From positions 62,001-126,000 of the forward strand of contig JALHSP010000026.1 of NCBI GenBank assembly GCA_022865305.1: 64,000 nucleotides of DNA, written 5' to 3'. The notes beneath the pieces are model-generated. The model was given only the letters and a program-made list of their open reading frames with translations, ran no database searches and was not told the DNA's origin. This DNA is from Bacteroidales bacterium (lineage in GTDB: Bacteria; Bacteroidota; Bacteroidia; Bacteroidales; VadinHA17). Shown piece after piece: positions 1 through 64,000 of this stretch (position 1 is its first letter; the number at the start of each line of letters is the position of its first letter). The translations under genes were made by a program, and so were the position numbers.

Positions 1-153
1 TTATTCCTTAAAAAAGTATATAACGATCCCCAGTTGGGAATAATGGAAGCAGATGAGTTCGAGCGTCCCGCCAACTTCAATATGGAACTCGACTGCGAGA
101 AGGTAAAACGGGAAAGCTCAAGACGGGATAATCCGCTAAGGGACAGGTATTAA
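1..153 (+). CDS. C-terminal end of an unidentified protein (5' truncated by window edge)
   Basis: Frame 1 is open from the first base to a TAA at 151-153, giving the last 50 residues of a protein whose start lies outside the window. The tail is charged (ends in RRDNPLRDRY) and has no signal or membrane segment. I do not recognise the family. It converges on radA, whose stop is 30 bp downstream. That it is coding is inferred from the clean frame and residue mix; no function can be assigned from this piece. Confidence 0.5.
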   Translation, partial: LFLKKVYNDPQLGIMEADEFERPANFNMELDCEKVKRESSRRDNPLRDRY

Positions 154-155
154 AA

Positions 156-173
156 GGCGCAAAGGCAAAATGG
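156..173 (+). repeat. Short period-8 repeat (GGCnCAAn family)
   Basis: Two 8-nt units starting with GG at 156 and 164, followed by another GG at 172, lie between the first gene and radA. The unit matches longer period-8 arrays at 32963, 36985 and (inverted) 37031. No function known. Confidence 0.45.
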
Positions 174-183
174 TTAACTAACT

Positions 184-1545
184 TCAGCTGAACAGCGACT
201 TTACAAGATGCTCTATCTTACCAATTTTTACCACTTCAATTTCAATGCCCTTCAACGAAACATTCTTGTGAAACTTTGAGAGGTATATCTTTTTGAATCC
301 CATCTTTGAGGCTTCTCTTATACGCTGTTCAATGCGGGAAACAGGCCTTATCTCACCTGAAAGACCAGTCTCACCTGCAAAGCAAATCTCTCTTGGTATG
401 GGAATATCAAGGTTTGATGAAAGGACAGCACTTATTATAGCAAGATCAATCCCCGGGTCAGTTACTTTGATACCACCTGCAATATTCAGAAAGACATCCT
501 TTACAGCAAGCCGGAAACCTGCCCTTTTTTCAAGAACTGCAAGCAACATATTAAGTCGCCGGATATCAAATCCTGTAGAGCTCCTCTGAGGTGTTCCGTA
601 TACAGCGGAGCTGACAAGCGCTTGTGTTTCAATAAGAAAAGGACGAAGTCCGTCAACAGTGGCTGCAATAGCAATCCCGCTGAGAGGCTCATCATGCTGA
701 TTAATAAACATCTCAGAAGGATTGGTTACCTCTCTTAAACCTGTCTCAACCATCTCAAAAATACCAAGTTCAGCAATTGAACCGAACCTGTTCTTTACCG
801 GCCTCAGTATCCTGTACACATAATTATTATCTCCTTCGAAATAGAGAACAACATCAACAATATGTTCAAGGACCTTTGGACCTGCAAGTGTACCATCCTT
901 TGTAATATGGCCGATAAGAAATACAGGAATACCTGTTATTTTGGAGTATTTTAAAAGTTGTGCGGCACATTCCCTAACCTGTGTAACCGAACCGGCAGAA
1001 GATTCAAGCATTCCGGTACTTATTGTCTGGATGGAGTCGATTATTATTAGTCCGGGTTTAAGGTTTTCAGAATGGGTGAGAATACTTTCAAGATCTGTTT
1101 CACAAAGGATGTAACACAAAGGATTTGAATTCTTTAACCTCTGTGCTCTTAAGCTGATCTGTTCCTCGCTTTCTTCCCCTGAAACATATAATATTTTTAT
1201 ATGCTTTAATGCAAGGGCAAGTTGAAGAGCAAGGGTTGATTTTCCAACTCCGGGTTCTCCGCCAAGCAGTATAAGTGTACCGCTTACCATTCCTCCCCCT
1301 AAAATCCTGTCAAGCTCAGAAATATTTGTTTTCTGACGATCTTTTTCAAGAGCTTTAATGCTATCGAGCAGCTCAGGTTTTCTTTTCTCCTGATTCATAA
1401 AAAAAACTGATTCCCGGGGAGAAGCCGGAGCAATAATCTCTTCATGATAGGTGTTCCATTCCTTGCATGAGGGACACCGGCCAATCCATTTTGCCGATTC
1501 AACTCCGCAATTCTGACAAACAAATATGGTTTTGGTTTTAGCCAT
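184..1545 (-). CDS. radA: DNA repair protein RadA (Sms)
   Basis: RadA is a RecA-like, DnaB-type ATPase that promotes branch migration of recombination intermediates. The 453-residue product is the family's usual length. Visible features in order: N-terminal C4 zinc finger (Cys10, 13, 24, 27), Walker A GGEPGVGKST at 95-104, Walker B around LIIID near 167-170, the RadA-specific KNRFG motif at 251-255, and a C-terminal Lon-protease-like domain. It is the last gene of a minus-strand run (panC, panD, membrane protein, radA) and starts 24 bp after the upstream stop, so it is probably co-transcribed. Start ATG at 1545 fits the family N-terminus. Confidence 0.97.
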   Translation of the reverse strand: MAKTKTIFVCQNCGVESAKWIGRCPSCKEWNTYHEEIIAPASPRESVFFMNQEKRKPELLDSIKALEKDRQKTNISELDRILGGGMVSGTLILLGGEPGVGKSTLALQLALALKHIKILYVSGEESEEQISLRAQRLKNSNPLCYILCETDLESILTHSENLKPGLIIIDSIQTISTGMLESSAGSVTQVRECAAQLLKYSKITGIPVFLIGHITKDGTLAGPKVLEHIVDVVLYFEGDNNYVYRILRPVKNRFGSIAELGIFEMVETGLREVTNPSEMFINQHDEPLSGIAIAATVDGLRPFLIETQALVSSAVYGTPQRSSTGFDIRRLNMLLAVLEKRAGFRLAVKDVFLNIAGGIKVTDPGIDLAIISAVLSSNLDIPIPREICFAGETGLSGEIRPVSRIEQRIREASKMGFKKIYLSKFHKNVSLKGIEIEVVKIGKIEHLVKSLFS

Positions 1546-1569
1546 TTGAATTTTCTCTTTTATAGTGTA

Positions 1570-2619
1570 TCAGCCCCCCTTCAGGGAGGATGGGGGGCCA
1601 GTGTATTCAGGGTTTGGGGACGTTTTATGTCTGCCAGACATAATAAAGAATGAAATTGCCCCAACAATTGCAATAAAGATCAATTGTGATTCGTGAGCGA
1701 GGATAGCGTAAACCGAACCATCTTCAAGGCTAACTCCCTGCACAAATGCAAGTCCCCTTGAAACAGCATAATGAAATGCACCCATACCGCCCTGGACAGG
1801 CGCAGACATGGCAAGTCCTCCTACTACAAGCAGAAAAACTGCATCGCCAAATGTAGGATGAGAAGTGCTGTCTATAGCAAAAACCACTACCCATGTCATA
1901 AGTGTATAACAGATCCAGATAAAAACTGTATGGATGATAAACTCCCATTTTCTTTTCAGGGTGGTGATGGTTTTTAAACCATTTATTATGCCCCTTGCCA
2001 CATCGAACATCCTCGAAAAGAATTTAAACTTGCGCAGGCTTTTTCTATATCGTATCATCAGCAACATAAGAACGAATCCTGCAAGTAACAGACCGACCCA
2101 TATTATCCATGTGAAACCAAACAGCGAGAATACTTTTTCCCGGAGGGGGATGATAATAGTCACTTTCAGAAACTGGTTAATCCGGTCTCCGCTCGTGAAT
2201 ATCAAAACGACCATAATCAGAAGGATGGAAAAGAAATCGATTGTACGTTCGACAACAACAGTACCGAAAAGCTGGTCAGCCGGTATTTTTTCTTTTTTGC
2301 CAAGAGCTACACACCGGGTTATCTCACCAATTCTCGGAAGTGCAAGATTTGCCAGGTATCCGGTCATCATTGCATAAAAGGTGTGCCTGAATGTGGGATT
2401 ATAACCGAGGGGATGAATCAGAATCATCCACCGGCGGGCGCGGCTGATATAAGCGAACAAACCAAAAAGCAATGATAGAATCACCCATGAATAATTTGCT
2501 TCCTTAAGTCCACTGGCAAGTTCTTTAAAATTGACATTCCGGAAAGCAAGCCAAAGCAGGATAACTCCGACAAGGAGAAAACCAAGGAATTTAAGTGTCT
2601 GTATAAGGACTTTTCTCAA
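1570..2619 (-). CDS. Flippase-like/LPG synthase transmembrane-domain protein (UPF0104 type)
   Basis: Integral inner-membrane protein of 349 residues with about eight hydrophobic segments and the conserved block around PRIGEITRCVALGKK...VVVERTIDFFSI that marks the lysylphosphatidylglycerol synthetase TM/'flippase-like' family. It lacks the C-terminal soluble aminoacyl-transferase domain of MprF, so lipid aminoacylation is not expected; substrate unknown. It sits 2 bp downstream of panD and 24 bp upstream of radA. The last dozen codons (ending PPSSLKGG) are encoded by a dispersed G-rich palindromic repeat at 1571-1600, so the native C-terminus may have been altered by that repeat. Confidence 0.85.
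   Translation of the reverse strand: MRKVLIQTLKFLGFLLVGVILLWLAFRNVNFKELASGLKEANYSWVILSLLFGLFAYISRARRWMILIHPLGYNPTFRHTFYAMMTGYLANLALPRIGEITRCVALGKKEKIPADQLFGTVVVERTIDFFSILLIMVVLIFTSGDRINQFLKVTIIIPLREKVFSLFGFTWIIWVGLLLAGFVLMLLMIRYRKSLRKFKFFSRMFDVARGIINGLKTITTLKRKWEFIIHTVFIWICYTLMTWVVVFAIDSTSHPTFGDAVFLLVVGGLAMSAPVQGGMGAFHYAVSRGLAFVQGVSLEDGSVYAILAHESQLIFIAIVGAISFFIMSGRHKTSPNPEYTGPPSSLKGG
1571..1600. repeat. G-rich palindromic repeat that forms the 3' end of the membrane-protein ORF
   Basis: C-run, TTCAGGGAGGAT, G-run: an imperfect palindrome of the same family as copies at 16229, 18404/18459, 35905, 60047 and 60108. This copy overlaps the stop codon of the upstream gene. Confidence 0.6.
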
Positions 2620-2621
2620 AG

Positions 2622-2972
2622 TCAGATCAGTTTATTGGTTCTTGTATCGGGAAAAATAATGACCGGCCTGAAAGATTTTGCCTCTTCAAAGTCCATGGAA
2701 CAATAAGACATAATTAAAAGAATATCCCCAATAATGACTTTACGCGCAGCTGCCCCGTTAAGACATATTTCTCCCGATCCTCTCTTCCCTTTGATTACAT
2801 ATGTCTCAAGGCGCTCGCCGTTATTTAAATTTAAAACCTGAACTTTCTCGTTTTCAATAATATTTGCAGCATCCATCAGGTCTTCATCGATTGCAATACT
2901 GCCGATATAGTTAAGATTTGCTTCCGTAACGGATACCCTGTGGATTTTTGACTTTAAAACTTCGATTAACAT
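2622..2972 (-). CDS. panD: Aspartate 1-decarboxylase
   Basis: Makes beta-alanine from L-aspartate for pantothenate/CoA synthesis. The pyruvoyl enzyme is made by self-cleavage between Gly24 and Ser25, visible as YIGS at residues 22-25; the downstream NGAAA and GDILLIMSY blocks are also typical. I start at the ATG at 2972 ([12 protein letters not shown]), giving 116 residues and aligning with family N-termini; the frame is open further upstream to a TTG at 3002, but that would add ten residues with no family match. It follows panC closely and the two steps supply and use beta-alanine. Confidence 0.95.
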
Positions 2973-3021
2973 AAGCGATTGAATAGAAAAAATATTTCTC
3001 AAAGTTAATTATCCTTTTGAT

Positions 3022-3876
3022 TCAGACCAATTGGATTTCAATATTATCAATCAGGCGAATCTTCCCGGCTTTTACCGCTATACATCCAAAATAGTGTTTC
3101 CTGGTTTTCAATTCTCTCTTTTTGCTGACAGGAATAAGTTCTGCATCATCAACAATTTCGAAATATTCAACACTGAATCCATTCTCATTTTCGATTGTTT
3201 TTCTGACATATTCTTTAATTTCCGGGATATCCAGCTTGTCTGTCATTTCAGATGCGCTCAGGATGGTCTTGTAAATTACAGGTGCTTTTTTCCTGATTTC
3301 CGGTTCAAGGAGCCTGTTTCTGCTGCTCATGGCAAGACCATCGGCTTCACGGATTATCGGGTTTCCGATAATCCTGACTTTATACCCGGTTTGCTTCACG
3401 AGCTCTTTTATTACAGCAACCTGCTGAAAATCTTTCATACCAAAGTAAGCAATATCAGGGTTTACTATTTCAAAAAGTCTGCTGACAACCTGAGCTACAC
3501 CGTTGAAATGTCCCGGTCGATGGAGAGCTTCCATAACATTTTCAAGGTTGCCGAAATGAAACACTCTTTTATCTTCAGTTGGATAGATTTCCTTGTCATC
3601 AGGATTAAATACTATGTCACTTTTTCTGAGTACTTCTTTAAGGAGGTGCAGGTCAGCCTCAATAGTCCTTGGATAATTTTTCAGATCCTCTTTGTCGTTG
3701 AACTGGGTTGGATTTACATAAATACTGATGACAACCAGTGGACACTGAGCTGCTGCATTTCTGACAAGTGACAGATGACCTTCATGAAGTGCTCCCATTG
3801 TAGGGACCAATCCGACAGGAGACAAATGCAATTCTTTAATATGTTTTCGAAGATCCTTAACTGTTTTGGTCACCAT
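3022..3876 (-). CDS. panC: Pantoate--beta-alanine ligase (pantothenate synthetase)
   Basis: ATP-dependent condensation of pantoate with beta-alanine to pantothenate. The nucleotidyl-transferase signature MGALHEGH lies near residues 27-34, followed by YVNPTQF, and a PGHFNGVAQVV block in the middle. The chosen ATG at 3876 (MVTKTVKDLRKH) gives 284 residues and fits the family; an adjacent ATG at 3879 and one at 3900 are in frame and cannot be excluded. First gene of the panC-panD-membrane protein-radA run and divergent from the GT5-like gene at 4098, a neighbourhood I recognise from other Bacteroidales. Confidence 0.95.
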   Translation of the reverse strand: MVTKTVKDLRKHIKELHLSPVGLVPTMGALHEGHLSLVRNAAAQCPLVVISIYVNPTQFNDKEDLKNYPRTIEADLHLLKEVLRKSDIVFNPDDKEIYPTEDKRVFHFGNLENVMEALHRPGHFNGVAQVVSRLFEIVNPDIAYFGMKDFQQVAVIKELVKQTGYKVRIIGNPIIREADGLAMSSRNRLLEPEIRKKAPVIYKTILSASEMTDKLDIPEIKEYVRKTIENENGFSVEYFEIVDDAELIPVSKKRELKTRKHYFGCIAVKAGKIRLIDNIEIQLV

Positions 3877-3955
3877 CATGATAATAGGAATTTTCTGCAA
3901 ACCTAAATGAAAATTAAATATTAAACCAGAAATGCTGATGCCTATTTGACTTTGT

Positions 3956-3990
3956 CGAGCTCGGATCCCACTGACGTGGGCTCCTCGGTT
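3956..3990. repeat. Intergenic hairpin between panC and the GT5-like gene
   Basis: CCCAC-TGAC-GTGGG (3967-3980) forms a clean stem-loop, flanked by further GC-rich sequence with CGAG/CTCG that could extend it. It lies in the 200-bp divergent intergenic region. There is no T-run on either side, so it is not an intrinsic terminator; it may be a repeat or a regulatory structure. Confidence 0.4.
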
Positions 3991-4030
3991 ACAATCGGTG
4001 CCATTTTAACCATCACACCTATAATACAGT

Positions 4031-4064
4031 TTTGTAATTTTGTTATTTTTTATTATTATCTTTG
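4031..4064 (+). promoter_or_regulatory. Bacteroidetes-type promoter for the GT5-like gene
   Basis: The -7 box TATCTTTG at 4057-4064 matches TAnnTTTG exactly, with a TTTG at 4031-4034 as -33 element (22-bp gap, slightly long). The start codon at 4098 lies about 27 bp downstream of the predicted transcript start. Confidence 0.6.
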
Positions 4065-4097
4065 CACCTTGTTAGGAAATGGTACACAGGCAGGTAA

Positions 4098-4904
4098 ATG
4101 GAAAGCAGGAAGGTATTATTCATTTCACAGGAGATCACTCCATATTTAGGGGAAACAAAGTTATCAAAGATTGGTAGATATTTACCCCAGGGCATACAGG
4201 AGAGGGGAAAGGAGATACGTACTTTCATGCCGAGATATGGCTGTATTAACGAAAGACGAAACCAGCTTCACGAAGTGATCAGGCTTTCCGGTATGAACCT
4301 GATAATTGACGATACCGATCATCCGCTTATTATTAAAGTTGCATCGATCCAGAGTGCAAGGATGCAGGTCTATTTCATCGATAATGATGACTATTTTCAG
4401 AGAAAACATATTGTTACAGATGCATCAGGAAAAGAGTTTGAAGATAATGATGAGCGTGCTCTGTTTTTTGCCCGGGGTGTAATTGAAACGGTTAAGAAAC
4501 TCAGGTGGGCACCTGATCTTGTTCATTGTCATGGCTGGATGACAGCTCTTATACCGGTATATCTCCGGAGTATTTACAGCGACGATCCTCTCTTCCATAA
4601 TCATAAAATTATCTATTCAATTTACAATAATGATTTTAAAACACCGTTTAGATCAACATTCGCTGATAAACTGCGTTTTGACGGCATAGACGGGGAAAAT
4701 CTAAAGATGATCAAAAAACCCGATTTTGTTAATGTTTCAAAACTGGCAATTAAATACTCTGACGGAATCATAATCGGAAGTGAAGAAATTAACGAGGAAT
4801 TAAACAAATACATTAAAACAATAAATAAACCGGTACTCCCTTACAAGGATGAGACCAAATATATTGATGCCTATAATGATTTTTATGACAAAATATTATC
4901 ATAG
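4098..4904 (+). CDS. GT5 starch/glycogen synthase N-terminal-domain protein (half-length)
   Basis: The 268 residues match only the N-terminal Rossmann domain of GT5 glycogen/starch synthases: KVLFISQEITPY at the start and HCHGWMTALIPVYLR in the middle (compare HxHDWxT). Full-length enzymes are about 480 residues; the whole nucleotide-sugar-binding C-terminal domain is absent, and the KxGGLxDV loop that contacts ADP-glucose is replaced by ETKLSKIGRYLP. It is therefore unlikely to be an active synthase by itself and may be a regulatory or structural relative. Intact frame and good codon use argue against decay. It overlaps the DUF4270 gene by about 20 bp, suggesting coupled translation. Confidence 0.8.
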   Translation: MESRKVLFISQEITPYLGETKLSKIGRYLPQGIQERGKEIRTFMPRYGCINERRNQLHEVIRLSGMNLIIDDTDHPLIIKVASIQSARMQVYFIDNDDYFQRKHIVTDASGKEFEDNDERALFFARGVIETVKKLRWAPDLVHCHGWMTALIPVYLRSIYSDDPLFHNHKIIYSIYNNDFKTPFRSTFADKLRFDGIDGENLKMIKKPDFVNVSKLAIKYSDGIIIGSEEINEELNKYIKTINKPVLPYKDETKYIDAYNDFYDKILS

Positions 4905-6246
4905 TTTTACCTTCCCAAACAGATATTTTTCTGATAATCTTTTAAATACTTTTCGCCTGACTTTTTTTTCAGCAATATTATTTTTTGCTGTTTCATGTGA
5001 AGAGGATCCGACGACAATAGGAAAAAAGATATTACCTGCAAGTGATTTTGTAACTGTTATTTCAACAGATACTATCAGTGTCAGTTCCTATACCATGTAT
5101 ACTGATTCTGTAGCATCTGATAATCCGACTTATTCATATCTCGGACAAATTTATGATCCGTATTTTGGTACAACCACCGCAGGATTTGTCACTCAGCTAA
5201 GGCTTAGTGATTCAGGGGTTGATGAATTCTTCGCTGTTGACTCGGTTAAACTCTGCCTGACTTTGATCAATGTACAGGGAAACGTTGAAGCAGGCCATAT
5301 TTTAAAACTTTCTGAAATTGCTGAACAGATATATACTGACTCGACTTATTATTCAAATAAGTCTGTGCTGCTGACAGGATATGATGTGCCGGATATAGAG
5401 CTGCCAGAGCTTAAGGCTGATACAATAAACACTATTGTCCTCGACATTCCGGTTGAATTCGGGAGTTATTTAACGCGCTTGCCTTCAATGCTTAAGCACA
5501 GCAATACGGAACCGGATTTCAGATCCTTTTTCAAGGGATTATATTTCAGGTTAACCACTATGGGAGATCCTGCGTTCCTGACATTAAGTCTTACTCCAAA
5601 AACCATTTACAATAATTATTTTGTAGTATACTATCGGGATGAAGTGGATGAGCCGAAAGAGTTCTATTTCATACTGGATGCAGTGAGCCGGAACGCTTAT
5701 TATAATACATACAGCCATGATTTTGATACAGCGGAACCTGGTAAAAAGATACAGCATATAAATGATGGTTTCAGGGATACTCTGACTTATCTTCAATGCT
5801 TTAACGGTGTATTTATAAAAATAGCATTACCGGGCCTCGGCAATATTAAAAACGATCCATTATATACAGGGATATCCGTCAATAAAGCAAGGATTATATG
5901 CCCTGCGTGGTATGATGGCAGCTTCTACAAACCATCGACCTTTCCGTCTCAAATATACCTCAGATATATCGATGATACTGGTACCAAAAAGCTTGTACAC
6001 GATCTTGATATATATAATCAAACTTATGGTAATTATCCCTTTTTTGACGGAACAATCGATACCACAGCTGGAGTATACAACCTTAATATTGCCTCCTATG
6101 TACAGAATTATCTTGAAGATACTGACAATAAACTAAAACCTGAAGTGGAAATCTTTCTCCCCTCAGGCTCTACCAAAAATGCGATTCTTAAAGCCAACAG
6201 CAGCAGTAATCCGGTAAAATTTGAATTTACCTATACCAGGTTCTAG
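4885..6246 (+). CDS. DUF4270 family lipoprotein
   Basis: About 453 residues from the ATG at 4885 (earlier in-frame ATGs begin at 4849). A hydrophobic stretch ending FFAVSC gives a lipobox with Cys38, followed by EEDP, so the mature protein should be a lipid-anchored envelope protein. The motif GKKILPASDFVTV and repeated YSYLGQIYDPYFGTTTAGF are typical of DUF4270 proteins of Bacteroidales. Function is not established. It overlaps the 3' end of the GT5-like gene and ends 55 bp before glmS. The unusually long n-region (about 20 residues before the hydrophobic core) leaves the exact start uncertain. Confidence 0.8.
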   Translation: MTKYYHSFTFPNRYFSDNLLNTFRLTFFSAILFFAVSCEEDPTTIGKKILPASDFVTVISTDTISVSSYTMYTDSVASDNPTYSYLGQIYDPYFGTTTAGFVTQLRLSDSGVDEFFAVDSVKLCLTLINVQGNVEAGHILKLSEIAEQIYTDSTYYSNKSVLLTGYDVPDIELPELKADTINTIVLDIPVEFGSYLTRLPSMLKHSNTEPDFRSFFKGLYFRLTTMGDPAFLTLSLTPKTIYNNYFVVYYRDEVDEPKEFYFILDAVSRNAYYNTYSHDFDTAEPGKKIQHINDGFRDTLTYLQCFNGVFIKIALPGLGNIKNDPLYTGISVNKARIICPAWYDGSFYKPSTFPSQIYLRYIDDTGTKKLVHDLDIYNQTYGNYPFFDGTIDTTAGVYNLNIASYVQNYLEDTDNKLKPEVEIFLPSGSTKNAILKANSSSNPVKFEFTYTRF

Positions 6247-6301
6247 GTTTTATGAACTGAATTCGCTACTTTCATACCCCGGTTTTTAAAGATTATTCAC
6301 T

Positions 6302-8137
6302 ATGTGTGGAATTATTGGCTATATCGGATCCAAACCTGCCCGTGAGATCATCCTGAACGGACTGAAGCGCCTTGAATACCGCGGGTATGATTCTGCAGGT
6401 ATGGCTCTTGTAAACGGGGATACAAAAATCTTCAAATGCAAAGGCCGGGTAAAGGACCTTGAAGAAATGGTAAACAATTCGAATTTTGATGGAACAACCG
6501 GTATGGGCCATACAAGATGGGCTACACATGGTGAACCAAATGAACTGAATGCTCACCCCCAGGTCTCACATAAAGGCTACTTTATTGTAGTTCACAACGG
6601 AATTATAGAAAACTATGCACGCCTGAAAAGGCATCTCGAAGGCAGGGGCGTTGCTTTTACAAGTCAGACTGATACTGAAGTGCTCGCCAACCTGATTGAA
6701 CACCTGTACATTGAAGGTGATCTTACAGCAGAACAGGCAATTACACTGGCACTTAACAGGGTTGAAGGAGCTTATGGTCTTGTGATTATCTGTACAAAAG
6801 AGGCTGACAAATTATTTGCTGCAAAAAAAGGAAGTCCTCTGGTTATCGGCGTTGGAGAAGGTGAGAACTTCATCGCATCCGATGCTACGCCTATTGTTGA
6901 GCATACTCAGCGTGTAATCTATCTTAATGATGACGATCTTGCAATAATAAAGAAAGACGAACTTATTCTAAAAACAATAAGAATTGAAAAGATTCAACCG
7001 GTCGTCAAAGAGCTTGATCTCAAGATAGGGGAAATTGACAAAGAGGGTTATCCCCATTTTATGCTGAAAGAGATTTTTGAACAGCCAAGGGCAATTCACG
7101 ATACATTCAGGGGAAGAATTTTACCAGACTATTCCGGGGTGATGCTTGGAGGGCTACACAATGAACTGGAGACAATGTCACAGGCAGAAAGGATTATCAT
7201 CATTGCCTGTGGCACTTCATGGCACGCAGGACTGATCGGAGAATATTTTTTTGAGGAATATACCAGAATCCCGGTGGAAGTGGAATATGCTTCAGAATTC
7301 AGGTACCGGAATCCTATTATTAAAAAAGGAGATATCGTTATTGCAATAAGCCAGAGTGGAGAAACGGCTGATACTCTTGCCGCCGTGAAGCTGGCAAGAG
7401 AAAAAGGAGCTAAGGTTATAGGGATTTGTAATGTAGTCGGAAGCAGTATACCGCGTGAAACTGATGCAGGTGTTTATACTCATGCCGGACCAGAAATAGG
7501 CGTTGCATCAACCAAAGCATTCACAACGCAGGTTACAGTACTGGCAATGATGGCCTTTGAAATAGGACACCTGAAGGGAATTATCTCAGACTCTTTCTAT
7601 AAGGAACTTATCACAGAGCTGGTATCTATTCCCGGGAAAATTGAAAAAACCCTTGGTGTAAATGAGAAGGTTATTGAGCTTTCAAAAATATTTCAGAACA
7701 CCCATAATGCCCTTTATCTGGGAAGAGGATATCTTTTCCCGGTTGCACTTGAAGGGGCACTAAAGCTGAAGGAAATATCCTATATCCATGCTGAGGGATA
7801 TCCTGCTGCTGAAATGAAACATGGCCCTATTGCCCTGATCGATGAGAACATGCCGGTTGTAGTTGTTGCCACCAAGGATGATACTTACGGAAAAATCATT
7901 AATAATATACAGGAGATAAAGGCAAGGAAAGGGGTTGTTATTGCTATTGTCACTGAGGGGGATGATATAATAAGAAAAATGGCTGACCATATTCTCGAAG
8001 TCCCGGAAACACTGCCCGTATTTTCAGGACTTCTGGCTGTAATACCACTTCAGCTCCTTTCATATCATATTGCTGTTTTAAGAGGATGTAACGTTGATCA
8101 GCCAAGGAACCTCGCAAAATCGGTAACTGTCGAATAA
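6302..8137 (+). CDS. glmS: Glutamine--fructose-6-phosphate aminotransferase (isomerizing)
   Basis: Forms glucosamine-6-phosphate from fructose-6-P and glutamine, the entry to UDP-GlcNAc for peptidoglycan and LPS. Starts MCGIIGYIG, so Cys2 becomes the N-terminal nucleophile of the class II glutamine amidotransferase domain (about 1-220). Two SIS domains follow (ACGTSWHAG and SQSGETADT in the first; GRGYLFPVALEGALKLKEISY in the second), ending NLAKSVTVE as in the family. 611 residues, full length. The upstream 55 bp hold no ribozyme. Downstream DUF4954 gene begins after 21 bp. Confidence 0.97.
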   Translation: MCGIIGYIGSKPAREIILNGLKRLEYRGYDSAGMALVNGDTKIFKCKGRVKDLEEMVNNSNFDGTTGMGHTRWATHGEPNELNAHPQVSHKGYFIVVHNGIIENYARLKRHLEGRGVAFTSQTDTEVLANLIEHLYIEGDLTAEQAITLALNRVEGAYGLVIICTKEADKLFAAKKGSPLVIGVGEGENFIASDATPIVEHTQRVIYLNDDDLAIIKKDELILKTIRIEKIQPVVKELDLKIGEIDKEGYPHFMLKEIFEQPRAIHDTFRGRILPDYSGVMLGGLHNELETMSQAERIIIIACGTSWHAGLIGEYFFEEYTRIPVEVEYASEFRYRNPIIKKGDIVIAISQSGETADTLAAVKLAREKGAKVIGICNVVGSSIPRETDAGVYTHAGPEIGVASTKAFTTQVTVLAMMAFEIGHLKGIISDSFYKELITELVSIPGKIEKTLGVNEKVIELSKIFQNTHNALYLGRGYLFPVALEGALKLKEISYIHAEGYPAAEMKHGPIALIDENMPVVVVATKDDTYGKIINNIQEIKARKGVVIAIVTEGDDIIRKMADHILEVPETLPVFSGLLAVIPLQLLSYHIAVLRGCNVDQPRNLAKSVTVE

Positions 8138-8158
8138 ATAATATTAAAATATTCTTGA

Positions 8159-10156
8159 ATGAGCTTACTAAAAAAATACCGGAACATTTCCGGTTCTGAG
8201 ATTAAAATATTAGAAGCTAACGGCTGCAAATGCGATGACTGGGAAAAAATACAGGTAGTTGATGGATTTGATCCGGCGCGATGTATGAATGTTACATTTT
8301 CCGGTAATATTAAACTCGGGGAGTCCACAAAAACATACACGGATGATTCTGGTGTAAGTACAAGGTGCGGGATCTCAAATGCGCGTCTGCATAACTGTTC
8401 AATAGGTTCAAATGTCCTTATCAGCAATATTGGAGACTATATCGCAAATTATAATGTTGAAGATGATGTTATTATAAAGAACTGCGGGAAAATTCACACT
8501 GAAGGAAAATCGACCTTTGGAAACGGAACCGAAGTTGCAGTTCTCAATGAAACCGGCGGACGATCTGTCAAAATATGGGACCGGCTTTCAGCACATGAGG
8601 CTTATATAATTGCGCTTTACAGGCATCGGGATAAAGCCATAAAGAAAATTGAGGAAATGGTGGCTGAATATTCAAAATCTTTAAGTTCTGATACAGGTAC
8701 AATCAGTCAGAATACCAGAATTCTTAATTGCCGCGACATCAGGAATGTCAGACTTGGTCCATTCAGCCTTATTGAAGGAGTCATCAGTCTGAATGTAGGT
8801 TCTGTGAACAGCAGTAAGGAAGATCCTGTATTTATCGGGCCGGGTGTAATTATGGAACATTTTATTGTATGCTCCGGATCGATAGTCACTGAATCAACTC
8901 TTATTGATAAATGTTTTATAGGTCAGGGTTGTGTATTAGGCAAGCATTATTCAGCAGAGAATTCCCTCTTTTTCGCAAATTGCGCTGGATTTCATGGGGA
9001 GGCTTGTTCAATATTTGCCGGACCCTATACGGTTACTCATCACAAATCAACACTGCTTATTGCCGGGATCTTTTCATTTATGAATGCAGGCAGCGGATCG
9101 AATCAGAGCAATCATATGTATAAGCTGGGTCCTATCCATCAGGGTATTATGGAGAGAGGTTCAAAAACGACGAGCGATTCATATTTGTTATGGCCGGCAC
9201 GTATTGGTCCGTTTACCCTTGTAATGGGCAGGCATTATAAAAATATGGATACTTCTTCCTTACCGTTCTCATACCTGATTGAAAGTAATGATGAAAGCGT
9301 TCTTGTCCCTGGTATAAATCTCAGAAGTGTGGGGACTATAAGAGATGCACAAAAATGGCCGAAACGCGACAGAAGAAAAGATTCTGTAAAAATAGATCAT
9401 GTTAACTTCAATCTCCTTAGTCCTTATACTATACGCAAAATGTTTGAGGGGAGAGATCTTCTGCGTAAAATAAAATCGGTTGCAGGTGCAGTTTCTTCTT
9501 CCTATACTTACAATAACATGTTGATAAAAGGGCTTTCACTGGAAAGAGGAATAGAACTTTACCAGACAGGTATAAACAAATTTCTTGGCAACTCATTAAT
9601 CAAAAGGCTTGAGAATATACAGTTCAGATCAAACAGTGATCTGCAGAAGAGACTGGCTCCTGATAAAGTAACAGGTGATGGTGAATGGGTTGATCTGGCT
9701 GGACTTATAACTCCACAACGGGTTGTTGATAAACTTCTTGATGATATCGAATCTGGTAAAATATCCTCTCTGCAAAGTATTGAAGGGGAGTTCAGTAATA
9801 TGTACAAATCTTATTATGACTGGGAGTGGACCTGGTCTTGCGGAAGGCTTGAAAAAGAAGTCGGAAAGCCGGTAAATAAATTCACTATTAGTGATGTAGT
9901 GGGGATGGTAGATAAATGGAAGAAAAGTGTTATAGATCTTGATAAGATGCTCTACGAGGATGCCAGAAAAGAGTTTACCCTTTCATCAATGACTGGTTTT
10001 GGAATAGATGGAGGAGAAGAAATTAAAAAACGGGATTTTGAACAGGTCAGGGGTGAATTTGAATCAAACAGCGTTGTATCTGCAATTCAGGATCATATAA
10101 AACAAAAGTCCGCCCTGGGAGATGAACTTATAGAGCGGGTAAGCCATATCAGATGA
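8159..10156 (+). CDS. DUF4954 family protein with left-handed beta-helix (hexapeptide) repeats
   Basis: 665 residues. The first ~400 contain many imperfect hexapeptide turns (for example LHNCSIGSNVLISNIGDYI, FIGPGVIMEHFIVCSGSIV, CFIGQGCVLGKHYSAENS), as in acyltransferases and nucleotidyltransferases with left-handed parallel beta-helices; the C-terminal ~250 residues are helical. I recognise this as DUF4954, often located next to glmS in Bacteroidales. The GlcNAc-precursor context suggests a role in sugar or lipid A-type metabolism, but that is inference. It converges on rfbB with only 8 bp between stops. Confidence 0.75.
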   Translation: MSLLKKYRNISGSEIKILEANGCKCDDWEKIQVVDGFDPARCMNVTFSGNIKLGESTKTYTDDSGVSTRCGISNARLHNCSIGSNVLISNIGDYIANYNVEDDVIIKNCGKIHTEGKSTFGNGTEVAVLNETGGRSVKIWDRLSAHEAYIIALYRHRDKAIKKIEEMVAEYSKSLSSDTGTISQNTRILNCRDIRNVRLGPFSLIEGVISLNVGSVNSSKEDPVFIGPGVIMEHFIVCSGSIVTESTLIDKCFIGQGCVLGKHYSAENSLFFANCAGFHGEACSIFAGPYTVTHHKSTLLIAGIFSFMNAGSGSNQSNHMYKLGPIHQGIMERGSKTTSDSYLLWPARIGPFTLVMGRHYKNMDTSSLPFSYLIESNDESVLVPGINLRSVGTIRDAQKWPKRDRRKDSVKIDHVNFNLLSPYTIRKMFEGRDLLRKIKSVAGAVSSSYTYNNMLIKGLSLERGIELYQTGINKFLGNSLIKRLENIQFRSNSDLQKRLAPDKVTGDGEWVDLAGLITPQRVVDKLLDDIESGKISSLQSIEGEFSNMYKSYYDWEWTWSCGRLEKEVGKPVNKFTISDVVGMVDKWKKSVIDLDKMLYEDARKEFTLSSMTGFGIDGGEEIKKRDFEQVRGEFESNSVVSAIQDHIKQKSALGDELIERVSHIR

Positions 10157-10164
10157 CCATTGCT

Positions 10165-11226
10165 TTATCTTCCGGAATACATTGAATCGTAATACTTTTC
10201 GTAGTCACCGGAAATAACATTCTCAAGCCATCTTGTATTTGAGAGATACCAGTCTACGGTTTTTTCAAGTCCGGTTTCGAAACTGGGGATCGGAGACCAG
10301 CCAAATTCTTTCTGTAGTTTTGAGGAGTCAATTGCGTACCGCAAATCATGCCCCGGACGATCTTTTACAAATGTTATAAGTTTTTCGGAAGTTCCTGCGG
10401 GACGGTCCAGCTTCCTGTCCATTATTTTACATAAGAGCCTGATAAGGTCAATATTTTTCCATTCATTATTTCCGCCAATGTTATATGTCTCTCCCGGAGT
10501 TCCACGGTGGAAAATCAAATCAATAGCAGCAGCATGGTCTTCAACATAGAGCCAGTCACGTATATTTTCTCCTTTGCCGTAAACAGGTACCGGTTTGTTA
10601 TTTTTAATGTTGTTTATTGCGAGTGGGATCAACTTCTCAGGAAATTGGTTCGGTCCGTAATTATTTGAACAATTGGAGATTACAGCAGGTATTCCAAAGG
10701 TATGATTATATGCTCGCACCATGTGATCCGAACTTGCCTTGGATGCAGAATAGGGACTTTTAGGATCATAGGCTGTCTCTTCTGTAAAGAATCCTTCCTT
10801 TCCCAGCGATCCGTATACTTCATCAGTTGAAATATGATAAAATAACTTTTCTTCAGGTGCATTTTTCCAGATATCCAGAGCAGCATTCAGGAGATTAACT
10901 GTTCCGACAATATTTGTAAAAACAAATTCATCGGGTCCGGTTATTGACCTGTCAACATGGGATTCGGCTGCAAGGTGGATGACTCCGTCAAAGTTATATT
11001 TTCTGAAAAGAGCCATAGCAGCCTGTTTATTAACAATATCTGTTTTTTCAAATTTGTAATTTTTCTTTGATTCAATATCGGACAGATTCTCAAGATTGCC
11101 GGCATAAGTAAGTTTATCTGCATTTATAATCATATATCCCGGATAGTTACTGACAAACCTCCTTACCACATGGGAACCAATAAAACCGGCTCCCCCCGTA
11201 ATCAGGATTATTCTTTCCTTTTTCAT
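10165..11226 (-). CDS. rfbB: dTDP-glucose 4,6-dehydratase
   Basis: Extended short-chain dehydrogenase acting on dTDP-glucose, the second step to dTDP-rhamnose and other deoxysugars. GGAGFIGSH NAD-binding loop at the start, STDEVYGSL and YSASKASSDH (Tyr/Lys catalytic pair) in the middle. The ATG at 11226 (MKKERIILITGG) gives 353 residues, normal for RmlB/RfbB, and lies 5 bp after the galE stop; the longer reading frame would overlap galE. rfbA, rfbC and rfbD are not in the window. Last gene of the five-gene nucleotide-sugar operon. Confidence 0.95.
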   Translation of the reverse strand: MKKERIILITGGAGFIGSHVVRRFVSNYPGYMIINADKLTYAGNLENLSDIESKKNYKFEKTDIVNKQAAMALFRKYNFDGVIHLAAESHVDRSITGPDEFVFTNIVGTVNLLNAALDIWKNAPEEKLFYHISTDEVYGSLGKEGFFTEETAYDPKSPYSASKASSDHMVRAYNHTFGIPAVISNCSNNYGPNQFPEKLIPLAINNIKNNKPVPVYGKGENIRDWLYVEDHAAAIDLIFHRGTPGETYNIGGNNEWKNIDLIRLLCKIMDRKLDRPAGTSEKLITFVKDRPGHDLRYAIDSSKLQKEFGWSPIPSFETGLEKTVDWYLSNTRWLENVISGDYEKYYDSMYSGR

Positions 11227-11231
11227 ATTTA

Positions 11232-12259
11232 TTAATTTTTCTTCCTGATGTTTTTTTCCCACTCCCATGCTGTTTGCATGGCTTCATCAAGAGTGAGCAA
11301 AGTTTTCCATCCAAGCTCCTTATTGGCAAATGAAGGATCAGCCCATATTTTTTCAATATCTCCGGCCCTTCTTCCCGTGATCCTGTATTTAAGCTTTATT
11401 CCTGTTACCCTTTCAAACGATTTGATTGCCTCAAGCACAGAAACACCTTTTCCGGTCCCCAGGTTAAATATTTCATAGGTGCTTTTATTTTTTCCTTCAA
11501 TAAGTCTCTTAACGGCAATAACATGTGCTTTTGCCAGATCAACAACATGAAGATAATCCCTGATGCATGATCCGTCAGGAGTGTCATAATCATTGCCAAA
11601 TACTTTAAGCTCATCTCTAAGACCGGAGGCTGTCTGTGTAATGAAAGGCACAAGGTTCTCGGGGACGCCTCTTGGAAGCTCCCCTATAAGTCCTGATGGA
11701 TGTGCTCCAATCGGATTAAAGTATCTCAGTGAAATAGCCTTGATATTTTTATCTGCTGTACAGTTGTCTCTTAATATTTCTTCACCTGTTTGTTTTGTGT
11801 TTCCATATGGTGAAATAGCTGGTTGCATAGGGGCATCTTCAGTAACAGGAAGCCTTTCCGGTTGTCCGTAGACAGTGCATGATGATGAGAAAACCATGTC
11901 GGCAACATGAAATTGTTTCATAGCATCCAGAAGATTAATCAACGAAACAAGGTTGTTCCTGTAATATTCATTTGGTTTGCTGACTGACTCCCCCACAGCT
12001 TTATACGCGGCAAAATGAATAATTGCTGTAATATTTTTATTTTTCCTGAAAAAGGTATTTAGTTTTTTCTGGTCACACAGATCAAACACCTCCAGTTGAG
12101 GTTTTATCCCGGTTATTTCTTTGATCCGGTCAGCGACCACTGCTTCAGAATTGTACAGGTTATCGATAATAACAACTTCAAATCCATCTTCAATAAGCTC
12201 AACAGTTGTATGGGAACCTATATAACCTGTACCTCCGGTAACCAGAATTTTCTTTTTCA

Positions 12260-12260
<1 letters not shown>
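11232..12260 (-). CDS. galE: UDP-glucose 4-epimerase
   Basis: Interconverts UDP-glucose and UDP-galactose using tightly bound NAD. Visible: GGTGYIGSHTTVEL at the N-terminus, SSSCTVYGQP and YGNTK giving the Ser-Tyr-Lys triad, and RYFNPIGAHPSGLIGE. 342 residues, family length. Its ATG overlaps the stop of the upstream wbpB-like gene by one base (TAATG), showing tight operon packing. Confidence 0.96.
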
Positions 12261-13824
<1,564 letters not shown>

Positions 13825-13826
13825 AA

Positions 13827-14960
13827 TTACTGTTTTTTAAAGAATCTTAAGACGTTGAGTACAATGTAATCAAGCTGATCCTGTTCCATATCAGGATGCA
13901 TAGGCAAAGAAAGAACTTCTTTGCATAAAGCAGTGGTTACCGGAAAATCATCTTCCCTGTAACCGAGAAAACGATATGCTTCCTGAAAATGTAAAGGCCC
14001 CGGATAATAGATAATCGTAGGTATTCCCTTCGATTCAAGAAAACTCTTCAACGCATCTCTTTTACCGTCTTTAACCCTGATGGTATACTGATGAAATATA
14101 TGTGATGAATAACTGACTCTTTCAGGAAGGATAACAGGAGAGCATCCTGCAAATGCCTTATCGTAAAAATCAGCGACTGATCTTCTTGCTGAATTGAATT
14201 GTGACAGGTGCTTCAGCTTGACACTAAGAATCGCTGCCTGAATAGTATCAAGTCTTGAATTTACGCCTATATAATCATGATGATATTTCACTTTCTGTCC
14301 ATGATTGGCAATGCTTTTCAACTTTTTTGCAAGGAGGTCATCATTTGTGAACATCGCCCCCCCATCACCATAACAAGCAAGATTTTTGGAGGGAAAGAAG
14401 GAAGTTGTACCTATATCACCGATTGTTCCGGCTTTTTTACTGGTTCCGTCTGAGAAAAAATAATCGGTTCCTGTAGCCTGTGCGGCATCTTCAATAACAA
14501 ACAGACCGTGTTTTTTTGCAAGGGTCATTATGCTCTCCATATCGGCACACTGTCCGAATAAATGAACAGGGACTATTGCTTTAGTGCGGGGAGAAATAGC
14601 TTTTCTGATACCCTCGATAGATATATTATAGTTACAGGGATCAGGATCGACAAGCACCAGTTTAAGGCCAAGGAGAGCAACTACCTCTACAGTCGAAACA
14701 AAGGTGAAGTTTGTTGTGATCACCTCATCACCGGGATTCAGACCCAGAGCCATCATAGCGATCTGAAGTGCATCAGTTCCATTGGCGCAGGAAATCACAT
14801 GACCGGCATTCAAATATTTTTGAAGCTCCTCTTCAAAAAACTTCACTTCAGGTCCTTTAATAAAAGCTGTGGAAGTGAGTACTGATTTTATTGCAGCATC
14901 TATTTCAGTCCTTAACTTTTCGTACTGTGCTTTCAGGTCGACCATCTGAATTTCTCTCAT
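13827..14960 (-). CDS. wbpE: UDP-3-oxo-GlcNAcA aminotransferase (WbpE/WlbC-like, DegT/DnrJ/EryC1 family)
   Basis: PLP-dependent sugar aminotransferase of 377 residues. MVDLKAQYEKLRTEIDAAI and SCANGTDALQIAMMALGL at the N-terminus and FFPSKNLACYGDGGAMFT with the PLP-binding lysine are characteristic. In the WbpB-E-D pathway it transfers an amino group to C3 of the UDP-3-keto-uronate. First gene of the minus-strand run wbpE-wbpD-wbpB-galE-rfbB. Specificity is inferred from the neighbours; other DegT enzymes share the fold. Confidence 0.9.
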   Translation of the reverse strand: MREIQMVDLKAQYEKLRTEIDAAIKSVLTSTAFIKGPEVKFFEEELQKYLNAGHVISCANGTDALQIAMMALGLNPGDEVITTNFTFVSTVEVVALLGLKLVLVDPDPCNYNISIEGIRKAISPRTKAIVPVHLFGQCADMESIMTLAKKHGLFVIEDAAQATGTDYFFSDGTSKKAGTIGDIGTTSFFPSKNLACYGDGGAMFTNDDLLAKKLKSIANHGQKVKYHHDYIGVNSRLDTIQAAILSVKLKHLSQFNSARRSVADFYDKAFAGCSPVILPERVSYSSHIFHQYTIRVKDGKRDALKSFLESKGIPTIIYYPGPLHFQEAYRFLGYREDDFPVTTALCKEVLSLPMHPDMEQDQLDYIVLNVLRFFKKQ

Positions 14961-15036
14961 CTGATGCTGAATTTATGGAATTACGAAGATAATTATTTTA
15001 CAATTATTGCTGAAACGGATTTATATAATTGGATAT

Positions 15037-15080
15037 TTCTGTGCCACTCACCCGATTTATCGGGAGAGTTACACAGAGAA
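15037..15080. repeat. Long imperfect hairpin with CTGTG/CACAG ends
   Basis: Nested arms: TCTGTG, ACTC, CCGAT, then TT loop, ATCGG, GAGT, CACAGA. The terminal CACAGAG motif is shared with the inverted repeat at 31499-31585, suggesting one intergenic repeat family. There is no T-run, so it is not an obvious terminator. Confidence 0.6.
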
Positions 15081-15127
15081 GTTGAGGATTCTTATTGAAA
15101 TAGAATAGAATTATGTAAAGATTTTAT

Positions 15128-15135
15128 TATTTTTG
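15128..15135 (+). promoter_or_regulatory. -7 box for the HU/SPOR protein gene
   Basis: TATTTTTG matches TAnnTTTG, 25 bp upstream of the GTG start at 15160. No well-placed -33 TTTG was found. Confidence 0.4.
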
Positions 15136-15159
15136 TATGACATTCTTAATTGTTTATAA

Positions 15160-16140
15160 GTGGATATTACACCTTTTATAAGGGAGTTGTTATTCGGCCA
15201 CGATTGTGTGATTGTTCCCGGATTCGGAGGATTTTTAGGAAACTATACTCCTGCACGTATCGACAGGAACACAGGAACATTTTATCCGCCTGTCAAACAG
15301 ATTTCTTTCAACAGTAACCTTAATCATAACGACGGACTTCTGGTTGGAAGAATTTCGGAATCTTTAAAGTTAAATTATGGGGATGCAAGGAATATTGCGG
15401 AAGAATTTGCAAGTGCATTACATAAGAAACTGGAAAGAGGTGAAAAAGTTGTTTTTGATAATATCGGAACTTTTATTAATAACCAGGAAGGAAATGTACA
15501 GTTCGAACCTGCCCGGGATGTCAATTATCATCTCGATTCTTATGGTCTCGAATCATTTAAGTTTATGCCGCTTGAAGGGTATGATGTGCGAAAACGGATT
15601 GCCAGGCATATTGATAAGGAACCTGTAAGACACTCTTCATTTAGAAAGGTATTATGGAGGGCAGCTGTAATCATTCCTCTTCTTACAATTCTGGCTGTTG
15701 TATGGCTTAAAACTGATATTTCTAAATCCAGGATTGAATCAACAACTATGAATCCCCTGGTAACTGCAGAATTCGAAAGCAATAAAAAAGCTGTTGATGA
15801 AAATATAGCAGCCGGGGAGGCTAAGAAAGAAGAGATTTTTATCCCGGCGTCGGATAATTCTGCTGTTGCTGAAACTCCACCGGTGCCGGAAACCATCCCT
15901 CCTGTTACCCCCAGGGAGGATATTTATTTACTTATCACTGGTAGTTTTAAGTCAGAAGAAAATGCCCTAGGTTGGGCTGATATGTTGAAGAAAGAAGGCT
16001 TTTCACCTGAGATATTAAATTCCCCGAATGGCTTTTACCGCGTCAGCGCTATGAGATGCAATACCCTGGCAACAGCGGTAAACATGAAAAAAAGCATCTC
16101 AATAAAATTCCCGGGAACCTGGTACAAGAAAATTAATTAG
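15160..16140 (+). CDS. HU-like (CCDC81-type) domain protein with transmembrane segment and SPOR domain
   Basis: Translation starts at GTG 15160; the preceding in-frame codon is a stop, so no longer start exists, and MDITPFIRELLF fits the family. Residues ~1-140 hold tandem HU-like domains (HDCVIVPGFGGFLGNY; EKVVFDNIGTFI), a single membrane helix covers ~166-184, and the C-terminal ~75 residues form a SPOR domain (YLLITGSFKSEENALGWADMLKKEG), which binds denuded peptidoglycan at the septum. The topology places the HU-like part in the cytoplasm and SPOR in the periplasm, so a link between nucleoid or cytoplasmic partner and division site is plausible (inference). Confidence 0.85.
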   Translation: MDITPFIRELLFGHDCVIVPGFGGFLGNYTPARIDRNTGTFYPPVKQISFNSNLNHNDGLLVGRISESLKLNYGDARNIAEEFASALHKKLERGEKVVFDNIGTFINNQEGNVQFEPARDVNYHLDSYGLESFKFMPLEGYDVRKRIARHIDKEPVRHSSFRKVLWRAAVIIPLLTILAVVWLKTDISKSRIESTTMNPLVTAEFESNKKAVDENIAAGEAKKEEIFIPASDNSAVAETPPVPETIPPVTPREDIYLLITGSFKSEENALGWADMLKKEGFSPEILNSPNGFYRVSAMRCNTLATAVNMKKSISIKFPGTWYKKIN

Positions 16141-16166
16141 AAGACATTTAAGACTTTCTATTATTT

Positions 16167-16194
16167 AGCTGATTCTGAAGAGTCAGCTTTTTTT
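16167..16194 (+). terminator. Intrinsic terminator after the HU/SPOR gene
   Basis: AGCTGATTC / loop TGAA / GAGTCAGCT (one G-U pair) followed by seven Ts, 27 bp after the stop codon. Confidence 0.85.
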
Positions 16195-16228
16195 ATTTAG
16201 AAATAAGTAGCAGAATATTTAAACAGAA

Positions 16229-16257
16229 CTTTCTCCTCCTTCAAAAGGAGGGGAAAG
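16229..16257. repeat. C/G-rich palindromic repeat (TCCTCCTT-AAGGAGGG)
   Basis: CTTTC-TCCTCCTT-CAA-AAGGAGG-GGAAAG folds as an almost perfect hairpin and belongs to the dispersed G-rich palindrome family. It lies between the SPOR gene terminator and the metG stop. Confidence 0.6.
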
Positions 16258-16304
16258 TAATTCAAAAGTTATTATACTTTACTAAAGAATTCCTTATGAA
16301 GCAG

Positions 16305-18338
16305 CTATTTTATTATACTCCCGTTACTCACCTTATCGGCAGGAGAAACAAGTACCAATCTGCCATCTTTATCCTCAGCCATAAGAATCATCCCTTTAGA
16401 TTCTATACCCCGGATCTTTCTTGATTCAAGATTCGCTACAATTGATATCTGTTTGCCAACAATAGTTTCAGGTTCAAAATATTCTGCAATACCCGAAACA
16501 ATAGTCCTTATATCAAGGCCGGTATCGATTTTCAACTTGAGAAGCTTGGTGGTTTTTGGAACTTTTTCTGCTTCCAGCACAGTTGCTGTCCTGATATCAA
16601 GTCTGGTAAAATCGTCAAAAGTAACTGTCTCTTTTCCAGGTACAATTTTTGTTGCAGATGCTTCATTTGCTTTCCTGGTAGCAAGAAGTTTGTCAATTTG
16701 TCTTGTAATCGCTGTATCTTCAATCTTTTCAAAAAGCAATCCGGGTTTATTAATAATATGACCTGTCTTCAGAAGATCGGTCTTCCCTGCATCGTTCCAT
16801 TTCATCAGGCTGATATTAAGCCATGCCCTTAATTTTTCCATAGAAAAAGGCAGGAATGGTTCAAGGATAATTGTAAGGTTAGCAGTTATCTGCAAAGCGA
16901 TATTCATAATCGTCTTCACCCTATCCGGATCAGTTTTAATGACTTTCCAGGGTTCAGCATCGGCAAGATATTTATTCCCGAGTCTTGCAAGATTCATAGC
17001 TTCTTTCAGTGCTTCCCTGAACCGGAATGTTTCAAGACTGGCTTCAACATTTTCCTTAAGTCTTACAATTTCATTCAGAACGGAATTGTCATTCGGATCT
17101 GTTTTACCTCTTGCAGGCACTTTACCATCGTAGTAATTATTGGTAAGAACAAGTGTCCTGTTGACAAAATTTCCAAGGATAGCAACCAGCTCGTTGTTAT
17201 TTCGTGCCTGGAAATCTTTCCATGTAAAATCATTGTCCTTGGTTTCGGGTGCACTGGAACAGAGGGCATACCTCAGCACATCCTGCTTCCCGGGGAAATC
17301 AATTAAATATTCGTGTAGCCATACTGCCCAGTTCCTTGAAGTGGATATTTTATCGTTTTCGAGGTTCAGAAACTCATTTGCAGGGACATTTTCGGGAAGA
17401 ATGAAACTACCCTCTGCTTTGAGCATAGCTGGGAAAATAATGCAATGAAAAACTATATTATCTTTTCCTATAAAGTGAACCATCTTTGTTTCTTTGTCCT
17501 TCCAGTATTTCTCCCATTGAGGGGTCAGCTCTTTTGTGGCTGAGATATATCCTATGGGAGCATCAAACCAGACATACAGCACTTTTCCTGCTGCATTTTT
17601 AACAGGAACCGGAACCCCCCAGTCAAGGTCACGGCTGACAGCTCTTGGCTGTAAACCCTGGTCAAGCCATGACTTGCACTGGCCGTATACATTTGTTTTC
17701 CATTCTTTATGATCTTCAAGAATCCACTTTCTGAGCCATGATTCATATTTATCAAGTGGAAGGTACCAGTGGAGCGTCTCACGTAAAACGGGTTTGCTGC
17801 CGCTTACTGTTGAGTGAGGATTAATAAGATCTGAAGGAGTAAGTGAAGTTCCGCACTTTTCACACTGGTCACCATAAGCATTCTCATTCCCGCAATGCGG
17901 ACAGGTTCCCATTATATAACGATCGGCAAGAAAGCAACCAGCCTCTTCATCATAATACTGTTCTGAACTCTTTTCTATGAATTCACCTTTATTATATAGC
18001 TTAAGAAAAAAGTCGGAAGCAGTTTCATAATGTATTTTATTGGAAGTACGGGAATAAATGTCGAATGCAATTCCAAAATCCTCAAAAGCCTTCTTATTAA
18101 CTGCATGATACCTGTCGACAACCTCCTGTGGTGTAACTCCCTCGTTCCGTGCTTTTAATGTTATTGGGACACCATGTTCATCTGACCCGCAGATTGAAAT
18201 TACATCTTCCCCTTTTAATCTGAGGTACCTTGTATAAATATCTGATGGTACATATACTCCGGCAAGGTGACCAATATGAATCGGTCCATTGGCATATGGC
18301 AGGGCAGAAGTGACAAGGTATCTTTTGAATTTCTTCAT
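16305..18338 (-). CDS. metG: Methionine--tRNA ligase
   Basis: Class I aminoacyl-tRNA synthetase of 677 residues with C-terminal EMAP/Trbp111-type tRNA-binding domain. HIGH box HIGH at residues 21-24 ([11 protein letters not shown]), a zinc knuckle with two CxxC pairs (GTCPHCGN...QCEKCGT) near 145-165, and a KMSKS equivalent NDKISTS in the middle. The tRNA-binding domain begins around [21 protein letters not shown] -7 box TATCTTTG lies about 40 bp upstream of the ATG. It is monocistronic by spacing, flanked by two repeat-bearing intergenic regions. Confidence 0.97.
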
Positions 18339-18377
18339 GACACTGATAATGAAGTATTAACAATTTTAAAAATTGAA

Positions 18378-18385
18378 CAAAGATA
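18378..18385 (-). promoter_or_regulatory. -7 box for metG
   Basis: On the minus strand this reads TATCTTTG, an exact TAnnTTTG match, 40 bp before the metG ATG. A -33 TTTG at the ideal distance is not evident. Confidence 0.5.
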
Positions 18386-18403
18386 ATAAAATATAAGGTA
18401 CAA

Positions 18404-18486
18404 CCCCTCCTTCGCTAAAGCTTAGGAAGGTAAAAGGTGCGATGGCCAAAGCTGATAGTTCCCCTCTTGAGGGGGGCTGGGGAGTG
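18404..18486. repeat. Pair of G-rich palindromic repeats between metG and the S66 peptidase gene
   Basis: First half (18404-18430): CCTCCTTCGCTAAAG...GGAAGG inverted repeat. Second half (18459-18486): CCCCTCTTGAGGGG followed by a G-rich tail. Both resemble copies at 1571, 16229, 35905, 60047 and 60108. Confidence 0.55.
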
Positions 18487-18593
18487 TTAAACAGGAGCAA
18501 GGTTTTTCATATGGTGAATTAACAGATGAAAGTTAGGTGAAGAGTATTTGTAGAAAGAAACATTATCCATTACTTTTACATATATTATTGTAT

Positions 18594-19508
18594 ATGCCTG
18601 TTAAAAAAATCCAGCCCCCGTTTCTGAAACCCGGCGATGAAGTTGCAATAATTTCACCGGCTTTTGCTATAGAGGAAAGTGTAATTTCTGATGCTGTTGT
18701 ATTTCTTGAAGAATGGGGACTGAAAGTACATGTTGGCAGGAATGCATCAAAGCAAAATGGACCCTTTGCCGGAACCGACAAAGAGCGGCTTCGGGATTTT
18801 CAGACAATGACCAGTAATAAAAAGATTAAAGCAGTATTCTGTTCCCGGGGTGGTTACGGAATGCTGAAGATTATTAACAGGATTGATTTTGCCTCTTTAA
18901 AAAGACACCCTAAGTGGTATGTTGGATTTAGCGATATTACCGTTTTGCACTTGTGGCTGAGCGAGAATTGCAATATGGTTTCCATCCATGGTGAAATGCC
19001 TTTGAATTATTCAAATACGGAGAAATTACCGGAAACGATGGACTCCCTGCATCAGGCACTATTCGGAGGCTGGCAACCTGTTGTATGGCAGGGAGAATTT
19101 ATTAAGCCACGGGAAGTAACGGGAGAATTCACTGGTGGAAATCTTTCGCTTATCTACAGTCTGATTGGGACACCCGGAGAGCCAAAAACAAAAGGAAGAA
19201 TACTCTTTATTGAGGATGTCGGTGAATACTACTATCATATTGACAGGATGATGACTTCACTGAAGCTAGCCGGTAAGCTTGACGGATTATCAGCATTATT
19301 GATAGGAGGACTTAACAAAATGGAAGAAACAAAAATTCCATGGGGGAAAAGCGCTGAAGCTACTGTTTATGATATTATTGCCGAATTTGATTACCCGGTT
19401 CTTTTTAATTTCCCTGCAGGCCATATACCTGATAACCGTGCCCTGTATATCGGTAAGAAAGCTAAAATAAATGTCAAAGGAAATAAAGCAACACTTGGTT
19501 TCCTGTAA
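18594..19508 (+). CDS. LD-carboxypeptidase (peptidase family S66)
   Basis: Murein tetrapeptide LD-carboxypeptidase family, which trims the terminal D-Ala from cytoplasmic muropeptides during recycling. Nucleophilic Ser lies in CSRGGYG; the Glu (IEDVGE) and His (FPAGHIPDN) of the S66 Ser-His-Glu triad are present. Starting at ATG 18594 ([23 protein letters not shown]) gives 304 residues, family length; the frame is open 57 bp further but that part is unconserved. No signal peptide, consistent with a cytoplasmic enzyme. It converges with ald, 3 bp apart. Confidence 0.9.
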
Positions 19509-19511
19509 TAA

Positions 19512-20732
19512 TCAGAAAGCTGAGAGCAGGAGGTCAAGATCCTTTGAAAGCACCCCGAATTTCTGTCCCAGTGTCTCATTAGTAAGGATCCCGTTATAAA
19601 GATAGACCCCATTGCGTACTCCAGTATCATTCTTCAGCAACTGGGTCATCCCTCCGGCATCTGCCATGGTCTGAAGCAACGGGGCAAAAATATTGCTGAA
19701 AGCAATTGAGGCTGTACGTGCAACACGTGACGGGAGATTCCATGCTGAAAAATGAATTACACCATGTTTTTCATAAACCGGATCTCTCAGTGCCCTGCAT
19801 TCCGTTGTCTCAATACATCCTCCCCTGTCAATGCTAAGGTCTATTATTACCGCGCCCTTTTTCATCATACGTACCATCTCTTCAGTGATATAGTACCATG
19901 GACGGAGGTCTTCAAGCTCTATTGCACCAATTAGGACGTCAGCTGATTTTAATGCTTTTTTCAGTACCTGGGGGTGAAACACCGAAGTCTGGAGCCGTTG
20001 TCCAATAAGGTTTTCAAATCTTTTTAATCTCTGCAGTGATTTATCAAATATCTTAACCTCTGAACCCAGGCCGATAGCTGCTTTTGCGGCATATTCTCCT
20101 GCAGTATTGGCTCCCAAAATGATAACTTCAGTGGGAGTGACGCCGGTAATGCCACCAAGCATCACACCTTTCCCACCATGATGGTTGCTTAGATAATCGG
20201 ACGCTATCAGGATTGATGTTACACCGCTGATTTCGCTCATCGATTCAATAACCGGCATAATCCCGTTGCTATCACGTATTTTCTCAAATGCAATTGCTGT
20301 GACTTTTTTCCTTATAAGCTTGGAGAGAGTTTCTTCGCTAAGCTTCAGAACATTCAGGTACGACATTACAACCTGGTTCCCTTTCAGATAATCTGTCTCC
20401 TTTTCAGTGATTGGTGCAACTTTGATCACAACGTCTGAACTAAATACTCTGGCTGGCGAGTCGGTAATTATTGCTCCGTTTTCGCTGTAATCCTTATCTG
20501 TGTAGTTAGCTCCCAGTCCTGCTCCTTTCTGAACTATAACTTCATTATCACTTTCTACGAGCAGGTTAACCGATTCGGGAGTAAGGGCTACCCTTTTCTC
20601 ATCATCTTTAATATCGCACGGGATTCCGATTGAAATTCTCCTGAACCGGACAGCGGTTTCAAGATATTCTTCTTTTGGCATAAAAGCTCCATTGCCAAAG
20701 TTCACTTTTCCGCTTTTACCTTTGTCGTTCAT
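19512..20732 (-). CDS. ald: Alanine dehydrogenase (AlaDH/PNT family)
   Basis: NAD-dependent interconversion of L-alanine and pyruvate plus ammonia. 406 residues; RRISIGIPCDIKDDEKRVALTPESV is the N-terminal substrate-domain signature and VIILGANTAGEYAAKAAIGLGSEV the Rossmann fold. The protein is longer than the 370-residue enzyme because of about 30 extra N-terminal residues, as in Bacteroidetes homologues. A strong promoter lies directly upstream, so it is probably transcribed separately from tsaE despite the same strand. Confidence 0.88.
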   Translation of the reverse strand: MNDKGKSGKVNFGNGAFMPKEEYLETAVRFRRISIGIPCDIKDDEKRVALTPESVNLLVESDNEVIVQKGAGLGANYTDKDYSENGAIITDSPARVFSSDVVIKVAPITEKETDYLKGNQVVMSYLNVLKLSEETLSKLIRKKVTAIAFEKIRDSNGIMPVIESMSEISGVTSILIASDYLSNHHGGKGVMLGGITGVTPTEVIILGANTAGEYAAKAAIGLGSEVKIFDKSLQRLKRFENLIGQRLQTSVFHPQVLKKALKSADVLIGAIELEDLRPWYYITEEMVRMMKKGAVIIDLSIDRGGCIETTECRALRDPVYEKHGVIHFSAWNLPSRVARTASIAFSNIFAPLLQTMADAGGMTQLLKNDTGVRNGVYLYNGILTNETLGQKFGVLSKDLDLLLSAF

Positions 20733-20754
20733 TTTAGGGAAGAGGTTATTTCTT

Positions 20755-20786
20755 CAAAGGTAAAAAAATTGCGATACAGGAGCAAA
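20755..20786 (-). promoter_or_regulatory. Promoter of ald
   Basis: On the minus strand: -33 TTTG (20786-20783), 20-bp gap, -7 TACCTTTG (20762-20755), an exact TTTG-N20-TAnnTTTG arrangement. The ald ATG at 20732 is about 16 nt downstream of the predicted start site. Confidence 0.75.
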
Positions 20787-20797
20787 ATAAGATTATG

Positions 20798-21211
20798 TTA
20801 AGGTGTTTCGAGGATACGTTGTCCATCTTTTGTCACTGTGATTTTTACAATAATAGTTTCGGCAGGAAGCACTCCTTCAACCAGCTCTGGCCATTCAATA
20901 AAACAATATGATGCACCTGACAGGTATTCTTCTATACCAGAATCAAACACTTCATTACGATTCTTTATCCGGTAAAAATCAATATGATATAAAATATCTC
21001 CATTTGTTGTTCTGTATTCATTCACAAGAGTAAAAGTAGGACTGCTGACCAGATCGACTGCACCCAGTTCCTTGCAGATCGCTTTTATGATTGTAGTTTT
21101 TCCGGAGCCCATTGATCCGTAAAAAGCAAACAGCCTGTTTTTCGCTGTATGTTTTAAAAGCTTCCTGGCGGCAGCAGACAGGTATCTCTTATCTTTTATC
21201 AGTATCTTCAT
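20798..21211 (-). CDS. tsaE: tRNA threonylcarbamoyladenosine biosynthesis ATPase TsaE
   Basis: 137-residue P-loop protein with GSMGSGKTT (about residues 32-40), SSPTFTLVNEY and HIDFYRI blocks of the TsaE (YjeE) family. TsaE works with TsaB and TsaD to make t6A37 in ANN-decoding tRNAs. It starts 15 bp after the porX stop and is likely in the porW-porX-tsaE transcript, a linkage also seen in other Bacteroidetes. Confidence 0.95.
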   Translation of the reverse strand: MKILIKDKRYLSAAARKLLKHTAKNRLFAFYGSMGSGKTTIIKAICKELGAVDLVSSPTFTLVNEYRTTNGDILYHIDFYRIKNRNEVFDSGIEEYLSGASYCFIEWPELVEGVLPAETIIVKITVTKDGQRILETP

Positions 21212-21226
21212 TAAAACAAACGTTAA

Positions 21227-22783
21227 TTATGAAACAGGTTCCAGAACGGCAAATGGCAGCATCATTTCCTGCATTGATATTCCTCCATGCTGGAAAGTGT
21301 TCTTGTAATAACCTGCATAATAATTGTAATTATTCTGGTAGATAAGAAAATCCTTATTCAGGGCAAAAATATATCTCGAGCTGATATTTGTTTTTGGCAG
21401 GAACGCTTTCTCGGGATACTTAACTTCGAATACCTGCCTTGGATCATAGTCCAGATTTCTGCCCATTTTATAACGGAGATTAGATGATGTTTTTCTGTCT
21501 CCGATCACTTTTACGGGATTCTGAACCTTTATTGTCCCGTGATCGGTGCTGAAAATAATCCGCACCTGGTGGGCGGAAAGAATTTTCAGCAATTCAAACA
21601 GGGATGAATGGATAAACCACGAACGGATAAGACTTCTGTAGGCGGGTTCATCATCAGCAATATCTCTTATCACGCCGATATCGGTACGTGCATGTGAAAG
21701 AATATCGACAAAGTTAAAAACCAGAATGTTGATGTCGTTTTCAAGCATTTGCCTGATTTTTTCATTTACTTTTTTCCCTTCTGCAGTACTGCTGACTTTG
21801 CTGTACGACCATCGGTATTCCAGGCTGTTACGTTTAAGAAGGCTTCTGAAAAGTTCTTCTTCAAAATTATTTTTGCCTTCGTCTTCATCATCGTTTATCC
21901 AGAACTGAGGCATGGAGTTGGCAATCTGTGAAGGCATCAGTCCGGAAAAAATTGAATTCCGGCTAAACTGTGTTGCAGTAGGAAGAATACTGAAATAAAT
22001 GTCCTCTTCAATAATCCGGTATAAACCGGCAAGTTCAGCAGAAATGATTTTCCACTGATCGAACCTCATGTTATCAATCAAAATAAAAAAAAGCGGCCTG
22101 TTTTTATTGATAAGAGGGAAGATTTTTTTTGAAAAAAGGGAAGGGGAAAGAAGCGGGTTGTCAGGATTCATGGGATTGAGCCACGAAAGATAACTATTCA
22201 TTACAAATCTTGTAAATGAATTGTTAGCTTCATTTTCCTGCATTTTCAGTATTTCAGTCATCCCCTGATCGGTTGACTTTTCAAGTTCGGATTCCCAGAA
22301 GGTTATCTTCCTGTACAGTTCTGTCCAGTCGCTGAATGTGCGGGCGGCTGTAATCATATTACCGATACGACTGAATTCCTGTCTGTAATCGGTTGTGGTT
22401 TTTTCTGTAACAAGCCGGCGCTGATCAAGGATTTTTTTGATCGCAAGAAGTATCTGTTTGGGCTTTACGGGTTTGATCAGGTAATCAGCTATCTCTGATC
22501 CTATAGCTGCCTCCATAATATCTTCCTCTTCGCTCTTTGTAATCATCACAACCGGAATATCTGTCCGGATCTCCCGGATGAGCCTCAGGGTTTCAATTCC
22601 GCTCAGTCCCGGCATGTGTTCATCAAGAAATATCAGATCATAAGAATTATTTCTGACAAGATCAACAGTATCATTACCATTTGAGCAGATATCAATCGTA
22701 TATCCCTTCTCTTCAAGGAAATAAATGTGAGGTTTAAGAGCTTCAATTTCATCATCAGTCCAGAGTATCCTTATTTTTCTCAT
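21227..22783 (-). CDS. porX: PorX: response regulator with PglZ domain, type IX secretion regulator
   Basis: 519 residues from ATG 22783 (MRKIRILWTDDE). Residues ~1-120 form a receiver domain with acidic pocket DDE, phospho-acceptor Asp54 in FLDEHMP and Lys in MITKSEE. The rest is a PglZ/alkaline-phosphatase-superfamily domain (LIDNMRFDQWK and STDHGTIKV metal-binding blocks). This architecture defines PorX, which partners with the sensor PorY and controls T9SS genes in Porphyromonas. No DNA-binding domain is present. PorY and SigP are not in the window. porW lies just upstream on the same strand. Confidence 0.93.
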   Translation of the reverse strand: MRKIRILWTDDEIEALKPHIYFLEEKGYTIDICSNGNDTVDLVRNNSYDLIFLDEHMPGLSGIETLRLIREIRTDIPVVMITKSEEEDIMEAAIGSEIADYLIKPVKPKQILLAIKKILDQRRLVTEKTTTDYRQEFSRIGNMITAARTFSDWTELYRKITFWESELEKSTDQGMTEILKMQENEANNSFTRFVMNSYLSWLNPMNPDNPLLSPSLFSKKIFPLINKNRPLFFILIDNMRFDQWKIISAELAGLYRIIEEDIYFSILPTATQFSRNSIFSGLMPSQIANSMPQFWINDDEDEGKNNFEEELFRSLLKRNSLEYRWSYSKVSSTAEGKKVNEKIRQMLENDINILVFNFVDILSHARTDIGVIRDIADDEPAYRSLIRSWFIHSSLFELLKILSAHQVRIIFSTDHGTIKVQNPVKVIGDRKTSSNLRYKMGRNLDYDPRQVFEVKYPEKAFLPKTNISSRYIFALNKDFLIYQNNYNYYAGYYKNTFQHGGISMQEMMLPFAVLEPVS

Positions 22784-22827
22784 TATCATCAGGCTATTCC
22801 ACAGCAAAAATAATACTATATCGCTGT

Positions 22828-25497
22828 TTATTGATTTTTCTTTTCATGAAGATAATTCTCGATGAAGAAGAGATGGTATCGTTCAGGATTTTTGTCGCTA
22901 TTCAGAACCTTAAGATTTTCGGGGCTTATCAGGAACTTCATCATTTTTGCACCGGAGGGATTTCTGACCACATCTCCGGTTCTGAAAGAATTATAATATT
23001 CCAGTGCCTGTGGGTAGTCAGGGAAGCCTGAAACAGTTATTATTATGTACTTGTTGTCAGTCAGCGATCCTTCTGTCCGGTAGTTTTTGTTTGTATAGTT
23101 ATCAATATTGTAACTGATTACATCGAAGGTAGCCTGATTTATATTAAATGCAGGATCAGTGATTATCAGTGTAAAAATATGTAATGCAGTCGAATCAGCA
23201 ACATATAGTTCAGCAGCGATTTCCTTGTCTTCCTCTATCTTTAACTCAGGAATTTTCTGATTAAGGAATGCAATAATTTCTGCAGCTTTTTTACTTTCTT
23301 CAGTTTCAGGCCACAATTTGATAAGGTTGTTCAGTTCATCCTTAAAACTCTTTTCATCCTTTATCCTGGCAATGGAATAAGCACGCAGAAGCATAAATTT
23401 TGGAGTAAGGAGATCATGATTGTATTTTTTTATTGCATCATCACAAAGCGAAACAGCTGTGATGAAATTTTCATTTATAAATGCTTTGTATGCATCCTGA
23501 TAAAGTTGTTCAGCCATTTTTAAATCTGCCATTTTTTTCTCATAATAATCGGGATCAGATAAAATTCTGGCAAATTCGGTAGAGGGATATTTTTCAAGCA
23601 ACCGCTGCCTGTAAGCTTCAGATTTAGAGCCATTAGCTTGTTTGTTGACATTATAAAGGTTATATAAAGCCTCAGGTATGAGTTCACTTGAAGGGTAACG
23701 GTTAAGAAGACTTTCAAATGACTCGGCTGTCCTTACAACATCAGCCATCTTTTCAGAATAGACAGTACCTGCATTAAGGTATGCCTGGGCAATTCTGTTG
23801 TTTGATACAGCGAGTAATGAGTCATTTAAAGGAAGATCCCTGAGATAAAATTCAGGGTTTTTATAATCTAATAATGCATTCGAAGTGTCAATGCCATTCT
23901 GTGCAGTTTCCTCAGCGTCGGCTGCATTTTGTGATGTGCTTACCCTGGTTTTATTTGACCTTCTCCAGTTATCTTCAAGTTTTCTTTCGCCCCACCGTCG
24001 CCTGAACTCCGTTCGTCCGAAAGCAAGAGCTGTCTGGTTATAGAAATACCATTTTCCTTCCTGTTCAATATTTCCCCGGAAACGCCTTTCATTCTCATAG
24101 TACTGCCCCAGATTATACCTGTCGGAATATTCTGAAGGTTTACCTTCACTTTCTGCTTTAGAAATATTACTGATTATGGAAGAAATAAGTGCATCTCTTT
24201 GAGGTTTAGTCATAAGAGCCACTTTTTGAAGACTGTCTTCATTCTGGATTATTGTCAATTGAGAGACCAGTGCATTAAGATCCTGTGATTTTAATTTTAA
24301 TGCCTGGTAGTCAGGATGTTTCTGCTCGAGGAAATATACTGTGCTGTCATAGTACTTTCCGGCTTTCATGAAATCTGGTTTTTCATAATAATAGTCAGCC
24401 AGGGCGAGATATGATCTGCCTTTCTGATTTTGATTCAGGGATGGTGCTGAAGCGGATTTTCTGAAAAATTCAAGTGCTTCCGTTTCATTTCCTTCTTTCA
24501 TCGATAAACTACCCAGTGCAAAATAGATTTGATCAAGAAAGTCCTTATTCTTCGAGTCTTTAAGCATTTTCTCCATTTCTCTCCTTATCTCTGCCGGCTT
24601 CCCGGAGTTAATATCAAAAACTCCTGCAATATTTATCCTTGCATTAAACTCTACGTCGTAGGGAGGATTCATTTTAACTACTTTGCGGTAAAGAGATATT
24701 GTCTTTGCAGAATTACCTGTATGCTCGTTAAGCTGTGCGAGAAGGTATGTAAGCCGGTATTTTGTTCTTTTACCTGCAATAAAATCAATTGCCTTGCCAA
24801 GCGGCTCTATTCCTTCAGAATATTTTTTTTGTTTGATGAACAGATCTGCAAGGGTTGTATAGTACATTGCTTTTAATGACCTGGATGACTCTTTGCTGAT
24901 ATCCAGCTCATTTAATATGCGAAATGCTTCGTTATATTTCCCGGTTTCGTTATAAATTCTTGAAAGCCAGACTGAGGCTTCTGTTCTGATATCGGGATCG
25001 TTTGCTTCTGAAATACAATAATCAAAAACAGCTGAGGCTTCATTATATTCATGTTTAAAGAAGCGTGATTTGCCTATCAGGAGATAACTGTCATCGATCC
25101 ACTCGTTATACTCCTTGCGGTCAAGTAATTCCCTCTCTTTATCTGCAGATTTTCCCCTGCTTTTTATTTCAGGTTTTGCGGTTATTGATTTTAATGAAAT
25201 GACTTTTGAAGCTTTCTGTAGAGCCTTCTCCATGTCGGAGGAACAAAGTGAAGGTGTTGAAGGATCACTATATTCAAAAACTTTCAGCAATTCGGCATAG
25301 TCATCTCTATAACCAGTTATCAACTTTACCTGTCCGGCCTTAAAACTCTCATAACCATTAAAATAGATGTTGTATCTGGAGGTCATACCATGATAGAACC
25401 TGGTGGTGCTCGTGTTTTTTTCCACCGAGCAATTAGCAAGGATTAAAGAAAATCCTGTGAGTAACAGGTACTTATATGATGGTTTGAGTGAAGCCAA
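22828..25497 (-). CDS. porW: PorW/SprE: TPR lipoprotein of the type IX secretion/gliding machinery
   Basis: 889 residues. The N-terminus ends in ILANC (Cys23 as lipobox) followed by SVEKNTSTTRFYHGMTSRYNIYFNG, the marker block of SprE/PorW. The body is a series of TPR-like helical pairs, and the tail ends in a small alpha/beta domain (IITVSGFPDYPQALEYYNSF). PorW is an outer-membrane periplasmic lipoprotein needed for T9SS function. Its gene is followed by porX after 44 bp. The 5' region carries a -7 box and an inverted repeat. Confidence 0.92.
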   Translation of the reverse strand: MASLKPSYKYLLLTGFSLILANCSVEKNTSTTRFYHGMTSRYNIYFNGYESFKAGQVKLITGYRDDYAELLKVFEYSDPSTPSLCSSDMEKALQKASKVISLKSITAKPEIKSRGKSADKERELLDRKEYNEWIDDSYLLIGKSRFFKHEYNEASAVFDYCISEANDPDIRTEASVWLSRIYNETGKYNEAFRILNELDISKESSRSLKAMYYTTLADLFIKQKKYSEGIEPLGKAIDFIAGKRTKYRLTYLLAQLNEHTGNSAKTISLYRKVVKMNPPYDVEFNARINIAGVFDINSGKPAEIRREMEKMLKDSKNKDFLDQIYFALGSLSMKEGNETEALEFFRKSASAPSLNQNQKGRSYLALADYYYEKPDFMKAGKYYDSTVYFLEQKHPDYQALKLKSQDLNALVSQLTIIQNEDSLQKVALMTKPQRDALISSIISNISKAESEGKPSEYSDRYNLGQYYENERRFRGNIEQEGKWYFYNQTALAFGRTEFRRRWGERKLEDNWRRSNKTRVSTSQNAADAEETAQNGIDTSNALLDYKNPEFYLRDLPLNDSLLAVSNNRIAQAYLNAGTVYSEKMADVVRTAESFESLLNRYPSSELIPEALYNLYNVNKQANGSKSEAYRQRLLEKYPSTEFARILSDPDYYEKKMADLKMAEQLYQDAYKAFINENFITAVSLCDDAIKKYNHDLLTPKFMLLRAYSIARIKDEKSFKDELNNLIKLWPETEESKKAAEIIAFLNQKIPELKIEEDKEIAAELYVADSTALHIFTLIITDPAFNINQATFDVISYNIDNYTNKNYRTEGSLTDNKYIIITVSGFPDYPQALEYYNSFRTGDVVRNPSGAKMMKFLISPENLKVLNSDKNPERYHLFFIENYLHEKKNQ

Positions 25498-25509
25498 AAG
25501 CCGACCTTT

Positions 25510-25543
25510 ATACTATAAACTAACTAACTATAAGTTATAGTAT
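25510..25543. promoter_or_regulatory. Inverted repeat in the porW leader
   Basis: Arms ATACTATAA (25510-25518) and TTATAGTAT (25535-25543) are perfect complements, with a second nested palindrome CTATAA-G-TTATAG (25528-25540). It lies between the -7 box and the porW ATG, so it could be an operator or a 5'-UTR structure. Confidence 0.5.
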
Positions 25544-25545
25544 TT

Positions 25546-25553
25546 CAAAGGTA
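25546..25553 (-). promoter_or_regulatory. -7 box for porW
   Basis: Minus-strand TACCTTTG matches TAnnTTTG. It lies in the 81-bp gap after the nifU-like gene, 49 bp before the porW ATG. No clear -33 TTTG at 19-21 bp. Confidence 0.55.
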
Positions 25554-25578
25554 ATTAAAATTAAATTGCTGCGCTTTA

Positions 25579-25827
25579 TCAGGCTGAAATAACTCTTTTT
25601 ATTTCAGGCACTTCTTTAATAATTGCCTGCTCTACTCCCGCTTTCAGGGTTTGCATGCTATAGGGGCAACCATGACAAGCTCCGGTCAGCTTGACTTTAA
25701 CTGAAAAATCATCAGTTACTTCCAGGAGTTCTATGTCTCCACCATCTGATTGAAGATAAGGTCTGATTCTTTCTAATGCTTTGATAACGCGGTCTTTAAT
25801 ACTTTTAATTTCTGCCATATCGGTCAA
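25579..25827 (-). CDS. NifU C-terminal-domain protein (Fe-S scaffold, NfuA-like)
   Basis: Only the 82-residue NifU/Nfu domain. The Fe-S ligating pair is visible as TGACHGCPYS (Cys51 and Cys54), with RPYLQSDGGDIEL before it. Such proteins carry a [4Fe-4S] cluster on a dimer interface and pass it to apoproteins. It starts 4 bp after mrp, another Fe-S carrier gene, which makes a two-gene Fe-S assembly unit. An ATG at codon 4 is an alternative start. Confidence 0.9.
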   Translation of the reverse strand: MTDMAEIKSIKDRVIKALERIRPYLQSDGGDIELLEVTDDFSVKVKLTGACHGCPYSMQTLKAGVEQAIIKEVPEIKRVISA

Positions 25828-25831
25828 TTTA

Positions 25832-26935
25832 TTATTTGTTTAATTGGACTTTTTCAGTCGGTTTCAAATCAATGTTTCTTTTATTGGTTTTTTTTATCAC
25901 CTCACCAGCCAGTGTCATAAATGCCATCCCTGCAGGTGAATCATCAATGGCTACCGGAAGTCCTTTGTCACCGCTTTCACAAATACTCTGAACAAGTGGT
26001 ATCTGTCCAAGCAGCGGGACTCCCATTTTTTCAGCCAGGATTCTGCAACCCTCTTTCCCAAAGATATAATATCTGTTTTGAGGCAGCTCGGCTGGGGTAA
26101 ACCATGACATATTTTCAACGAGACCAAGAACCGGTACATTTATTTTATCGCTCCTGAACATAGAGATACTCTTAATGGCATCTGCAAGGGCTACTTCCTG
26201 TGGGGTACTTACAATAATTGCTCCGGTTACGGCCACTTCCTGAACGAGTGTTAAATGTATATCACTGGTACCAGGAGGAAGATCAACCAGCAGGAAATCA
26301 AGATGCCCCCAATCGCCCTGTGCCAGAAGCTGCTTAAGAAAATTTGAAGCCATTGGGCCTCTCCATACGACAGCATCTGCAGGATCAACAAAAAAACCGG
26401 TAGAAAGGACTTTTACACCATATTTTTTCAGGGGAATTATATGATCGGTGTTATTTTCCCTCTTTACCTCCGGCCGGTAATTTTCAGCATCAAACATTAT
26501 CGGAACCGAAGGTCCGAATACATCCGCATCTAAAAGTCCGACATTATAATTCATCCGTGCCAGAGCAATTGCCAGATTTACCGCGACAGTGGTTTTCCCG
26601 ACGCCGCCTTTCCCGGAGGAAACAGCAATAATATTTGTGACTCCCGGCAACAGATCATCAGGTTTTTCCTGCCTCTTGCCAGCCATTAATTTTGGACGTA
26701 TCTCTATTGAAGAAACAACTGCATCAGGACCAAGAACATCCTTTAGAGTCCTTACAATGGTGCTTTTAATAGATGAAATAAAAGGATCGTTCGATTTCTC
26801 AGGTACTATTATAAGAGAAATCCCATTTTCTCCCGATTCGATTTCAGAAACCATTCCAAGAGTAACGATATCCTTACCTTTTTCTGGATGGATGACTTTT
26901 GAGAGGGCTGCCAGTATTTGATCATTAGTGAACAT
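25832..26935 (-). CDS. mrp: Mrp/NBP35-family Fe-S carrier P-loop ATPase
   Basis: 367 residues: N-terminal MIP18/DUF59 domain (about 1-90) fused to a deviant-Walker ATPase with SSGKGGVGKTT (106-116), LLVDLPPGTSD and VVWRGPMASNFLKQLL. The family loads [4Fe-4S] clusters onto targets. The CPxCG pair used for cluster binding in enterobacterial ApbC is not seen; the equivalent stretch reads VENMSWFTPAELPQNRYYIFG, as I recall from other Bacteroidetes, so cluster binding may rely on the adjacent NifU protein (inference). Confidence 0.93.
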   Translation of the reverse strand: MFTNDQILAALSKVIHPEKGKDIVTLGMVSEIESGENGISLIIVPEKSNDPFISSIKSTIVRTLKDVLGPDAVVSSIEIRPKLMAGKRQEKPDDLLPGVTNIIAVSSGKGGVGKTTVAVNLAIALARMNYNVGLLDADVFGPSVPIMFDAENYRPEVKRENNTDHIIPLKKYGVKVLSTGFFVDPADAVVWRGPMASNFLKQLLAQGDWGHLDFLLVDLPPGTSDIHLTLVQEVAVTGAIIVSTPQEVALADAIKSISMFRSDKINVPVLGLVENMSWFTPAELPQNRYYIFGKEGCRILAEKMGVPLLGQIPLVQSICESGDKGLPVAIDDSPAGMAFMTLAGEVIKKTNKRNIDLKPTEKVQLNK

Positions 26936-27047
26936 AGCAGATTATAATATATCAGTTGCACCTTCAGGGTATGAGGCTGTTATTTTTATTTAATTTAATT
27001 ATAAACAAGCTGCAATTTTACCACTTTTATTTGTGATCGCAAAATAT

Positions 27048-27404
27048 TCATTTAAGTTCTGTAGCCGGATCCCAGAATTTTTCACTGAAATTTACAATCT
27101 GGTCATTTTCAACAATTATGCCCTCATTTTCGAGAAGCTGCTGCATTGTCTTAGTATTTCCGAAATGATGTTTTCCTGTCAGGAAACCATTGCGGTTTAC
27201 GACTCTGTGTGCCGGAATAAAAATGGAGCTGGTATGGCTGGCATTCATTGCCCAGCCTACCATCCTCGCAGACCGTCCAGTTCCAAGATACCTTGCAATG
27301 GCTCCATAAGAGGTAACCCGGCCATAGGGTATAAGTTTTGTTACTTCATATACCCTTGTGAAGAAATCTTTATTATCGGTTTTTCTGTGATGTGGCATCT
27401 TCAA
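27048..27404 (-). CDS. MGMT-like alkyltransferase-like protein (ATL)
   Basis: 118-residue DNA-binding domain of the O6-alkylguanine-DNA alkyltransferase family. The helix-turn-helix and arginine-finger region (IPYGRVTSYGAIARYLG, ARMVGWAMNAS) are kept, but the active-site PCHR is PAHR, so the alkyl-accepting cysteine is missing. Such ATL proteins bind alkylated DNA and flag it for nucleotide excision repair without direct reversal. The 5' end overlaps trmB by 32 bp, or 26 bp if the second Met is used. Confidence 0.88.
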   Translation of the reverse strand: MKMPHHRKTDNKDFFTRVYEVTKLIPYGRVTSYGAIARYLGTGRSARMVGWAMNASHTSSIFIPAHRVVNRNGFLTGKHHFGNTKTMQQLLENEGIIVENDQIVNFSEKFWDPATELK

Positions 27405-28083
27405 TCAACTTGTTTTTATCCAGTCTGAACGAAATATAGCTGATCCTGGAACCCTCTTTAAGAAAAATATTTTCATAATGGGTTTTTACGGAAAGTATTT
27501 CAACTGGAAGTTTTTCAGAATAAAGATTATCCGTAGCAAAAATAATTTCAAGTTTGTTATAGCCGGCCAATGTAAATGTATAATTATAGAGCTCGGTGTT
27601 ATCTGTTTTAAGATGAATTATACCATTGTTTTTAAGTAAATTGCGATAAAGATTAAGAAACCAGGGACTTGTAAGTCTTTTATTTGAATTTCGTCTTCCC
27701 GGATGGGGATCCGGGAAAGTAATCCAGATCTCATCAACTTCATCTTCAGCGAAGAATGAACTGATAAATTCTATACGTGTGCGAAGAAAAACAACATTGG
27801 ACAGCTCTTTTTCATGAGCGGTCTTTGCACCCCGCCACATACGTGCTCCTTTTATATCAATGCCTATATAATTATTCTCAGGAAATCTTTCTGAAAGGGT
27901 GACAGTATATTCTCCTTTACCACAGGCAAGTTCAAGAATCAAAGGATTTTCGTTCCGGAAGATATCAGTTTTCCATTTCCCCTTTACAGGATGATCATTC
28001 CCAAACCGGTTTACGGTATCCGGCTGGATGACATTATTGAATGTCTCCAATTCTGCCCATCTGGCCAGTTTATGCTTACCCAC
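27373..28083 (-). CDS. trmB: tRNA (guanine-N7-)-methyltransferase
   Basis: SAM-dependent class I methyltransferase making m7G46 in the tRNA variable loop. 236 residues with LELACGKGEYTVTLSERFPENNYIGIDIKGARMWRG (SAM site; Gly-rich loop) split by normal spacing, and the TrmB signature ITFPDPHPGRRNSNKRLTSP. The C-terminal end overlaps the ATL gene. It follows gldH by 5 bp. Confidence 0.95.
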   Translation of the reverse strand: MGKHKLARWAELETFNNVIQPDTVNRFGNDHPVKGKWKTDIFRNENPLILELACGKGEYTVTLSERFPENNYIGIDIKGARMWRGAKTAHEKELSNVVFLRTRIEFISSFFAEDEVDEIWITFPDPHPGRRNSNKRLTSPWFLNLYRNLLKNNGIIHLKTDNTELYNYTFTLAGYNKLEIIFATDNLYSEKLPVEILSVKTHYENIFLKEGSRISYISFRLDKNKLIEDATSQKNR

Positions 28084-28088
28084 GTTTA

Positions 28089-28574
28089 TTATTTACCTGC
28101 TGACTTTTCTAATCTTATTCCGAAGTCATAGACACCCTTGAGATCTCCTATCCGCATGCCGTGCTGGATCTTAAACAGATATGTGCCTTTAAGAGGAAAA
28201 AATACATTTGATTTATAGGGGAGATTAAGCTCATGGATATCACCGAATCCTTTTCCATACCAGTTCCCCTTTTCATCTGCAATATCATACTGAAGGGTAT
28301 CTGAAATGCTTTTTCCGTCAGGAGACGAGATTGTGACAAAAATATAGATATTCCGGAAGGGGTATTCAGATCCGGTTCGTATTGTAAAGAAAACATTTGT
28401 ATTGTAGATGGTATCAGTCACCGGTACCTGGAAAGACGGATTATCTGATAATCTCCATATTTTACCAGGCATGACCATTGTTTCAGAAAATAGAATGTCA
28501 CTGTTGCAGGAGAACTGCAGCAACAAGGATGTCAGAATAACAACATTTAAAGGTTTATTTATTCCTTTTATCAT
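28089..28574 (-). CDS. gldH: Gliding motility lipoprotein GldH
   Basis: From ATG 28574 the product is 161 residues and begins with a lipoprotein signal ending LLLQFSC (Cys23) NSD. The body has the GldH blocks YNTNVFFTIRTGSEYPFRNIYIFV and SDTLQYDIADEKGNWYGKGFGDIHE. The frame is open for 50 more codons upstream but these overlap ricT and lack a signal, so I chose the internal start. GldH is required for gliding in Flavobacterium; non-gliding Bacteroidales keep it, so its role here is uncertain. Overlaps ricT by about 20 bp. Confidence 0.9.
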   Translation of the reverse strand: MIKGINKPLNVVILTSLLLQFSCNSDILFSETMVMPGKIWRLSDNPSFQVPVTDTIYNTNVFFTIRTGSEYPFRNIYIFVTISSPDGKSISDTLQYDIADEKGNWYGKGFGDIHELNLPYKSNVFFPLKGTYLFKIQHGMRIGDLKGVYDFGIRLEKSAGK

Positions 28575-29706
28575 TAAATCTCCTTTTTTTCCTTTTATGA
28601 GAATGTCTGTGCTGCTGGTTTGTTGAAGGAGGTGTATCAAACCTGGTAAGGTTACTGTTTTCAAGAAGATCTTCTGAAACGGGGGCAGATTCCCACGATT
28701 GATCATGTGCCAGAAGGCGCTCAACCTTTATTCCTTTTTTATTCATCGCCTGAATTTCTCTGACCCTCTGCACCGGAACTGCAATCAGATTGGCTGTAGA
28801 ATGCGGATCGGTTGTATACCAGTAAATTCCTTTATGGACTTCCATCTTCTGAAAATAAGCGATGCTGTCAGTTGTCTCAAGAGGAATATCCTTTGGTGGG
28901 AAACATCTCTGAGCATCGACATAACAGTCGAATTCAAAATTTAAACAGCATTTAAGTTTGCTGCATTGTCCGGCAAGCTTCTGCGGATTCAGGGACAACT
29001 CCTGGTACTTAGCATGGGTTGTTGTTACTGAAACAAAATTGGTGATATAAGTTGAGCAGCACAGTTCTCTTCCGCAAGAGCCTATTCCACCGATTCTTCC
29101 GGCTTCCTGTCTGGCACCTATCTGACGCATTTCTATTCTTACCTTAAACTCGTCGGCCAAAACCTTAATGAGTTGTCTGAAATCAACTCTCTCATCTGCA
29201 ATGTAATAGAAAATAGCCTTTGTTTTATCTCCCTGGTATTCAACATCTCCTATCTTCATATTAAGCTTGAGTTCTTCTGATATTTGCCTCGACCGCAGCA
29301 TTGTCGGAATCTCAAGTTTTTTTGCTTCTTCCCACTTCTGGATATCAACAGGTTTTGCTTTGCGATATACTTTTTTCAGATCATCGGGGGAAGGATATAT
29401 TTTGAGTTCCTTGAGCTGCTCTTTTACCAGTCTTCCTATCATCGATACTCTGCCGATATCATGTCCGGGAGAAGCTTCAACTGCAACAATATCACCAATT
29501 TCCAGCCTGAGACCATTTACATTTCTAAAAAATCCCTTGCGTGTATTCTTGAAACGGATTTCCATAATCTCATCATCATATGCAGTCCCGGGAAAGTCTT
29601 TCAGCCAGTCGAAAGAATCTAGCTTGTTGCAACCGGGCTTATATGTTATATCAGGCAGCCGGATCTCATCTCCGCCTTGTGCCTGTAATTCTTCATTCTC
29701 TGCCAT
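28555..29706 (-). CDS. ricT: PSP1-domain protein RicT/YaaT
   Basis: 383 residues with the PSP1 C-terminal domain. Cysteine-rich stretch GIGSCGRELCCSTYITNF...GQCSKLKCCLNFE carries the Cys residues that bind Fe-S clusters in the B. subtilis Ric (RicAFT) complex. The last ~50 residues are basic and low-complexity. In Firmicutes RicT helps RNase Y-dependent processing; Bacteroidetes usually keep it between holB and gldH as here, and I see no ricA or ricF in this window. Its function in this phylum is not settled. Confidence 0.88.
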   Translation of the reverse strand: MAENEELQAQGGDEIRLPDITYKPGCNKLDSFDWLKDFPGTAYDDEIMEIRFKNTRKGFFRNVNGLRLEIGDIVAVEASPGHDIGRVSMIGRLVKEQLKELKIYPSPDDLKKVYRKAKPVDIQKWEEAKKLEIPTMLRSRQISEELKLNMKIGDVEYQGDKTKAIFYYIADERVDFRQLIKVLADEFKVRIEMRQIGARQEAGRIGGIGSCGRELCCSTYITNFVSVTTTHAKYQELSLNPQKLAGQCSKLKCCLNFEFDCYVDAQRCFPPKDIPLETTDSIAYFQKMEVHKGIYWYTTDPHSTANLIAVPVQRVREIQAMNKKGIKVERLLAHDQSWESAPVSEDLLENSNLTRFDTPPSTNQQHRHSHKRKKRRFNDKRNK

Positions 29707-29785
29707 ATCCCTCTTATCTTAAGCTGCTAAAATTTTCCACGCAAAAATAGTGAATAAATGTTTAATTTCATCAGGGGGATAATGA

Positions 29786-30913
29786 TTATCGTATCAGCCT
29801 GGTAATCCTTAAAGCAAGGTCAAGGAAAATTATTTTTGCATTGCCGTTTGCTTCAACATGTGAATAAGCAAGGTTAAATTCATCGGTAAGCGGATAAATA
29901 TTGTTCTGATTGATATAAGGATGGAAATTATCAGAAAAAGAAGCTTCCTCGCCTGACAGGAATACTAAACTGTTTTTAAGCTGGTCGAGAGAAAGCATGA
30001 GGTTTTCACGAAGGATCCTGAGTGAGAAAGAAATAAAGTTCTTCTGGTTTTCCCTGCCGGTAGCGGCCATCTCTTCCGACCAGCCGATAATTGAAATGAT
30101 GTCACGCTTCCATGCATATCTCATAAGGGTTTTAAAACGGTCAAGATTACGAAGTGTGGAATCTTCATTTTCACATAGCTCAATAGCTCTTATGATGTTC
30201 CCGTTAGCAACCTTTGCTATATCATTTGCTTTGTTTTCAGTTGTATTGAATCTACCTGCAAGGTAATCCCTGATATCTTTATTGCTGAAAGCCGGTATTT
30301 TAATAAGCTGACATCTGGAAAGTATAGTTGAAATCACTTTGTCGGGTTCATCAGATACAAGAAGAAAAAGTGTCTTTTCAGGTGGTTCCTCAATCATTTT
30401 CAGGAGTTTGTTGGCTGTTGCCTGATGCATCTTTTCCGGAAGCCAGATAATCATTATCTTAAAATCCGATTCAAAAGACTTGAGACTCAGTTTTTTTATA
30501 ATTTCAGATGCCTCCGTAGCAAATATAAGCCCCTGGGCATTCCCTACTTCAATTGAATCGAGCCAGTTATTAATGGTAAAGTAGGGCGATCGTTTTACAA
30601 ACTCCCTCCACTGCTCAATATACGTATCACTGACAGGTTCAGAATTCTTTTTATCTTTTATGACAGGAAATACGAAATGCAGATCGGGATGGATCATCTT
30701 TTCATATTTCACGCATGATTTACAAATTCCGCATGAATCCATTTCTGTCCGGTTTTCACAACTGACATACTGAGCATAAGCCAGCGCCAGTGCAAGGCTT
30801 CCGCAACCGTCAGGCCCGGAAAATAACTGGGCATGGCTTACTCTTTCCTCTTTTACCGATCTGGTAAGCCTGGCAATAGTCTCTTTTTGTCCTGGAATCT
30901 GGGAGAAATTCAT
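29786..30913 (-). CDS. holB: DNA polymerase III delta' subunit (clamp loader)
   Basis: 375-residue AAA+ clamp-loader subunit. The N-terminus reads IPGQKETIARL and FSGPDGCGSLALALAYAQY: the P-loop lacks the Lys, as expected for the non-catalytic delta' subunit. A zinc module follows (CENRTEMDSCGICKSCVKYE) and then the sensor region TLFLLVSDEPDKVISTILSRCQ. It starts 15 bp after tpx and precedes ricT by 79 bp. Confidence 0.88.
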   Translation of the reverse strand: MNFSQIPGQKETIARLTRSVKEERVSHAQLFSGPDGCGSLALALAYAQYVSCENRTEMDSCGICKSCVKYEKMIHPDLHFVFPVIKDKKNSEPVSDTYIEQWREFVKRSPYFTINNWLDSIEVGNAQGLIFATEASEIIKKLSLKSFESDFKIMIIWLPEKMHQATANKLLKMIEEPPEKTLFLLVSDEPDKVISTILSRCQLIKIPAFSNKDIRDYLAGRFNTTENKANDIAKVANGNIIRAIELCENEDSTLRNLDRFKTLMRYAWKRDIISIIGWSEEMAATGRENQKNFISFSLRILRENLMLSLDQLKNSLVFLSGEEASFSDNFHPYINQNNIYPLTDEFNLAYSHVEANGNAKIIFLDLALRITRLIR

Positions 30914-30928
30914 TTAATGATCTGGGAG

Positions 30929-31429
30929 CTATTTCAAAGCATTAAGCGCAGCATCATAATCGGGTTCCTGCCCTATTTCGGGAACAAGCTGCGTATAAAT
31001 TACTTTCCCGGCTTCATCGATAATAACAATGCTCCTGGCATACAGTCCTTCAAATAGCCCATCAAGAATATCCACTCCGTAAGCTTTACCGAAGGTACTG
31101 TTGCGAAATCCGGAGAGAGTGATGACATTGTTAATACCTTCCGCTGCACAGAAATCTCTATGGACAAATGGAAGATCCTTCGAAATTGCCAGAACCAATG
31201 TATTGGTCATACCTGCGGCCAGCTGGTTGAATTTTCTGAGTGCTGTTGCACATACGGATGTACCGAGACTGGGGAATATATTCAGGAGGAGTTTTTTGCC
31301 TTTAAGCTCTGATAATGAAAGCGAACTCAGATCTGATTTGACTAACGAAAATTCAGGCGCTTTGGCTGAATTTGACGGAAGGTTTCCTGATGTATTTACC
31401 GGATTGCCTTTTAATGTGATTTTTGCCAT
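30929..31429 (-). CDS. tpx: Thiol peroxidase (Tpx, atypical 2-Cys peroxiredoxin)
   Basis: Reduces peroxides with thioredoxin. Starting at ATG 31429 (MAKITLKGNPVNTSG) gives 166 residues. Peroxidatic Cys60 is in FPSLGTSVC and resolving Cys94 in RDFCAAEG, matching the Tpx spacing. The usual FPSxDTPVC signature has Asp to Gly and Pro to Ser changes, though the Thr and Cys remain. First gene of the tpx-holB-ricT-gldH-trmB-ATL run. Confidence 0.92.
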   Translation of the reverse strand: MAKITLKGNPVNTSGNLPSNSAKAPEFSLVKSDLSSLSLSELKGKKLLLNIFPSLGTSVCATALRKFNQLAAGMTNTLVLAISKDLPFVHRDFCAAEGINNVITLSGFRNSTFGKAYGVDILDGLFEGLYARSIVIIDEAGKVIYTQLVPEIGQEPDYDAALNALK

Positions 31430-31498
31430 ATTTTTTTTCAAAATTAGTTAAACTTTTAACAACTAAGAAACACCTTTACATATCCAAATGTTCAGTTC

Positions 31499-31585
31499 TT
31501 CTCTGTGGTTCTCTGTGTAATAAAAAGGGATAATGAAAAACTCACACAGAGGAAAGCCGGAGAAGACACAGAGGGGCACAGAGAA
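31499..31585. repeat. Large inverted repeat with CTCTGTG / CACAGAG arms
   Basis: A 20-nt arm at 31499-31518 (TTCTCTGTGG...CTCTGTGT) pairs with 31566-31585 (ACACAGAG...CACAGAGAA) at 17 of 20 positions, with a further CACACAGAGG copy between them. It lies between tpx and pgk. It shares the CACAGAG core with the hairpin at 15037-15080. Confidence 0.65.
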
Positions 31586-31653
31586 AAAATCCATTTAATA
31601 CTTTTTACTGATATTAAGATGATTAATCGAAACAAATATTTCCAAAAAATAAT

Positions 31654-31661
31654 TAGGTTTG
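31654..31661 (+). promoter_or_regulatory. -7 box for pgk
   Basis: TAGGTTTG, exact TAnnTTTG match, 38 bp upstream of the pgk ATG. The -33 position is AT-rich without a clear TTTG. Confidence 0.5.
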
Positions 31662-31699
31662 TAAAGATTATTAAATAAATAACCAAAAAACACTTATAT

Positions 31700-32962
31700 A
31701 TGAAAATGATTCAGGACTTCAATTTTAAAGGGAAGAAAGTCATTGTCAGGGTGGATTTCAATGTGCCTCTTGACAAGAAAACCTTTGTTGTTACAGATGA
31801 TACCCGTATCAGAGGGGCAATACCAACTATCAAAAAGATACTGAAAGACGGAGGATCCGTTATTCTGATGTCGCACCTCGGAAGACCGGAAGGACGTATG
31901 GAAAAATATTCACTTAAACCTGTCCTGCCTGTTCTGGAAAAACACCTTGGTATGAAAGTACTGTTTGCCGATGACTGCCTTGGTGAATCAGCAGTAAAAA
32001 TGTCTGCTGCATTAATGCCGGGAGAGGTATTGCTGCTGGAGAATGTAAGGTTTTATCCGGAAGAAGAAGGCAAGCCGTTATTGCCGGACACTGCAACCGA
32101 TGAGGAGAAGAAAACAGCAAAAGCTGAAATGAAAGTAAAACAGAAAGAACTGGCCAAAAAACTGGCAGGTTATGCTGAAGTATATGTTAATGATGCATTC
32201 GGAACAGCACACAGGGCACACGGAACAACCGCCGTGATTCCAGAATATTTCCCAAAAGATAAGATCATGTTCGGATTCCTTATCAACAGCGAACTGGCAG
32301 CAATGGACAAAGTGCTTAATAATGCCCAGCGACCATTTACTGCCATTATGGGCGGGGCAAAGGTTTCGGATAAAATAATGATAATCGAAAACCTGCTCAA
32401 CAGGGTTGATAACCTTATAATAGGGGGAGGTATGACATATACCTTTATTAAGGCAAAAGGAGGTAAGATTGGCAAATCTCTTTGTGAGGAAGATAAACTC
32501 GACCTGGCACTGAAGATCATCGAAAAAGCAAAGGAAAAGAAAGTCAATCTCTATTTACCGGTTGACAGTCTTAATGCGGATAAGTTTGAAAATGATGCGA
32601 ATACGGCTGTGACAGCAGTTGACGCAGTAGAGGACAACTGGCTCGGACTTGATATTGCTGAAAAAACAATCAGGGAATTTACAGCAGTAATCGCAAACTC
32701 AAAAACAATTCTCTGGAACGGACCAATGGGAGTATTTGAAATGGAGAAATTCTCAAAAGGGACCACAGCTGTTGCAAAGGCAATAGCTGATGCCACGGCA
32801 AAAGGTGCATTCAGTCTTATCGGCGGCGGCGATTCGGTTGCTGCAATCAACAAGAATGGGCTTGCAGATAAGGTTAGCTATGTTTCAACTGGCGGGGGAG
32901 CAATGCTTGAATATATGGAAGGCAAAAAGCTTCCCGGGATTGTGGCGATAAGAGGAGAATAG
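31700..32962 (+). CDS. pgk: Phosphoglycerate kinase
   Basis: Glycolytic/gluconeogenic transfer of phosphate between 1,3-bisphosphoglycerate and ADP. 420 residues; [12 protein letters not shown] near the start, [26 protein letters not shown], and the ATP-binding GGGDSVAA with [21 protein letters not shown] at the end, all family hallmarks. The insertion around residues 120-150 ([18 protein letters not shown]) is charged and helical. Monocistronic: own -7 box upstream and a terminator downstream. Confidence 0.97.
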
Positions 32963-32986
32963 GGTGCAAGGGCGCAATGGCACAAC
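32963..32986 (+). repeat. Period-8 repeat, three units (GGTGCAAG, GGCGCAAT, GGCACAAC)
   Basis: Three consecutive 8-mers immediately after the pgk stop codon. Same family as 36985-37008, 37031-37062 (inverted) and 156-173. Confidence 0.6.
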
Positions 32987-33012
32987 AGCATAAGAGATGA
33001 TTAATAACTGGA

Positions 33013-33039
33013 GGTTGCATGAAAATGCAACCTTTTTTT
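33013..33039 (+). terminator. Intrinsic terminator of pgk
   Basis: GGTTGCAT / GAAA loop / ATGCAACC followed by seven Ts: a perfect 8-bp stem with a GNRA tetraloop. Confidence 0.9.
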
Positions 33040-33061
33040 CACAACGTACAATATGGATTTC

Positions 33062-33078
33062 CATGGATCTGATCCATG
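33062..33078. repeat. Perfect 17-bp palindrome upstream of the lipoprotein gene
   Basis: CATGGATC-T-GATCCATG, about 95 bp upstream of the lipoprotein start. Could be a protein-binding site; no neighbour identifies the binder. Confidence 0.45.
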
Positions 33079-33173
33079 AATAACTCCGTGTTGCACCGTT
33101 TCCTCAATGGTAAAACAATTTCAAAAAACATAAAAATAAGAGTGATGGAAATACGTTATCTTTACTGCTGGTT

Positions 33174-33698
33174 ATGAAAAGACCTTTGTCAGTTATATTA
33201 CTTCTGTTGCTGTACTTTACGGGCTGTAACAAAACAGATAACCCGAAGTTATCGGGGATTGATACTATTAATAATTTACTTTATGGTGAAGGTCCATACT
33301 ATGCAATAGGGTTGAACTTTTCAACAGCTGAAAAGGTGTCAACACTTAAAGATCCGGGACCGGACATTACTTTAGAAAATGATGGAACCCTTATTAACCT
33401 TATTCTTCAGACGGATATGGGTTTAAACGCATTTAATCTGATGGGAGAATATGCGGATGCTGCATCATCTCAACAGGCATTTAATAATCTGACATCACCA
33501 GTTGTCACGGAATGGGCTGACTGGGCTTTTTCAATAAAGCCGGACCAGGTATGGATATACCGGTCAGGGACCGAACATTATGCAAAAATCAGGATAATAT
33601 CCACCATCTCTGAGACCAGGAACAGCAGGGATTACGCTGAATGCACCTTTGAATGGGTTTATCAACCGGACGGAACTTTAACTTTTCCCGGCAAATGA
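33174..33698 (+). CDS. Hypothetical lipoprotein
   Basis: 174 residues with a clear lipoprotein signal ending LLLYFTGC (Cys18) NK. The rest looks beta-rich (ITLENDGTLINLILQTDMGLNAFNLMGEY; WVYQPDGTLTFPGK) with no motif I recognise. A near-consensus -7 box TATCTTTA precedes it. It overlaps the LuxE-like gene by the ATGA junction, so the two are translationally coupled, but no functional link is evident. Confidence 0.75.
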   Translation: MKRPLSVILLLLLYFTGCNKTDNPKLSGIDTINNLLYGEGPYYAIGLNFSTAEKVSTLKDPGPDITLENDGTLINLILQTDMGLNAFNLMGEYADAASSQQAFNNLTSPVVTEWADWAFSIKPDQVWIYRSGTEHYAKIRIISTISETRNSRDYAECTFEWVYQPDGTLTFPGK

Positions 33699-34684
33699 GA
33701 CCGGATTTATTAAACCGGATATTTCAAATTAAAGATCAAACCAGTTTTCAGGATACAGCCCTGGAAATATTTGCTTATCAGTTTGCTAATAATCCGGTTT
33801 ATAATGATTTCATAAAGCAGCTCGGTCTTAATCAGAACGCGGTTCATGCAGTTCCTGACATCCCCTTCATTCCTGTAGAGTTTTTTAAAAGTCATAAAAT
33901 AGTGACCGGAAGCCATCCGGCCGCGATCATCTTTGAAAGCAGTGGTACATCGGGGAAATATGTCAGTAAACACTTTGTAGCCGATCCGGCATTATATGCG
34001 GAGAGTCTTTTAAGGACATTCAGACTCTTTTATGGCGAACCATCAGAATATTTCATTGCTGCTTTGCTGCCCTCATCTGTTGAAAGGAAAAATTCTTCCC
34101 TTACTTTCATGATGCAGGATCTGATTAACAGAAGTGCAAATCCCTTCAGTGGATTCTATCTGAACAATATCAGGGGAATGATTTCCTCCATTAAACAGAG
34201 CCGTTCAGCAAATCAAAAAGTTTTTTTAATAAGTGTAAGTTATACACTTATTGATCTGGCTGAAGAATATTCACCGGATCTTTCAGGTGTTATTGTGATG
34301 GAAACAGGAGGGATGAAGGGCAGGAGAAAAGAAATGACACGGGAAGGACTTCATTCGGTTCTGAAAAAGAAATTCAATCTGCCTGCCATTCATTCTGAAT
34401 ACGGGATGACCGAACTTTTAAGTCAGGCCTATTCAAAGGGAGAAGGGATTTTCTATTGTCCGCCGTGGATGAAAATATTTATCAGGGATCCTCAGGATCC
34501 TCTGACATTGATATCTGAACCAGGAAGAACCGGAGGAATTAATATAATAGACCTTGCCAATATTTACTCTTGTTCCTTCATTGCTACAGACGATCTCGGA
34601 AGGATTCATGAAGACGGAGGATTTGAGGTACTTGGAAGGCTTGACAACTCCGATATCCGCGGCTGTAACCTTCTTATAGAATAA
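33695..34684 (+). CDS. LuxE-like acyl-protein synthetase family protein
   Basis: 329 residues from ATG 33695, which overlaps the preceding stop (ATGA). IIFESSGTSGKYVSKHFV is an adenylate-forming-enzyme P-loop-like block, and HSEYGMTELLSQAY and DLGRIHEDGGFEVLGRLDNSDIRGCN are the conserved later motifs. The family resembles LuxE, which activates fatty acid as acyl-AMP and transfers it to an enzyme cysteine; in Bacteroidetes the substrate is unknown. No luxCD or lux genes are nearby. Ends 5 bp before the period-9 repeat. Confidence 0.85.
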   Translation: MRPDLLNRIFQIKDQTSFQDTALEIFAYQFANNPVYNDFIKQLGLNQNAVHAVPDIPFIPVEFFKSHKIVTGSHPAAIIFESSGTSGKYVSKHFVADPALYAESLLRTFRLFYGEPSEYFIAALLPSSVERKNSSLTFMMQDLINRSANPFSGFYLNNIRGMISSIKQSRSANQKVFLISVSYTLIDLAEEYSPDLSGVIVMETGGMKGRRKEMTREGLHSVLKKKFNLPAIHSEYGMTELLSQAYSKGEGIFYCPPWMKIFIRDPQDPLTLISEPGRTGGINIIDLANIYSCSFIATDDLGRIHEDGGFEVLGRLDNSDIRGCNLLIE

Positions 34685-34689
34685 AAAAG

Positions 34690-34716
34690 GTCGTGCAAGT
34701 CGTGCAAGTCCGGCAA
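34690..34716 (+). repeat. Period-9 repeat, three units (GTCGTGCAA x2, GTCCGGCAA)
   Basis: Three consecutive 9-mers between the LuxE-like stop and the truncated mmcQ/yjbR gene, exactly where that gene loses homology. Same 9-nt spacing and GTC...AA pattern as the array next to the four-helix-bundle ORF at 50652. Confidence 0.65.
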
Positions 34717-34849
34717 GACCGCCATCGAGGTTAACAAGCGCAAAAATTTTCCCGCCAGCTTTAAAAACTAATGTTTCATCATCGAAAGGAAAGCTTTCAG
34801 TGGCATCCTGTTTCGATATACAATATTCTCTTAATGTTTCAATATTCAT
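34717..34849 (-). pseudogene. Truncated MmcQ/YjbR family gene (N-terminal third only)
   Basis: The first ~44 residues (MNIETLREYCISKQDATESF, PFDDETLVFKAGGKIFALVNLDGG) match the N-terminus of the MmcQ/YjbR family, about 115 residues when complete. Past that the frame runs into the period-9 repeat (translated as GLARLARPFLF) and then antisense to the LuxE-like gene with no further homology; the conserved CyaY-like second half (LKCDPE..., HMNKKHW...) is gone. I interpret this as a gene cut by a repeat-associated insertion or deletion. The frame stays open to 34433 only by chance. Confidence 0.7.
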
Positions 34850-34858
34850 TTAACCATT

Positions 34859-35224
34859 TTATCTGAGCGTAGGATAAAAAGCATCCTCGATATGATCAAT
34901 CTGGTATGATTCACCTTTCTTTATAACAGCAATTACGTCAAACCGGCTTTCTTTACTGATGTTATACCTTTTCAGATAACCATCGGCAGCATAAATTATT
35001 GATTTTTGTTTTTCGGGGATTACAGCACTTGCAGGAGGGACCAGGGGATCATCTTTTCGGGTTTTCACCTCCACAAAAACAATAAAATCTTTATTCTCAC
35101 TGATTATATCAATTTCATGTTTTCCCCATTTCCAGTTACGGAAGAGAATCTTATAGCCGGCTTTTTTCAGATGTTCGGCGGCAATATCTTCCCCTTTCTG
35201 ACCCAGATTATGTGACTCAGCCAT
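34859..35224 (-). CDS. yraN: YraN family (UPF0102) putative endonuclease
   Basis: 121 residues from ATG 35224 (MAESHNLGQKGEDIAAEHLKKAGY). The restriction-endonuclease-like core is visible: NWKWGKHEIDII, then FVEVKTRKDD (Glu-x-Lys). The family is widespread and usually housekeeping; biochemical role is unproven in general. The start lies one base after the response-regulator stop, so it is probably co-transcribed. Confidence 0.88.
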   Translation of the reverse strand: MAESHNLGQKGEDIAAEHLKKAGYKILFRNWKWGKHEIDIISENKDFIVFVEVKTRKDDPLVPPASAVIPEKQKSIIYAADGYLKRYNISKESRFDVIAVIKKGESYQIDHIEDAFYPTLR

Positions 35225-35225
35225 T

Positions 35226-35867
35226 TTAAATTTCAATCAGTTTGTTCCTTATAGCAAAGAGAATAAGACTGGCAGTGTTCTTTGAATTGGTTTTCCCGAG
35301 GAGATTGGCACGGTGTTTATCGACAGTTCTTTTACTGATGAAAAGAGCATCAGCAATTTCCTGGTTTGAGAGTCCTTCGCATATTTTAAACAGGATCTCC
35401 TTTTCTCTTTTCGACAGGTTGGCTGATTTACTTTCCTGTTCACGATGCTTGATTTTCTGAATAACATGATAAAGAAGTTCCTGGGAGAAATAACTTCCGC
35501 CTTTTTTCACTGTCAGTATAGCTTCTCTGACTTCAGAAATATCAGAGTCTTTAAGCAGGAAGCCCTTTGCTCCGGCATCAACCATTTTATAATAGTATTC
35601 CTCTTCACCATACATCGAAAGAGCTATGATGTTTATATCAGGACAAATTTTAAGACCTTTTTTTGTAGCTTCAATACCATCCATCTCCGGCATATTAATG
35701 TCCATAAGGGCAATATCGGCCTCGGTGATATTAAGTAATTTCAGAAAATCCTCCCCGTTAGAAGCTTCTCCGGTCACTTCAAAATCAGGAAAAGCATTAA
35801 GAAGTATCTTTAATCCGTTCCGGAAAAGCTGGTGATCGTCTGCTATTATTATTTTTATTTTATCCAT
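35226..35867 (-). CDS. NarL/FixJ-type response regulator
   Basis: 213 residues. Receiver domain with ADDH acidic pair and phospho-acceptor Asp56 (ALMDINMPEMDG), Lys in the loop GAKGFLLKDSD, then a LuxR-type HTH (LSKREKEILFKICEGLSNQEIADALFISKRTVDKH). Forms a pair with the histidine kinase encoded 125 bp upstream on the same strand. Target genes unknown. Confidence 0.92.
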   Translation of the reverse strand: MDKIKIIIADDHQLFRNGLKILLNAFPDFEVTGEASNGEDFLKLLNITEADIALMDINMPEMDGIEATKKGLKICPDINIIALSMYGEEEYYYKMVDAGAKGFLLKDSDISEVREAILTVKKGGSYFSQELLYHVIQKIKHREQESKSANLSKREKEILFKICEGLSNQEIADALFISKRTVDKHRANLLGKTNSKNTASLILFAIRNKLIEI

Positions 35868-35904
35868 CTGGTAATATGAATAGAACTTACTGTTATATTT
35901 TACA

Positions 35905-35983
35905 TTCCCCCTTCCCAGCCTTCCCCCGGGGGGGCAGGAGTCTTTATCATCATTTCCCCCTTGGGGGAAACAGAAAAGGGGGT
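35905..35983. repeat. Cluster of G-rich palindromes between kinase and regulator genes
   Basis: CCTTCCCCCGGGGGGGC (35919-35934), TTTCCCCC-TT-GGGGGAAA (35953-35970, perfect) and an AAAAGGGGGT tail. They separate the two genes of a two-component system and could attenuate read-through from kinase to regulator. Same family as 1571, 16229, 18404, 60047 and 60108. Confidence 0.65.
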
Positions 35984-35992
35984 AATTCTTTC

Positions 35993-36940
35993 TTAGTCTG
36001 TTACTTTTATAAAGGCACTGGTTCCTTTACCCGGATTACTTTCGAGGATAAAAACCCCTTCTACTGTTTTAACCCTGGTTTCAATATTTGACAACCCCAT
36101 CCCTTTTGTATCATCATTGTTGAGAGTGGATGTGTCGAACCCCCGGCCGTTATCGTAAAATTGCAAGGTAACAAATTTTTCATGCTTGTTTAATTCTATT
36201 TCTATCCTTGATGCGCCTGAATGTTTAATTGCGTTGTTAATCAGTTCACATACAGCACGATACATCACAACCTCCTTATCATTCTCCAGTCTCAGGTTTT
36301 CCATATTCGATTTAAAATCTATTTCAACGGTCTTTGTCTGGTTTATCTTCGTGGTAAATGCACCTATTGCACTTGCCAGGCCAAAATTCGAAAGAATATG
36401 CGGGCTGAGGTTGTTTGATACATCCTTGATAGTGCTGATTGCTTCATTAACAAGGTGGTTGGTGTTATTCAGAATGACTTTATCGGATGGATCACTTATC
36501 CTGGCAGTAAGCGATGACAGGGACATTTTAACTGTCGAAAGAAGCGGTCCGAGTCCGTCGTGAAGATCTTTTGCGAATCTTTTTCTTTCGTTCTCTTCAG
36601 TATTGATTATTGCGTTAAGAACCCTCTTCTCAGTTCGTGTGCGGTCAGTTTCAGCTCTTTTCAGTGAATAAAAGATCTCACGGATGAGAACTACGCCTAC
36701 AATGATCATAAAAGAGACAAGCACTCCGATCCATTCGTCTATATTCACCCACAGATCTGTAGGTGTCCCGCGGATTAATTCAAACAGCTGAATTATCTTG
36801 CGCACTGCCATTAATACAAATGACAATGAGAGAAGCATCCATGAAAGCCTGTATTTTGTGAGTTTCATGAATCCCAGGGCAATAGATGCGGCAAAGATTT
36901 GCAGCACAATAGAGATGACCAGGGCGATAAGTTTTACCAT
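35993..36940 (-). CDS. Sensor histidine kinase (HisKA_3 / NarX-DegS type)
   Basis: 315 residues with three hydrophobic N-terminal segments (about 4-26, 34-55, 70-92), no obvious extracellular sensor domain, then a HisKA_3 dimerisation helix with His127 (FAKDLHDGLGPLLSTVK) and a HATPase domain (NAIKHSG N-box, GRGFD, GMGLSNIETRV, NPGKGT). Short loops suggest it senses membrane state or relies on a partner. It has its own promoter and is followed by the response regulator. Confidence 0.92.
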   Translation of the reverse strand: MVKLIALVISIVLQIFAASIALGFMKLTKYRLSWMLLSLSFVLMAVRKIIQLFELIRGTPTDLWVNIDEWIGVLVSFMIIVGVVLIREIFYSLKRAETDRTRTEKRVLNAIINTEENERKRFAKDLHDGLGPLLSTVKMSLSSLTARISDPSDKVILNNTNHLVNEAISTIKDVSNNLSPHILSNFGLASAIGAFTTKINQTKTVEIDFKSNMENLRLENDKEVVMYRAVCELINNAIKHSGASRIEIELNKHEKFVTLQFYDNGRGFDTSTLNNDDTKGMGLSNIETRVKTVEGVFILESNPGKGTSAFIKVTD

Positions 36941-36959
36941 GTCTGATTTTTATATGTTA

Positions 36960-36991
36960 CAAAAATAGGACTAATTTAAATAAAGGCACAA
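36960..36991 (-). promoter_or_regulatory. Promoter of the histidine kinase operon
   Basis: Minus strand: -33 TTG (36991-36989), 21-bp gap, -7 TATTTTTG (36967-36960). The -33 element lies inside the period-8 repeat at 36985-37008. Confidence 0.55.
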
Positions 36992-37008
36992 CGGCTCAGT
37001 GGCTCAAC
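36985..37008 (+). repeat. Period-8 repeat, three units (GGCACAAC, GGCTCAGT, GGCTCAAC)
   Basis: Three 8-mers in the divergent intergenic region between the kinase gene and waaA. An inverted array of the same family follows 22 bp later, so the two can pair as an imperfect hairpin. Confidence 0.6.
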
Positions 37009-37030
37009 AATAAGAATGAATGATTTTCTC

Positions 37031-37062
37031 TTTGTGCCTTTGCGCCCCTGCGCCTTTGTCCC
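37031..37062 (-). repeat. Inverted period-8 repeat, four units
   Basis: On the plus strand TTTGTGCC, TTTGCGCC, CCTGCGCC, TTTGTCCC, each exactly 8 nt, the reverse complement of the GGCnCAAA unit. Confidence 0.65.
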
Positions 37063-37069
37063 TTTTTCT

Positions 37070-37077
37070 TACCTTTG
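37070..37077 (+). promoter_or_regulatory. -7 box for waaA
   Basis: TACCTTTG, exact TAnnTTTG match, 20 bp upstream of the waaA ATG and 7 bp after the inverted period-8 array. TTTG units of that array lie upstream but not at the ideal spacing. Confidence 0.5.
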
Positions 37078-37096
37078 ACCGTTCTAAAAGCTGGAT

Positions 37097-38320
37097 ATGA
37101 AAGTAATATATAATCTTGGTATAATAATTTATACGGCACTTGCACATCTTATATCTCCGTTTAATAAAAAAGCAAGATTATATATTAAGGGAAGGATCGG
37201 ATGGGAGAAAAATCTTGCTGAAAAAATTAATCATGGCGATAAATATATCTGGATTCATTGTGCATCTCTGGGTGAGTTTGAACAGGGAAGACCTGTTATT
37301 GAGAAAGTAAAAAAAGAAATGCCGCATTTTAAGATTATTCTGACTTTCTTCTCACCATCAGGTTATGAGATACGGAAGAATTACCAGCTTGCGGATATAA
37401 TTTGTTATCTGCCTTACGATACCCCTGGCAATGCTGAAAAATTCATCAGCCTGATTGATCCAGGATTAGTCATTTTTGTTAAATATGAATTCTGGTACAA
37501 TTATATATCAGTACTTAAGAGAAAAAACATTCCTCTATATCTTATTTCAGGGATATTCAGGAAGGAACAGCAGTTCTTTAAATGGTATGGATCATTTTTC
37601 CGGCAAATATTGAAAATGTTCTCAAGGATTTTTGTCCAGGATATGCGCTCGTTTGATCTTCTTCGGGGCATAGGGATTGAAAATGTATCCCTCGCTGGCG
37701 ATACCCGTTTTGACAGAGTAATGCAGATTGCCGGAAATGCAAAAGATATCATCCAGATTGAACGCTTCAGGGGAGAAGAGAAGTTGTTTTTGGCCGGCAG
37801 CAGTTGGAAACAGGATGAAGAGATAATATCCCAATATATTAACCGGTACCCTGACAAGATGAAATGGGTATTTGCACCCCATGAAATAGACATTAATAAT
37901 ATTGAAAGACTTGAGAAACTGATCAGGATTAAGCATGTGAGGTTCTCTCAGTTCTCAGAAGATTTTACTGATGCAAGAGTGATGATTATTGACAATATTG
38001 GTATGCTTTCTTCTGCATACCGGTATGCATATATTGCTGCGGTTGGAGGAGGATTCGGGAAAGGCATCCACAATATTCTTGAGCCTGCATGCTGGGGCAT
38101 ACCGGTACTTTTTGGTCCGAACCATGAAAAATTCAGAGAGGCTGCTGACCTTTTAAGTATCGGAGGAGCAAAATCTTTTAATTCATATGATAGTTTTAAA
38201 GATGCACTTGATATATTCTTAGACAACAAAATTCTTTATTCACAGGCCGCTGAAGCAGCAGGGGATTATGTAAAAGAAAACACCGGAGCCACCGGTAAAA
38301 TCATGCAGGGAATCGTCTGA
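37097..38320 (+). CDS. waaA: 3-deoxy-D-manno-octulosonic acid (Kdo) transferase
   Basis: GT30 family enzyme that adds Kdo to lipid IVA in lipopolysaccharide synthesis. 407 residues; an N-terminal hydrophobic segment anchors it to the inner membrane, followed by IWIHCASLGEFEQGRPVIE (the Glu after GEF is the usual catalytic base), KYEFWYNYI, and GGGFGKGIHNILEPACWGIPVLFGPNHEKF near the C-terminus. Full length. No other LPS gene adjacent; the gene stands alone between the divergent kinase operon and the TonB receptor. Confidence 0.95.
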   Translation: MKVIYNLGIIIYTALAHLISPFNKKARLYIKGRIGWEKNLAEKINHGDKYIWIHCASLGEFEQGRPVIEKVKKEMPHFKIILTFFSPSGYEIRKNYQLADIICYLPYDTPGNAEKFISLIDPGLVIFVKYEFWYNYISVLKRKNIPLYLISGIFRKEQQFFKWYGSFFRQILKMFSRIFVQDMRSFDLLRGIGIENVSLAGDTRFDRVMQIAGNAKDIIQIERFRGEEKLFLAGSSWKQDEEIISQYINRYPDKMKWVFAPHEIDINNIERLEKLIRIKHVRFSQFSEDFTDARVMIIDNIGMLSSAYRYAYIAAVGGGFGKGIHNILEPACWGIPVLFGPNHEKFREAADLLSIGGAKSFNSYDSFKDALDIFLDNKILYSQAAEAAGDYVKENTGATGKIMQGIV

Positions 38321-38408
38321 AAAGATACTAACAGATTATGCTCATAATTTGTTAAAAACTAATCTTTTTGAAATTATAGGGATCATTCAAAGAGATGTAA
38401 ATTGTCGC

Positions 38409-38437
38409 TCCGGAATTGTAAAAATTATGATTCCGGA
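38409..38437 (+). terminator. Stem-loop between waaA and the TonB-dependent receptor gene
   Basis: Perfect 8-bp arms TCCGGAAT (38409-38416) and ATTCCGGA (38430-38437) followed by ATTTTAAT. The U-tract is weak, so it may be a terminator for waaA or a leader structure of the receptor mRNA. Confidence 0.5.
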
Positions 38438-38498
38438 ATTTTAATCTAATCAGGTAATTACGATAAAATAAAATTTATTAATCCTTAATCCTAATACT

Positions 38499-41400
38499 AT
38501 GATGAAGCAATTCAAACACGTTTTTACAATGTTGATATTCCTGTTCATAGCAGTAATGGCAAATGGGCAGGGAGTCACAACATCGTCACTGAGCGGCAAG
38601 ATAGTTGATAGCAAAGGTGAACCTTTAGCAGGTGCGACGATCCTTGCCACTCATGTACCTTCTGGAACAATATACGGAGCTACTGCCAATAATCAGGGAT
38701 TGTATACCATTCAGGGTATGCGTCCCGGGGGGCCATACAAAGTAGAAATCTCATTTGTCGGGTATTCCAAGGAAACTTTCACAGATATTAACCTTCTGTT
38801 AGGAGAGAATTTTGATCTATATACCCCAATGAAAGAGTCAAACAAGGAGCTTGCAATAGTTACGGTTATCGGGACAAGACCTTCTGCATTCAGTACAGAA
38901 AAAATGGGAGCCTCCACGAACATAAACAAAACTGATATGGCTTTGATTCCTTCAATGAATCGTTCTCTTGGAGACTATACCAAGCTTTCACCCTATTCAA
39001 CAGGGACAGGGTCATACGTCGGACGTGAAGCCTACAATACCAATGTTACTGTTGACGGTGCTAACTTTAACAACAACTTCGGTTTGTCAGGCACAAATAT
39101 GCCCGGTGTATCCGGAGAACCTATCTCGATGGAGTCAATTGAAGAGATCCAGGTAGCGGTAGCGCCGTTTGATGTTCGTCAGTCAAACTTCACGGGTGCC
39201 GGAGTCAATGCAATAACCAAAAGCGGAACCAACCACTTCAGAGGATCAGTATATGGTTATTATCGCGATCAAAGCTTCAATGGTAAAAAAATACGTGATA
39301 CAGAACTGACTGTTGCTGAATCGGCAAAAAAAGCCTACGGTTTTACACTGGGAGGTCCGATTATTAAAAACAAACTTTTCTTCTTTATCAGCGGTGAAAA
39401 AGAAACTACTCTGACTCCGGGTAATACACTGCTTGCACTTGATGATGGCCGGGATCCGTTAACTGATCTGAATGTCAATACCAGAGTCTGGGCTGACAGT
39501 CTCCAGAGGTTCTCCCAGTTGCTGAAAGATAATTTTAATTATGAGACCGGAGCGTATGAAAACTGGGGAGGTGACAATGATATGAATAACAAGATTCTTC
39601 TCAAATTAGACTGGAACATCAGCAAGAATCACAAGTTGACCCTTCGGTACAACTTTTCTGAGAGTTCGACTGTATTCAGACCGAGCAACAGCGGTGATGC
39701 AAGACCTTCAATATCCACGGGTCGCCACAGCCGCACCGGTGGTATGTCATTTGAAAATTCACAGTATTTCAATTCCAACAAGCTGCATTCCATTACAGCT
39801 GAAGTGAACAGCCGTTTTGGTGAAGTATCAAACAAATTCCTGCCTGCATATACACTCTATAAACAGCCACGTGCAAGCAACAGCTCAGTGTTCCCGTTTA
39901 TAGATATAATGTTTGGAAACGCAACTACTGGCGATGTTCAGATGTCGGCAGGTTATGAATTATTCTCTTATAAAAACAGGGTGGATAATAATACCCTTAT
40001 TCTTACAGATAATGTTTCCTATCAGCTGGATAAACACAATTTCACATTAGGGCTGTCGTATGAACATCAGTATTTTGCCAACAGCTACCTGCGCCAGGGA
40101 TCTTCATATTACAGGTTCAAGAATCTTGCATCTTTTGAAAGGTTTTTAAATGGCGATGGTGACGGACAGCCATATAATGAAAATTATGATCCAATAAATT
40201 TTGCATACACTTATCCGATCAATGGTTTAACAAATCCTATTGCCGAGTTATCTTTTGGTCAGTTTTCAACATATCTACAAGATGAATTCAGTGTACTTGA
40301 CAACCTGAAAGTAACAGGCGGTGTCCGTATCGATCTTCCGATGTATCTTGACGGAGCACTGGATAATCCAAGCCTTCATGGTGTAACCTTTGCAGATGGT
40401 GAAGAGGTTAATCTTTCAACATGGCCAGAATCTAGGGTACTTTGGTCACCGCGCATCGGATTTTCATATGATGTACTTAATAATAAAGTGCTCAAGATTC
40501 GGGGAGGTACAGGTATTTTCACAGGACGTATTCCTTTTGTATGGTTTACCAACCAGCCAACAAACAGCGGCATGATCCAATATCAGCTTGTAATTAATTC
40601 AAATGGAGGTGCTACCAGCCAGGCTCGCCTGGCCAGGCTTCCGTTGCTAACTGATGCATCTCAACTATTACAAGATGCTACAATTTCTGATATATTTCCT
40701 CAGGCTAACGTCGCCGGAGGAAGGATAGCTGCTATTGCAAAAGATTTTGAACTCCCTCAGGTATGGCGTACAAGCCTGGGATTTGATATAAAGCTGCCAC
40801 TGGACATGATGTTAACCCTTGAAGGAGTTTACACAAAAGATTTAAATGCAATCCAGTTTGAGAATATCAACTTACAACCGGCTGCAGGCACATATTTTGC
40901 AGGGGACAATGAACTTCCCTGGTGGTCAAATTCTTCCACTGCTACCAAATATATCACCGCACCCTGGACTGATGTGGTTATTATGCGCAACACAAACAAA
41001 GGGCAGGGATATTCCGTTTCGGCCCAGATTGACCTGCCAAGAGTTTACGGATTCAGCGGTATGATAGGTTATTCAAGAAGCTGGAATAAAGAGGTAACAG
41101 GCAAATCAGGATCTGATCCGTTCTCGGCCTGGCAGTACAGGCAGATGACTCGGGAGCTTAATTCAGACGAGTTGGGTTTATCTTATAACAATACACCTCA
41201 CCGGGTTGTTGCTTCTTTTAACTACACCGTTGAATATGCAAAATATTTCGGATCATCACTCGCATTTTTCTATAATGGCTATAAGGGCGATGCATACTCA
41301 TACATCTATAACGGAGATGCAAACAGGGATGGAACTTCATCTCATGAATTAATGTATATACCTGAGGATGCTTCTGATTTCGTGTTTACTTCTCAGGCTG

Positions 41401-41819
41401 ATGCAGATGCATATTTTGCTTTTGCAGCACAGGATCCTTATCTGAAAAAGCATGTGGGTGAATTCATGCTTAGAAATGGCGCTTATGCACCATGGCAGAG
41501 CCGTCTTGATATGCGCTTCATGCAGGAGTTTAAGCTGAAGGTCAAGGAACAGGTGAACAAACTTCAGTTTACAGTCGACATTGTTAACTTCCTGAACCTG
41601 CTAAATTCAAGCTGGGGTCTCAACCAGAGTGTTGTAACGACTTCCCCGTTGATAATAAATTCATCTGCACCAAATTATGGGAGAGATCCTGTAACAGGAA
41701 AGCTGATGGTCAGCATGAGACAAATTGGAGGAGAATACATAACAAAATCTTTCCAGGATCCTACTTCTGTCGCTGGCACCTGGGGTATTCAGCTTGGCTT
41801 AAGATATTTATTCAATTAA
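38499..41819 (+). CDS. TonB-dependent receptor, Oar-like, with N-terminal carboxypeptidase-regulatory-like domain
   Basis: 1106 residues, outer-membrane beta barrel. Signal peptide ending VMANGQ, then a CarboxypepD_reg-like domain (LSGKIVDSKGEPLAGATILATHVPSG, about 30-115), a plug region (SLGDYTKLSPYSTG, VTVDGANFNNNFGL, SIEEIQVAVAPFDVRQSNFTGAGVNAITKSGTNHFRGSVYG split by normal loops) and a barrel ending in LGLRYLFN. The plug matches Oar-type proteins rather than SusC. No SusD partner follows, so polysaccharide uptake is not indicated; T9SS-linked Oar proteins in other species export proteases, but substrate here is unknown. Confidence 0.9.
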   Translation: MMKQFKHVFTMLIFLFIAVMANGQGVTTSSLSGKIVDSKGEPLAGATILATHVPSGTIYGATANNQGLYTIQGMRPGGPYKVEISFVGYSKETFTDINLLLGENFDLYTPMKESNKELAIVTVIGTRPSAFSTEKMGASTNINKTDMALIPSMNRSLGDYTKLSPYSTGTGSYVGREAYNTNVTVDGANFNNNFGLSGTNMPGVSGEPISMESIEEIQVAVAPFDVRQSNFTGAGVNAITKSGTNHFRGSVYGYYRDQSFNGKKIRDTELTVAESAKKAYGFTLGGPIIKNKLFFFISGEKETTLTPGNTLLALDDGRDPLTDLNVNTRVWADSLQRFSQLLKDNFNYETGAYENWGGDNDMNNKILLKLDWNISKNHKLTLRYNFSESSTVFRPSNSGDARPSISTGRHSRTGGMSFENSQYFNSNKLHSITAEVNSRFGEVSNKFLPAYTLYKQPRASNSSVFPFIDIMFGNATTGDVQMSAGYELFSYKNRVDNNTLILTDNVSYQLDKHNFTLGLSYEHQYFANSYLRQGSSYYRFKNLASFERFLNGDGDGQPYNENYDPINFAYTYPINGLTNPIAELSFGQFSTYLQDEFSVLDNLKVTGGVRIDLPMYLDGALDNPSLHGVTFADGEEVNLSTWPESRVLWSPRIGFSYDVLNNKVLKIRGGTGIFTGRIPFVWFTNQPTNSGMIQYQLVINSNGGATSQARLARLPLLTDASQLLQDATISDIFPQANVAGGRIAAIAKDFELPQVWRTSLGFDIKLPLDMMLTLEGVYTKDLNAIQFENINLQPAAGTYFAGDNELPWWSNSSTATKYITAPWTDVVIMRNTNKGQGYSVSAQIDLPRVYGFSGMIGYSRSWNKEVTGKSGSDPFSAWQYRQMTRELNSDELGLSYNNTPHRVVASFNYTVEYAKYFGSSLAFFYNGYKGDAYSYIYNGDANRDGTSSHELMYIPEDASDFVFTSQADADAYFAFAAQDPYLKKHVGEFMLRNGAYAPWQSRLDMRFMQEFKLKVKEQVNKLQFTVDIVNFLNLLNSSWGLNQSVVTTSPLIINSSAPNYGRDPVTGKLMVSMRQIGGEYITKSFQDPTSVAGTWGIQLGLRYLFN

Positions 41820-41835
41820 CAAAAGAATTTATGTT

Positions 41836-41864
41836 AAACCCCGGAGTTTTTCCGGGGTTTTTTT
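41836..41864 (+). terminator. Intrinsic terminator after the TonB-dependent receptor
   Basis: AAACCCCGGA / GTTTT loop / TCCGGGGTTT, a perfect 10-bp stem followed by Ts, 17 bp after the stop codon. Confidence 0.92.
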
Positions 41865-41968
41865 ATGGCATAAATTGAATGGCTTTTATGAACATTCATT
41901 AATCTTCAGATAATTAATTAATTTGATCCGGCTGGGAATCATGTTATAGCATAAGGTACTGAAAAACA

Positions 41969-42001
41969 GGCAGTATTATTATAGTTAATAACTATACTGC
42001 C
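41969..42001. promoter_or_regulatory. Palindromic element upstream of nrdJ
   Basis: A perfect palindrome TATAGTTA-A-TAACTATA (41980-41996) is enclosed by a second pair GGCAGTAT (41969-41976) and ATACTGCC (41994-42001). It lies about 135 bp before nrdJ in a 316-bp gene-free gap (41820-42135) that otherwise holds only the receptor's terminator; I found no B12 riboswitch box or NrdR box there. Probably an operator or structured leader. Confidence 0.5.
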
Positions 42002-42135
42002 AAATGTTGATAAACTTAAATTTTTTGTCTTGCATTGAGATTATTGCTTATCTAATTTAGCACTTACCCGCTTTACAAATCAGTGGCCGTTTAATCTCAT
42101 TAAAATCAGAGAATAACAGAAATATATTTTAATAT

Positions 42136-44769
42136 ATGGGAGAACTTTTTGTCCAGGAATCAGCTATAGCATCTGAGAAAACAGAAGGCGAACAGCAAAC
42201 ATATGAGGTTCAGAAAAAAAATGCAGGGAAGGAACATATTAAATCAAACGAATGGGAGAACCCAACGGTTGTGTATTCTCATAATGAAGCTGTGGAAGCA
42301 AGCATTCAGTACTTCAACGGTGATGAACTTGCTGCAAGAGTATGGGCAAATAAATATGCTTTGAAAGATTCATTCGGTAACCTGTATGAAAAAACACCCG
42401 ATGATATGCATCACAGGCTTGCCCGGGAAATACACAGGATTGAGCTCAGATATAAAAATCCATTGCCTGAAGATCTGATTTACAGTGTCCTTAAAGACTT
42501 CAGATATATAGTTCCCCAGGGTGGACCAATGACAGGTATAGGGAATGAATACCAGATAGCTTCGCTGTCAAATTGTTTTGTTATCGGAAACGACGGATCA
42601 TCTGATTCTTACGGCGGAATAATGAAAATTGACCAGGAGCAGGTTCAACTGATGAAACGCCGCGGTGGTGTTGGACATGATCTGTCTCATATCCGTCCCC
42701 AAGGGACACCCGTACTGAACAGCGCTCTGACCTCAACCGGAGTTGTGCCATTTATGGAAAGGTATTCCAACTCAACACGTGAAGTTGCCCAGGACGGAAG
42801 GAGAGGAGCTCTTATGCTTTCAATATCGATCAAGCACCCCGATTCGGGAAATTTCATCGATGCAAAACTGGAAAGCGGGAAGGTTACCGGGGCAAATGTC
42901 TCAGTAAAAATCACTGATGAATTCATGAAAGCTGTTGAAGGAAAAACAACCTTCAGGCAGCAATATCCTATAAACTCTGATAATCCTAAATTTGTAACCG
43001 ATATTGACGCCGTTCAGCTCTGGGGCAAGATAATCCATAATGCCTGGAAATCAGCTGAACCGGGAATGCTTTTCTGGGATACAATAATCAGGGAGAGTGT
43101 TCCCGATTGCTATGCAGATCTGGGTTTTGCAACAATCTCTACAAACCCGTGCGGTGAGATTCCATTATGTCCGTACGATAGCTGCAGATTGCTGGCAATT
43201 AATCTTTACAGCTACGTTTCGGATTCGTTTACAGACAAGGCAGAATTTGATTTTGAATTATATAAGGAACATGTTGGCCTTGCTCAACGGATGATGGATG
43301 ATATAATTGACCTGGAACTTGAAAAGATCGATTCTATTTTATCCAAGATTGATTCTGATCCGGAGTGTGATGAACTTAAGAGGGTTGAAAGGAACATGTG
43401 GAAAAACATCAGAAAAAAATCAGAAGAGGGAAGAAGAACGGGAATAGGTATAACAGCAGAAGGAGATATGCTTGCTGCTCTCGGATTAAGATATGGCAGT
43501 GATGAGGCAATTGATTTTTCAGTTGAAGTCCATAAAACACTTGCCCTGGAAGCTTATAAATCATCAACATACCTTGCCAAGGAAAGAGGTCCGTTTGTAA
43601 TTTATGACTCTGAACGAGAGAAAGATAATCCCTTTATTCTGAGGATGAAAGAGGCAGATCCAGTTATGTATAATAATATGGTGAAGTTCGGGCGGAGAAA
43701 CATTGCGCTGCTGACAATTGCACCAACAGGCACTACAAGTCTGATGACCCAGACAACTTCAGGGATAGAACCTATCTTTTCCACATTTTATAAACGCAGG
43801 AGAAAAGTCAATCCCAATGATAAGGATGTAAGGATCACTTTTCAGGATGAGGTAGGTGATTCATGGGAAGAATTTAATGTATTTCATCATAAGTTTGTCG
43901 ATTGGCTTAAGCTTCATGATTACGATCCTGACGAGGTAACCAGGATGGGAGACGAAGAAATTGAATCGATAATTGCCAAATCCCCTTATTATAAAGCAAC
44001 GGCAAACGATATAGACTGGATTGCAAAAGTGAGGATGCAGGGAGCAATACAGAAATGGGTCGACCATTCAATAAGTGTTACAATAAACCTCCCGGCAGAT
44101 GCGAAGGAAGATCTCGTAAGCGAACTGTATCTTACTGCCTGGAAATCGGGATGCAAGGGTGCCACAGTATATCGCGACGGATCAAGAAACGGGGTGCTTA
44201 TTTCAGGAAAGCCTGAGCTGCGGACTGAACGGCCAAAGCGTCCCAAAATTCTCGATTGTGATGTGATCAGGTTTAATATTAATGAAGAAAAATGGGTTGC
44301 ATTCGTTGGTCTGAAAGAGAGCAGACCTTATGAAATTTTTACCGGCCTGGCTGATGAGGAGATTTTCCCTATTCCAAAAAGCATTATCAAGGGAAAAATA
44401 ATCAAGATCAGGGATGAAGACGGGAAACCGCGTTACGATTTTCAATATACTGACAAGTACGGATATAAAAAGACAATCGGAGGTCTGTCACATATGTTCA
44501 AGCCTGAATTCTGGAATTATGCAAAGCTTATTTCAGGAGTTCTGAGGTACGAGATGCCGATTGCGGATGTGGTAAACCTTGTATCATCCCTGAAGCTCGA
44601 CAGTGAATCGATTAACAACTGGAAGAATGGAGTCGAAAGAGCCCTGAAAAAGTATATTCCCAATGGTACAAAGGCAAAAGGAAAATGTGGTGAATGCGGT
44701 TCAGACAACATTGTTTATGAAGAAGGTTGTCTTATCTGTAAGGATTGCGGTTCATCAAAATGCGGGTAG
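42136..44769 (+). CDS. nrdJ: Adenosylcobalamin-dependent ribonucleoside-diphosphate reductase (class II)
   Basis: Makes deoxyribonucleotides using B12 radical chemistry and therefore works with or without oxygen. 877 residues; SNCFVI and NPCGEIPLCPYDSC carry active-site cysteines and the Glu, RRGGVGHDLSHIRPQGT and RREG-like middle blocks, APTGTTSLM substrate loop. The C-terminal tail is a zinc-ribbon CGECGSDN...CKDCGSSKCG, as in NrdJ proteins, thought to help thioredoxin-like reduction. No ATP-cone at the N-terminus, so allosteric activity control is not expected. No class I or III subunits seen here. Confidence 0.93.
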   Translation: MGELFVQESAIASEKTEGEQQTYEVQKKNAGKEHIKSNEWENPTVVYSHNEAVEASIQYFNGDELAARVWANKYALKDSFGNLYEKTPDDMHHRLAREIHRIELRYKNPLPEDLIYSVLKDFRYIVPQGGPMTGIGNEYQIASLSNCFVIGNDGSSDSYGGIMKIDQEQVQLMKRRGGVGHDLSHIRPQGTPVLNSALTSTGVVPFMERYSNSTREVAQDGRRGALMLSISIKHPDSGNFIDAKLESGKVTGANVSVKITDEFMKAVEGKTTFRQQYPINSDNPKFVTDIDAVQLWGKIIHNAWKSAEPGMLFWDTIIRESVPDCYADLGFATISTNPCGEIPLCPYDSCRLLAINLYSYVSDSFTDKAEFDFELYKEHVGLAQRMMDDIIDLELEKIDSILSKIDSDPECDELKRVERNMWKNIRKKSEEGRRTGIGITAEGDMLAALGLRYGSDEAIDFSVEVHKTLALEAYKSSTYLAKERGPFVIYDSEREKDNPFILRMKEADPVMYNNMVKFGRRNIALLTIAPTGTTSLMTQTTSGIEPIFSTFYKRRRKVNPNDKDVRITFQDEVGDSWEEFNVFHHKFVDWLKLHDYDPDEVTRMGDEEIESIIAKSPYYKATANDIDWIAKVRMQGAIQKWVDHSISVTINLPADAKEDLVSELYLTAWKSGCKGATVYRDGSRNGVLISGKPELRTERPKRPKILDCDVIRFNINEEKWVAFVGLKESRPYEIFTGLADEEIFPIPKSIIKGKIIKIRDEDGKPRYDFQYTDKYGYKKTIGGLSHMFKPEFWNYAKLISGVLRYEMPIADVVNLVSSLKLDSESINNWKNGVERALKKYIPNGTKAKGKCGECGSDNIVYEEGCLICKDCGSSKCG

Positions 44770-44813
44770 GTTAACTGTAGTGGATCCCTGAAACGGTATT
44801 TTATATTAATCAG

Positions 44814-44842
44814 AAGGGTGCTTTTTACAGGTGCCCTTTTTT
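44814..44842 (+). terminator. Intrinsic terminator of nrdJ
   Basis: AAGGGTGC pairs with GTGCCCTT (two G-U pairs) around a 9-nt loop, followed by a T-run; it overlaps the stop codon of the converging methyltransferase gene. Confidence 0.65.
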
Positions 44843-45904
44843 ATCCGGTGGCTTTTGAATTATTGCACAAAGCAAAATCCCTCTGTCCTTACAGACGATG
44901 GTATCTTTCTCAATTAGTACCCTGAGTTTTCCGAATAACATTTTCAGGTACTTTTTGAAAAAATCAGTGAACATAGTACCAAATGGTATCCTGGAAAGGA
45001 GGACCTGTAAATGTACCTTCAGGGTGTTTTTTGATCTTGCTGTCCGGGCAATAAGCCGGCCGTCCTTATTAAAGTAGGGACATGGTAACCTTCCATCTCG
45101 CTGAGATTTAAGTCCGACAACTTTATAATTCTTCTTATAATATTTGCTGAAACTGACAAATTTTATATCAGCATTAATACTTTTGGCAATATATTTCACA
45201 GACTCCTCGCTGAACCACCAGGAATGTACTGGAGGAAGGTCAGATGCCCACGTTATATCATCCGTGAAAAATGATTTATTTGGAGTGGTAATGATAGCCT
45301 GTCCACCAGGTTTAAGAAGTGTCAAAGCCAAAGCAAGGAAATTCTGAGGATCATCAACATGTTCAATTACTTCTGTAAAGATGACAATATCGTACAATTC
45401 TGCATTGTTGGTTGCATATTCTGCAATTCCGTTACAGATATAATAATTGCCAAATGATTCTTTTGCCTGGCTGACCGCAGTTTCGGAAATATCGATGCCT
45501 TTAGCATTGTAGCCAGCCTTCACAAGAGCGAATGTAAAGTAGCCCAGACCGCTTCCAATTTCAAGTATCCTGGCCGCTTTATTGTCAATGACCAGTTGAG
45601 ATAAAGCTTCTTTCACTCCCCAATATGCTTCAGCTGAGTCTGCAAGGTATTTTAACGGTTCTGCAAACTTTTTGACAAACCTGGCATATCGCAGGTATCG
45701 GTTATATCCGGGTACTCTGTCTGCATTATTATAGATGTTTTCATAAATGGAGGAAGCATCTGCCCTTGGAAGCGAAAAAGCTGTATTACAATGCCTGCAA
45801 TGATAAATCTTATAAGTGGCAGGTTCCTGGTATCCAGGGTATTCACCATATCTCAGTTCAGCGGTATCACCGCATAACAAGCAGGTTGCAACATTAATAT
45901 TCAT
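44825..45904 (-). CDS. Class I SAM-dependent methyltransferase with N-terminal zinc-finger-like motif
   Basis: 359 residues. The start CLLCGDTAELRYGEY...HCRHCNTAF holds a CxxC...CxxC pair, then a SAM-binding domain: RILEIGSGLGYFTFALVKAGYNAKGIDIS (split by normal loops), NAELYDIVIFTEVIEHVDDPQNF, LKPGGQAIITTPNK. This zinc-plus-Methyltransf_23 layout is common in enzymes of sugar or surface-glycan decoration, but the substrate is unknown. It lies 19 bp downstream of kbl, so it may share its transcript. Confidence 0.82.
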   Translation of the reverse strand: MNINVATCLLCGDTAELRYGEYPGYQEPATYKIYHCRHCNTAFSLPRADASSIYENIYNNADRVPGYNRYLRYARFVKKFAEPLKYLADSAEAYWGVKEALSQLVIDNKAARILEIGSGLGYFTFALVKAGYNAKGIDISETAVSQAKESFGNYYICNGIAEYATNNAELYDIVIFTEVIEHVDDPQNFLALALTLLKPGGQAIITTPNKSFFTDDITWASDLPPVHSWWFSEESVKYIAKSINADIKFVSFSKYYKKNYKVVGLKSQRDGRLPCPYFNKDGRLIARTARSKNTLKVHLQVLLSRIPFGTMFTDFFKKYLKMLFGKLRVLIEKDTIVCKDRGILLCAIIQKPPDKKGHL

Positions 45905-45923
45905 GGAATTTTCAGCATGATTC

Positions 45924-47114
45924 TCAATTTAAGACTTTAAGTTCCTTTCCGATCTTTTCAAAAGCATTTATAGCCTTATCGAGGTGCTCTTTTTCATGTG
46001 CCGCCGAGAGCTGTACTCTTATTCTTGCCTGATCTTTTGGAACAACAGGATAATAAAATCCTATGACATAAATATCTTCTTTTAAAAGTCTGGCTGCAAA
46101 CTCCTGGGACAGTTTGGCATCATATAACATCACTGCGCATATTGCAGATTTTGTGGGTTTTATGTCAAATCCAAGCCTGGTCATCCGGCTGATAAAATAT
46201 TCAGCATTCCGGTGAAGTTTATCCTGCAGGACATTTGTCTCTGTCATCATATCGATCATTTTGATCCCTGCTGCAGCAACCAGTGGTGGTATCGAATTTG
46301 AGAAGAGGTAAGGTCGTGATCTCTGGCGGAGCAGTTCGATAATTTCTTTTTTCCCTGTTGTAAAACCGCCAATAGCTCCGCCAAATGCCTTTCCGAGGGT
46401 ACCGGTTATTATTTCAACATGTCCCATGAGGTTATATAGTTCTGTAACGCCTCGTCCGGTTTCTCCGACAACTCCTGCAGAATGAGATTCATCGACCATG
46501 ACCATAGCGCCATACAGGTTTGCAAGCTCCACAATTTTATTCAGAGGGGCAACATTCCCGTCCATAGAGAAAACTCCATCAGTAACAATTAAACGGAAGC
46601 GTTGTTCCTGCGCCAGCTGAAGCTGCGTCTCAAGATCTTCCATGTCAGCGTTATCATACCTGTACCGCTGGGCTTTACAAAGCCGGACGCCATCGATAAT
46701 TGAAGCATGATTCAATGCATCCGAAATTATTGCATCTTCGCTTGTAAGAAGCGGTTCAAACACGCCGCCATTGGCATCAAAGCATGCAGCATAAAGGATC
46801 GTGTCTTCGGTATTGAAGAACTTTGCAATTTTTCTTTCCAGTTTTATGTGGAGATCAGTTGTTCCGCAGATAAACCTGACCGATGACATCCCGTAACCAT
46901 GATCGTCCAGTGCTGATTTTGCTGCTTCAACAAGATTCGGATTATTTGAAAGTCCGAGATAATTATTGGCACAGAAATTCAACACTTTTTGGCCGCTGTT
47001 CAGCTCAATTTCAGCGCCTTGTGGAGATATGATAACACGTTCATTTTTATAGAGGCCAGCTTCTTTTATCTCTTTAAGCTGGTTCGTAAGATAATTCTGA
47101 AAGGCAGTATACAT
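45924..47114 (-). CDS. kbl: Glycine C-acetyltransferase (2-amino-3-ketobutyrate CoA ligase)
   Basis: PLP enzyme of the alpha-oxoamine synthase family, 396 residues. It cleaves 2-amino-3-ketobutyrate with CoA to glycine and acetyl-CoA. Motifs: NNYLGLSNNP, GMSSVRFICGT, SDALNHASIIDGVRL, TDGVFSMDGN, DESHSAG, and the PLP lysine in ITGTLGKAFGGAIGG. tdh, which makes its substrate from threonine, lies 4 kb away on the same strand, so a threonine-degradation pathway is complete. About half-identical by eye to the neighbouring paralogue at 47212. Confidence 0.92.
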   Translation of the reverse strand: MYTAFQNYLTNQLKEIKEAGLYKNERVIISPQGAEIELNSGQKVLNFCANNYLGLSNNPNLVEAAKSALDDHGYGMSSVRFICGTTDLHIKLERKIAKFFNTEDTILYAACFDANGGVFEPLLTSEDAIISDALNHASIIDGVRLCKAQRYRYDNADMEDLETQLQLAQEQRFRLIVTDGVFSMDGNVAPLNKIVELANLYGAMVMVDESHSAGVVGETGRGVTELYNLMGHVEIITGTLGKAFGGAIGGFTTGKKEIIELLRQRSRPYLFSNSIPPLVAAAGIKMIDMMTETNVLQDKLHRNAEYFISRMTRLGFDIKPTKSAICAVMLYDAKLSQEFAARLLKEDIYVIGFYYPVVPKDQARIRVQLSAAHEKEHLDKAINAFEKIGKELKVLN

Positions 47115-47211
47115 GTGTATTTTTTTGCATTACAAAGAAAATACAAAATTGATGATTACCTAAGGTCTAATTTATGATGATAATCATTTATCGTAACAAA
47201 ATTTCTACGGA

Positions 47212-48459
47212 TTAAAGACCATATTTTTCTATGATCTTTTCTTTTGTTAATCCAAGGATTTCATATTTCTTTCCAACTTTAATAAAGGCAGATAATGCCT
47301 TTTCAAGATGATGAATCTCGTGCCCGGCAGAAATCTGAGTTCTGATCCTTGCCTGTCCGTTCGGAACTACAGGAAAGAAAAAGCCAATTGCGTAGATTCC
47401 TTCGTTATACAGGTCCTTCGAGAAATCCTGGGATAATTTTGCATTGAACAGCATAACGGGTACAATCGGACTATCACCTTCCTTCAGAATAAACCCGGCT
47501 TCAGTCAATCCCTTTCTCCACCAGTTTGCATTTCTTTCAAGCTTGTCACGTCTTTCAGTACTTGAAGACAGAATATCAAATACTTTAAGCACCCCTGAAA
47601 TAATTACCGGAGAAATAGTGTTGGAAAAGAGATATGGACGTGCTTTCTGCCTGCATATCTGGACTATTTCCTTTCTTCCTGATACACATCCTCCGGAAGC
47701 TCCGCCAAGAGCTTTCCCGAAAGTTGTGGTAATTATATCAATTTTGCCAATAACATTAAAATGTTCATGAGTTCCTCGTCCGGTTCTTCCAAGAAATCCT
47801 GATGAATGGGAATCATCTACAAGTATCATTGCATCATATTTCTCGCAGAGTCTTACCATTTCATCAAGTTTGGCAAGGTCGCCATCCATTGAGAAAACGC
47901 CATCGGTTATAACCAGCTTTATTCTCTTGTCTGCATGAAGTTGAAGTTTCTCTTCCAGATGCTCCATATTAGAATGTTTGAAAGTATCATGCTGAGCACT
48001 GCAAAGCCTCATCCCGTCAATTATAGATGCATGAACGAGCCTGTCTGAAATCATTATGTCTTCACTGGTAAGTAATGCTTCAAAAACTCCGGCGTTGGCA
48101 TCCATGCATGAAGGGAACAGGATTGTGTCTTCAGTGCCAAGGAATTCTGTAACCCTGTTTTCAAGTTCCCTGTGAATATCCTGTGTTCCGCAAATAAAGC
48201 GTACTGACGACATGCCATAGCCTCTTTTTTCAAGTCCTTCATGTGCAGCTTTCAGAACATCAGGGTGGCTTGATAATCCAAGATAGTTGTTGGAACACAT
48301 ATTAATTACATTCTTAATACTGGCTCCTGAAGGAAATTCAACTTCAATATCAGCTGCCTGAGAAGAATGAATAAACCGTTCTTCTTTAAAAATCCCGGCA
48401 TTCCGGATCTCTGCCAGCTGATTCTGGTAAAGATTTTTGATCTTATCGCTATAGCTCAT
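47212..48459 (-). CDS. Second alpha-oxoamine synthase (Kbl-like paralogue) beside an ACP gene
   Basis: 415 residues with all PLP features: NNYLGLSSHP, GMSSVRFICGTQDIH, DDSHSSG and the PLP lysine in ITTTFGKALGGASGG. It is close to Kbl but has a longer N-terminus and an extra C-terminal helix (LTKEKIIEKYGL). Family members condense an acyl-thioester with an amino acid (serine palmitoyltransferase, cysteate acyltransferase, BioF, Kbl). Its position 105 bp downstream of a stand-alone ACP gene and next to an acyl/acetyl-CoA ligase suggests the acyl donor may be an acyl-ACP; this is inference. It could equally be a second Kbl. Confidence 0.82.
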   Translation of the reverse strand: MSYSDKIKNLYQNQLAEIRNAGIFKEERFIHSSQAADIEVEFPSGASIKNVINMCSNNYLGLSSHPDVLKAAHEGLEKRGYGMSSVRFICGTQDIHRELENRVTEFLGTEDTILFPSCMDANAGVFEALLTSEDIMISDRLVHASIIDGMRLCSAQHDTFKHSNMEHLEEKLQLHADKRIKLVITDGVFSMDGDLAKLDEMVRLCEKYDAMILVDDSHSSGFLGRTGRGTHEHFNVIGKIDIITTTFGKALGGASGGCVSGRKEIVQICRQKARPYLFSNTISPVIISGVLKVFDILSSSTERRDKLERNANWWRKGLTEAGFILKEGDSPIVPVMLFNAKLSQDFSKDLYNEGIYAIGFFFPVVPNGQARIRTQISAGHEIHHLEKALSAFIKVGKKYEILGLTKEKIIEKYGL

Positions 48460-48564
48460 GGTTATTATGAATATTAATTTTAAGTTGGTGGATTCCGGAT
48501 TTATTATTGTGCAGTTAATGGAACACGATGTATTTTAAAAATAAATCGATTAAAAACAGGTATA

Positions 48565-48813
48565 CTATTTATTAATATACTGGTTTACAAGTGCAACAAT
48601 ATTATTCACAGTGTCAAATGCTTCAGGAGTAGCTTTTGACGGTGGTATTTTTATCTTGAATTTATTCTCAAGAAAAACCAGCAGGGAAACCATTGAAAAA
48701 GAATCTACATATCCACTGGATATAAGTGGGGTATCATAGGTTATTTTTTCATCATCATCATCGAGATATTCATTGATGACATAATTCAGGATAAGGTCTT
48801 TAATATCTTCCAT
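48565..48813 (-). CDS. Stand-alone acyl carrier protein
   Basis: 82-residue acidic four-helix carrier protein. The phosphopantetheine serine is Ser38 in GYVDSFSMVSL, following a typical ISSGYVDS turn; FLENKFKIKIPPSKAT is the helix III region. It is not the housekeeping AcpP, which has the motif DSLDTVEL; the DSFSMV form fits specialised ACPs that work with dedicated ligases. It lies between the AcsA-like ligase and the Kbl-like enzyme on the same strand, with 48-bp and 105-bp gaps, so the three are probably one transcript. Confidence 0.88.
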   Translation of the reverse strand: MEDIKDLILNYVINEYLDDDDEKITYDTPLISSGYVDSFSMVSLLVFLENKFKIKIPPSKATPEAFDTVNNIVALVNQYINK

Positions 48814-48861
48814 ATAGCTAAGTATTTAAAATTCATTATATTAATATATATTTATTATTGA

Positions 48862-50565
48862 TTAATCATTTTCCAAAGTAGAAATGTCCCCGATATCTTC
48901 ACCCCATTCCTTTGCGTGCAGTAATCTTCTCATTATTTTACCGCTGCGGGTTTTTGGAAGCTTTTCCATATACTCGATTGACTGGGGCATCGCAATGGGG
49001 GAGAGTTTTTTCCTTATAAAATTCATTATTTCAAGCTCCAGATCAGGGCCCGGATTGAATCCGGGTTTAAGAGTAATAAATGCTTTAACAACTTCCATAT
49101 TGATCTCATCGGGTTTTGCAACTACTGCCGATTCTCCGACGGCCGGATGTTCAAGCAGGGCAGATTCCACTTCAAACGGACTTACAAGGTGTCCGCCGGT
49201 ATTAATAACATCATCATCTCTGCCGACAAACCAGAAATATCCTTCACTGTCAATGCTTGACCTGTCACCTGTCAGATACCACCCGTTAATAAATTTCTCG
49301 CGGTATTTCTCTTCATTATTCCAGTAGCTCCTCATCATTGCAGGCCATCCAGGTTTAAACGCAATAAGTCCTACCTGCCCCGGCTCTGTAATTGGTTCAT
49401 ATTTTTTTGCATCGAGTACCACACCAGTAATTCCAGGGAATGACTTACCCATTGATCCCGGTTTTACTTTCATCCCCGGGAAATTGGTAATCATTATTGA
49501 GCCTGTCTCAGTCTGCCAGAAAGTATCATGGAAGAGTTTTCCAAACATTTTCTGCGACCATATTACAGCCTCAGAATTCAAGGGTTCCCCGACGCTTGCA
49601 AGGTGACGTAAGCTTGAAAGATCAAAATCGCTGACGATATCTTCTCCTGCTTTCATCAGCGATCTAATGGCAGTAGGAGCAGAATACCACATGGTGATCC
49701 TGTAATCTTCAATAAATTTATACCATGCCTGAGCTGAAAAGCCTGCATCAAGAACACACTGAGTGATTCCAAGACTCCATGGTCCTATTATTCCATACGA
49801 TGTGCCTGTTACCCATCCTGGATCCGCAGTACACCAGTAAATGTCATCCTCCTGTAAATCAAGCACCCACTTGGCAGTAAGATATTGTGAAATTATTGAA
49901 TAATGTACATGTTTCACACCTTTGGGCTGTCCGGTGGTTCCGGATGTGTAATGCAGTACTGATGGTGATTCCGCCCTGGTGGGATATATTTCAAAATTCT
50001 CAACCGGTTTTGATTCCTGCAGACTGAAAGGAAGCTCCCTTGATTCTAATTTTTTTGTTTTATTGTGATCAACTATCACAATAAATTCAAGATTTGGAAG
50101 ACGTTCAAGAACCTTCCTTACTTTAGATAAATGTTTACGTTGCGTTATAATTGCCTTTGTTTGTGCATTCTCAAGTCTTACAAAAAGAGATTCATCGCCA
50201 AAGGCAGAAAAAAGCGGCTGGACAATCGCACCTATTTTGAGAACTCCAAGAAATGAAAAATATAATTCAGGGATCCGATCCAAAAACAGACATACCCTGT
50301 CTTCATTCTTAATTCCGATATTACGCAGGAAGTTGCCAATAGTATTTCCTGCCAGCCGTATATCGTTAAAGGAATATTGCTTTTTAATACCTCCAAATCC
50401 TTCGTAAAAGAGAGCAGTTTTATCGGCTTTTCCTTTGAGGCAAATCCTGTCAGAGCAATACCATCCTATATTTAAAACATTGCCATCTGTGTATTCTAAT
50501 TCTTTTTCTGCAACTGACCACTCAAAATTCCTGACCCTATCTTCGTAAAGACCGAAATTTGACAT
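48862..50565 (-). CDS. AMP-forming acyl/acetyl-CoA ligase (AcsA-like)
   Basis: 567-residue ANL-superfamily enzyme. LHYTSGTTGQPKGVKHVH is the P-loop, YWCTADPGWVTGTSYGI and FHDTFWQTETGS core motifs, GWYLTGDRSSIDSEGYFWFVGRDDDVINTGGH (split by normal loops) the hinge, and LPKTRSGKIMRRLL contains the C-terminal catalytic lysine. Sequence and the ending IGDISTLEND resemble Bacillus AcsA. It may charge acetate or a longer acid onto CoA or onto the adjacent ACP; acceptor not decidable from sequence. First gene of the ligase-ACP-synthase group. Confidence 0.85.
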   Translation of the reverse strand: MSNFGLYEDRVRNFEWSVAEKELEYTDGNVLNIGWYCSDRICLKGKADKTALFYEGFGGIKKQYSFNDIRLAGNTIGNFLRNIGIKNEDRVCLFLDRIPELYFSFLGVLKIGAIVQPLFSAFGDESLFVRLENAQTKAIITQRKHLSKVRKVLERLPNLEFIVIVDHNKTKKLESRELPFSLQESKPVENFEIYPTRAESPSVLHYTSGTTGQPKGVKHVHYSIISQYLTAKWVLDLQEDDIYWCTADPGWVTGTSYGIIGPWSLGITQCVLDAGFSAQAWYKFIEDYRITMWYSAPTAIRSLMKAGEDIVSDFDLSSLRHLASVGEPLNSEAVIWSQKMFGKLFHDTFWQTETGSIMITNFPGMKVKPGSMGKSFPGITGVVLDAKKYEPITEPGQVGLIAFKPGWPAMMRSYWNNEEKYREKFINGWYLTGDRSSIDSEGYFWFVGRDDDVINTGGHLVSPFEVESALLEHPAVGESAVVAKPDEINMEVVKAFITLKPGFNPGPDLELEIMNFIRKKLSPIAMPQSIEYMEKLPKTRSGKIMRRLLHAKEWGEDIGDISTLEND

Positions 50566-50651
50566 GAAAAAAATGTATTAATAAATTACTCAGATATCCA
50601 AGATATGTATTTTTTTTTCAGCTATTGTTACTCAATTCTGATTTTATTTAA

Positions 50652-50696
50652 GTCTGTAAGGTCTGTAAAGTCCATAAAGTTTGTAAGGTATGAAAG
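50652..50696 (+). repeat. Period-9 repeat array, five units
   Basis: Units GTCTGTAAG, GTCTGTAAA, GTCCATAAA, GTTTGTAAG, GTATGAAAG, all exactly 9 nt, just downstream (3' side) of the four-helix-bundle ORF. Same spacing and GTC start as the array at 34690. Confidence 0.7.
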
Positions 50697-50731
50697 TTGG
50701 AAAGGAGTATAAGATCAATAAAGATTTAGTT

Positions 50732-51076
50732 TTAGAGTTTTTTAATAAATCCTGATAACATTTTTGATATTTCAATTGAGGAGTTATAAAGCTCCTTAAA
50801 TTCCGAATCAGAGATTTTTTGAGTCTCTTTAGCCAGATAAAGCATCGATCTTAGTTCTCCACAAGAACCTTTTGCAATAAACAGAAAATGTTTGAATTCA
50901 TTATTAGTGCTTCTCTCAAAACCCTCCGCAATATTATTCATAATCGATACAGAAGCCCGAAGAATCTGATCCTTTAATCCAAAATCCTTACAATGTTCAA
51001 ATAATTTATAAATTATTACTGCAAGCTTTTTTGAATTTTGCCAGATAACAATATCCTCAAATCTTTCAGCTTTCAT
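50732..51076 (-). CDS. Four-helix-bundle protein (23S rRNA intervening-sequence / S23 type)
   Basis: 114 residues, all helical, with the family pattern FEDIVIWQNSKKLAVIIYKLF, FGLKDQILRASVSIMNNIAEGFER and EFKHFLFIAKGSCGELRSML. Proteins of this family are encoded in rRNA intervening sequences and, as Avd, in diversity-generating retroelements; here there is neither an rRNA nor a reverse transcriptase nearby. The ORF sits between ligase and tdh, bracketed by inverted period-9 repeats, which suggests a small mobile or passenger unit. Function unknown. Confidence 0.88.
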   Translation of the reverse strand: MKAERFEDIVIWQNSKKLAVIIYKLFEHCKDFGLKDQILRASVSIMNNIAEGFERSTNNEFKHFLFIAKGSCGELRSMLYLAKETQKISDSEFKELYNSSIEISKMLSGFIKKL

Positions 51077-51110
51077 AAAGGAATCATTTCAGTTTTAAAG
51101 GCATCATTCT

Positions 51111-51137
51111 ATACAACTTTATAAACTTTTAACTTAC
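51111..51137 (-). repeat. Period-9-like repeat on the 5' side of the four-helix-bundle ORF (inverted)
   Basis: On the minus strand two 9-mers GTTTATAAA and GTTGTATAG plus a partial unit, resembling the array at 50652 but on the opposite strand; it ends 2 bp before the tdh stop codon. Confidence 0.45.
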
Positions 51138-51139
51138 AG

Positions 51140-52174
51140 TCATTCCCAGTTTAATATCACTTTTCCGCAATTCCCTTTTTCCATTACATCAAATCCCTTC
51201 TGAAAATCATCTATATGAAAGCGATGTGTTATTATGGGATTGAGGTCAATACCGCCGATTATCATCATTTCCATCTTATACCAGGTTTCCCACATCTCTC
51301 TTCCATATATACCTTTTAATGTTATTGCCTTGAAAATGATATCACTCCATGGTACTGCAAAATCTGAAGGAAGTATCCCGAGCAATGAGATACTTGAGCC
51401 ATTGTACATGTTACTGATCATTTCGACAAATGCCTTTGGGGAGCCTGACATCTCCATCCCGATATCAAATCCTCTCATCCCCAGCTTTTTAACTGCATCA
51501 GATATCTTTTCTCCCCTGGAAGGATTGACTGTCATTGTTGCCCCCATTTTCCTGGCTATATCAAGGCGATAATCGCTCAGGTCGCTTGCAACGATAAATC
51601 TGGCACCGGCAAATTTTGCAATGGCAACAGCCATACTGCCTATAAGTCCGGCTCCGGTAATAAGAACATCTTCTCCAAGGAGCGGGAACGACAGCGCGGT
51701 ATGTGTTGCATTTCCGAAAGGATCCATGATAGCTGCCCATTCATCTGGTATCCTTTGATCGAGTGGTATGACATTTGAAGAAGGTATTTTAACATATTCA
51801 GCAAATGATCCGTCGATATGTACTCCAATTCCCAGGATGTTTTCGCAGACATGCTCTTTACCGCGACGACAGTTGCGGCAATGCCCGCAGGCAATATGTC
51901 CTTCTCCTGTCACTCTTTCCCCGATCTTAAGATTTGTAACTCCTTTTCCCATCTTTTCAATATAGCCCATATACTCGTGTCCGATTATCATGGGTGTTTT
52001 TATAGTTTTCTGTGACCAGGCATCCCATTCATAGATATGAAGATCAGTGCCACAGATTGCTGATTTACTGACTTTTATTACAACATCATTAAGACCCGGT
52101 TCAGGTACAGGAGCCTCCTCCATCCATAAGCCTTTCTCCGGTCTTGCTTTTACTAAAGCTTTCATCTTTTTCAT
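51140..52174 (-). CDS. tdh: L-threonine 3-dehydrogenase
   Basis: Zinc-dependent medium-chain dehydrogenase oxidising threonine to 2-amino-3-ketobutyrate. 344 residues; catalytic-zinc residues in AICGTDLHIYEWD and GHEYMG, structural-zinc cysteines in CGHCRNCRRGKEHVC, Rossmann GAGLIGSMAVAIAK. The sequence THRFHIDDFQKGFDVMEKGNCGKVILNW is the Tdh C-terminus. A second Met at codon 4 (52165) is an alternative start. Kbl (45924) takes the product. It is separated from the ligase by the four-helix-bundle unit. Confidence 0.95.
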   Translation of the reverse strand: MKKMKALVKARPEKGLWMEEAPVPEPGLNDVVIKVSKSAICGTDLHIYEWDAWSQKTIKTPMIIGHEYMGYIEKMGKGVTNLKIGERVTGEGHIACGHCRNCRRGKEHVCENILGIGVHIDGSFAEYVKIPSSNVIPLDQRIPDEWAAIMDPFGNATHTALSFPLLGEDVLITGAGLIGSMAVAIAKFAGARFIVASDLSDYRLDIARKMGATMTVNPSRGEKISDAVKKLGMRGFDIGMEMSGSPKAFVEMISNMYNGSSISLLGILPSDFAVPWSDIIFKAITLKGIYGREMWETWYKMEMMIIGGIDLNPIITHRFHIDDFQKGFDVMEKGNCGKVILNWE

Positions 52175-52215
52175 ATAAATGTATTTCTGAATTTTTTGTC
52201 ATTTCTGATGAATAA

Positions 52216-52223
52216 CAAAATTA
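52216..52223 (-). promoter_or_regulatory. -7 box for tdh
   Basis: Minus strand TAATTTTG, exact TAnnTTTG match, 42 bp before the ATG. A TTTG lies 16 bp upstream, shorter than the ideal spacing. Confidence 0.45.
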
Positions 52224-52270
52224 ATATAAATCTGCAGTTCAAATCCTGATTTGTACTATAGTATTATATG

Positions 52271-52303
52271 TTACAGGGTTTATCTATCTTTACAGGGTTT
52301 ATC
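52271..52303 (+). repeat. Two direct copies of TTACAGGGTTTATC upstream of gltX
   Basis: Copies at 52271-52284 and 52290-52303, offset 19 bp (about two helical turns), 15 bp before the gltX ATG. Position suggests a regulator binding on one face or a leader element; a near -7 box TATCTTTA lies between. Confidence 0.5.
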
Positions 52304-52317
52304 AGATATTAAGCAAT

Positions 52318-53832
52318 ATGCTTCAGGTACGAGTACGTTTTGCCCCAAGTCCCACAGGCCCTTTGCATATCGGTGGTGTGAGAACAGCTCTTTATAATTA
52401 TCTCTTTGCAAAAAAGAATAATGGGGTTTTTATCTTAAGGATTGAAGATACTGATCAGGCAAGGTTAGTAGAGGGTGCCGAGGAATATATAATGGAGTCA
52501 TTGAAATGGTGCGGAATAATTCCGGATGAAGGAATAATTGAAGGAGGTAAATACGGTCCGTACCGGCAGAGTGACAGAAATCGTCTGTTCAGGCAATATG
52601 CGGATATACTTGTTGAAAAAGGTGAAGCATATTATGCATTTGATACTCCCGAACAATTGGAAAAATTAAGGACGGAATCAGAAAAAAAGGGTAACACATT
52701 TATATACAATGCTTCTATCCGGGGGAAACTGAATAACTCAGTTTCATTGCCGGAGTCTGAATGGAAAGCTAATCTGGAAAAGAATAAGCCATATGTGATA
52801 CGTTATAAAATGCCGTTGAATGAAGATATTCATTTTGACGACCTTGTACGCGGACATATTGTTGTAAACACCGGCACTCTTGATGATAAGGTTTTATTCA
52901 AATCAGACGGAATGCCTACCTATCATCTGGCAAACATTGTCGACGATCACCTGATGGAGATAAGCCATGTTATTCGTGGTGAGGAATGGCTTCCATCACT
53001 CCCTCTTCATGTTATGCTTTATCGTTCATTCGGCTGGGAAGCCCCCCTCTTTGCACACCTCCCCCTGCTTCTTAAACCTGACGGAAAGGGGAAATTAAGC
53101 AAACGCGACGGCGACAGAATGGGATTCCCTGTCTTTCCCCTTTACTGGCCATATGATGAAACAGCAAAAGGTTATCGCGAAGAGGGATATTATCCGGAAG
53201 CCTTTGTCAATATGATTGCACTTCTTGGATGGAATCCGGGAACTGAACAGGAAATCTTCAGTATGGAGGAGCTTATTAATTTATTTTCAATTGAGAGAGT
53301 ACATAAATCAGGTTCACGTTTTGATCCGGAAAAGGCTAAATGGTTTAACCACCAGTATCTTAAGCACAGAACAAATAACCAGCTTGCCCTTGAATTCAGG
53401 GATTTTGTGAGAGCGCGTGGTTATCATATGGATATTATCGAACTTGAAACACTGATAAGCCTGGTAAAAGAAAGAGTGAGTTTTGTTAAGGAAATATGGC
53501 AGGAAACAGATTTCTTTTTTAAAGCCCCGGAGACATATGATCAGGAGGTAATTAAGAAACGATGGAAACCTGAAACATCTGAACTCCTTTTGGAGCTGAA
53601 ATCTGTGCTGGGGAACCTGGAGGTGTTTAGCCCTTTATCCACGGAGCAGGCAGTGAAGGCATGGATTGAAGAAAAAAGGTATAATACAGGTGCAATAATG
53701 AATGCTTTCAGGCTGGTTATTGTTGGTGAATCCCGAGGACCTCATATGTTCGATATTATTTCCTGGATCGGCCAAGAGGAGACACGTAAACGGATTGATA
53801 AGGGCGTTTCTGTGATAGGTAAACAGATATAA
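52318..53832 (+). CDS. gltX: Glutamate--tRNA ligase
   Basis: Class I synthetase charging tRNA-Glu. 504 residues; PSPTGPLHIGGVRTALYNYLF holds the HIGH motif, and GKGKLSKRDGDRMGFPVFPL the KMSKS equivalent (KLSKR). Discriminating GluRS from GlnRS rests on overall family match and absence of the C-terminal beta-barrels. Its TAA overlaps the next ATG by one base, coupling it to the TatD-like gene. Confidence 0.95.
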   Translation: MLQVRVRFAPSPTGPLHIGGVRTALYNYLFAKKNNGVFILRIEDTDQARLVEGAEEYIMESLKWCGIIPDEGIIEGGKYGPYRQSDRNRLFRQYADILVEKGEAYYAFDTPEQLEKLRTESEKKGNTFIYNASIRGKLNNSVSLPESEWKANLEKNKPYVIRYKMPLNEDIHFDDLVRGHIVVNTGTLDDKVLFKSDGMPTYHLANIVDDHLMEISHVIRGEEWLPSLPLHVMLYRSFGWEAPLFAHLPLLLKPDGKGKLSKRDGDRMGFPVFPLYWPYDETAKGYREEGYYPEAFVNMIALLGWNPGTEQEIFSMEELINLFSIERVHKSGSRFDPEKAKWFNHQYLKHRTNNQLALEFRDFVRARGYHMDIIELETLISLVKERVSFVKEIWQETDFFFKAPETYDQEVIKKRWKPETSELLLELKSVLGNLEVFSPLSTEQAVKAWIEEKRYNTGAIMNAFRLVIVGESRGPHMFDIISWIGQEETRKRIDKGVSVIGKQI

Positions 53833-54512
53833 TGAACTTTCCGGTTACAAACGATTACATTGATATTCATACCCACGATTCGGGTCCAATTCCGGGGATC
53901 TTTTCGGTCGAAAACCTGATGGCTCACGAGAGTAAATCACCTGTGGACGCTCCCGGACTTGCTTTTACTTCCGGTATCCATCCATGGTACCTCAGCGAGA
54001 TTAATCATAACAAGCTTATTGACAATGTTTTAAAAACTATAACTCATCCGTCTGTTGTTGCTGTCGGAGAGGCAGGATTTGATAAGATAAAAGGACCTCT
54101 ACTGGAGCTGCAGCGAAGAACATTTGAAGAGCAGGTAACCGTTGCTGAAGAGCACAAAAAGCCAGTTGTTATTCATTGTGTAAGAGCATGGGATGAGCTG
54201 CTTTCAGAACGTAAGAAGCTCAGACCAAAAATGCCCTGGCTGATCCATGGATTCAGAGGAAATAAGGAACTTGCTTTTCAACTTATTTCAAAAGGAATGT
54301 ATCTCTCATTCTGGTTTGATTTTGTAATGAGACCGGAATCTGCTGACCTGTTAAGAAGTCTGCCGGCAGACAGGATTTTTCTTGAAACAGACGGAGCAGA
54401 AGTTAATATAAAAGATATATATTTAAAGGTAGCATTGGATCTGAGACTTGATTTGGATGAATTAAAAGTTCTGATCCTGAACAATTTTAATAAGTTTTTT
54501 AACTTGAAATAA
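53832..54512 (+). CDS. TatD family metal-dependent hydrolase
   Basis: 226-residue TIM-barrel hydrolase. Metal ligands are visible in order: HTH at the N-terminus (DIHTHDSG), Glu in VGEAGFD, His in VIHCVRAWDELL, His in LIHGFRG and Asp in FLETDGAE. Family members are 3'-5' DNases or D-aminoacyl-related hydrolases; activity not specified here. Shorter than E. coli TatD (260). Starts on the last base of gltX, and tcdA follows closely. Confidence 0.88.
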   Translation: MNFPVTNDYIDIHTHDSGPIPGIFSVENLMAHESKSPVDAPGLAFTSGIHPWYLSEINHNKLIDNVLKTITHPSVVAVGEAGFDKIKGPLLELQRRTFEEQVTVAEEHKKPVVIHCVRAWDELLSERKKLRPKMPWLIHGFRGNKELAFQLISKGMYLSFWFDFVMRPESADLLRSLPADRIFLETDGAEVNIKDIYLKVALDLRLDLDELKVLILNNFNKFFNLK

Positions 54513-54527
54513 TTGTTAACCACTAAG

Positions 54528-55250
54528 ATGGACGATTGGCTGACACGTACTGAAATGATGCTTGGAGCAGAGGGATTAAAGAAGCTTAAAGCTGCTAAAG
54601 TCCTTGTTGTTGGTTTAGGCGGAGTTGGTGCTTATGCTGCGGAAATGATTTGCAGGGCAGGTGTCGGTTCTTTGACGATTGTTGATAGTGATAACATTCA
54701 TTTTTCGAACAGGAACAGACAGCTTATTGCACTTAAAAGCACTGAAGGCTTATCCAAAGTTGAAGTGATGGGTTCAAGGCTCCTGGATATCAATACTGAT
54801 CTGAATCTAACTGAAATCAGGGAATTTATCCGTGATAACAGAATTGGAGAAGTTCTCGATGCCGGATTTGATTATGTTTTAGATGCAATTGATACACTTT
54901 CCCCGAAAGTTTTTCTTATTTATCATTCTCTTCAGAGGAAATATCCTATTGTAAGCTCAATGGGTGCTGGAGGTAAGTTTGATCCATTAAAAATAAGTAT
55001 TGCCGACCTGTCGGAAACTACTGATTGTAGTCTTGCACGATTAATACGTAAAAGACTTCACAGGTTATGTGCGATAGAAGGTGTTACTGCTGTCTATTCT
55101 CCCGAAGCAATTGATAAAACTAAAATTGTCCCAACATCGGGAGAACTAAATAAAGCTTCAATTGTTGGAACAATTTCCTATATGCCTGCCTCATTTGGAA
55201 TAGCCTGTGCTTCAGTTGTGATCCGGGATCTGGCAGGTATTCCCAGGTAG
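54528..55250 (+). CDS. tcdA: tRNA threonylcarbamoyladenosine dehydratase TcdA (ThiF/E1-like)
   Basis: ATP-dependent cyclisation of t6A to ct6A in tRNA, 240 residues from ATG 54528. VLVVGLGGVGAYAAEMICRAGVG is the nucleotide-binding loop, then VDSDNIHFSNRNRQ and the DAIDTLSPKVFLI block. It is the third gene of gltX-tatD-tcdA. The stop at 55248-55250 is immediately followed, in the same frame, by the remnant outer-membrane protein. A TTG at 54513 is the only longer start and is not needed. Confidence 0.92.
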   Translation: MDDWLTRTEMMLGAEGLKKLKAAKVLVVGLGGVGAYAAEMICRAGVGSLTIVDSDNIHFSNRNRQLIALKSTEGLSKVEVMGSRLLDINTDLNLTEIREFIRDNRIGEVLDAGFDYVLDAIDTLSPKVFLIYHSLQRKYPIVSSMGAGGKFDPLKISIADLSETTDCSLARLIRKRLHRLCAIEGVTAVYSPEAIDKTKIVPTSGELNKASIVGTISYMPASFGIACASVVIRDLAGIPR

Positions 55251-55748
55251 ACCTCACACCAATATAAAAGGCTTGTTGCAGAACAGGGTAAGCAAAGTAC
55301 CAGTGAATGGGTTTTTGAAATGATGGATTATTCTGACCATTATACTCCTGAATGGACTCAGGAGAATGTTTATATGAACATGTCAGCCACCGGTTTCAGA
55401 CTGGGAGTAAAATATGGGAAGGATATAAAAAACTTTCAACCGTGGGCCGGCATTTATTACGGAATCTATTCCTGGAGGTGTAATTTTCTGAATAAGAAAA
55501 AGTCTTCATCCTGGGGTACAGATGAAGGTTATGTCGCAGGACTGACTTATTCAATAGGAGTTGATTTTCATATTAAAGAATCCTCTGCAGGAAAAGATCT
55601 GTTTATTGTTACTCTGTTTGGTGAAGGAGCCTCACCGGTTGCAAATCCTGAAATTAGTGACCTTTTCTATTCAGGCTGGACCTGGACAAATGCGGGAGGC
55701 AACCATATTATGGGACCTTACCGGATTGGGCTTGCACTGTCTTTTTAA
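55251..55748 (+). pseudogene. Remnant of an outer-membrane beta-barrel protein (N-terminus lost)
   Basis: The frame is open right after the tcdA stop and encodes 165 residues with no signal peptide. The first methionine is at 55320 (MMDYSDHYTPEWTQ), but the 23 codons before it also look coding (YKRLVAEQGKQSTSEWVFE). Alternating hydrophobic strands (GFRLGVKYGKDIKNFQPWAGIYYGIYSW, GYVAGLTYSIGVDFHI) and a final aromatic LALSF suit a barrel's C-terminal half. It most likely is the surviving 3' part of a longer gene whose start was deleted. The 3' end overlaps the converging permease gene by 41 bp. Confidence 0.6.
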
Positions 55749-57072
55749 AGAAATAATAAGCAGGAATTCCCACGATTACAGTTAAGGAAGCTATAGATGA
55801 TTCCATCGGACGTTCCAGAAATGAAAGGAACAGGATCATTATTCCAACAATTAAATAGATTATTTGTGTATAAGGATATCCCGGTAATTTAAGAGCTTCC
55901 GGGTTATTCTTTCTCAGTTTGAAAACACCAGCTACTGTCAGAACCGGAAACATACCCAGTGCAAAGCCCATATAGGTAAGTACCTGTTCAAATGTTCCGG
56001 ACAGTGCAAGTATGACAGCTATCAGGCATTGCAGAAGAATGGAATTTGACGGTACTTGAAATCGACTGTGGATTTTAGCTGCCGACTTGAAAAAGAGTCC
56101 GTCTTTTGCCATGGAATAGTAAACTCTCGGGCCAATAATTATAAAGGCACTCAATGAAGAAAAAAGGGCAAATGCAATAAGAAGTGAGAATAATATTTCA
56201 GCCGATTTGCCAAAAAGATTTCCCATAGCCAGACCTCCAACAGATATAACATCTTTCATCTCATCGGGATTAATGCCATAGACATACAAAATATTCATAC
56301 TCAGATAAAGAACAATAACAATACCCGTACCATAAATAAGAGAACGGGGAAGGATTTTTGAAGGATTCTTTATTTCAGCACCCAGATAAGTTGAAGCGTT
56401 CCATCCACTGTAAGCAAACATGATCCACATAAGTGAAAGGCCGATGGTTTTCCAGCCTGCAAGGCCTGACATTACCTTGCCCCCTTCGCTGAAATTGTCA
56501 AAGTTCCCGTTTCCTGAGGAAAATCCTGCTATTAAAAGTATTACAATAAGAAAAACTTTTAAAATTGTAAGTGCATTCTGAATTCTTGCTCCGTATTTGA
56601 TTCCTCGATAATGTATGAATGTGAATATAATTATTATGCTGACTGCAAGAATTTTTTTTGTCAACTCCGGCCCCATTATCCCTGAATTTTCTAACCAGGC
56701 GGGTAAACCTGGAACTGCCCTGGAAAAATATTCACTGAATCCCAGGGCTGACGCTGCAATAGGAGCTGAAAATCCCACAATAAAAGAGACCCACCCGCTG
56801 AGAAACCCAAAGAGAGGATGATATAGCCTGGAAAGGAATAGATACTCACCACCGGCTCCGGGCATTGCTGCACCAAGCTCTCCATATGACAGAGCACCAC
56901 AAAGTGCAATTATTCCCCCGACAGCCCAAAGTGCAAGCATAAGGATCGGATCGTTCAATCCAGTCATCAAAAGCCCCGATGTTGTAAAAATGCCTGCACC
57001 AATCATATTGGCTATGACAATATTGGTAGCAGGGAAAAGGCCAAGTTTTCTCTGGAGTTGTTTTTCAGCCAT
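55708..57072 (-). CDS. APC-superfamily amino acid permease
   Basis: 454 residues with 12 predicted hydrophobic segments. The first (FPATNIVIANMIGAGIFTTSGLL) carries the conserved GAGIF substrate-binding loop, followed by GALSYGELGAAMPGAGGEY in TM3 region. Closest in style to LAT/serine-threonine exchangers, but substrate cannot be read from sequence. It starts 12 bp after the O-methyltransferase gene and shares its promoter. Confidence 0.9.
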   Translation of the reverse strand: MAEKQLQRKLGLFPATNIVIANMIGAGIFTTSGLLMTGLNDPILMLALWAVGGIIALCGALSYGELGAAMPGAGGEYLFLSRLYHPLFGFLSGWVSFIVGFSAPIAASALGFSEYFSRAVPGLPAWLENSGIMGPELTKKILAVSIIIIFTFIHYRGIKYGARIQNALTILKVFLIVILLIAGFSSGNGNFDNFSEGGKVMSGLAGWKTIGLSLMWIMFAYSGWNASTYLGAEIKNPSKILPRSLIYGTGIVIVLYLSMNILYVYGINPDEMKDVISVGGLAMGNLFGKSAEILFSLLIAFALFSSLSAFIIIGPRVYYSMAKDGLFFKSAAKIHSRFQVPSNSILLQCLIAVILALSGTFEQVLTYMGFALGMFPVLTVAGVFKLRKNNPEALKLPGYPYTQIIYLIVGIMILFLSFLERPMESSIASLTVIVGIPAYYFFKKTVQAQSGKVP

Positions 57073-57084
57073 GAGCAGGGATGA

Positions 57085-57762
57085 TTACTTTTCGGATCTT
57101 TTGTAACTTATTGAAACACCTCCCCCGGCGTTGTTGACAGTAGTTTCATAGTTAGGAAGGCTTTTAATATACGAAAAGAAAGATCCCTGGCCACCATATC
57201 CGCCATACCCGCCACGGCCTCTGTCAGAAACATTATGTGCGGTAAAGCAACCACCGACTTTCAGCTTTGGATCAACATCAATGAAATAGTTCTTGTACCA
57301 ATCTTTGTCAGCATCACTGAAAACAAAATCAAATGGTCCCTTTAGTGTTTTTACAAGTTCATGGGCATCAGCAAGTCTTGCATCTATATAGTCTGAAAGG
57401 CCAGCCTGTTTAAAATTCTCCAGTGCCTCTCTGTGCCGTCTTTCATCTATATCTATTGTAATTAGCTTGCCGCCTGTTTTACTTAAGGCCCATGCTATCC
57501 AAATACCTGAATGGCCAGTTGATGTACCGATTTCAAGAGCACTTTTATAGTTATTTTTAACAATAATATTATATAATAGCTGGCCATCGGTTGAAGGAAT
57601 ATTCATATCGTACCATTGACGGGAATGGTCAGCAAGAAATTTTTTAACTTTTTCATCGAGGGCTGGATTTGCTTTGCCTGTTTGAGCCACAATTAGATTT
57701 GCACTAAAAGCCAGGCATAATAAAAAGCATATTGAAATTATTTTCAGATAATTTCTTGTCAT
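57085..57762 (-). CDS. O-methyltransferase family protein with signal peptide
   Basis: 225 residues from ATG 57762. The N-terminus (KIISICFLLCLAFSANLIVAQ) is a typical Sec signal, so the enzyme should act outside the cytoplasm, unusual for a SAM-dependent enzyme. The catalytic fold matches caffeoyl-CoA-type O-methyltransferases: ALEIGTSTGHSGIWIAWAL, LITIDIDERRHREAL, FDFVFSDADKDWYKNYF, with the metal-binding Asp in SDADK. A Gly-rich stretch (GRGGYGGYGGQGS) replaces the usual C-terminal loop. Upstream ATG at 57837 is unlikely because a promoter lies within that extension. Confidence 0.8.
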   Translation of the reverse strand: MTRNYLKIISICFLLCLAFSANLIVAQTGKANPALDEKVKKFLADHSRQWYDMNIPSTDGQLLYNIIVKNNYKSALEIGTSTGHSGIWIAWALSKTGGKLITIDIDERRHREALENFKQAGLSDYIDARLADAHELVKTLKGPFDFVFSDADKDWYKNYFIDVDPKLKVGGCFTAHNVSDRGRGGYGGYGGQGSFFSYIKSLPNYETTVNNAGGGVSISYKRSEK

Positions 57763-57785
57763 AATTCTGATTTTAGAGATAACAT

Positions 57786-57817
57786 CAAAGCTATTAAAAA
57801 AAATGACAATTTTCAAA
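57786..57817 (-). promoter_or_regulatory. Promoter of the O-methyltransferase/permease pair
   Basis: Minus strand: -33 TTTG (57817-57814), 20-bp gap, -7 TAGCTTTG (57793-57786), an exact consensus match. It lies inside the longer reading frame of the methyltransferase ORF and so decides the start at 57762. Confidence 0.75.
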
Positions 57818-57924
57818 GGGAATTTATTCCAAAACAATGACTGAACTGATATATATCATATGCATTACTTTTCATAACTTTCCATTTATTATCGGTAACT
57901 GAAAACGTTTCTTCTGGTTTAGGT

Positions 57925-59469
57925 ATGAACAGGGAAACTAAAATCAAATATGTGAACATTACAATTGCAGCACTGGCTTTGTTTAATGTAATGCTTCATC
58001 TGGTTTTTTCCTGCAATCTTGAATATCACAGGGACGAACTTCTCTACTTTTCTCTTGGATTGCACCCGGCTTGCGGGTATGCGACTGTACCCCCGCTGAC
58101 AGGCTGGATAGCCTGGATCATGCAGAATATCTTTGGATATTCCCTTTTTGCAGTCAGATTTTTTCCTGCATTATTGAGCGGATTAATGGTCTTCCTGATA
58201 TCGGCATTGGCAAAAGAACTGGGAGGTTCAGACTATTCCAGGATCCTTGCTGGGATTGGTATTATCATTTCAGCTTTCGGGCTAAGGACCTTCCTTTTAT
58301 TTCAGCCAGTGCATATCGACCTGATTTTGTGGACACTCTCATTTTATCTGATAACAAAATATATAAACACCTCTTCAGGGAAATACCTTATCCTGTTCGG
58401 GATAACAGCAGGTGTTGCATTGTTAAATAAATATCTAATTGGATTATTGTTCCTTTCGTTAATAGTAATTATCCCCTTTACCAGATACAGGATTATTTTC
58501 AGGAACAGGAAATTCTGGTACGGGATACTGGCAGGTACTTTAATTTTCCTTCCCAATATCATCTGGCAGATCACGAACGGTTTACCGGTTATTAACCATT
58601 TTGCCGAACTTAAAAGAACACAGCTTGTAAATGTCGACAGGGCTGCATTTCTATTGGAACAGCTTGTAATACCAGCCGCTGCTTCTATCCTCACCATCGC
58701 TGGTATTTTATTTCTTTTTATTAATAAAAATGCAAGGAAATACAGATTCCTGGGATTAGTCACTATTAGTGTAATAATTACACTAATGCTTCTCCATGGC
58801 AAGAGCTATTACACACAGGGGGTATTCCCATTCCTGATTGCGGCAGGTGCAGTTTCGTGGGAGAGTCTGCTCAGAAAAACCTGGTCAAGATTAATTTTAG
58901 CTGTCCTTATTATACTTATTACATTACCGATTGTGCCGATTGGAGTCCCGGTATTTAAGACCGAACTACTGATAAAATATTTCAATTTTATGGGAGCTAA
59001 TTACGGGATGGATTTTGTCCGGAGATTTGAAGATAATTCAATTCATTCGTTGCCACAGGATTATGCAGATATGCTAGGCTGGGAAGAACTGACTGCGCTT
59101 GCAAATAAGGCATGGCAGATGGTTCCCGACAAGAAATCCAGCTTTATTTATTGTGAAAACTACGGGCAGGCAGGAGCAATAACAATTATAGGTAAAAAAT
59201 ACGGACTTCCTGAGGCAGTCTCTTTTCACGAAAGCTTCAGATACTGGATTCCAACTGAATTTAATCCTGATATTACTTCGTTTATTTATATAAATGATGA
59301 GCTTGGTGATGATGTAAACGCGCTGTTCGGAAAAATCACAAAGGTTGGCAGCATATCGGATCCTGATGCCAGGGAATATGGCACTACTGTTTACCTTTGT
59401 GAGAATCCGGTAATAAGTTTTAACAAGTTCTGGACTGAAAGACTTAAAAGGCTGAACAATGAGAACTAA
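57925..59469 (+). CDS. ArnT/PMT-like membrane glycosyltransferase (GT39/GT83)
   Basis: 514 residues with about ten hydrophobic segments. The first periplasmic loop carries NLEYHRDELLYFSLGLHPACGYATVPPL, with the Asp-Glu pair (RDEL) that binds metal and sugar-phosphate in this fold. Members transfer sugars from polyprenyl phosphates to lipid A, proteins or polymers on the periplasmic side. The C-terminal ~150 residues are soluble. Donor and acceptor unknown; single gene by spacing. Confidence 0.85.
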   Translation: MNRETKIKYVNITIAALALFNVMLHLVFSCNLEYHRDELLYFSLGLHPACGYATVPPLTGWIAWIMQNIFGYSLFAVRFFPALLSGLMVFLISALAKELGGSDYSRILAGIGIIISAFGLRTFLLFQPVHIDLILWTLSFYLITKYINTSSGKYLILFGITAGVALLNKYLIGLLFLSLIVIIPFTRYRIIFRNRKFWYGILAGTLIFLPNIIWQITNGLPVINHFAELKRTQLVNVDRAAFLLEQLVIPAAASILTIAGILFLFINKNARKYRFLGLVTISVIITLMLLHGKSYYTQGVFPFLIAAGAVSWESLLRKTWSRLILAVLIILITLPIVPIGVPVFKTELLIKYFNFMGANYGMDFVRRFEDNSIHSLPQDYADMLGWEELTALANKAWQMVPDKKSSFIYCENYGQAGAITIIGKKYGLPEAVSFHESFRYWIPTEFNPDITSFIYINDELGDDVNALFGKITKVGSISDPDAREYGTTVYLCENPVISFNKFWTERLKRLNNEN

Positions 59470-59578
59470 AACGCAGTTTTTATGTTTAAGTATAATGGAA
59501 AATATCAGCTGGAAATAAATTTCTAATTTTACACTTTGTCATGACTCATGAAGACATTAATTACTCAATTGTAAGCAT

Positions 59579-60013
59579 ATGAATTTTTCAGACTTTATTA
59601 CAAACCATGGGAAGAGGGTGAAGAAAGAGGCATTTATTCATCTTGTCCAGGTATCGAAAACTGATGGGCAAATGAATAATGAAGAGCTTGAGCTTCTTCA
59701 TAAAGAGGGTAAGAAATTCGGGCTTACCGATCCTGAGATTGATAAGCTTTTACATTCGGAAAAGAATCATAGCTATCATCCTCCCTATTCTCTTGATGAG
59801 AAATTCGAACACCTTTACAATATTGCTGAAATGATCCTTGCCGATAATGTGGTAAAGGAGAGTGAAAAGAAGATGATAAAAAGGTTTGCAATTGAAGCGG
59901 GATTCAGTGATAAAACAATTGAAATCCTTCTTGACCTGCTGCTCGAAGGAGTCAGGAAAGGTGAAGATGAGGAGATACTGTTGCATCAGTTTAAAAAGAA
60001 GCTTCATGGCTGA
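59579..60013 (+). CDS. TerB-like (DjlA N-terminal-like) helical protein
   Basis: 144 residues, all helical. The pattern EAFIHLVQVSKTDGQMNNEELELLHKEGKKFGLTDPEID (split by normal loops) and AEMILADNVVKESEKKMIKRFAIEAGFSD with its pair of D-G/D-N acidic turns is that of TerB-like domains, about 120-140 residues. No tellurite-resistance genes are nearby, so the name does not imply tellurite resistance. Stand-alone gene followed by two G-rich palindromes. Confidence 0.78.
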   Translation: MNFSDFITNHGKRVKKEAFIHLVQVSKTDGQMNNEELELLHKEGKKFGLTDPEIDKLLHSEKNHSYHPPYSLDEKFEHLYNIAEMILADNVVKESEKKMIKRFAIEAGFSDKTIEILLDLLLEGVRKGEDEEILLHQFKKKLHG

Positions 60014-60029
60014 TTGATAAAACCCTTCT

Positions 60030-60064
60030 GACCGCTGTCGCGGTCTTCTCCCCTGGAGGGGAGA
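60030..60064. repeat. Two adjacent hairpins after the TerB-like gene
   Basis: GACCGC-TGTC-GCGGTC (60030-60045) and TCTCCCCT-GG-AGGGGAGA (60047-60064), both perfect. The second belongs to the dispersed G-rich family; together they may act as a transcription barrier. Confidence 0.6.
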
Positions 60065-60107
60065 TAAAATCATTTATTTATATAAAGCATTTATAATTAA
60101 TACTAAA

Positions 60108-60134
60108 TCCCCCTTCTGGGGGGAGAAAGGAGGG
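60108..60134. repeat. G-rich palindrome upstream of the marR promoter
   Basis: TCCCCCTT-C-TGGGGGGA (60108-60124) followed by AAGGAGGG. It ends 3 bp before the -33 element of the efflux operon, so it insulates the promoter or is a coincidental neighbour. Confidence 0.55.
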
Positions 60135-60136
60135 TA

Positions 60137-60168
60137 TTTGTTTAGTATCTAAACTATTTGTAATTTTG
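60137..60168 (+). promoter_or_regulatory. Promoter of the marR-tolC-MFP-RND operon
   Basis: -33 TTTG (60137-60140), exactly 20 bp, -7 TAATTTTG (60161-60168): full TTTG-N20-TAnnTTTG match. The marR ATG is at 60192, about 18 nt after the predicted start site. Confidence 0.85.
60140..60154. promoter_or_regulatory. Operator 1 of the efflux operon
   Basis: Perfect palindrome GTTTAG-TAT-CTAAAC located between the -33 and -7 elements. Same sequence as operator 2 except the central base; a bound MarR dimer would block RNA polymerase. Confidence 0.75.
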
Positions 60169-60182
60169 TTTAGCATCTAAAC
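60168..60182. promoter_or_regulatory. Operator 2 of the efflux operon
   Basis: GTTTAG-CAT-CTAAAC, extendable to TTTGTTTAG-CAT-CTAAACAAA (perfect 9-bp arms), covering the predicted transcription start. Centre-to-centre distance from operator 1 is 28 bp. Confidence 0.75.
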
Positions 60183-60191
60183 AAATATATT

Positions 60192-60659
60192 ATGAACAAA
60201 GAGCTTCAGACACTGATCGACCTGTTCCTGAAAATACTTCATCTTTATTCCGTAATAAACAAAAAACCAAAGGATTATGGAACGGGAGACCTGCTCTATT
60301 TCACCGAGATTCATACAATCACTATGGTCGGAAAAAACAAGAAAATTAATGTAACCCGGCTTGCCGAAGTTATGGGAGTTACAAAAGGGGCTATTTCACA
60401 AACAATCAAGAAGCTGGTAAGCAAAAATCTTATTCTGAAAACCAACCTGCGCAACAGGAAGGAAGTCAACCTGAAATTATCTGAAAAAGGCCGTCTGGTC
60501 TATAAAGGACAAAAATCCTTTCAAAAGGATATTTTCACATTTGCAGCAGCGCTTTATAAAAGAGGTACTCCTGAACAAAGAGACCTGGTCAGAAGGTTAT
60601 TCATCGAAATTGTAGCAAATATGCAGATGCGCGTAAAAGTTCAGGAATCAGCAGGTTAA
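60192..60659 (+). CDS. MarR family transcriptional regulator
   Basis: 155 residues with a winged helix: helix-turn-helix NVTRLAEVMGVTKGAISQTIKKLVSKNLI followed by the wing KTNLRNRKEVNLKLSEKGRL with its typical basic loop. It is the first gene of the efflux operon, and two palindromes fit the dimeric binding mode, so autorepression of the operon with ligand-triggered release is the simplest reading. Ligand unknown. Confidence 0.9.
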   Translation: MNKELQTLIDLFLKILHLYSVINKKPKDYGTGDLLYFTEIHTITMVGKNKKINVTRLAEVMGVTKGAISQTIKKLVSKNLILKTNLRNRKEVNLKLSEKGRLVYKGQKSFQKDIFTFAAALYKRGTPEQRDLVRRLFIEIVANMQMRVKVQESAG

Positions 60660-60669
60660 ATCTTAAAAT

Positions 60670-62019
60670 ATGAAAATTAAGTTCATTATTATAATTTATT
60701 TTATCCCGGTTATTATTTACGGACAGGATGTACTGAATGATTATGTAAGGTATGGCCTGGAAAATAACCTGGCATTAAAGCAGAAACTATCAGGATATGA
60801 AAAAAGCATTGAAGCATTGAGGGAAGCACGTGCTTTATTTTACCCGAATATAAGTTTCAATGCAAGATATACTATATCGGAGGGAGGCAGGATTATCGAT
60901 TTCCCTGTCGGAGATCTTCTGAATCCTGTTTATGCCACACTGAACAGCCTTACTTCATCGAATATATTCCCGATGATAGAAAACCAGGAGATCAGGTTTC
61001 TGCGGCCTACCGAGCATGAAACTAAAATACGCATTGCCCAGACACTATTCAATTCTGATATTTATTACAATTCCAGGATAAAAAAAGAGCTGTCAGTGGT
61101 TGAGGAAATGGATGTGGAGCAATACAGACGGGAATTAACCGCTGAAATTAAAAAAGCCTATTATAACGCGGCCATGACTGATGCTCTGCTGTTAATGCTT
61201 AATGATTCCAGGAAGCTTTTGGTGGAGAATGTCAGGGTTAACCGGAAACTTATCGGGAATGACAAGGTAACTCCCGACTATCTGTACCGTTCCGAAGCAG
61301 AACTTGACAAATTTGATCAGGAATTGCAGAATGCTGAAAAGAATAATAAAATTGCCTGTGCATATTTTAATTTTTTGTTAAACAGGTCTTTAAGAGATAG
61401 TATTATCATCCGGATACCTTCTGATTTCCCGGTTCTGGCACAATTGACAGGTGAATATACCCGGGCAGCCCTGGAAAACAGGGAAGAGCTCAGGAAACTT
61501 GAAAACTATGAGAAAATATCAGATCTCCAGATAAAAATGAATCAGTCGGGAAGACTTCCTGATCTGTTTTTTGTTGCAGATTACGGATTTCAGGGCGAAG
61601 AGTATGTTTTTAACAGGGACCAGGATTACATGCAGGCTTCTGCAGTTCTGACATGGAACCTTTTTGAAGGATTCCGGAACAAATCAAAAATCAAACAGGC
61701 TCTGCTGGAGAAAGAAATGGCAGAAAATCAGCTTGAAGAGGCAAGAAAACAGATCGAATTGCAGGTTATGTCTGCACTCGATGAGTTATCAGCAGCAGAA
61801 AAGGGAATTTTGGCTGCGCAAAGCCGATTAAAGAACTCACGCGAAAGTTACAGGATTGTTGAGAGGAAATATGGAGAAGGCCAGATAACGCTGATCGAGT
61901 TTATCGATGCACGGACAACATTAACCAGAGCGGAGGAAAATCTGATTATCTCAAAATTTCAATATTTATCAGCATTTGCTGAGTTTGAGAAAGTCGCTGT
62001 AATAAATAAAATTAAATAA
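60670..62019 (+). CDS. TolC family outer-membrane efflux protein
   Basis: 449 residues with signal peptide (FIIIIYFIPVIIYGQ) and two repeated OEP halves. Coiled-coil rich regions and the final SKFQYLSAFAEFEK are typical of TolC-like barrel/tunnel proteins; the mid region LFFVADYGFQGEEYVF, VLTWNLFEGFRNKSKIKQALLEKEMAEN and YGEGQITLIEFIDARTTLTRAEENL (split by loops) matches the family. Outer-membrane channel of the tripartite pump. Begins 10 bp after marR and is followed by the adaptor gene. Confidence 0.92.
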   Translation: MKIKFIIIIYFIPVIIYGQDVLNDYVRYGLENNLALKQKLSGYEKSIEALREARALFYPNISFNARYTISEGGRIIDFPVGDLLNPVYATLNSLTSSNIFPMIENQEIRFLRPTEHETKIRIAQTLFNSDIYYNSRIKKELSVVEEMDVEQYRRELTAEIKKAYYNAAMTDALLLMLNDSRKLLVENVRVNRKLIGNDKVTPDYLYRSEAELDKFDQELQNAEKNNKIACAYFNFLLNRSLRDSIIIRIPSDFPVLAQLTGEYTRAALENREELRKLENYEKISDLQIKMNQSGRLPDLFFVADYGFQGEEYVFNRDQDYMQASAVLTWNLFEGFRNKSKIKQALLEKEMAENQLEEARKQIELQVMSALDELSAAEKGILAAQSRLKNSRESYRIVERKYGEGQITLIEFIDARTTLTRAEENLIISKFQYLSAFAEFEKVAVINKIK

Positions 62020-62031
62020 CAGGAAATATCC

Positions 62032-63063
62032 ATGAAGCCAATAAAGTTTATAATATTAATTATCCTCCTTTGCCAGGCTGGATGCAGGAATAAGACTATT
62101 AAAACGCCTGCTGATGAAATTACCAGGGTTAGAGTTATGGAGATTACTCCGGAGAGTGTAAGTATCCCGGTTCATTCAAGTGGTATCCTTGCATCGAGCG
62201 AAGAGATGAAATTATCTTTTAAAACAGGAGGTATTGTTGCAAAGATCAACTTCAGAGAGGGGGATAAGGTAAAAAAGGATCAGGTTCTGGCAACGCTAAA
62301 CCTGTCAGAGATCAAAGCTAATGTGAATCTGGCAGTGAACGGGTATGAAAAAGCCCTGCGCGACTGGACTCGTGCTAAAAACCTTTATGCCGATACAGTG
62401 GCTACACTGGAGCAGTTACAAAATGCCACAACCGCACTGAATATAGCAGAATCCAATCTCAACATTGCTCAATTCAACCTTTCCCACTCCACAATCCTGG
62501 CTCCGGATAACGGAGTAATACTTAAACAATTGGTTAAGGCAAATGAAATGGTTGCCTCAGGGTTTCCTGTATTTCTTTTTGGTGCTTCCGGAAAATTCTG
62601 GAGGGTAAAATCAGGTCTTTCTGACCGTGATGTCGTGAAAATTAATCAGGGCGATTCGGCATCTGTAATTATAGATGCTTATCCTGATATAGTATTTTCT
62701 GCGGTTGTTGATCAGATCAGCGGGATGTCAAATCCGATGACCGGTACATATGAAGTTGAATTAAGCCTGAAAGATATGGGTTACCGTCTTGCTGCAGGTT
62801 TTATAGCCGGAATTGATATTTATCCTGCCGTAAAACAAGCTTTTATCATGCTGCCCGTCGGAGCAGTTATTGACGCAGACGGGGAAAAGGGATTTATCTG
62901 GTCAGTTACCGATTCAGGTACGGTAAAAAAACTCGAAGTAGAAATTGAAACACTTTCAGGTCAAAAGGTTGCTGTTAAAGGTATTCCGGATAGTGTAAGG
63001 GAAATTGTATCTGAGGGTGCAGCATATCTCAGAGAGGGGGAAAGGGTTAAGGTTGTAAAGTGA
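62032..63063 (+). CDS. RND efflux periplasmic adaptor (membrane fusion protein)
   Basis: 343-residue lipoprotein (signal ending LLCQAGC, Cys18). Biotinyl-lipoyl-like domain: LSFKTGGIVAKINFREGDKVKKDQVLATLN, then a coiled coil (VNGYEKALRDWTRAKNLYADTVATLEQLQNATTALNIAESNL, split), a barrel block (APDNGVILKQLVKANEMV) and C-terminal beta region. Couples the RND permease to TolC. Starts 12 bp after tolC. Confidence 0.93.
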   Translation: MKPIKFIILIILLCQAGCRNKTIKTPADEITRVRVMEITPESVSIPVHSSGILASSEEMKLSFKTGGIVAKINFREGDKVKKDQVLATLNLSEIKANVNLAVNGYEKALRDWTRAKNLYADTVATLEQLQNATTALNIAESNLNIAQFNLSHSTILAPDNGVILKQLVKANEMVASGFPVFLFGASGKFWRVKSGLSDRDVVKINQGDSASVIIDAYPDIVFSAVVDQISGMSNPMTGTYEVELSLKDMGYRLAAGFIAGIDIYPAVKQAFIMLPVGAVIDADGEKGFIWSVTDSGTVKKLEVEIETLSGQKVAVKGIPDSVREIVSEGAAYLREGERVKVVK

Positions 63064-63064
63064 A

Positions 63065-63113
63065 GCATGGGGCATGGAGCATGGAGTGATGAGCTATGAG
63101 TAGTGAGTTAGGG
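63065..63113 (+). repeat. Period-7 repeat array, seven units
   Basis: Seven 7-mers beginning GCATGGG, GCATGGA, GCATGGA and decaying to GTGATGA, GCTATGA, GTAGTGA, GTTAGGG. It starts right after the adaptor stop codon and ends 21 bp before the RND gene, inside the operon. Confidence 0.7.
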
Positions 63114-63134
63114 AGAATTGAAATTTATCAGATT

Positions 63135-64000
63135 ATGAAAATATCCGAATTCGCAGTTAAAAATTATCAGTTCACAATAGTCATTTTTCTTCTGCTTGTT
63201 TCACTTGGGATCTATTCCTATCTGAAAATTCCACAGGCTGAAGACCCTGAATTTCCTATTTCAATTTTTCCGGTGTTTGCAATATATCCCGGTGCTTCAC
63301 CTGCGGATATTGAGCAGCTTGTTGTTGACAAAGTTGAGGAAAGTCTCAATGAGCTTGAAGACATTAAAAAGATTTATTGTGAGATAAAAGAAAGTGTCGG
63401 GATTGTTGTTATTGAATTCTCATCAGATTCGGATCCGGATAAAAAATATGATGAAATTCTTCGTCAGATCAATTCAATCAGACCTTCCCTGCCGCAAGAT
63501 CTCTATAGCATTGAAACCATAAAAATCCAGGCTGGGAACACAAATATAATTCAGAGCGCCCTGATTTCTGAAAATGCTGAATATTCTGAGCTGGGCAGGC
63601 TGGCAGAAGATCTGAAAGATGAGATTTCAGATCTTCCGGGGATCAGAAAAGCCGAAGCAGTTGCATATCCGGGGAGGGAGCTCAGGGTGGCAATTGATCT
63701 GCCTAAACTGGCACAATTACATATCACAATCAGCCAGGTAATTAACGCAATACAGAGTGAAAATGCCAACATTCCGGGTGGCAGTCTTGAGATTGGATCA
63801 AAAAAATTCAACATAGAAACCAGCGGAAGTTATGAAAGCATTGAAGAGATACAGAAAACCATTGTCGGAGCAAACATGGGTCATGTGGTATATCTGAAAG
63901 ATGTTGCAGACGTAAGCTGGCAATATGAAGATCCTAAATACTATGGGCGATATAATGGTAAAAAAGCTGCTTTCATCATCGCAAGCATGAAAAAAGGGCA
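63135..64000 (+). CDS. RND efflux permease (N-terminal part; cut by window end)
   Basis: Starts at ATG 63135 (MKISEFAVKNYQ) and is open to the last base, 288 codons. TM1 (about 13-32), then IPQAEDPEFPISIFPVFAIYPGASPADIEQLVVDKVEE, the N-terminal porter/docking start of AcrB/MexB-like proteins with EDP motif. Inner-membrane proton antiporter of the tripartite pump. Substrate class undetermined: closest in style to hydrophobe-amphiphile (HAE) or CzcA-like groups, which need the rest of the sequence to separate. Confidence 0.9.
   Translation, partial: MKISEFAVKNYQFTIVIFLLLVSLGIYSYLKIPQAEDPEFPISIFPVFAIYPGASPADIEQLVVDKVEESLNELEDIKKIYCEIKESVGIVVIEFSSDSDPDKKYDEILRQINSIRPSLPQDLYSIETIKIQAGNTNIIQSALISENAEYSELGRLAEDLKDEISDLPGIRKAEAVAYPGRELRVAIDLPKLAQLHITISQVINAIQSENANIPGGSLEIGSKKFNIETSGSYESIEEIQKTIVGANMGHVVYLKDVADVSWQYEDPKYYGRYNGKKAAFIIASMKKG

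Follow-up and report, generated by a model that had tools for sequence, protein, structure and literature searches.

Our study reports on a small unit of DNA between two protein-coding genes of a Bacteroidales bacterium, in which a single gene for a protein of the 23S rRNA intervening-sequence family (IVP, or S23) is set between short tandem arrays in inverted orientation. The unit lies in a 64,000-nucleotide stretch of this genome (the window; contig JALHSP010000026.1, positions 62,001 to 126,000 of the forward strand), and comparison of occupied with empty sites shows that the unit and its arrays are present or absent as one block, with a 5-bp duplication left where this is readable. The same build, an IVP gene between inverted arrays of 7-9-nt units, is shown by our sequence comparisons to recur in many phyla, and the window unit seems to be one member of a family of small mobile units that is widespread. 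With moderate confidence we propose that it is a free-standing relative of the rRNA intervening sequences (IVS), a mobile unit of about 500 bp whose IVP acts on the arrays at its own ends.

The unit between acs and tdh and its empty sites

The minus-strand ORF at 50732-51076 encodes 114 amino acids and matches both PF05635 (23S rRNA IVP/S23; E 1.6e-35) and TIGR02436 ('four helix bundle protein'; E 1.8e-35). An AlphaFold2 model of the protein has four helices (mean pLDDT 95.7), which agrees with the four-helix-bundle assignment of the initial annotation, as do the structural matches found by Foldseek (see below). This is the one long ORF of the unit, whose sole Pfam match is PF05635, with no transposase gene. 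On the 3' side of the gene, ending 34 bases from its stop codon, TRF places a period-9 array of the GTCTGTAAG type at 50650-50697 (5.4 copies); a shorter array of the reverse-complement type lies on the 5' side at 51110-51139 (51110-51129 by TRF), and the best ungapped inverted match pairs 50667-50681 with 51115-51129 (score 11). The inverted period-9 arrays that had been noted around the ORF are thus indeed present. With up to three mismatches allowed, GTCTGTAAGGTCTGTAAAG is confined within the window to the array at 50650-50697, where shuffles expect 0.00 occurrences. The period score of this array, 13.5, exceeds that of 99% of shuffles (10.3) and lies below the strict cut-off of 16 on one side that we apply throughout; since the inverted-end score of 11 is likewise below its cut-off of 14, the window unit is a worn copy.

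The neighbours of the unit are a gene for an AMP-binding enzyme (here acs) and tdh, encoding L-threonine 3-dehydrogenase. The unit is therefore placed outside rRNA, and a search of the locus with Rfam gave no match; nor does the window contig contain a match to the reverse transcriptase family PF00078, the genome's three matches being on other contigs (C21, C3 and C87). The absence of both rRNA and reverse transcriptase, stated at the outset from the window alone, is borne out. Comparison of the window IVP with a phage collection gave no match. Near tdh, at 45924-48459, lie two neighbouring genes that each exceed the score threshold for glycine C-acetyltransferase (kbl).

Among the matches listed for the 41 genomes searched, acs and tdh lie side by side in four: the source genome, G012, G003 and G020. 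G012 carries the unit with both arrays kept and a broken, shorter ORF; G003 and G020 are without it. From this comparison, with the ends set by eye between the 5-bp copies, the mobile unit extends from 50649 to 51139. The proposed target duplication consists of TTATT at 50644-50648 and TCATT at 51140-51144, both read on the plus strand, of which the second has one mismatch and overlaps the tdh stop codon; in G012 the two copies are TTATT on both sides. In a further genome, G066, a related IVP with a different unit directly follows the same tdh stop, and the next gene resembles the kbl of the window.

Plasmids of cyanobacteria provide cleaner sites. One plasmid unit is present in two T. variabilis records and in Scytonema, while six records with flanks of about 97.5% identity are without it; setting T. 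variabilis plasmid C against two of these six, the plasmids of Nostoc linckia and Tolypothrix 7601, reveals a 5-bp duplication of GTAAT, and Nostoc C052 has a decayed copy. Two plasmids of Nostoc ATCC 53789 are each other's empty site, with a TTCTA duplication for one unit (pNsp_a). The GTAAT and TTCTA sites both give exact ends with 5-bp duplications. Presence and absence were also found, with no readable duplication, at five plasmid sites (L078, L083, L178, L179 and L180) and at two sites in the genus of G138, where the duplication is unreadable because the empty sites carry repeats of another kind. The duplication can therefore be read at three of the ten sites, two of them clean and that of the window with its mismatch. 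A scan of flanks without empty sites found at least 5 bp shared in 31 of 102 cases against 17.6% of mispaired flanks, a weak excess on which we do not rely.

At the plasmid and window sites, 12 of the 13 empty stretches are free of arrays (score 8 or less), the exception, L185, being an IVP-less pair of arrays; the arrays therefore come with the unit. This result tells against the view that nothing here is mobile, the IVP being a host gene and the arrays a slippage-prone spacer that it happens to adjoin, and slippage in a spacer would not yield inverted ends that match each other. Such a view would accommodate the many arrays found without an IVP, the part of the Bacteroidota that has IVPs at shared places with worn arrays, and the arrays of another kind at the empty sites of the G138 genus (the first two are described below); it is already disfavoured and we consider it improbable. 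The suggestion of a repeat-bounded mobile unit in the initial annotation is supported by occupied and empty sites that differ by the unit with its arrays and by the enrichment of arrays beside IVP ORFs.

The same build across genomes and the rules of its arrays

The source genome has 18 matches to PF05635, and the family is found in 53 of 58 genomes of the genus. Most of the 18 genes are flanked by short tandem arrays with a unit specific to the element, often on both sides as reverse complements; the 18 copies are diverse, and no recent burst of copies was seen among them. Counted as 17 loci (L016, a second fragment of the gene at L013, was left out), they include 11 with a period score of at least 16 on a side and 16 with at least 11, and 29 loci from 29 related genomes gave 24 with at least 16. 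For the genus as a whole this score is reached at 35 of 46 loci, compared with 1 of 213 tiles of the window and 0 of 445 dinucleotide shuffles; inverted ends scoring at least 14 are found at 38 of the 46 loci (L049 and L050, identical over 3318 bases, both being counted), compared with 19 of 300 when ends are mispaired and 11 of 46 when they are matched in direct orientation.

An alignment of five IVPs was then used to scan other phyla, and the best 80 of at least 584 confirmed stretches include Pseudomonadota, Bacteroidota, Planctomycetota, Acidobacteriota, Chloroflexota, Bacillota and Patescibacteria, together with one cyanobacterium, one contig labelled Methanophagales, and others. Within these best 80, inverted ends reach 14 at 56 loci (13 of 229 mispaired; 14 of 80 direct) and the period score reaches 16 on a side at 35. 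Tiles scoring at least 16 make up 47 of 154 adjoining an IVP ORF and 26 of 838 at a distance of more than 900 bp. Plasmid loci have this period score in 9 of 12 cases and inverted ends of at least 14 in 7 of 12. Chance arrays are ruled out by the shuffles, the window tiles, the far tiles and the mispaired ends.

A sample of Bacteroidota contains IVP genes in 232 of 296 genomes (220 above the family cut-off), which makes the unit class common in this phylum. Among the 29 best-scoring new loci of that sample, chosen by score and not by random draw, the period score reaches 16 in one and 12 in 10, and inverted ends are found in 16, all 16 of them G-rich inwards. Several of these IVPs (L196, L197, L200, L202, L204 and L215) have worn arrays and flanks that are 70-84% similar, and the length of this flanking similarity places them at one shared position in related genomes. 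They possibly represent one domesticated copy, and from their sequence context the shared-place IVPs look like old copies kept vertically, not mobile ones.

The arrays follow recognizable rules. A period could be called in 111 of 138 elements and is 7 in 79, 8 in 23, 9 in eight and 6 in one. The units vary between elements and agree between the two ends of one element; read inwards, G exceeds C in 102 of 108 arrays and falls below it in three. After rotation the period-7 units fit TYAGKRR, with one column G at 95%. The rotation alignment itself lifts the consensus, and information content was hence compared with column-shuffled units, a null that leaves the shared ancestry of units in: it is 3.66 bits against 2.84 (sd 0.10, largest 3.11 of 60) for period 7, 4.39 against 3.57 (sd 0.18) for period 8, and 7.71 against 5.76 (sd 0.46) for the eight period-9 units. 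The period also clusters on a protein tree built from few columns, with 20 changes against a shuffled mean of 29.7 (none of 200 shuffles as low). The more alike two proteins are, the more alike are their units, whose similarity goes from about 0.55 below 45% protein identity to 0.66 at 55-70% and 0.86 above 70% (Mantel r 0.14, a value that 0 of 500 permutations attained), a correlation that is weak overall and carried by close pairs.

The converse association is much looser. Scanning 720 kb of the source genome gave 83 arrays scoring at least 12. On the IVP-rich contigs (256 kb) 25 of the 53 arrays lie within 400 bp of an IVP; the 464 kb that were not selected for IVPs contain 30 arrays, of which only that of the window is so placed. 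IVPs thus mostly have arrays, yet most arrays are without an IVP. The idea that arrays might be scattered at random with respect to such ORFs fails when viewed from the ORFs, which are mostly accompanied by arrays, and retains force when viewed from the arrays, 29 of the 30 unselected ones having no IVP. This figure, with the 1 of 29 Bacteroidota IVPs that reaches the strict cut-off, speaks against a tight link between IVP and array.

The IVP-less arrays are nevertheless akin to those of the units. A set of 42 (intended score limit 14; one scores 12, and a few qualifying arrays were left out) has a resemblance of 0.815 to 16 IVP arrays of the same genome, against 0.749 (sd 0.006) for equal-sized draws from the genus and 0.745 (sd 0.011) for draws from elsewhere. 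On the 35-kb contig C71 of the source genome (L246, L247), which carries four IVP genes, many inverted IVP-less pairs of the GTAATCG type are interspersed with GTAATCG IVP elements, and on pNsp_c an IVP-less pair (L185) occupies the place where a relative has a full unit (L179). The window itself contains an IVP-less inverted pair of period-8 arrays at 36982-37065, with a loop of about 20 bases and an inverted score of 16 (the right arm scores 11), which may be a miniature derivative. A solo period-9 array at 34690-34724, identified by TRF and array scores, lies where a broken minus-strand YjbR-like frame (34436-34849) gives out; the frame matches its family only up to the array (profile positions 2-33 of 88; 27.6 bits, below the Pfam cut-off of 30.1). 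The initial annotation had taken this array for the same repeat type as that of the IVP unit; the period of 9 and the end of the family match at this point agree with it, but the unit (GTCGTGCAA) is different. Arrays of similar 9-mers (e.g. GTCATGCAA) recur on contigs C157, that of the window, and C1. A solo period-8 array is found at 32961-32996, directly after the stop codon of the phosphoglycerate kinase gene (PF00162).

The protein and the mode of movement

The IVP ORF is, by codon comparison, under purifying selection: dN/dS ranges from 0.03 to 0.28 in the eight pairs, out of 15 compared, for which dS was finite, three of these eight sharing members and dS being saturated in the other seven. 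Across 15 varied members Q13, Q40, S47, E54 and E77 are invariant and R43, N51, G55 and S74 nearly so (L081 numbering). Foldseek matches the model to the IVP crystals 2rld, of BT_0352, and 2gsc (E about 1e-5), both with five chains, followed by the Avd protein 4dwl (TM 0.78, E 0.01) and the DGR complex 8ub7; a reference title describes the Xanthomonas IVP structure as an assembly of five four-helix bundles. No catalytic domain was found in the IVP.

DNA transposases commonly leave duplications of 5 bp. This, together with the want of a known catalytic domain in the IVP and the existence of IVP-less array pairs, would fit a passenger unit, in which any DNA that ends in inverted arrays would be mobilised by a DNA transposase of the host or of a helper, the IVP being cargo with some other use. 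Beyond the loose motif described above, such a helper would have no fixed end sequence to read; moreover, period and unit track the IVP, which is under purifying selection and is the common gene of the units. Movement of a passenger by host or helper enzymes, the mechanism first suggested for the window unit, is for these reasons possible and less likely than a role for the IVP itself, and we regard it as unlikely.

The fold shared with Avd, which acts with its reverse transcriptase, and the capacity of the arrays to close an RNA stem raise the further prospect of RNA-mediated movement by a reverse transcriptase in trans. PF00078, the one family searched, has matches in 22 of the 58 genus genomes, and 32 of the 36 drafts without it hold IVPs, in up to 16 copies; IVP number does not track PF00078 number (Spearman 0.155, p 0.25). 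Dependence on a reverse transcriptase is not supported, a helper of this kind looks unnecessary, and we give this route little credence.

Two plasmid copies are situated within CRISPR operons, one between cas6 and cas4 (L080, 2501-2869) and the other between cas10 and a Cmr3-family gene (L083, 2501-2857). The presence of units in such operons may be the reason why the 23S rRNA IVP is listed among CRISPR-associated families in a figure legend of PMC10910872. These two copies are also what might recommend a reading in which the gene serves in defence, in regulation or as a toxin-antitoxin system and has repeats of its own; in the units read, however, there is a single gene with no fixed partner, and further copies are set between genes for nrd, secretion and transfer functions, so that we hold this reading to be very improbable.

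Returning to a unit whose own protein acts on its ends, we propose that the IVP would recognise, at either end, the arrays that belong to its element, whether as DNA or in the hairpin they can form, and draw the two ends together, and that insertion would proceed through a 5-bp staggered cut made by the IVP or by a host enzyme. The arrays could lengthen, shorten and change their unit by slippage, the two ends being kept alike through mutual copying, and IVP-less array pairs may be non-autonomous derivatives or relics. In transcripts the G-rich 5' arm would pair with the C-rich 3' arm, and an RNase III cut of the paired arms, as known for rRNA IVS, might make insertion between the genes of an operon tolerable. 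The RNA of a Nostoc unit folds better than its shuffles (z -7.5); in the fold predicted for the window transcript the ends pair, but this fold scores no better than those of shuffles (z -0.96).

Relation to intervening sequences and scattered repeats

The 23S rRNA IVS are the nearest known relatives. By the available parts of PMC4990558, they share with the window unit an ORF of the S23p/IVP family, a length of about 430-500 bp and inverted ends, which in the IVS form a stem, and differ from it in that the window unit lies between protein genes; arrays at both ends, element-specific units, inward G-richness and the 5-bp duplication further set units of the window type apart from the IVS as described there. 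The same text reports one 23S IVS with tandem GACAGAT heptamers ahead of its S23p ORF, two or three by strain, in which RNase III cuts at the first heptamer repeat (PMC4990558). A copy from Azospirillum, L086, lies inside LSU (23S) rRNA, and its ends have an inverted match of 10 bases and a period-7 stretch of 30 bases, both below our cut-offs (inverted 10, period 10.5). The initial separation of the unit from rRNA IVS therefore holds for the window unit, which is outside rRNA, and is too sharp in general, given L086 and the heptamers of the one IVS in PMC4990558. Searches of 20 of the 80 cross-phylum loci with Rfam found none in rRNA, and a word search of all 80 for 23S, of unchecked sensitivity, found none either.

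With Avd of the diversity-generating retroelements (4dwl, 8ub7) the IVP shares its predicted fold; the window contig has no reverse transcriptase, and its unit has arrays where DGRs have template and variable repeats. Insertion sequences and MITEs have in common with the IVP units their inverted ends, a short duplication and gene-less derivatives, but the IVP unit has no known transposase, and its ends are element-specific tandem arrays instead of a fixed terminal repeat.

Heptameric repeats of heterocystous cyanobacteria have been known as STRR, a name that dates from 1990. GGGNATC repeats are described from Xanthomonas and Nostoc, with 70-75 paired inverted heptamer sites in each Xanthomonas genome (PMC4692102), and TAACTGA repeats from Beggiatoaceae (PMC4679880), according to the accessible text of both papers. 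All share with the IVP units tandem 7-nt units in spacer DNA; their period is 7, whereas that of the window unit is 9, although 79 of the 111 called elements have 7. The accessible text of these two papers mentions neither S23 nor four-helix proteins (0 occurrences), and the titles and abstracts covered, with few subscription papers and preprints among them, hold no general link between IVP/S23 and tandem repeats, the exception being the single IVS of PMC4990558. The heptamer repeats of Xanthomonas, Nostoc and Beggiatoaceae may, we infer, be remains of IVP units. We advance more tentatively the bolder possibility that the IVP is the sole mobility protein, performing both recognition and strand transfer, and that its units form a class of transposable elements that is categorically new, with telomere-like, element-specific array ends, of which the rRNA IVS and the scattered heptamers of cyanobacteria, Xanthomonas and Bacteroidota would be special cases or remains.

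The units pose two riddles: what keeps the private repeats of the two ends similar to each other, and how a protein of 114 residues with no known catalytic domain is to be reconciled with insertion that leaves a 5-bp duplication. If our proposal is right, the scattered 7-9-nt tandem repeats of bacteria would have a protein associated with them and a means to spread, and the rRNA IVS would gain a larger family that lives mostly outside rRNA. The window unit may in this way tie together two old puzzles, the short tandem repeats scattered through bacterial genomes and the extra pieces inside some rRNA genes.
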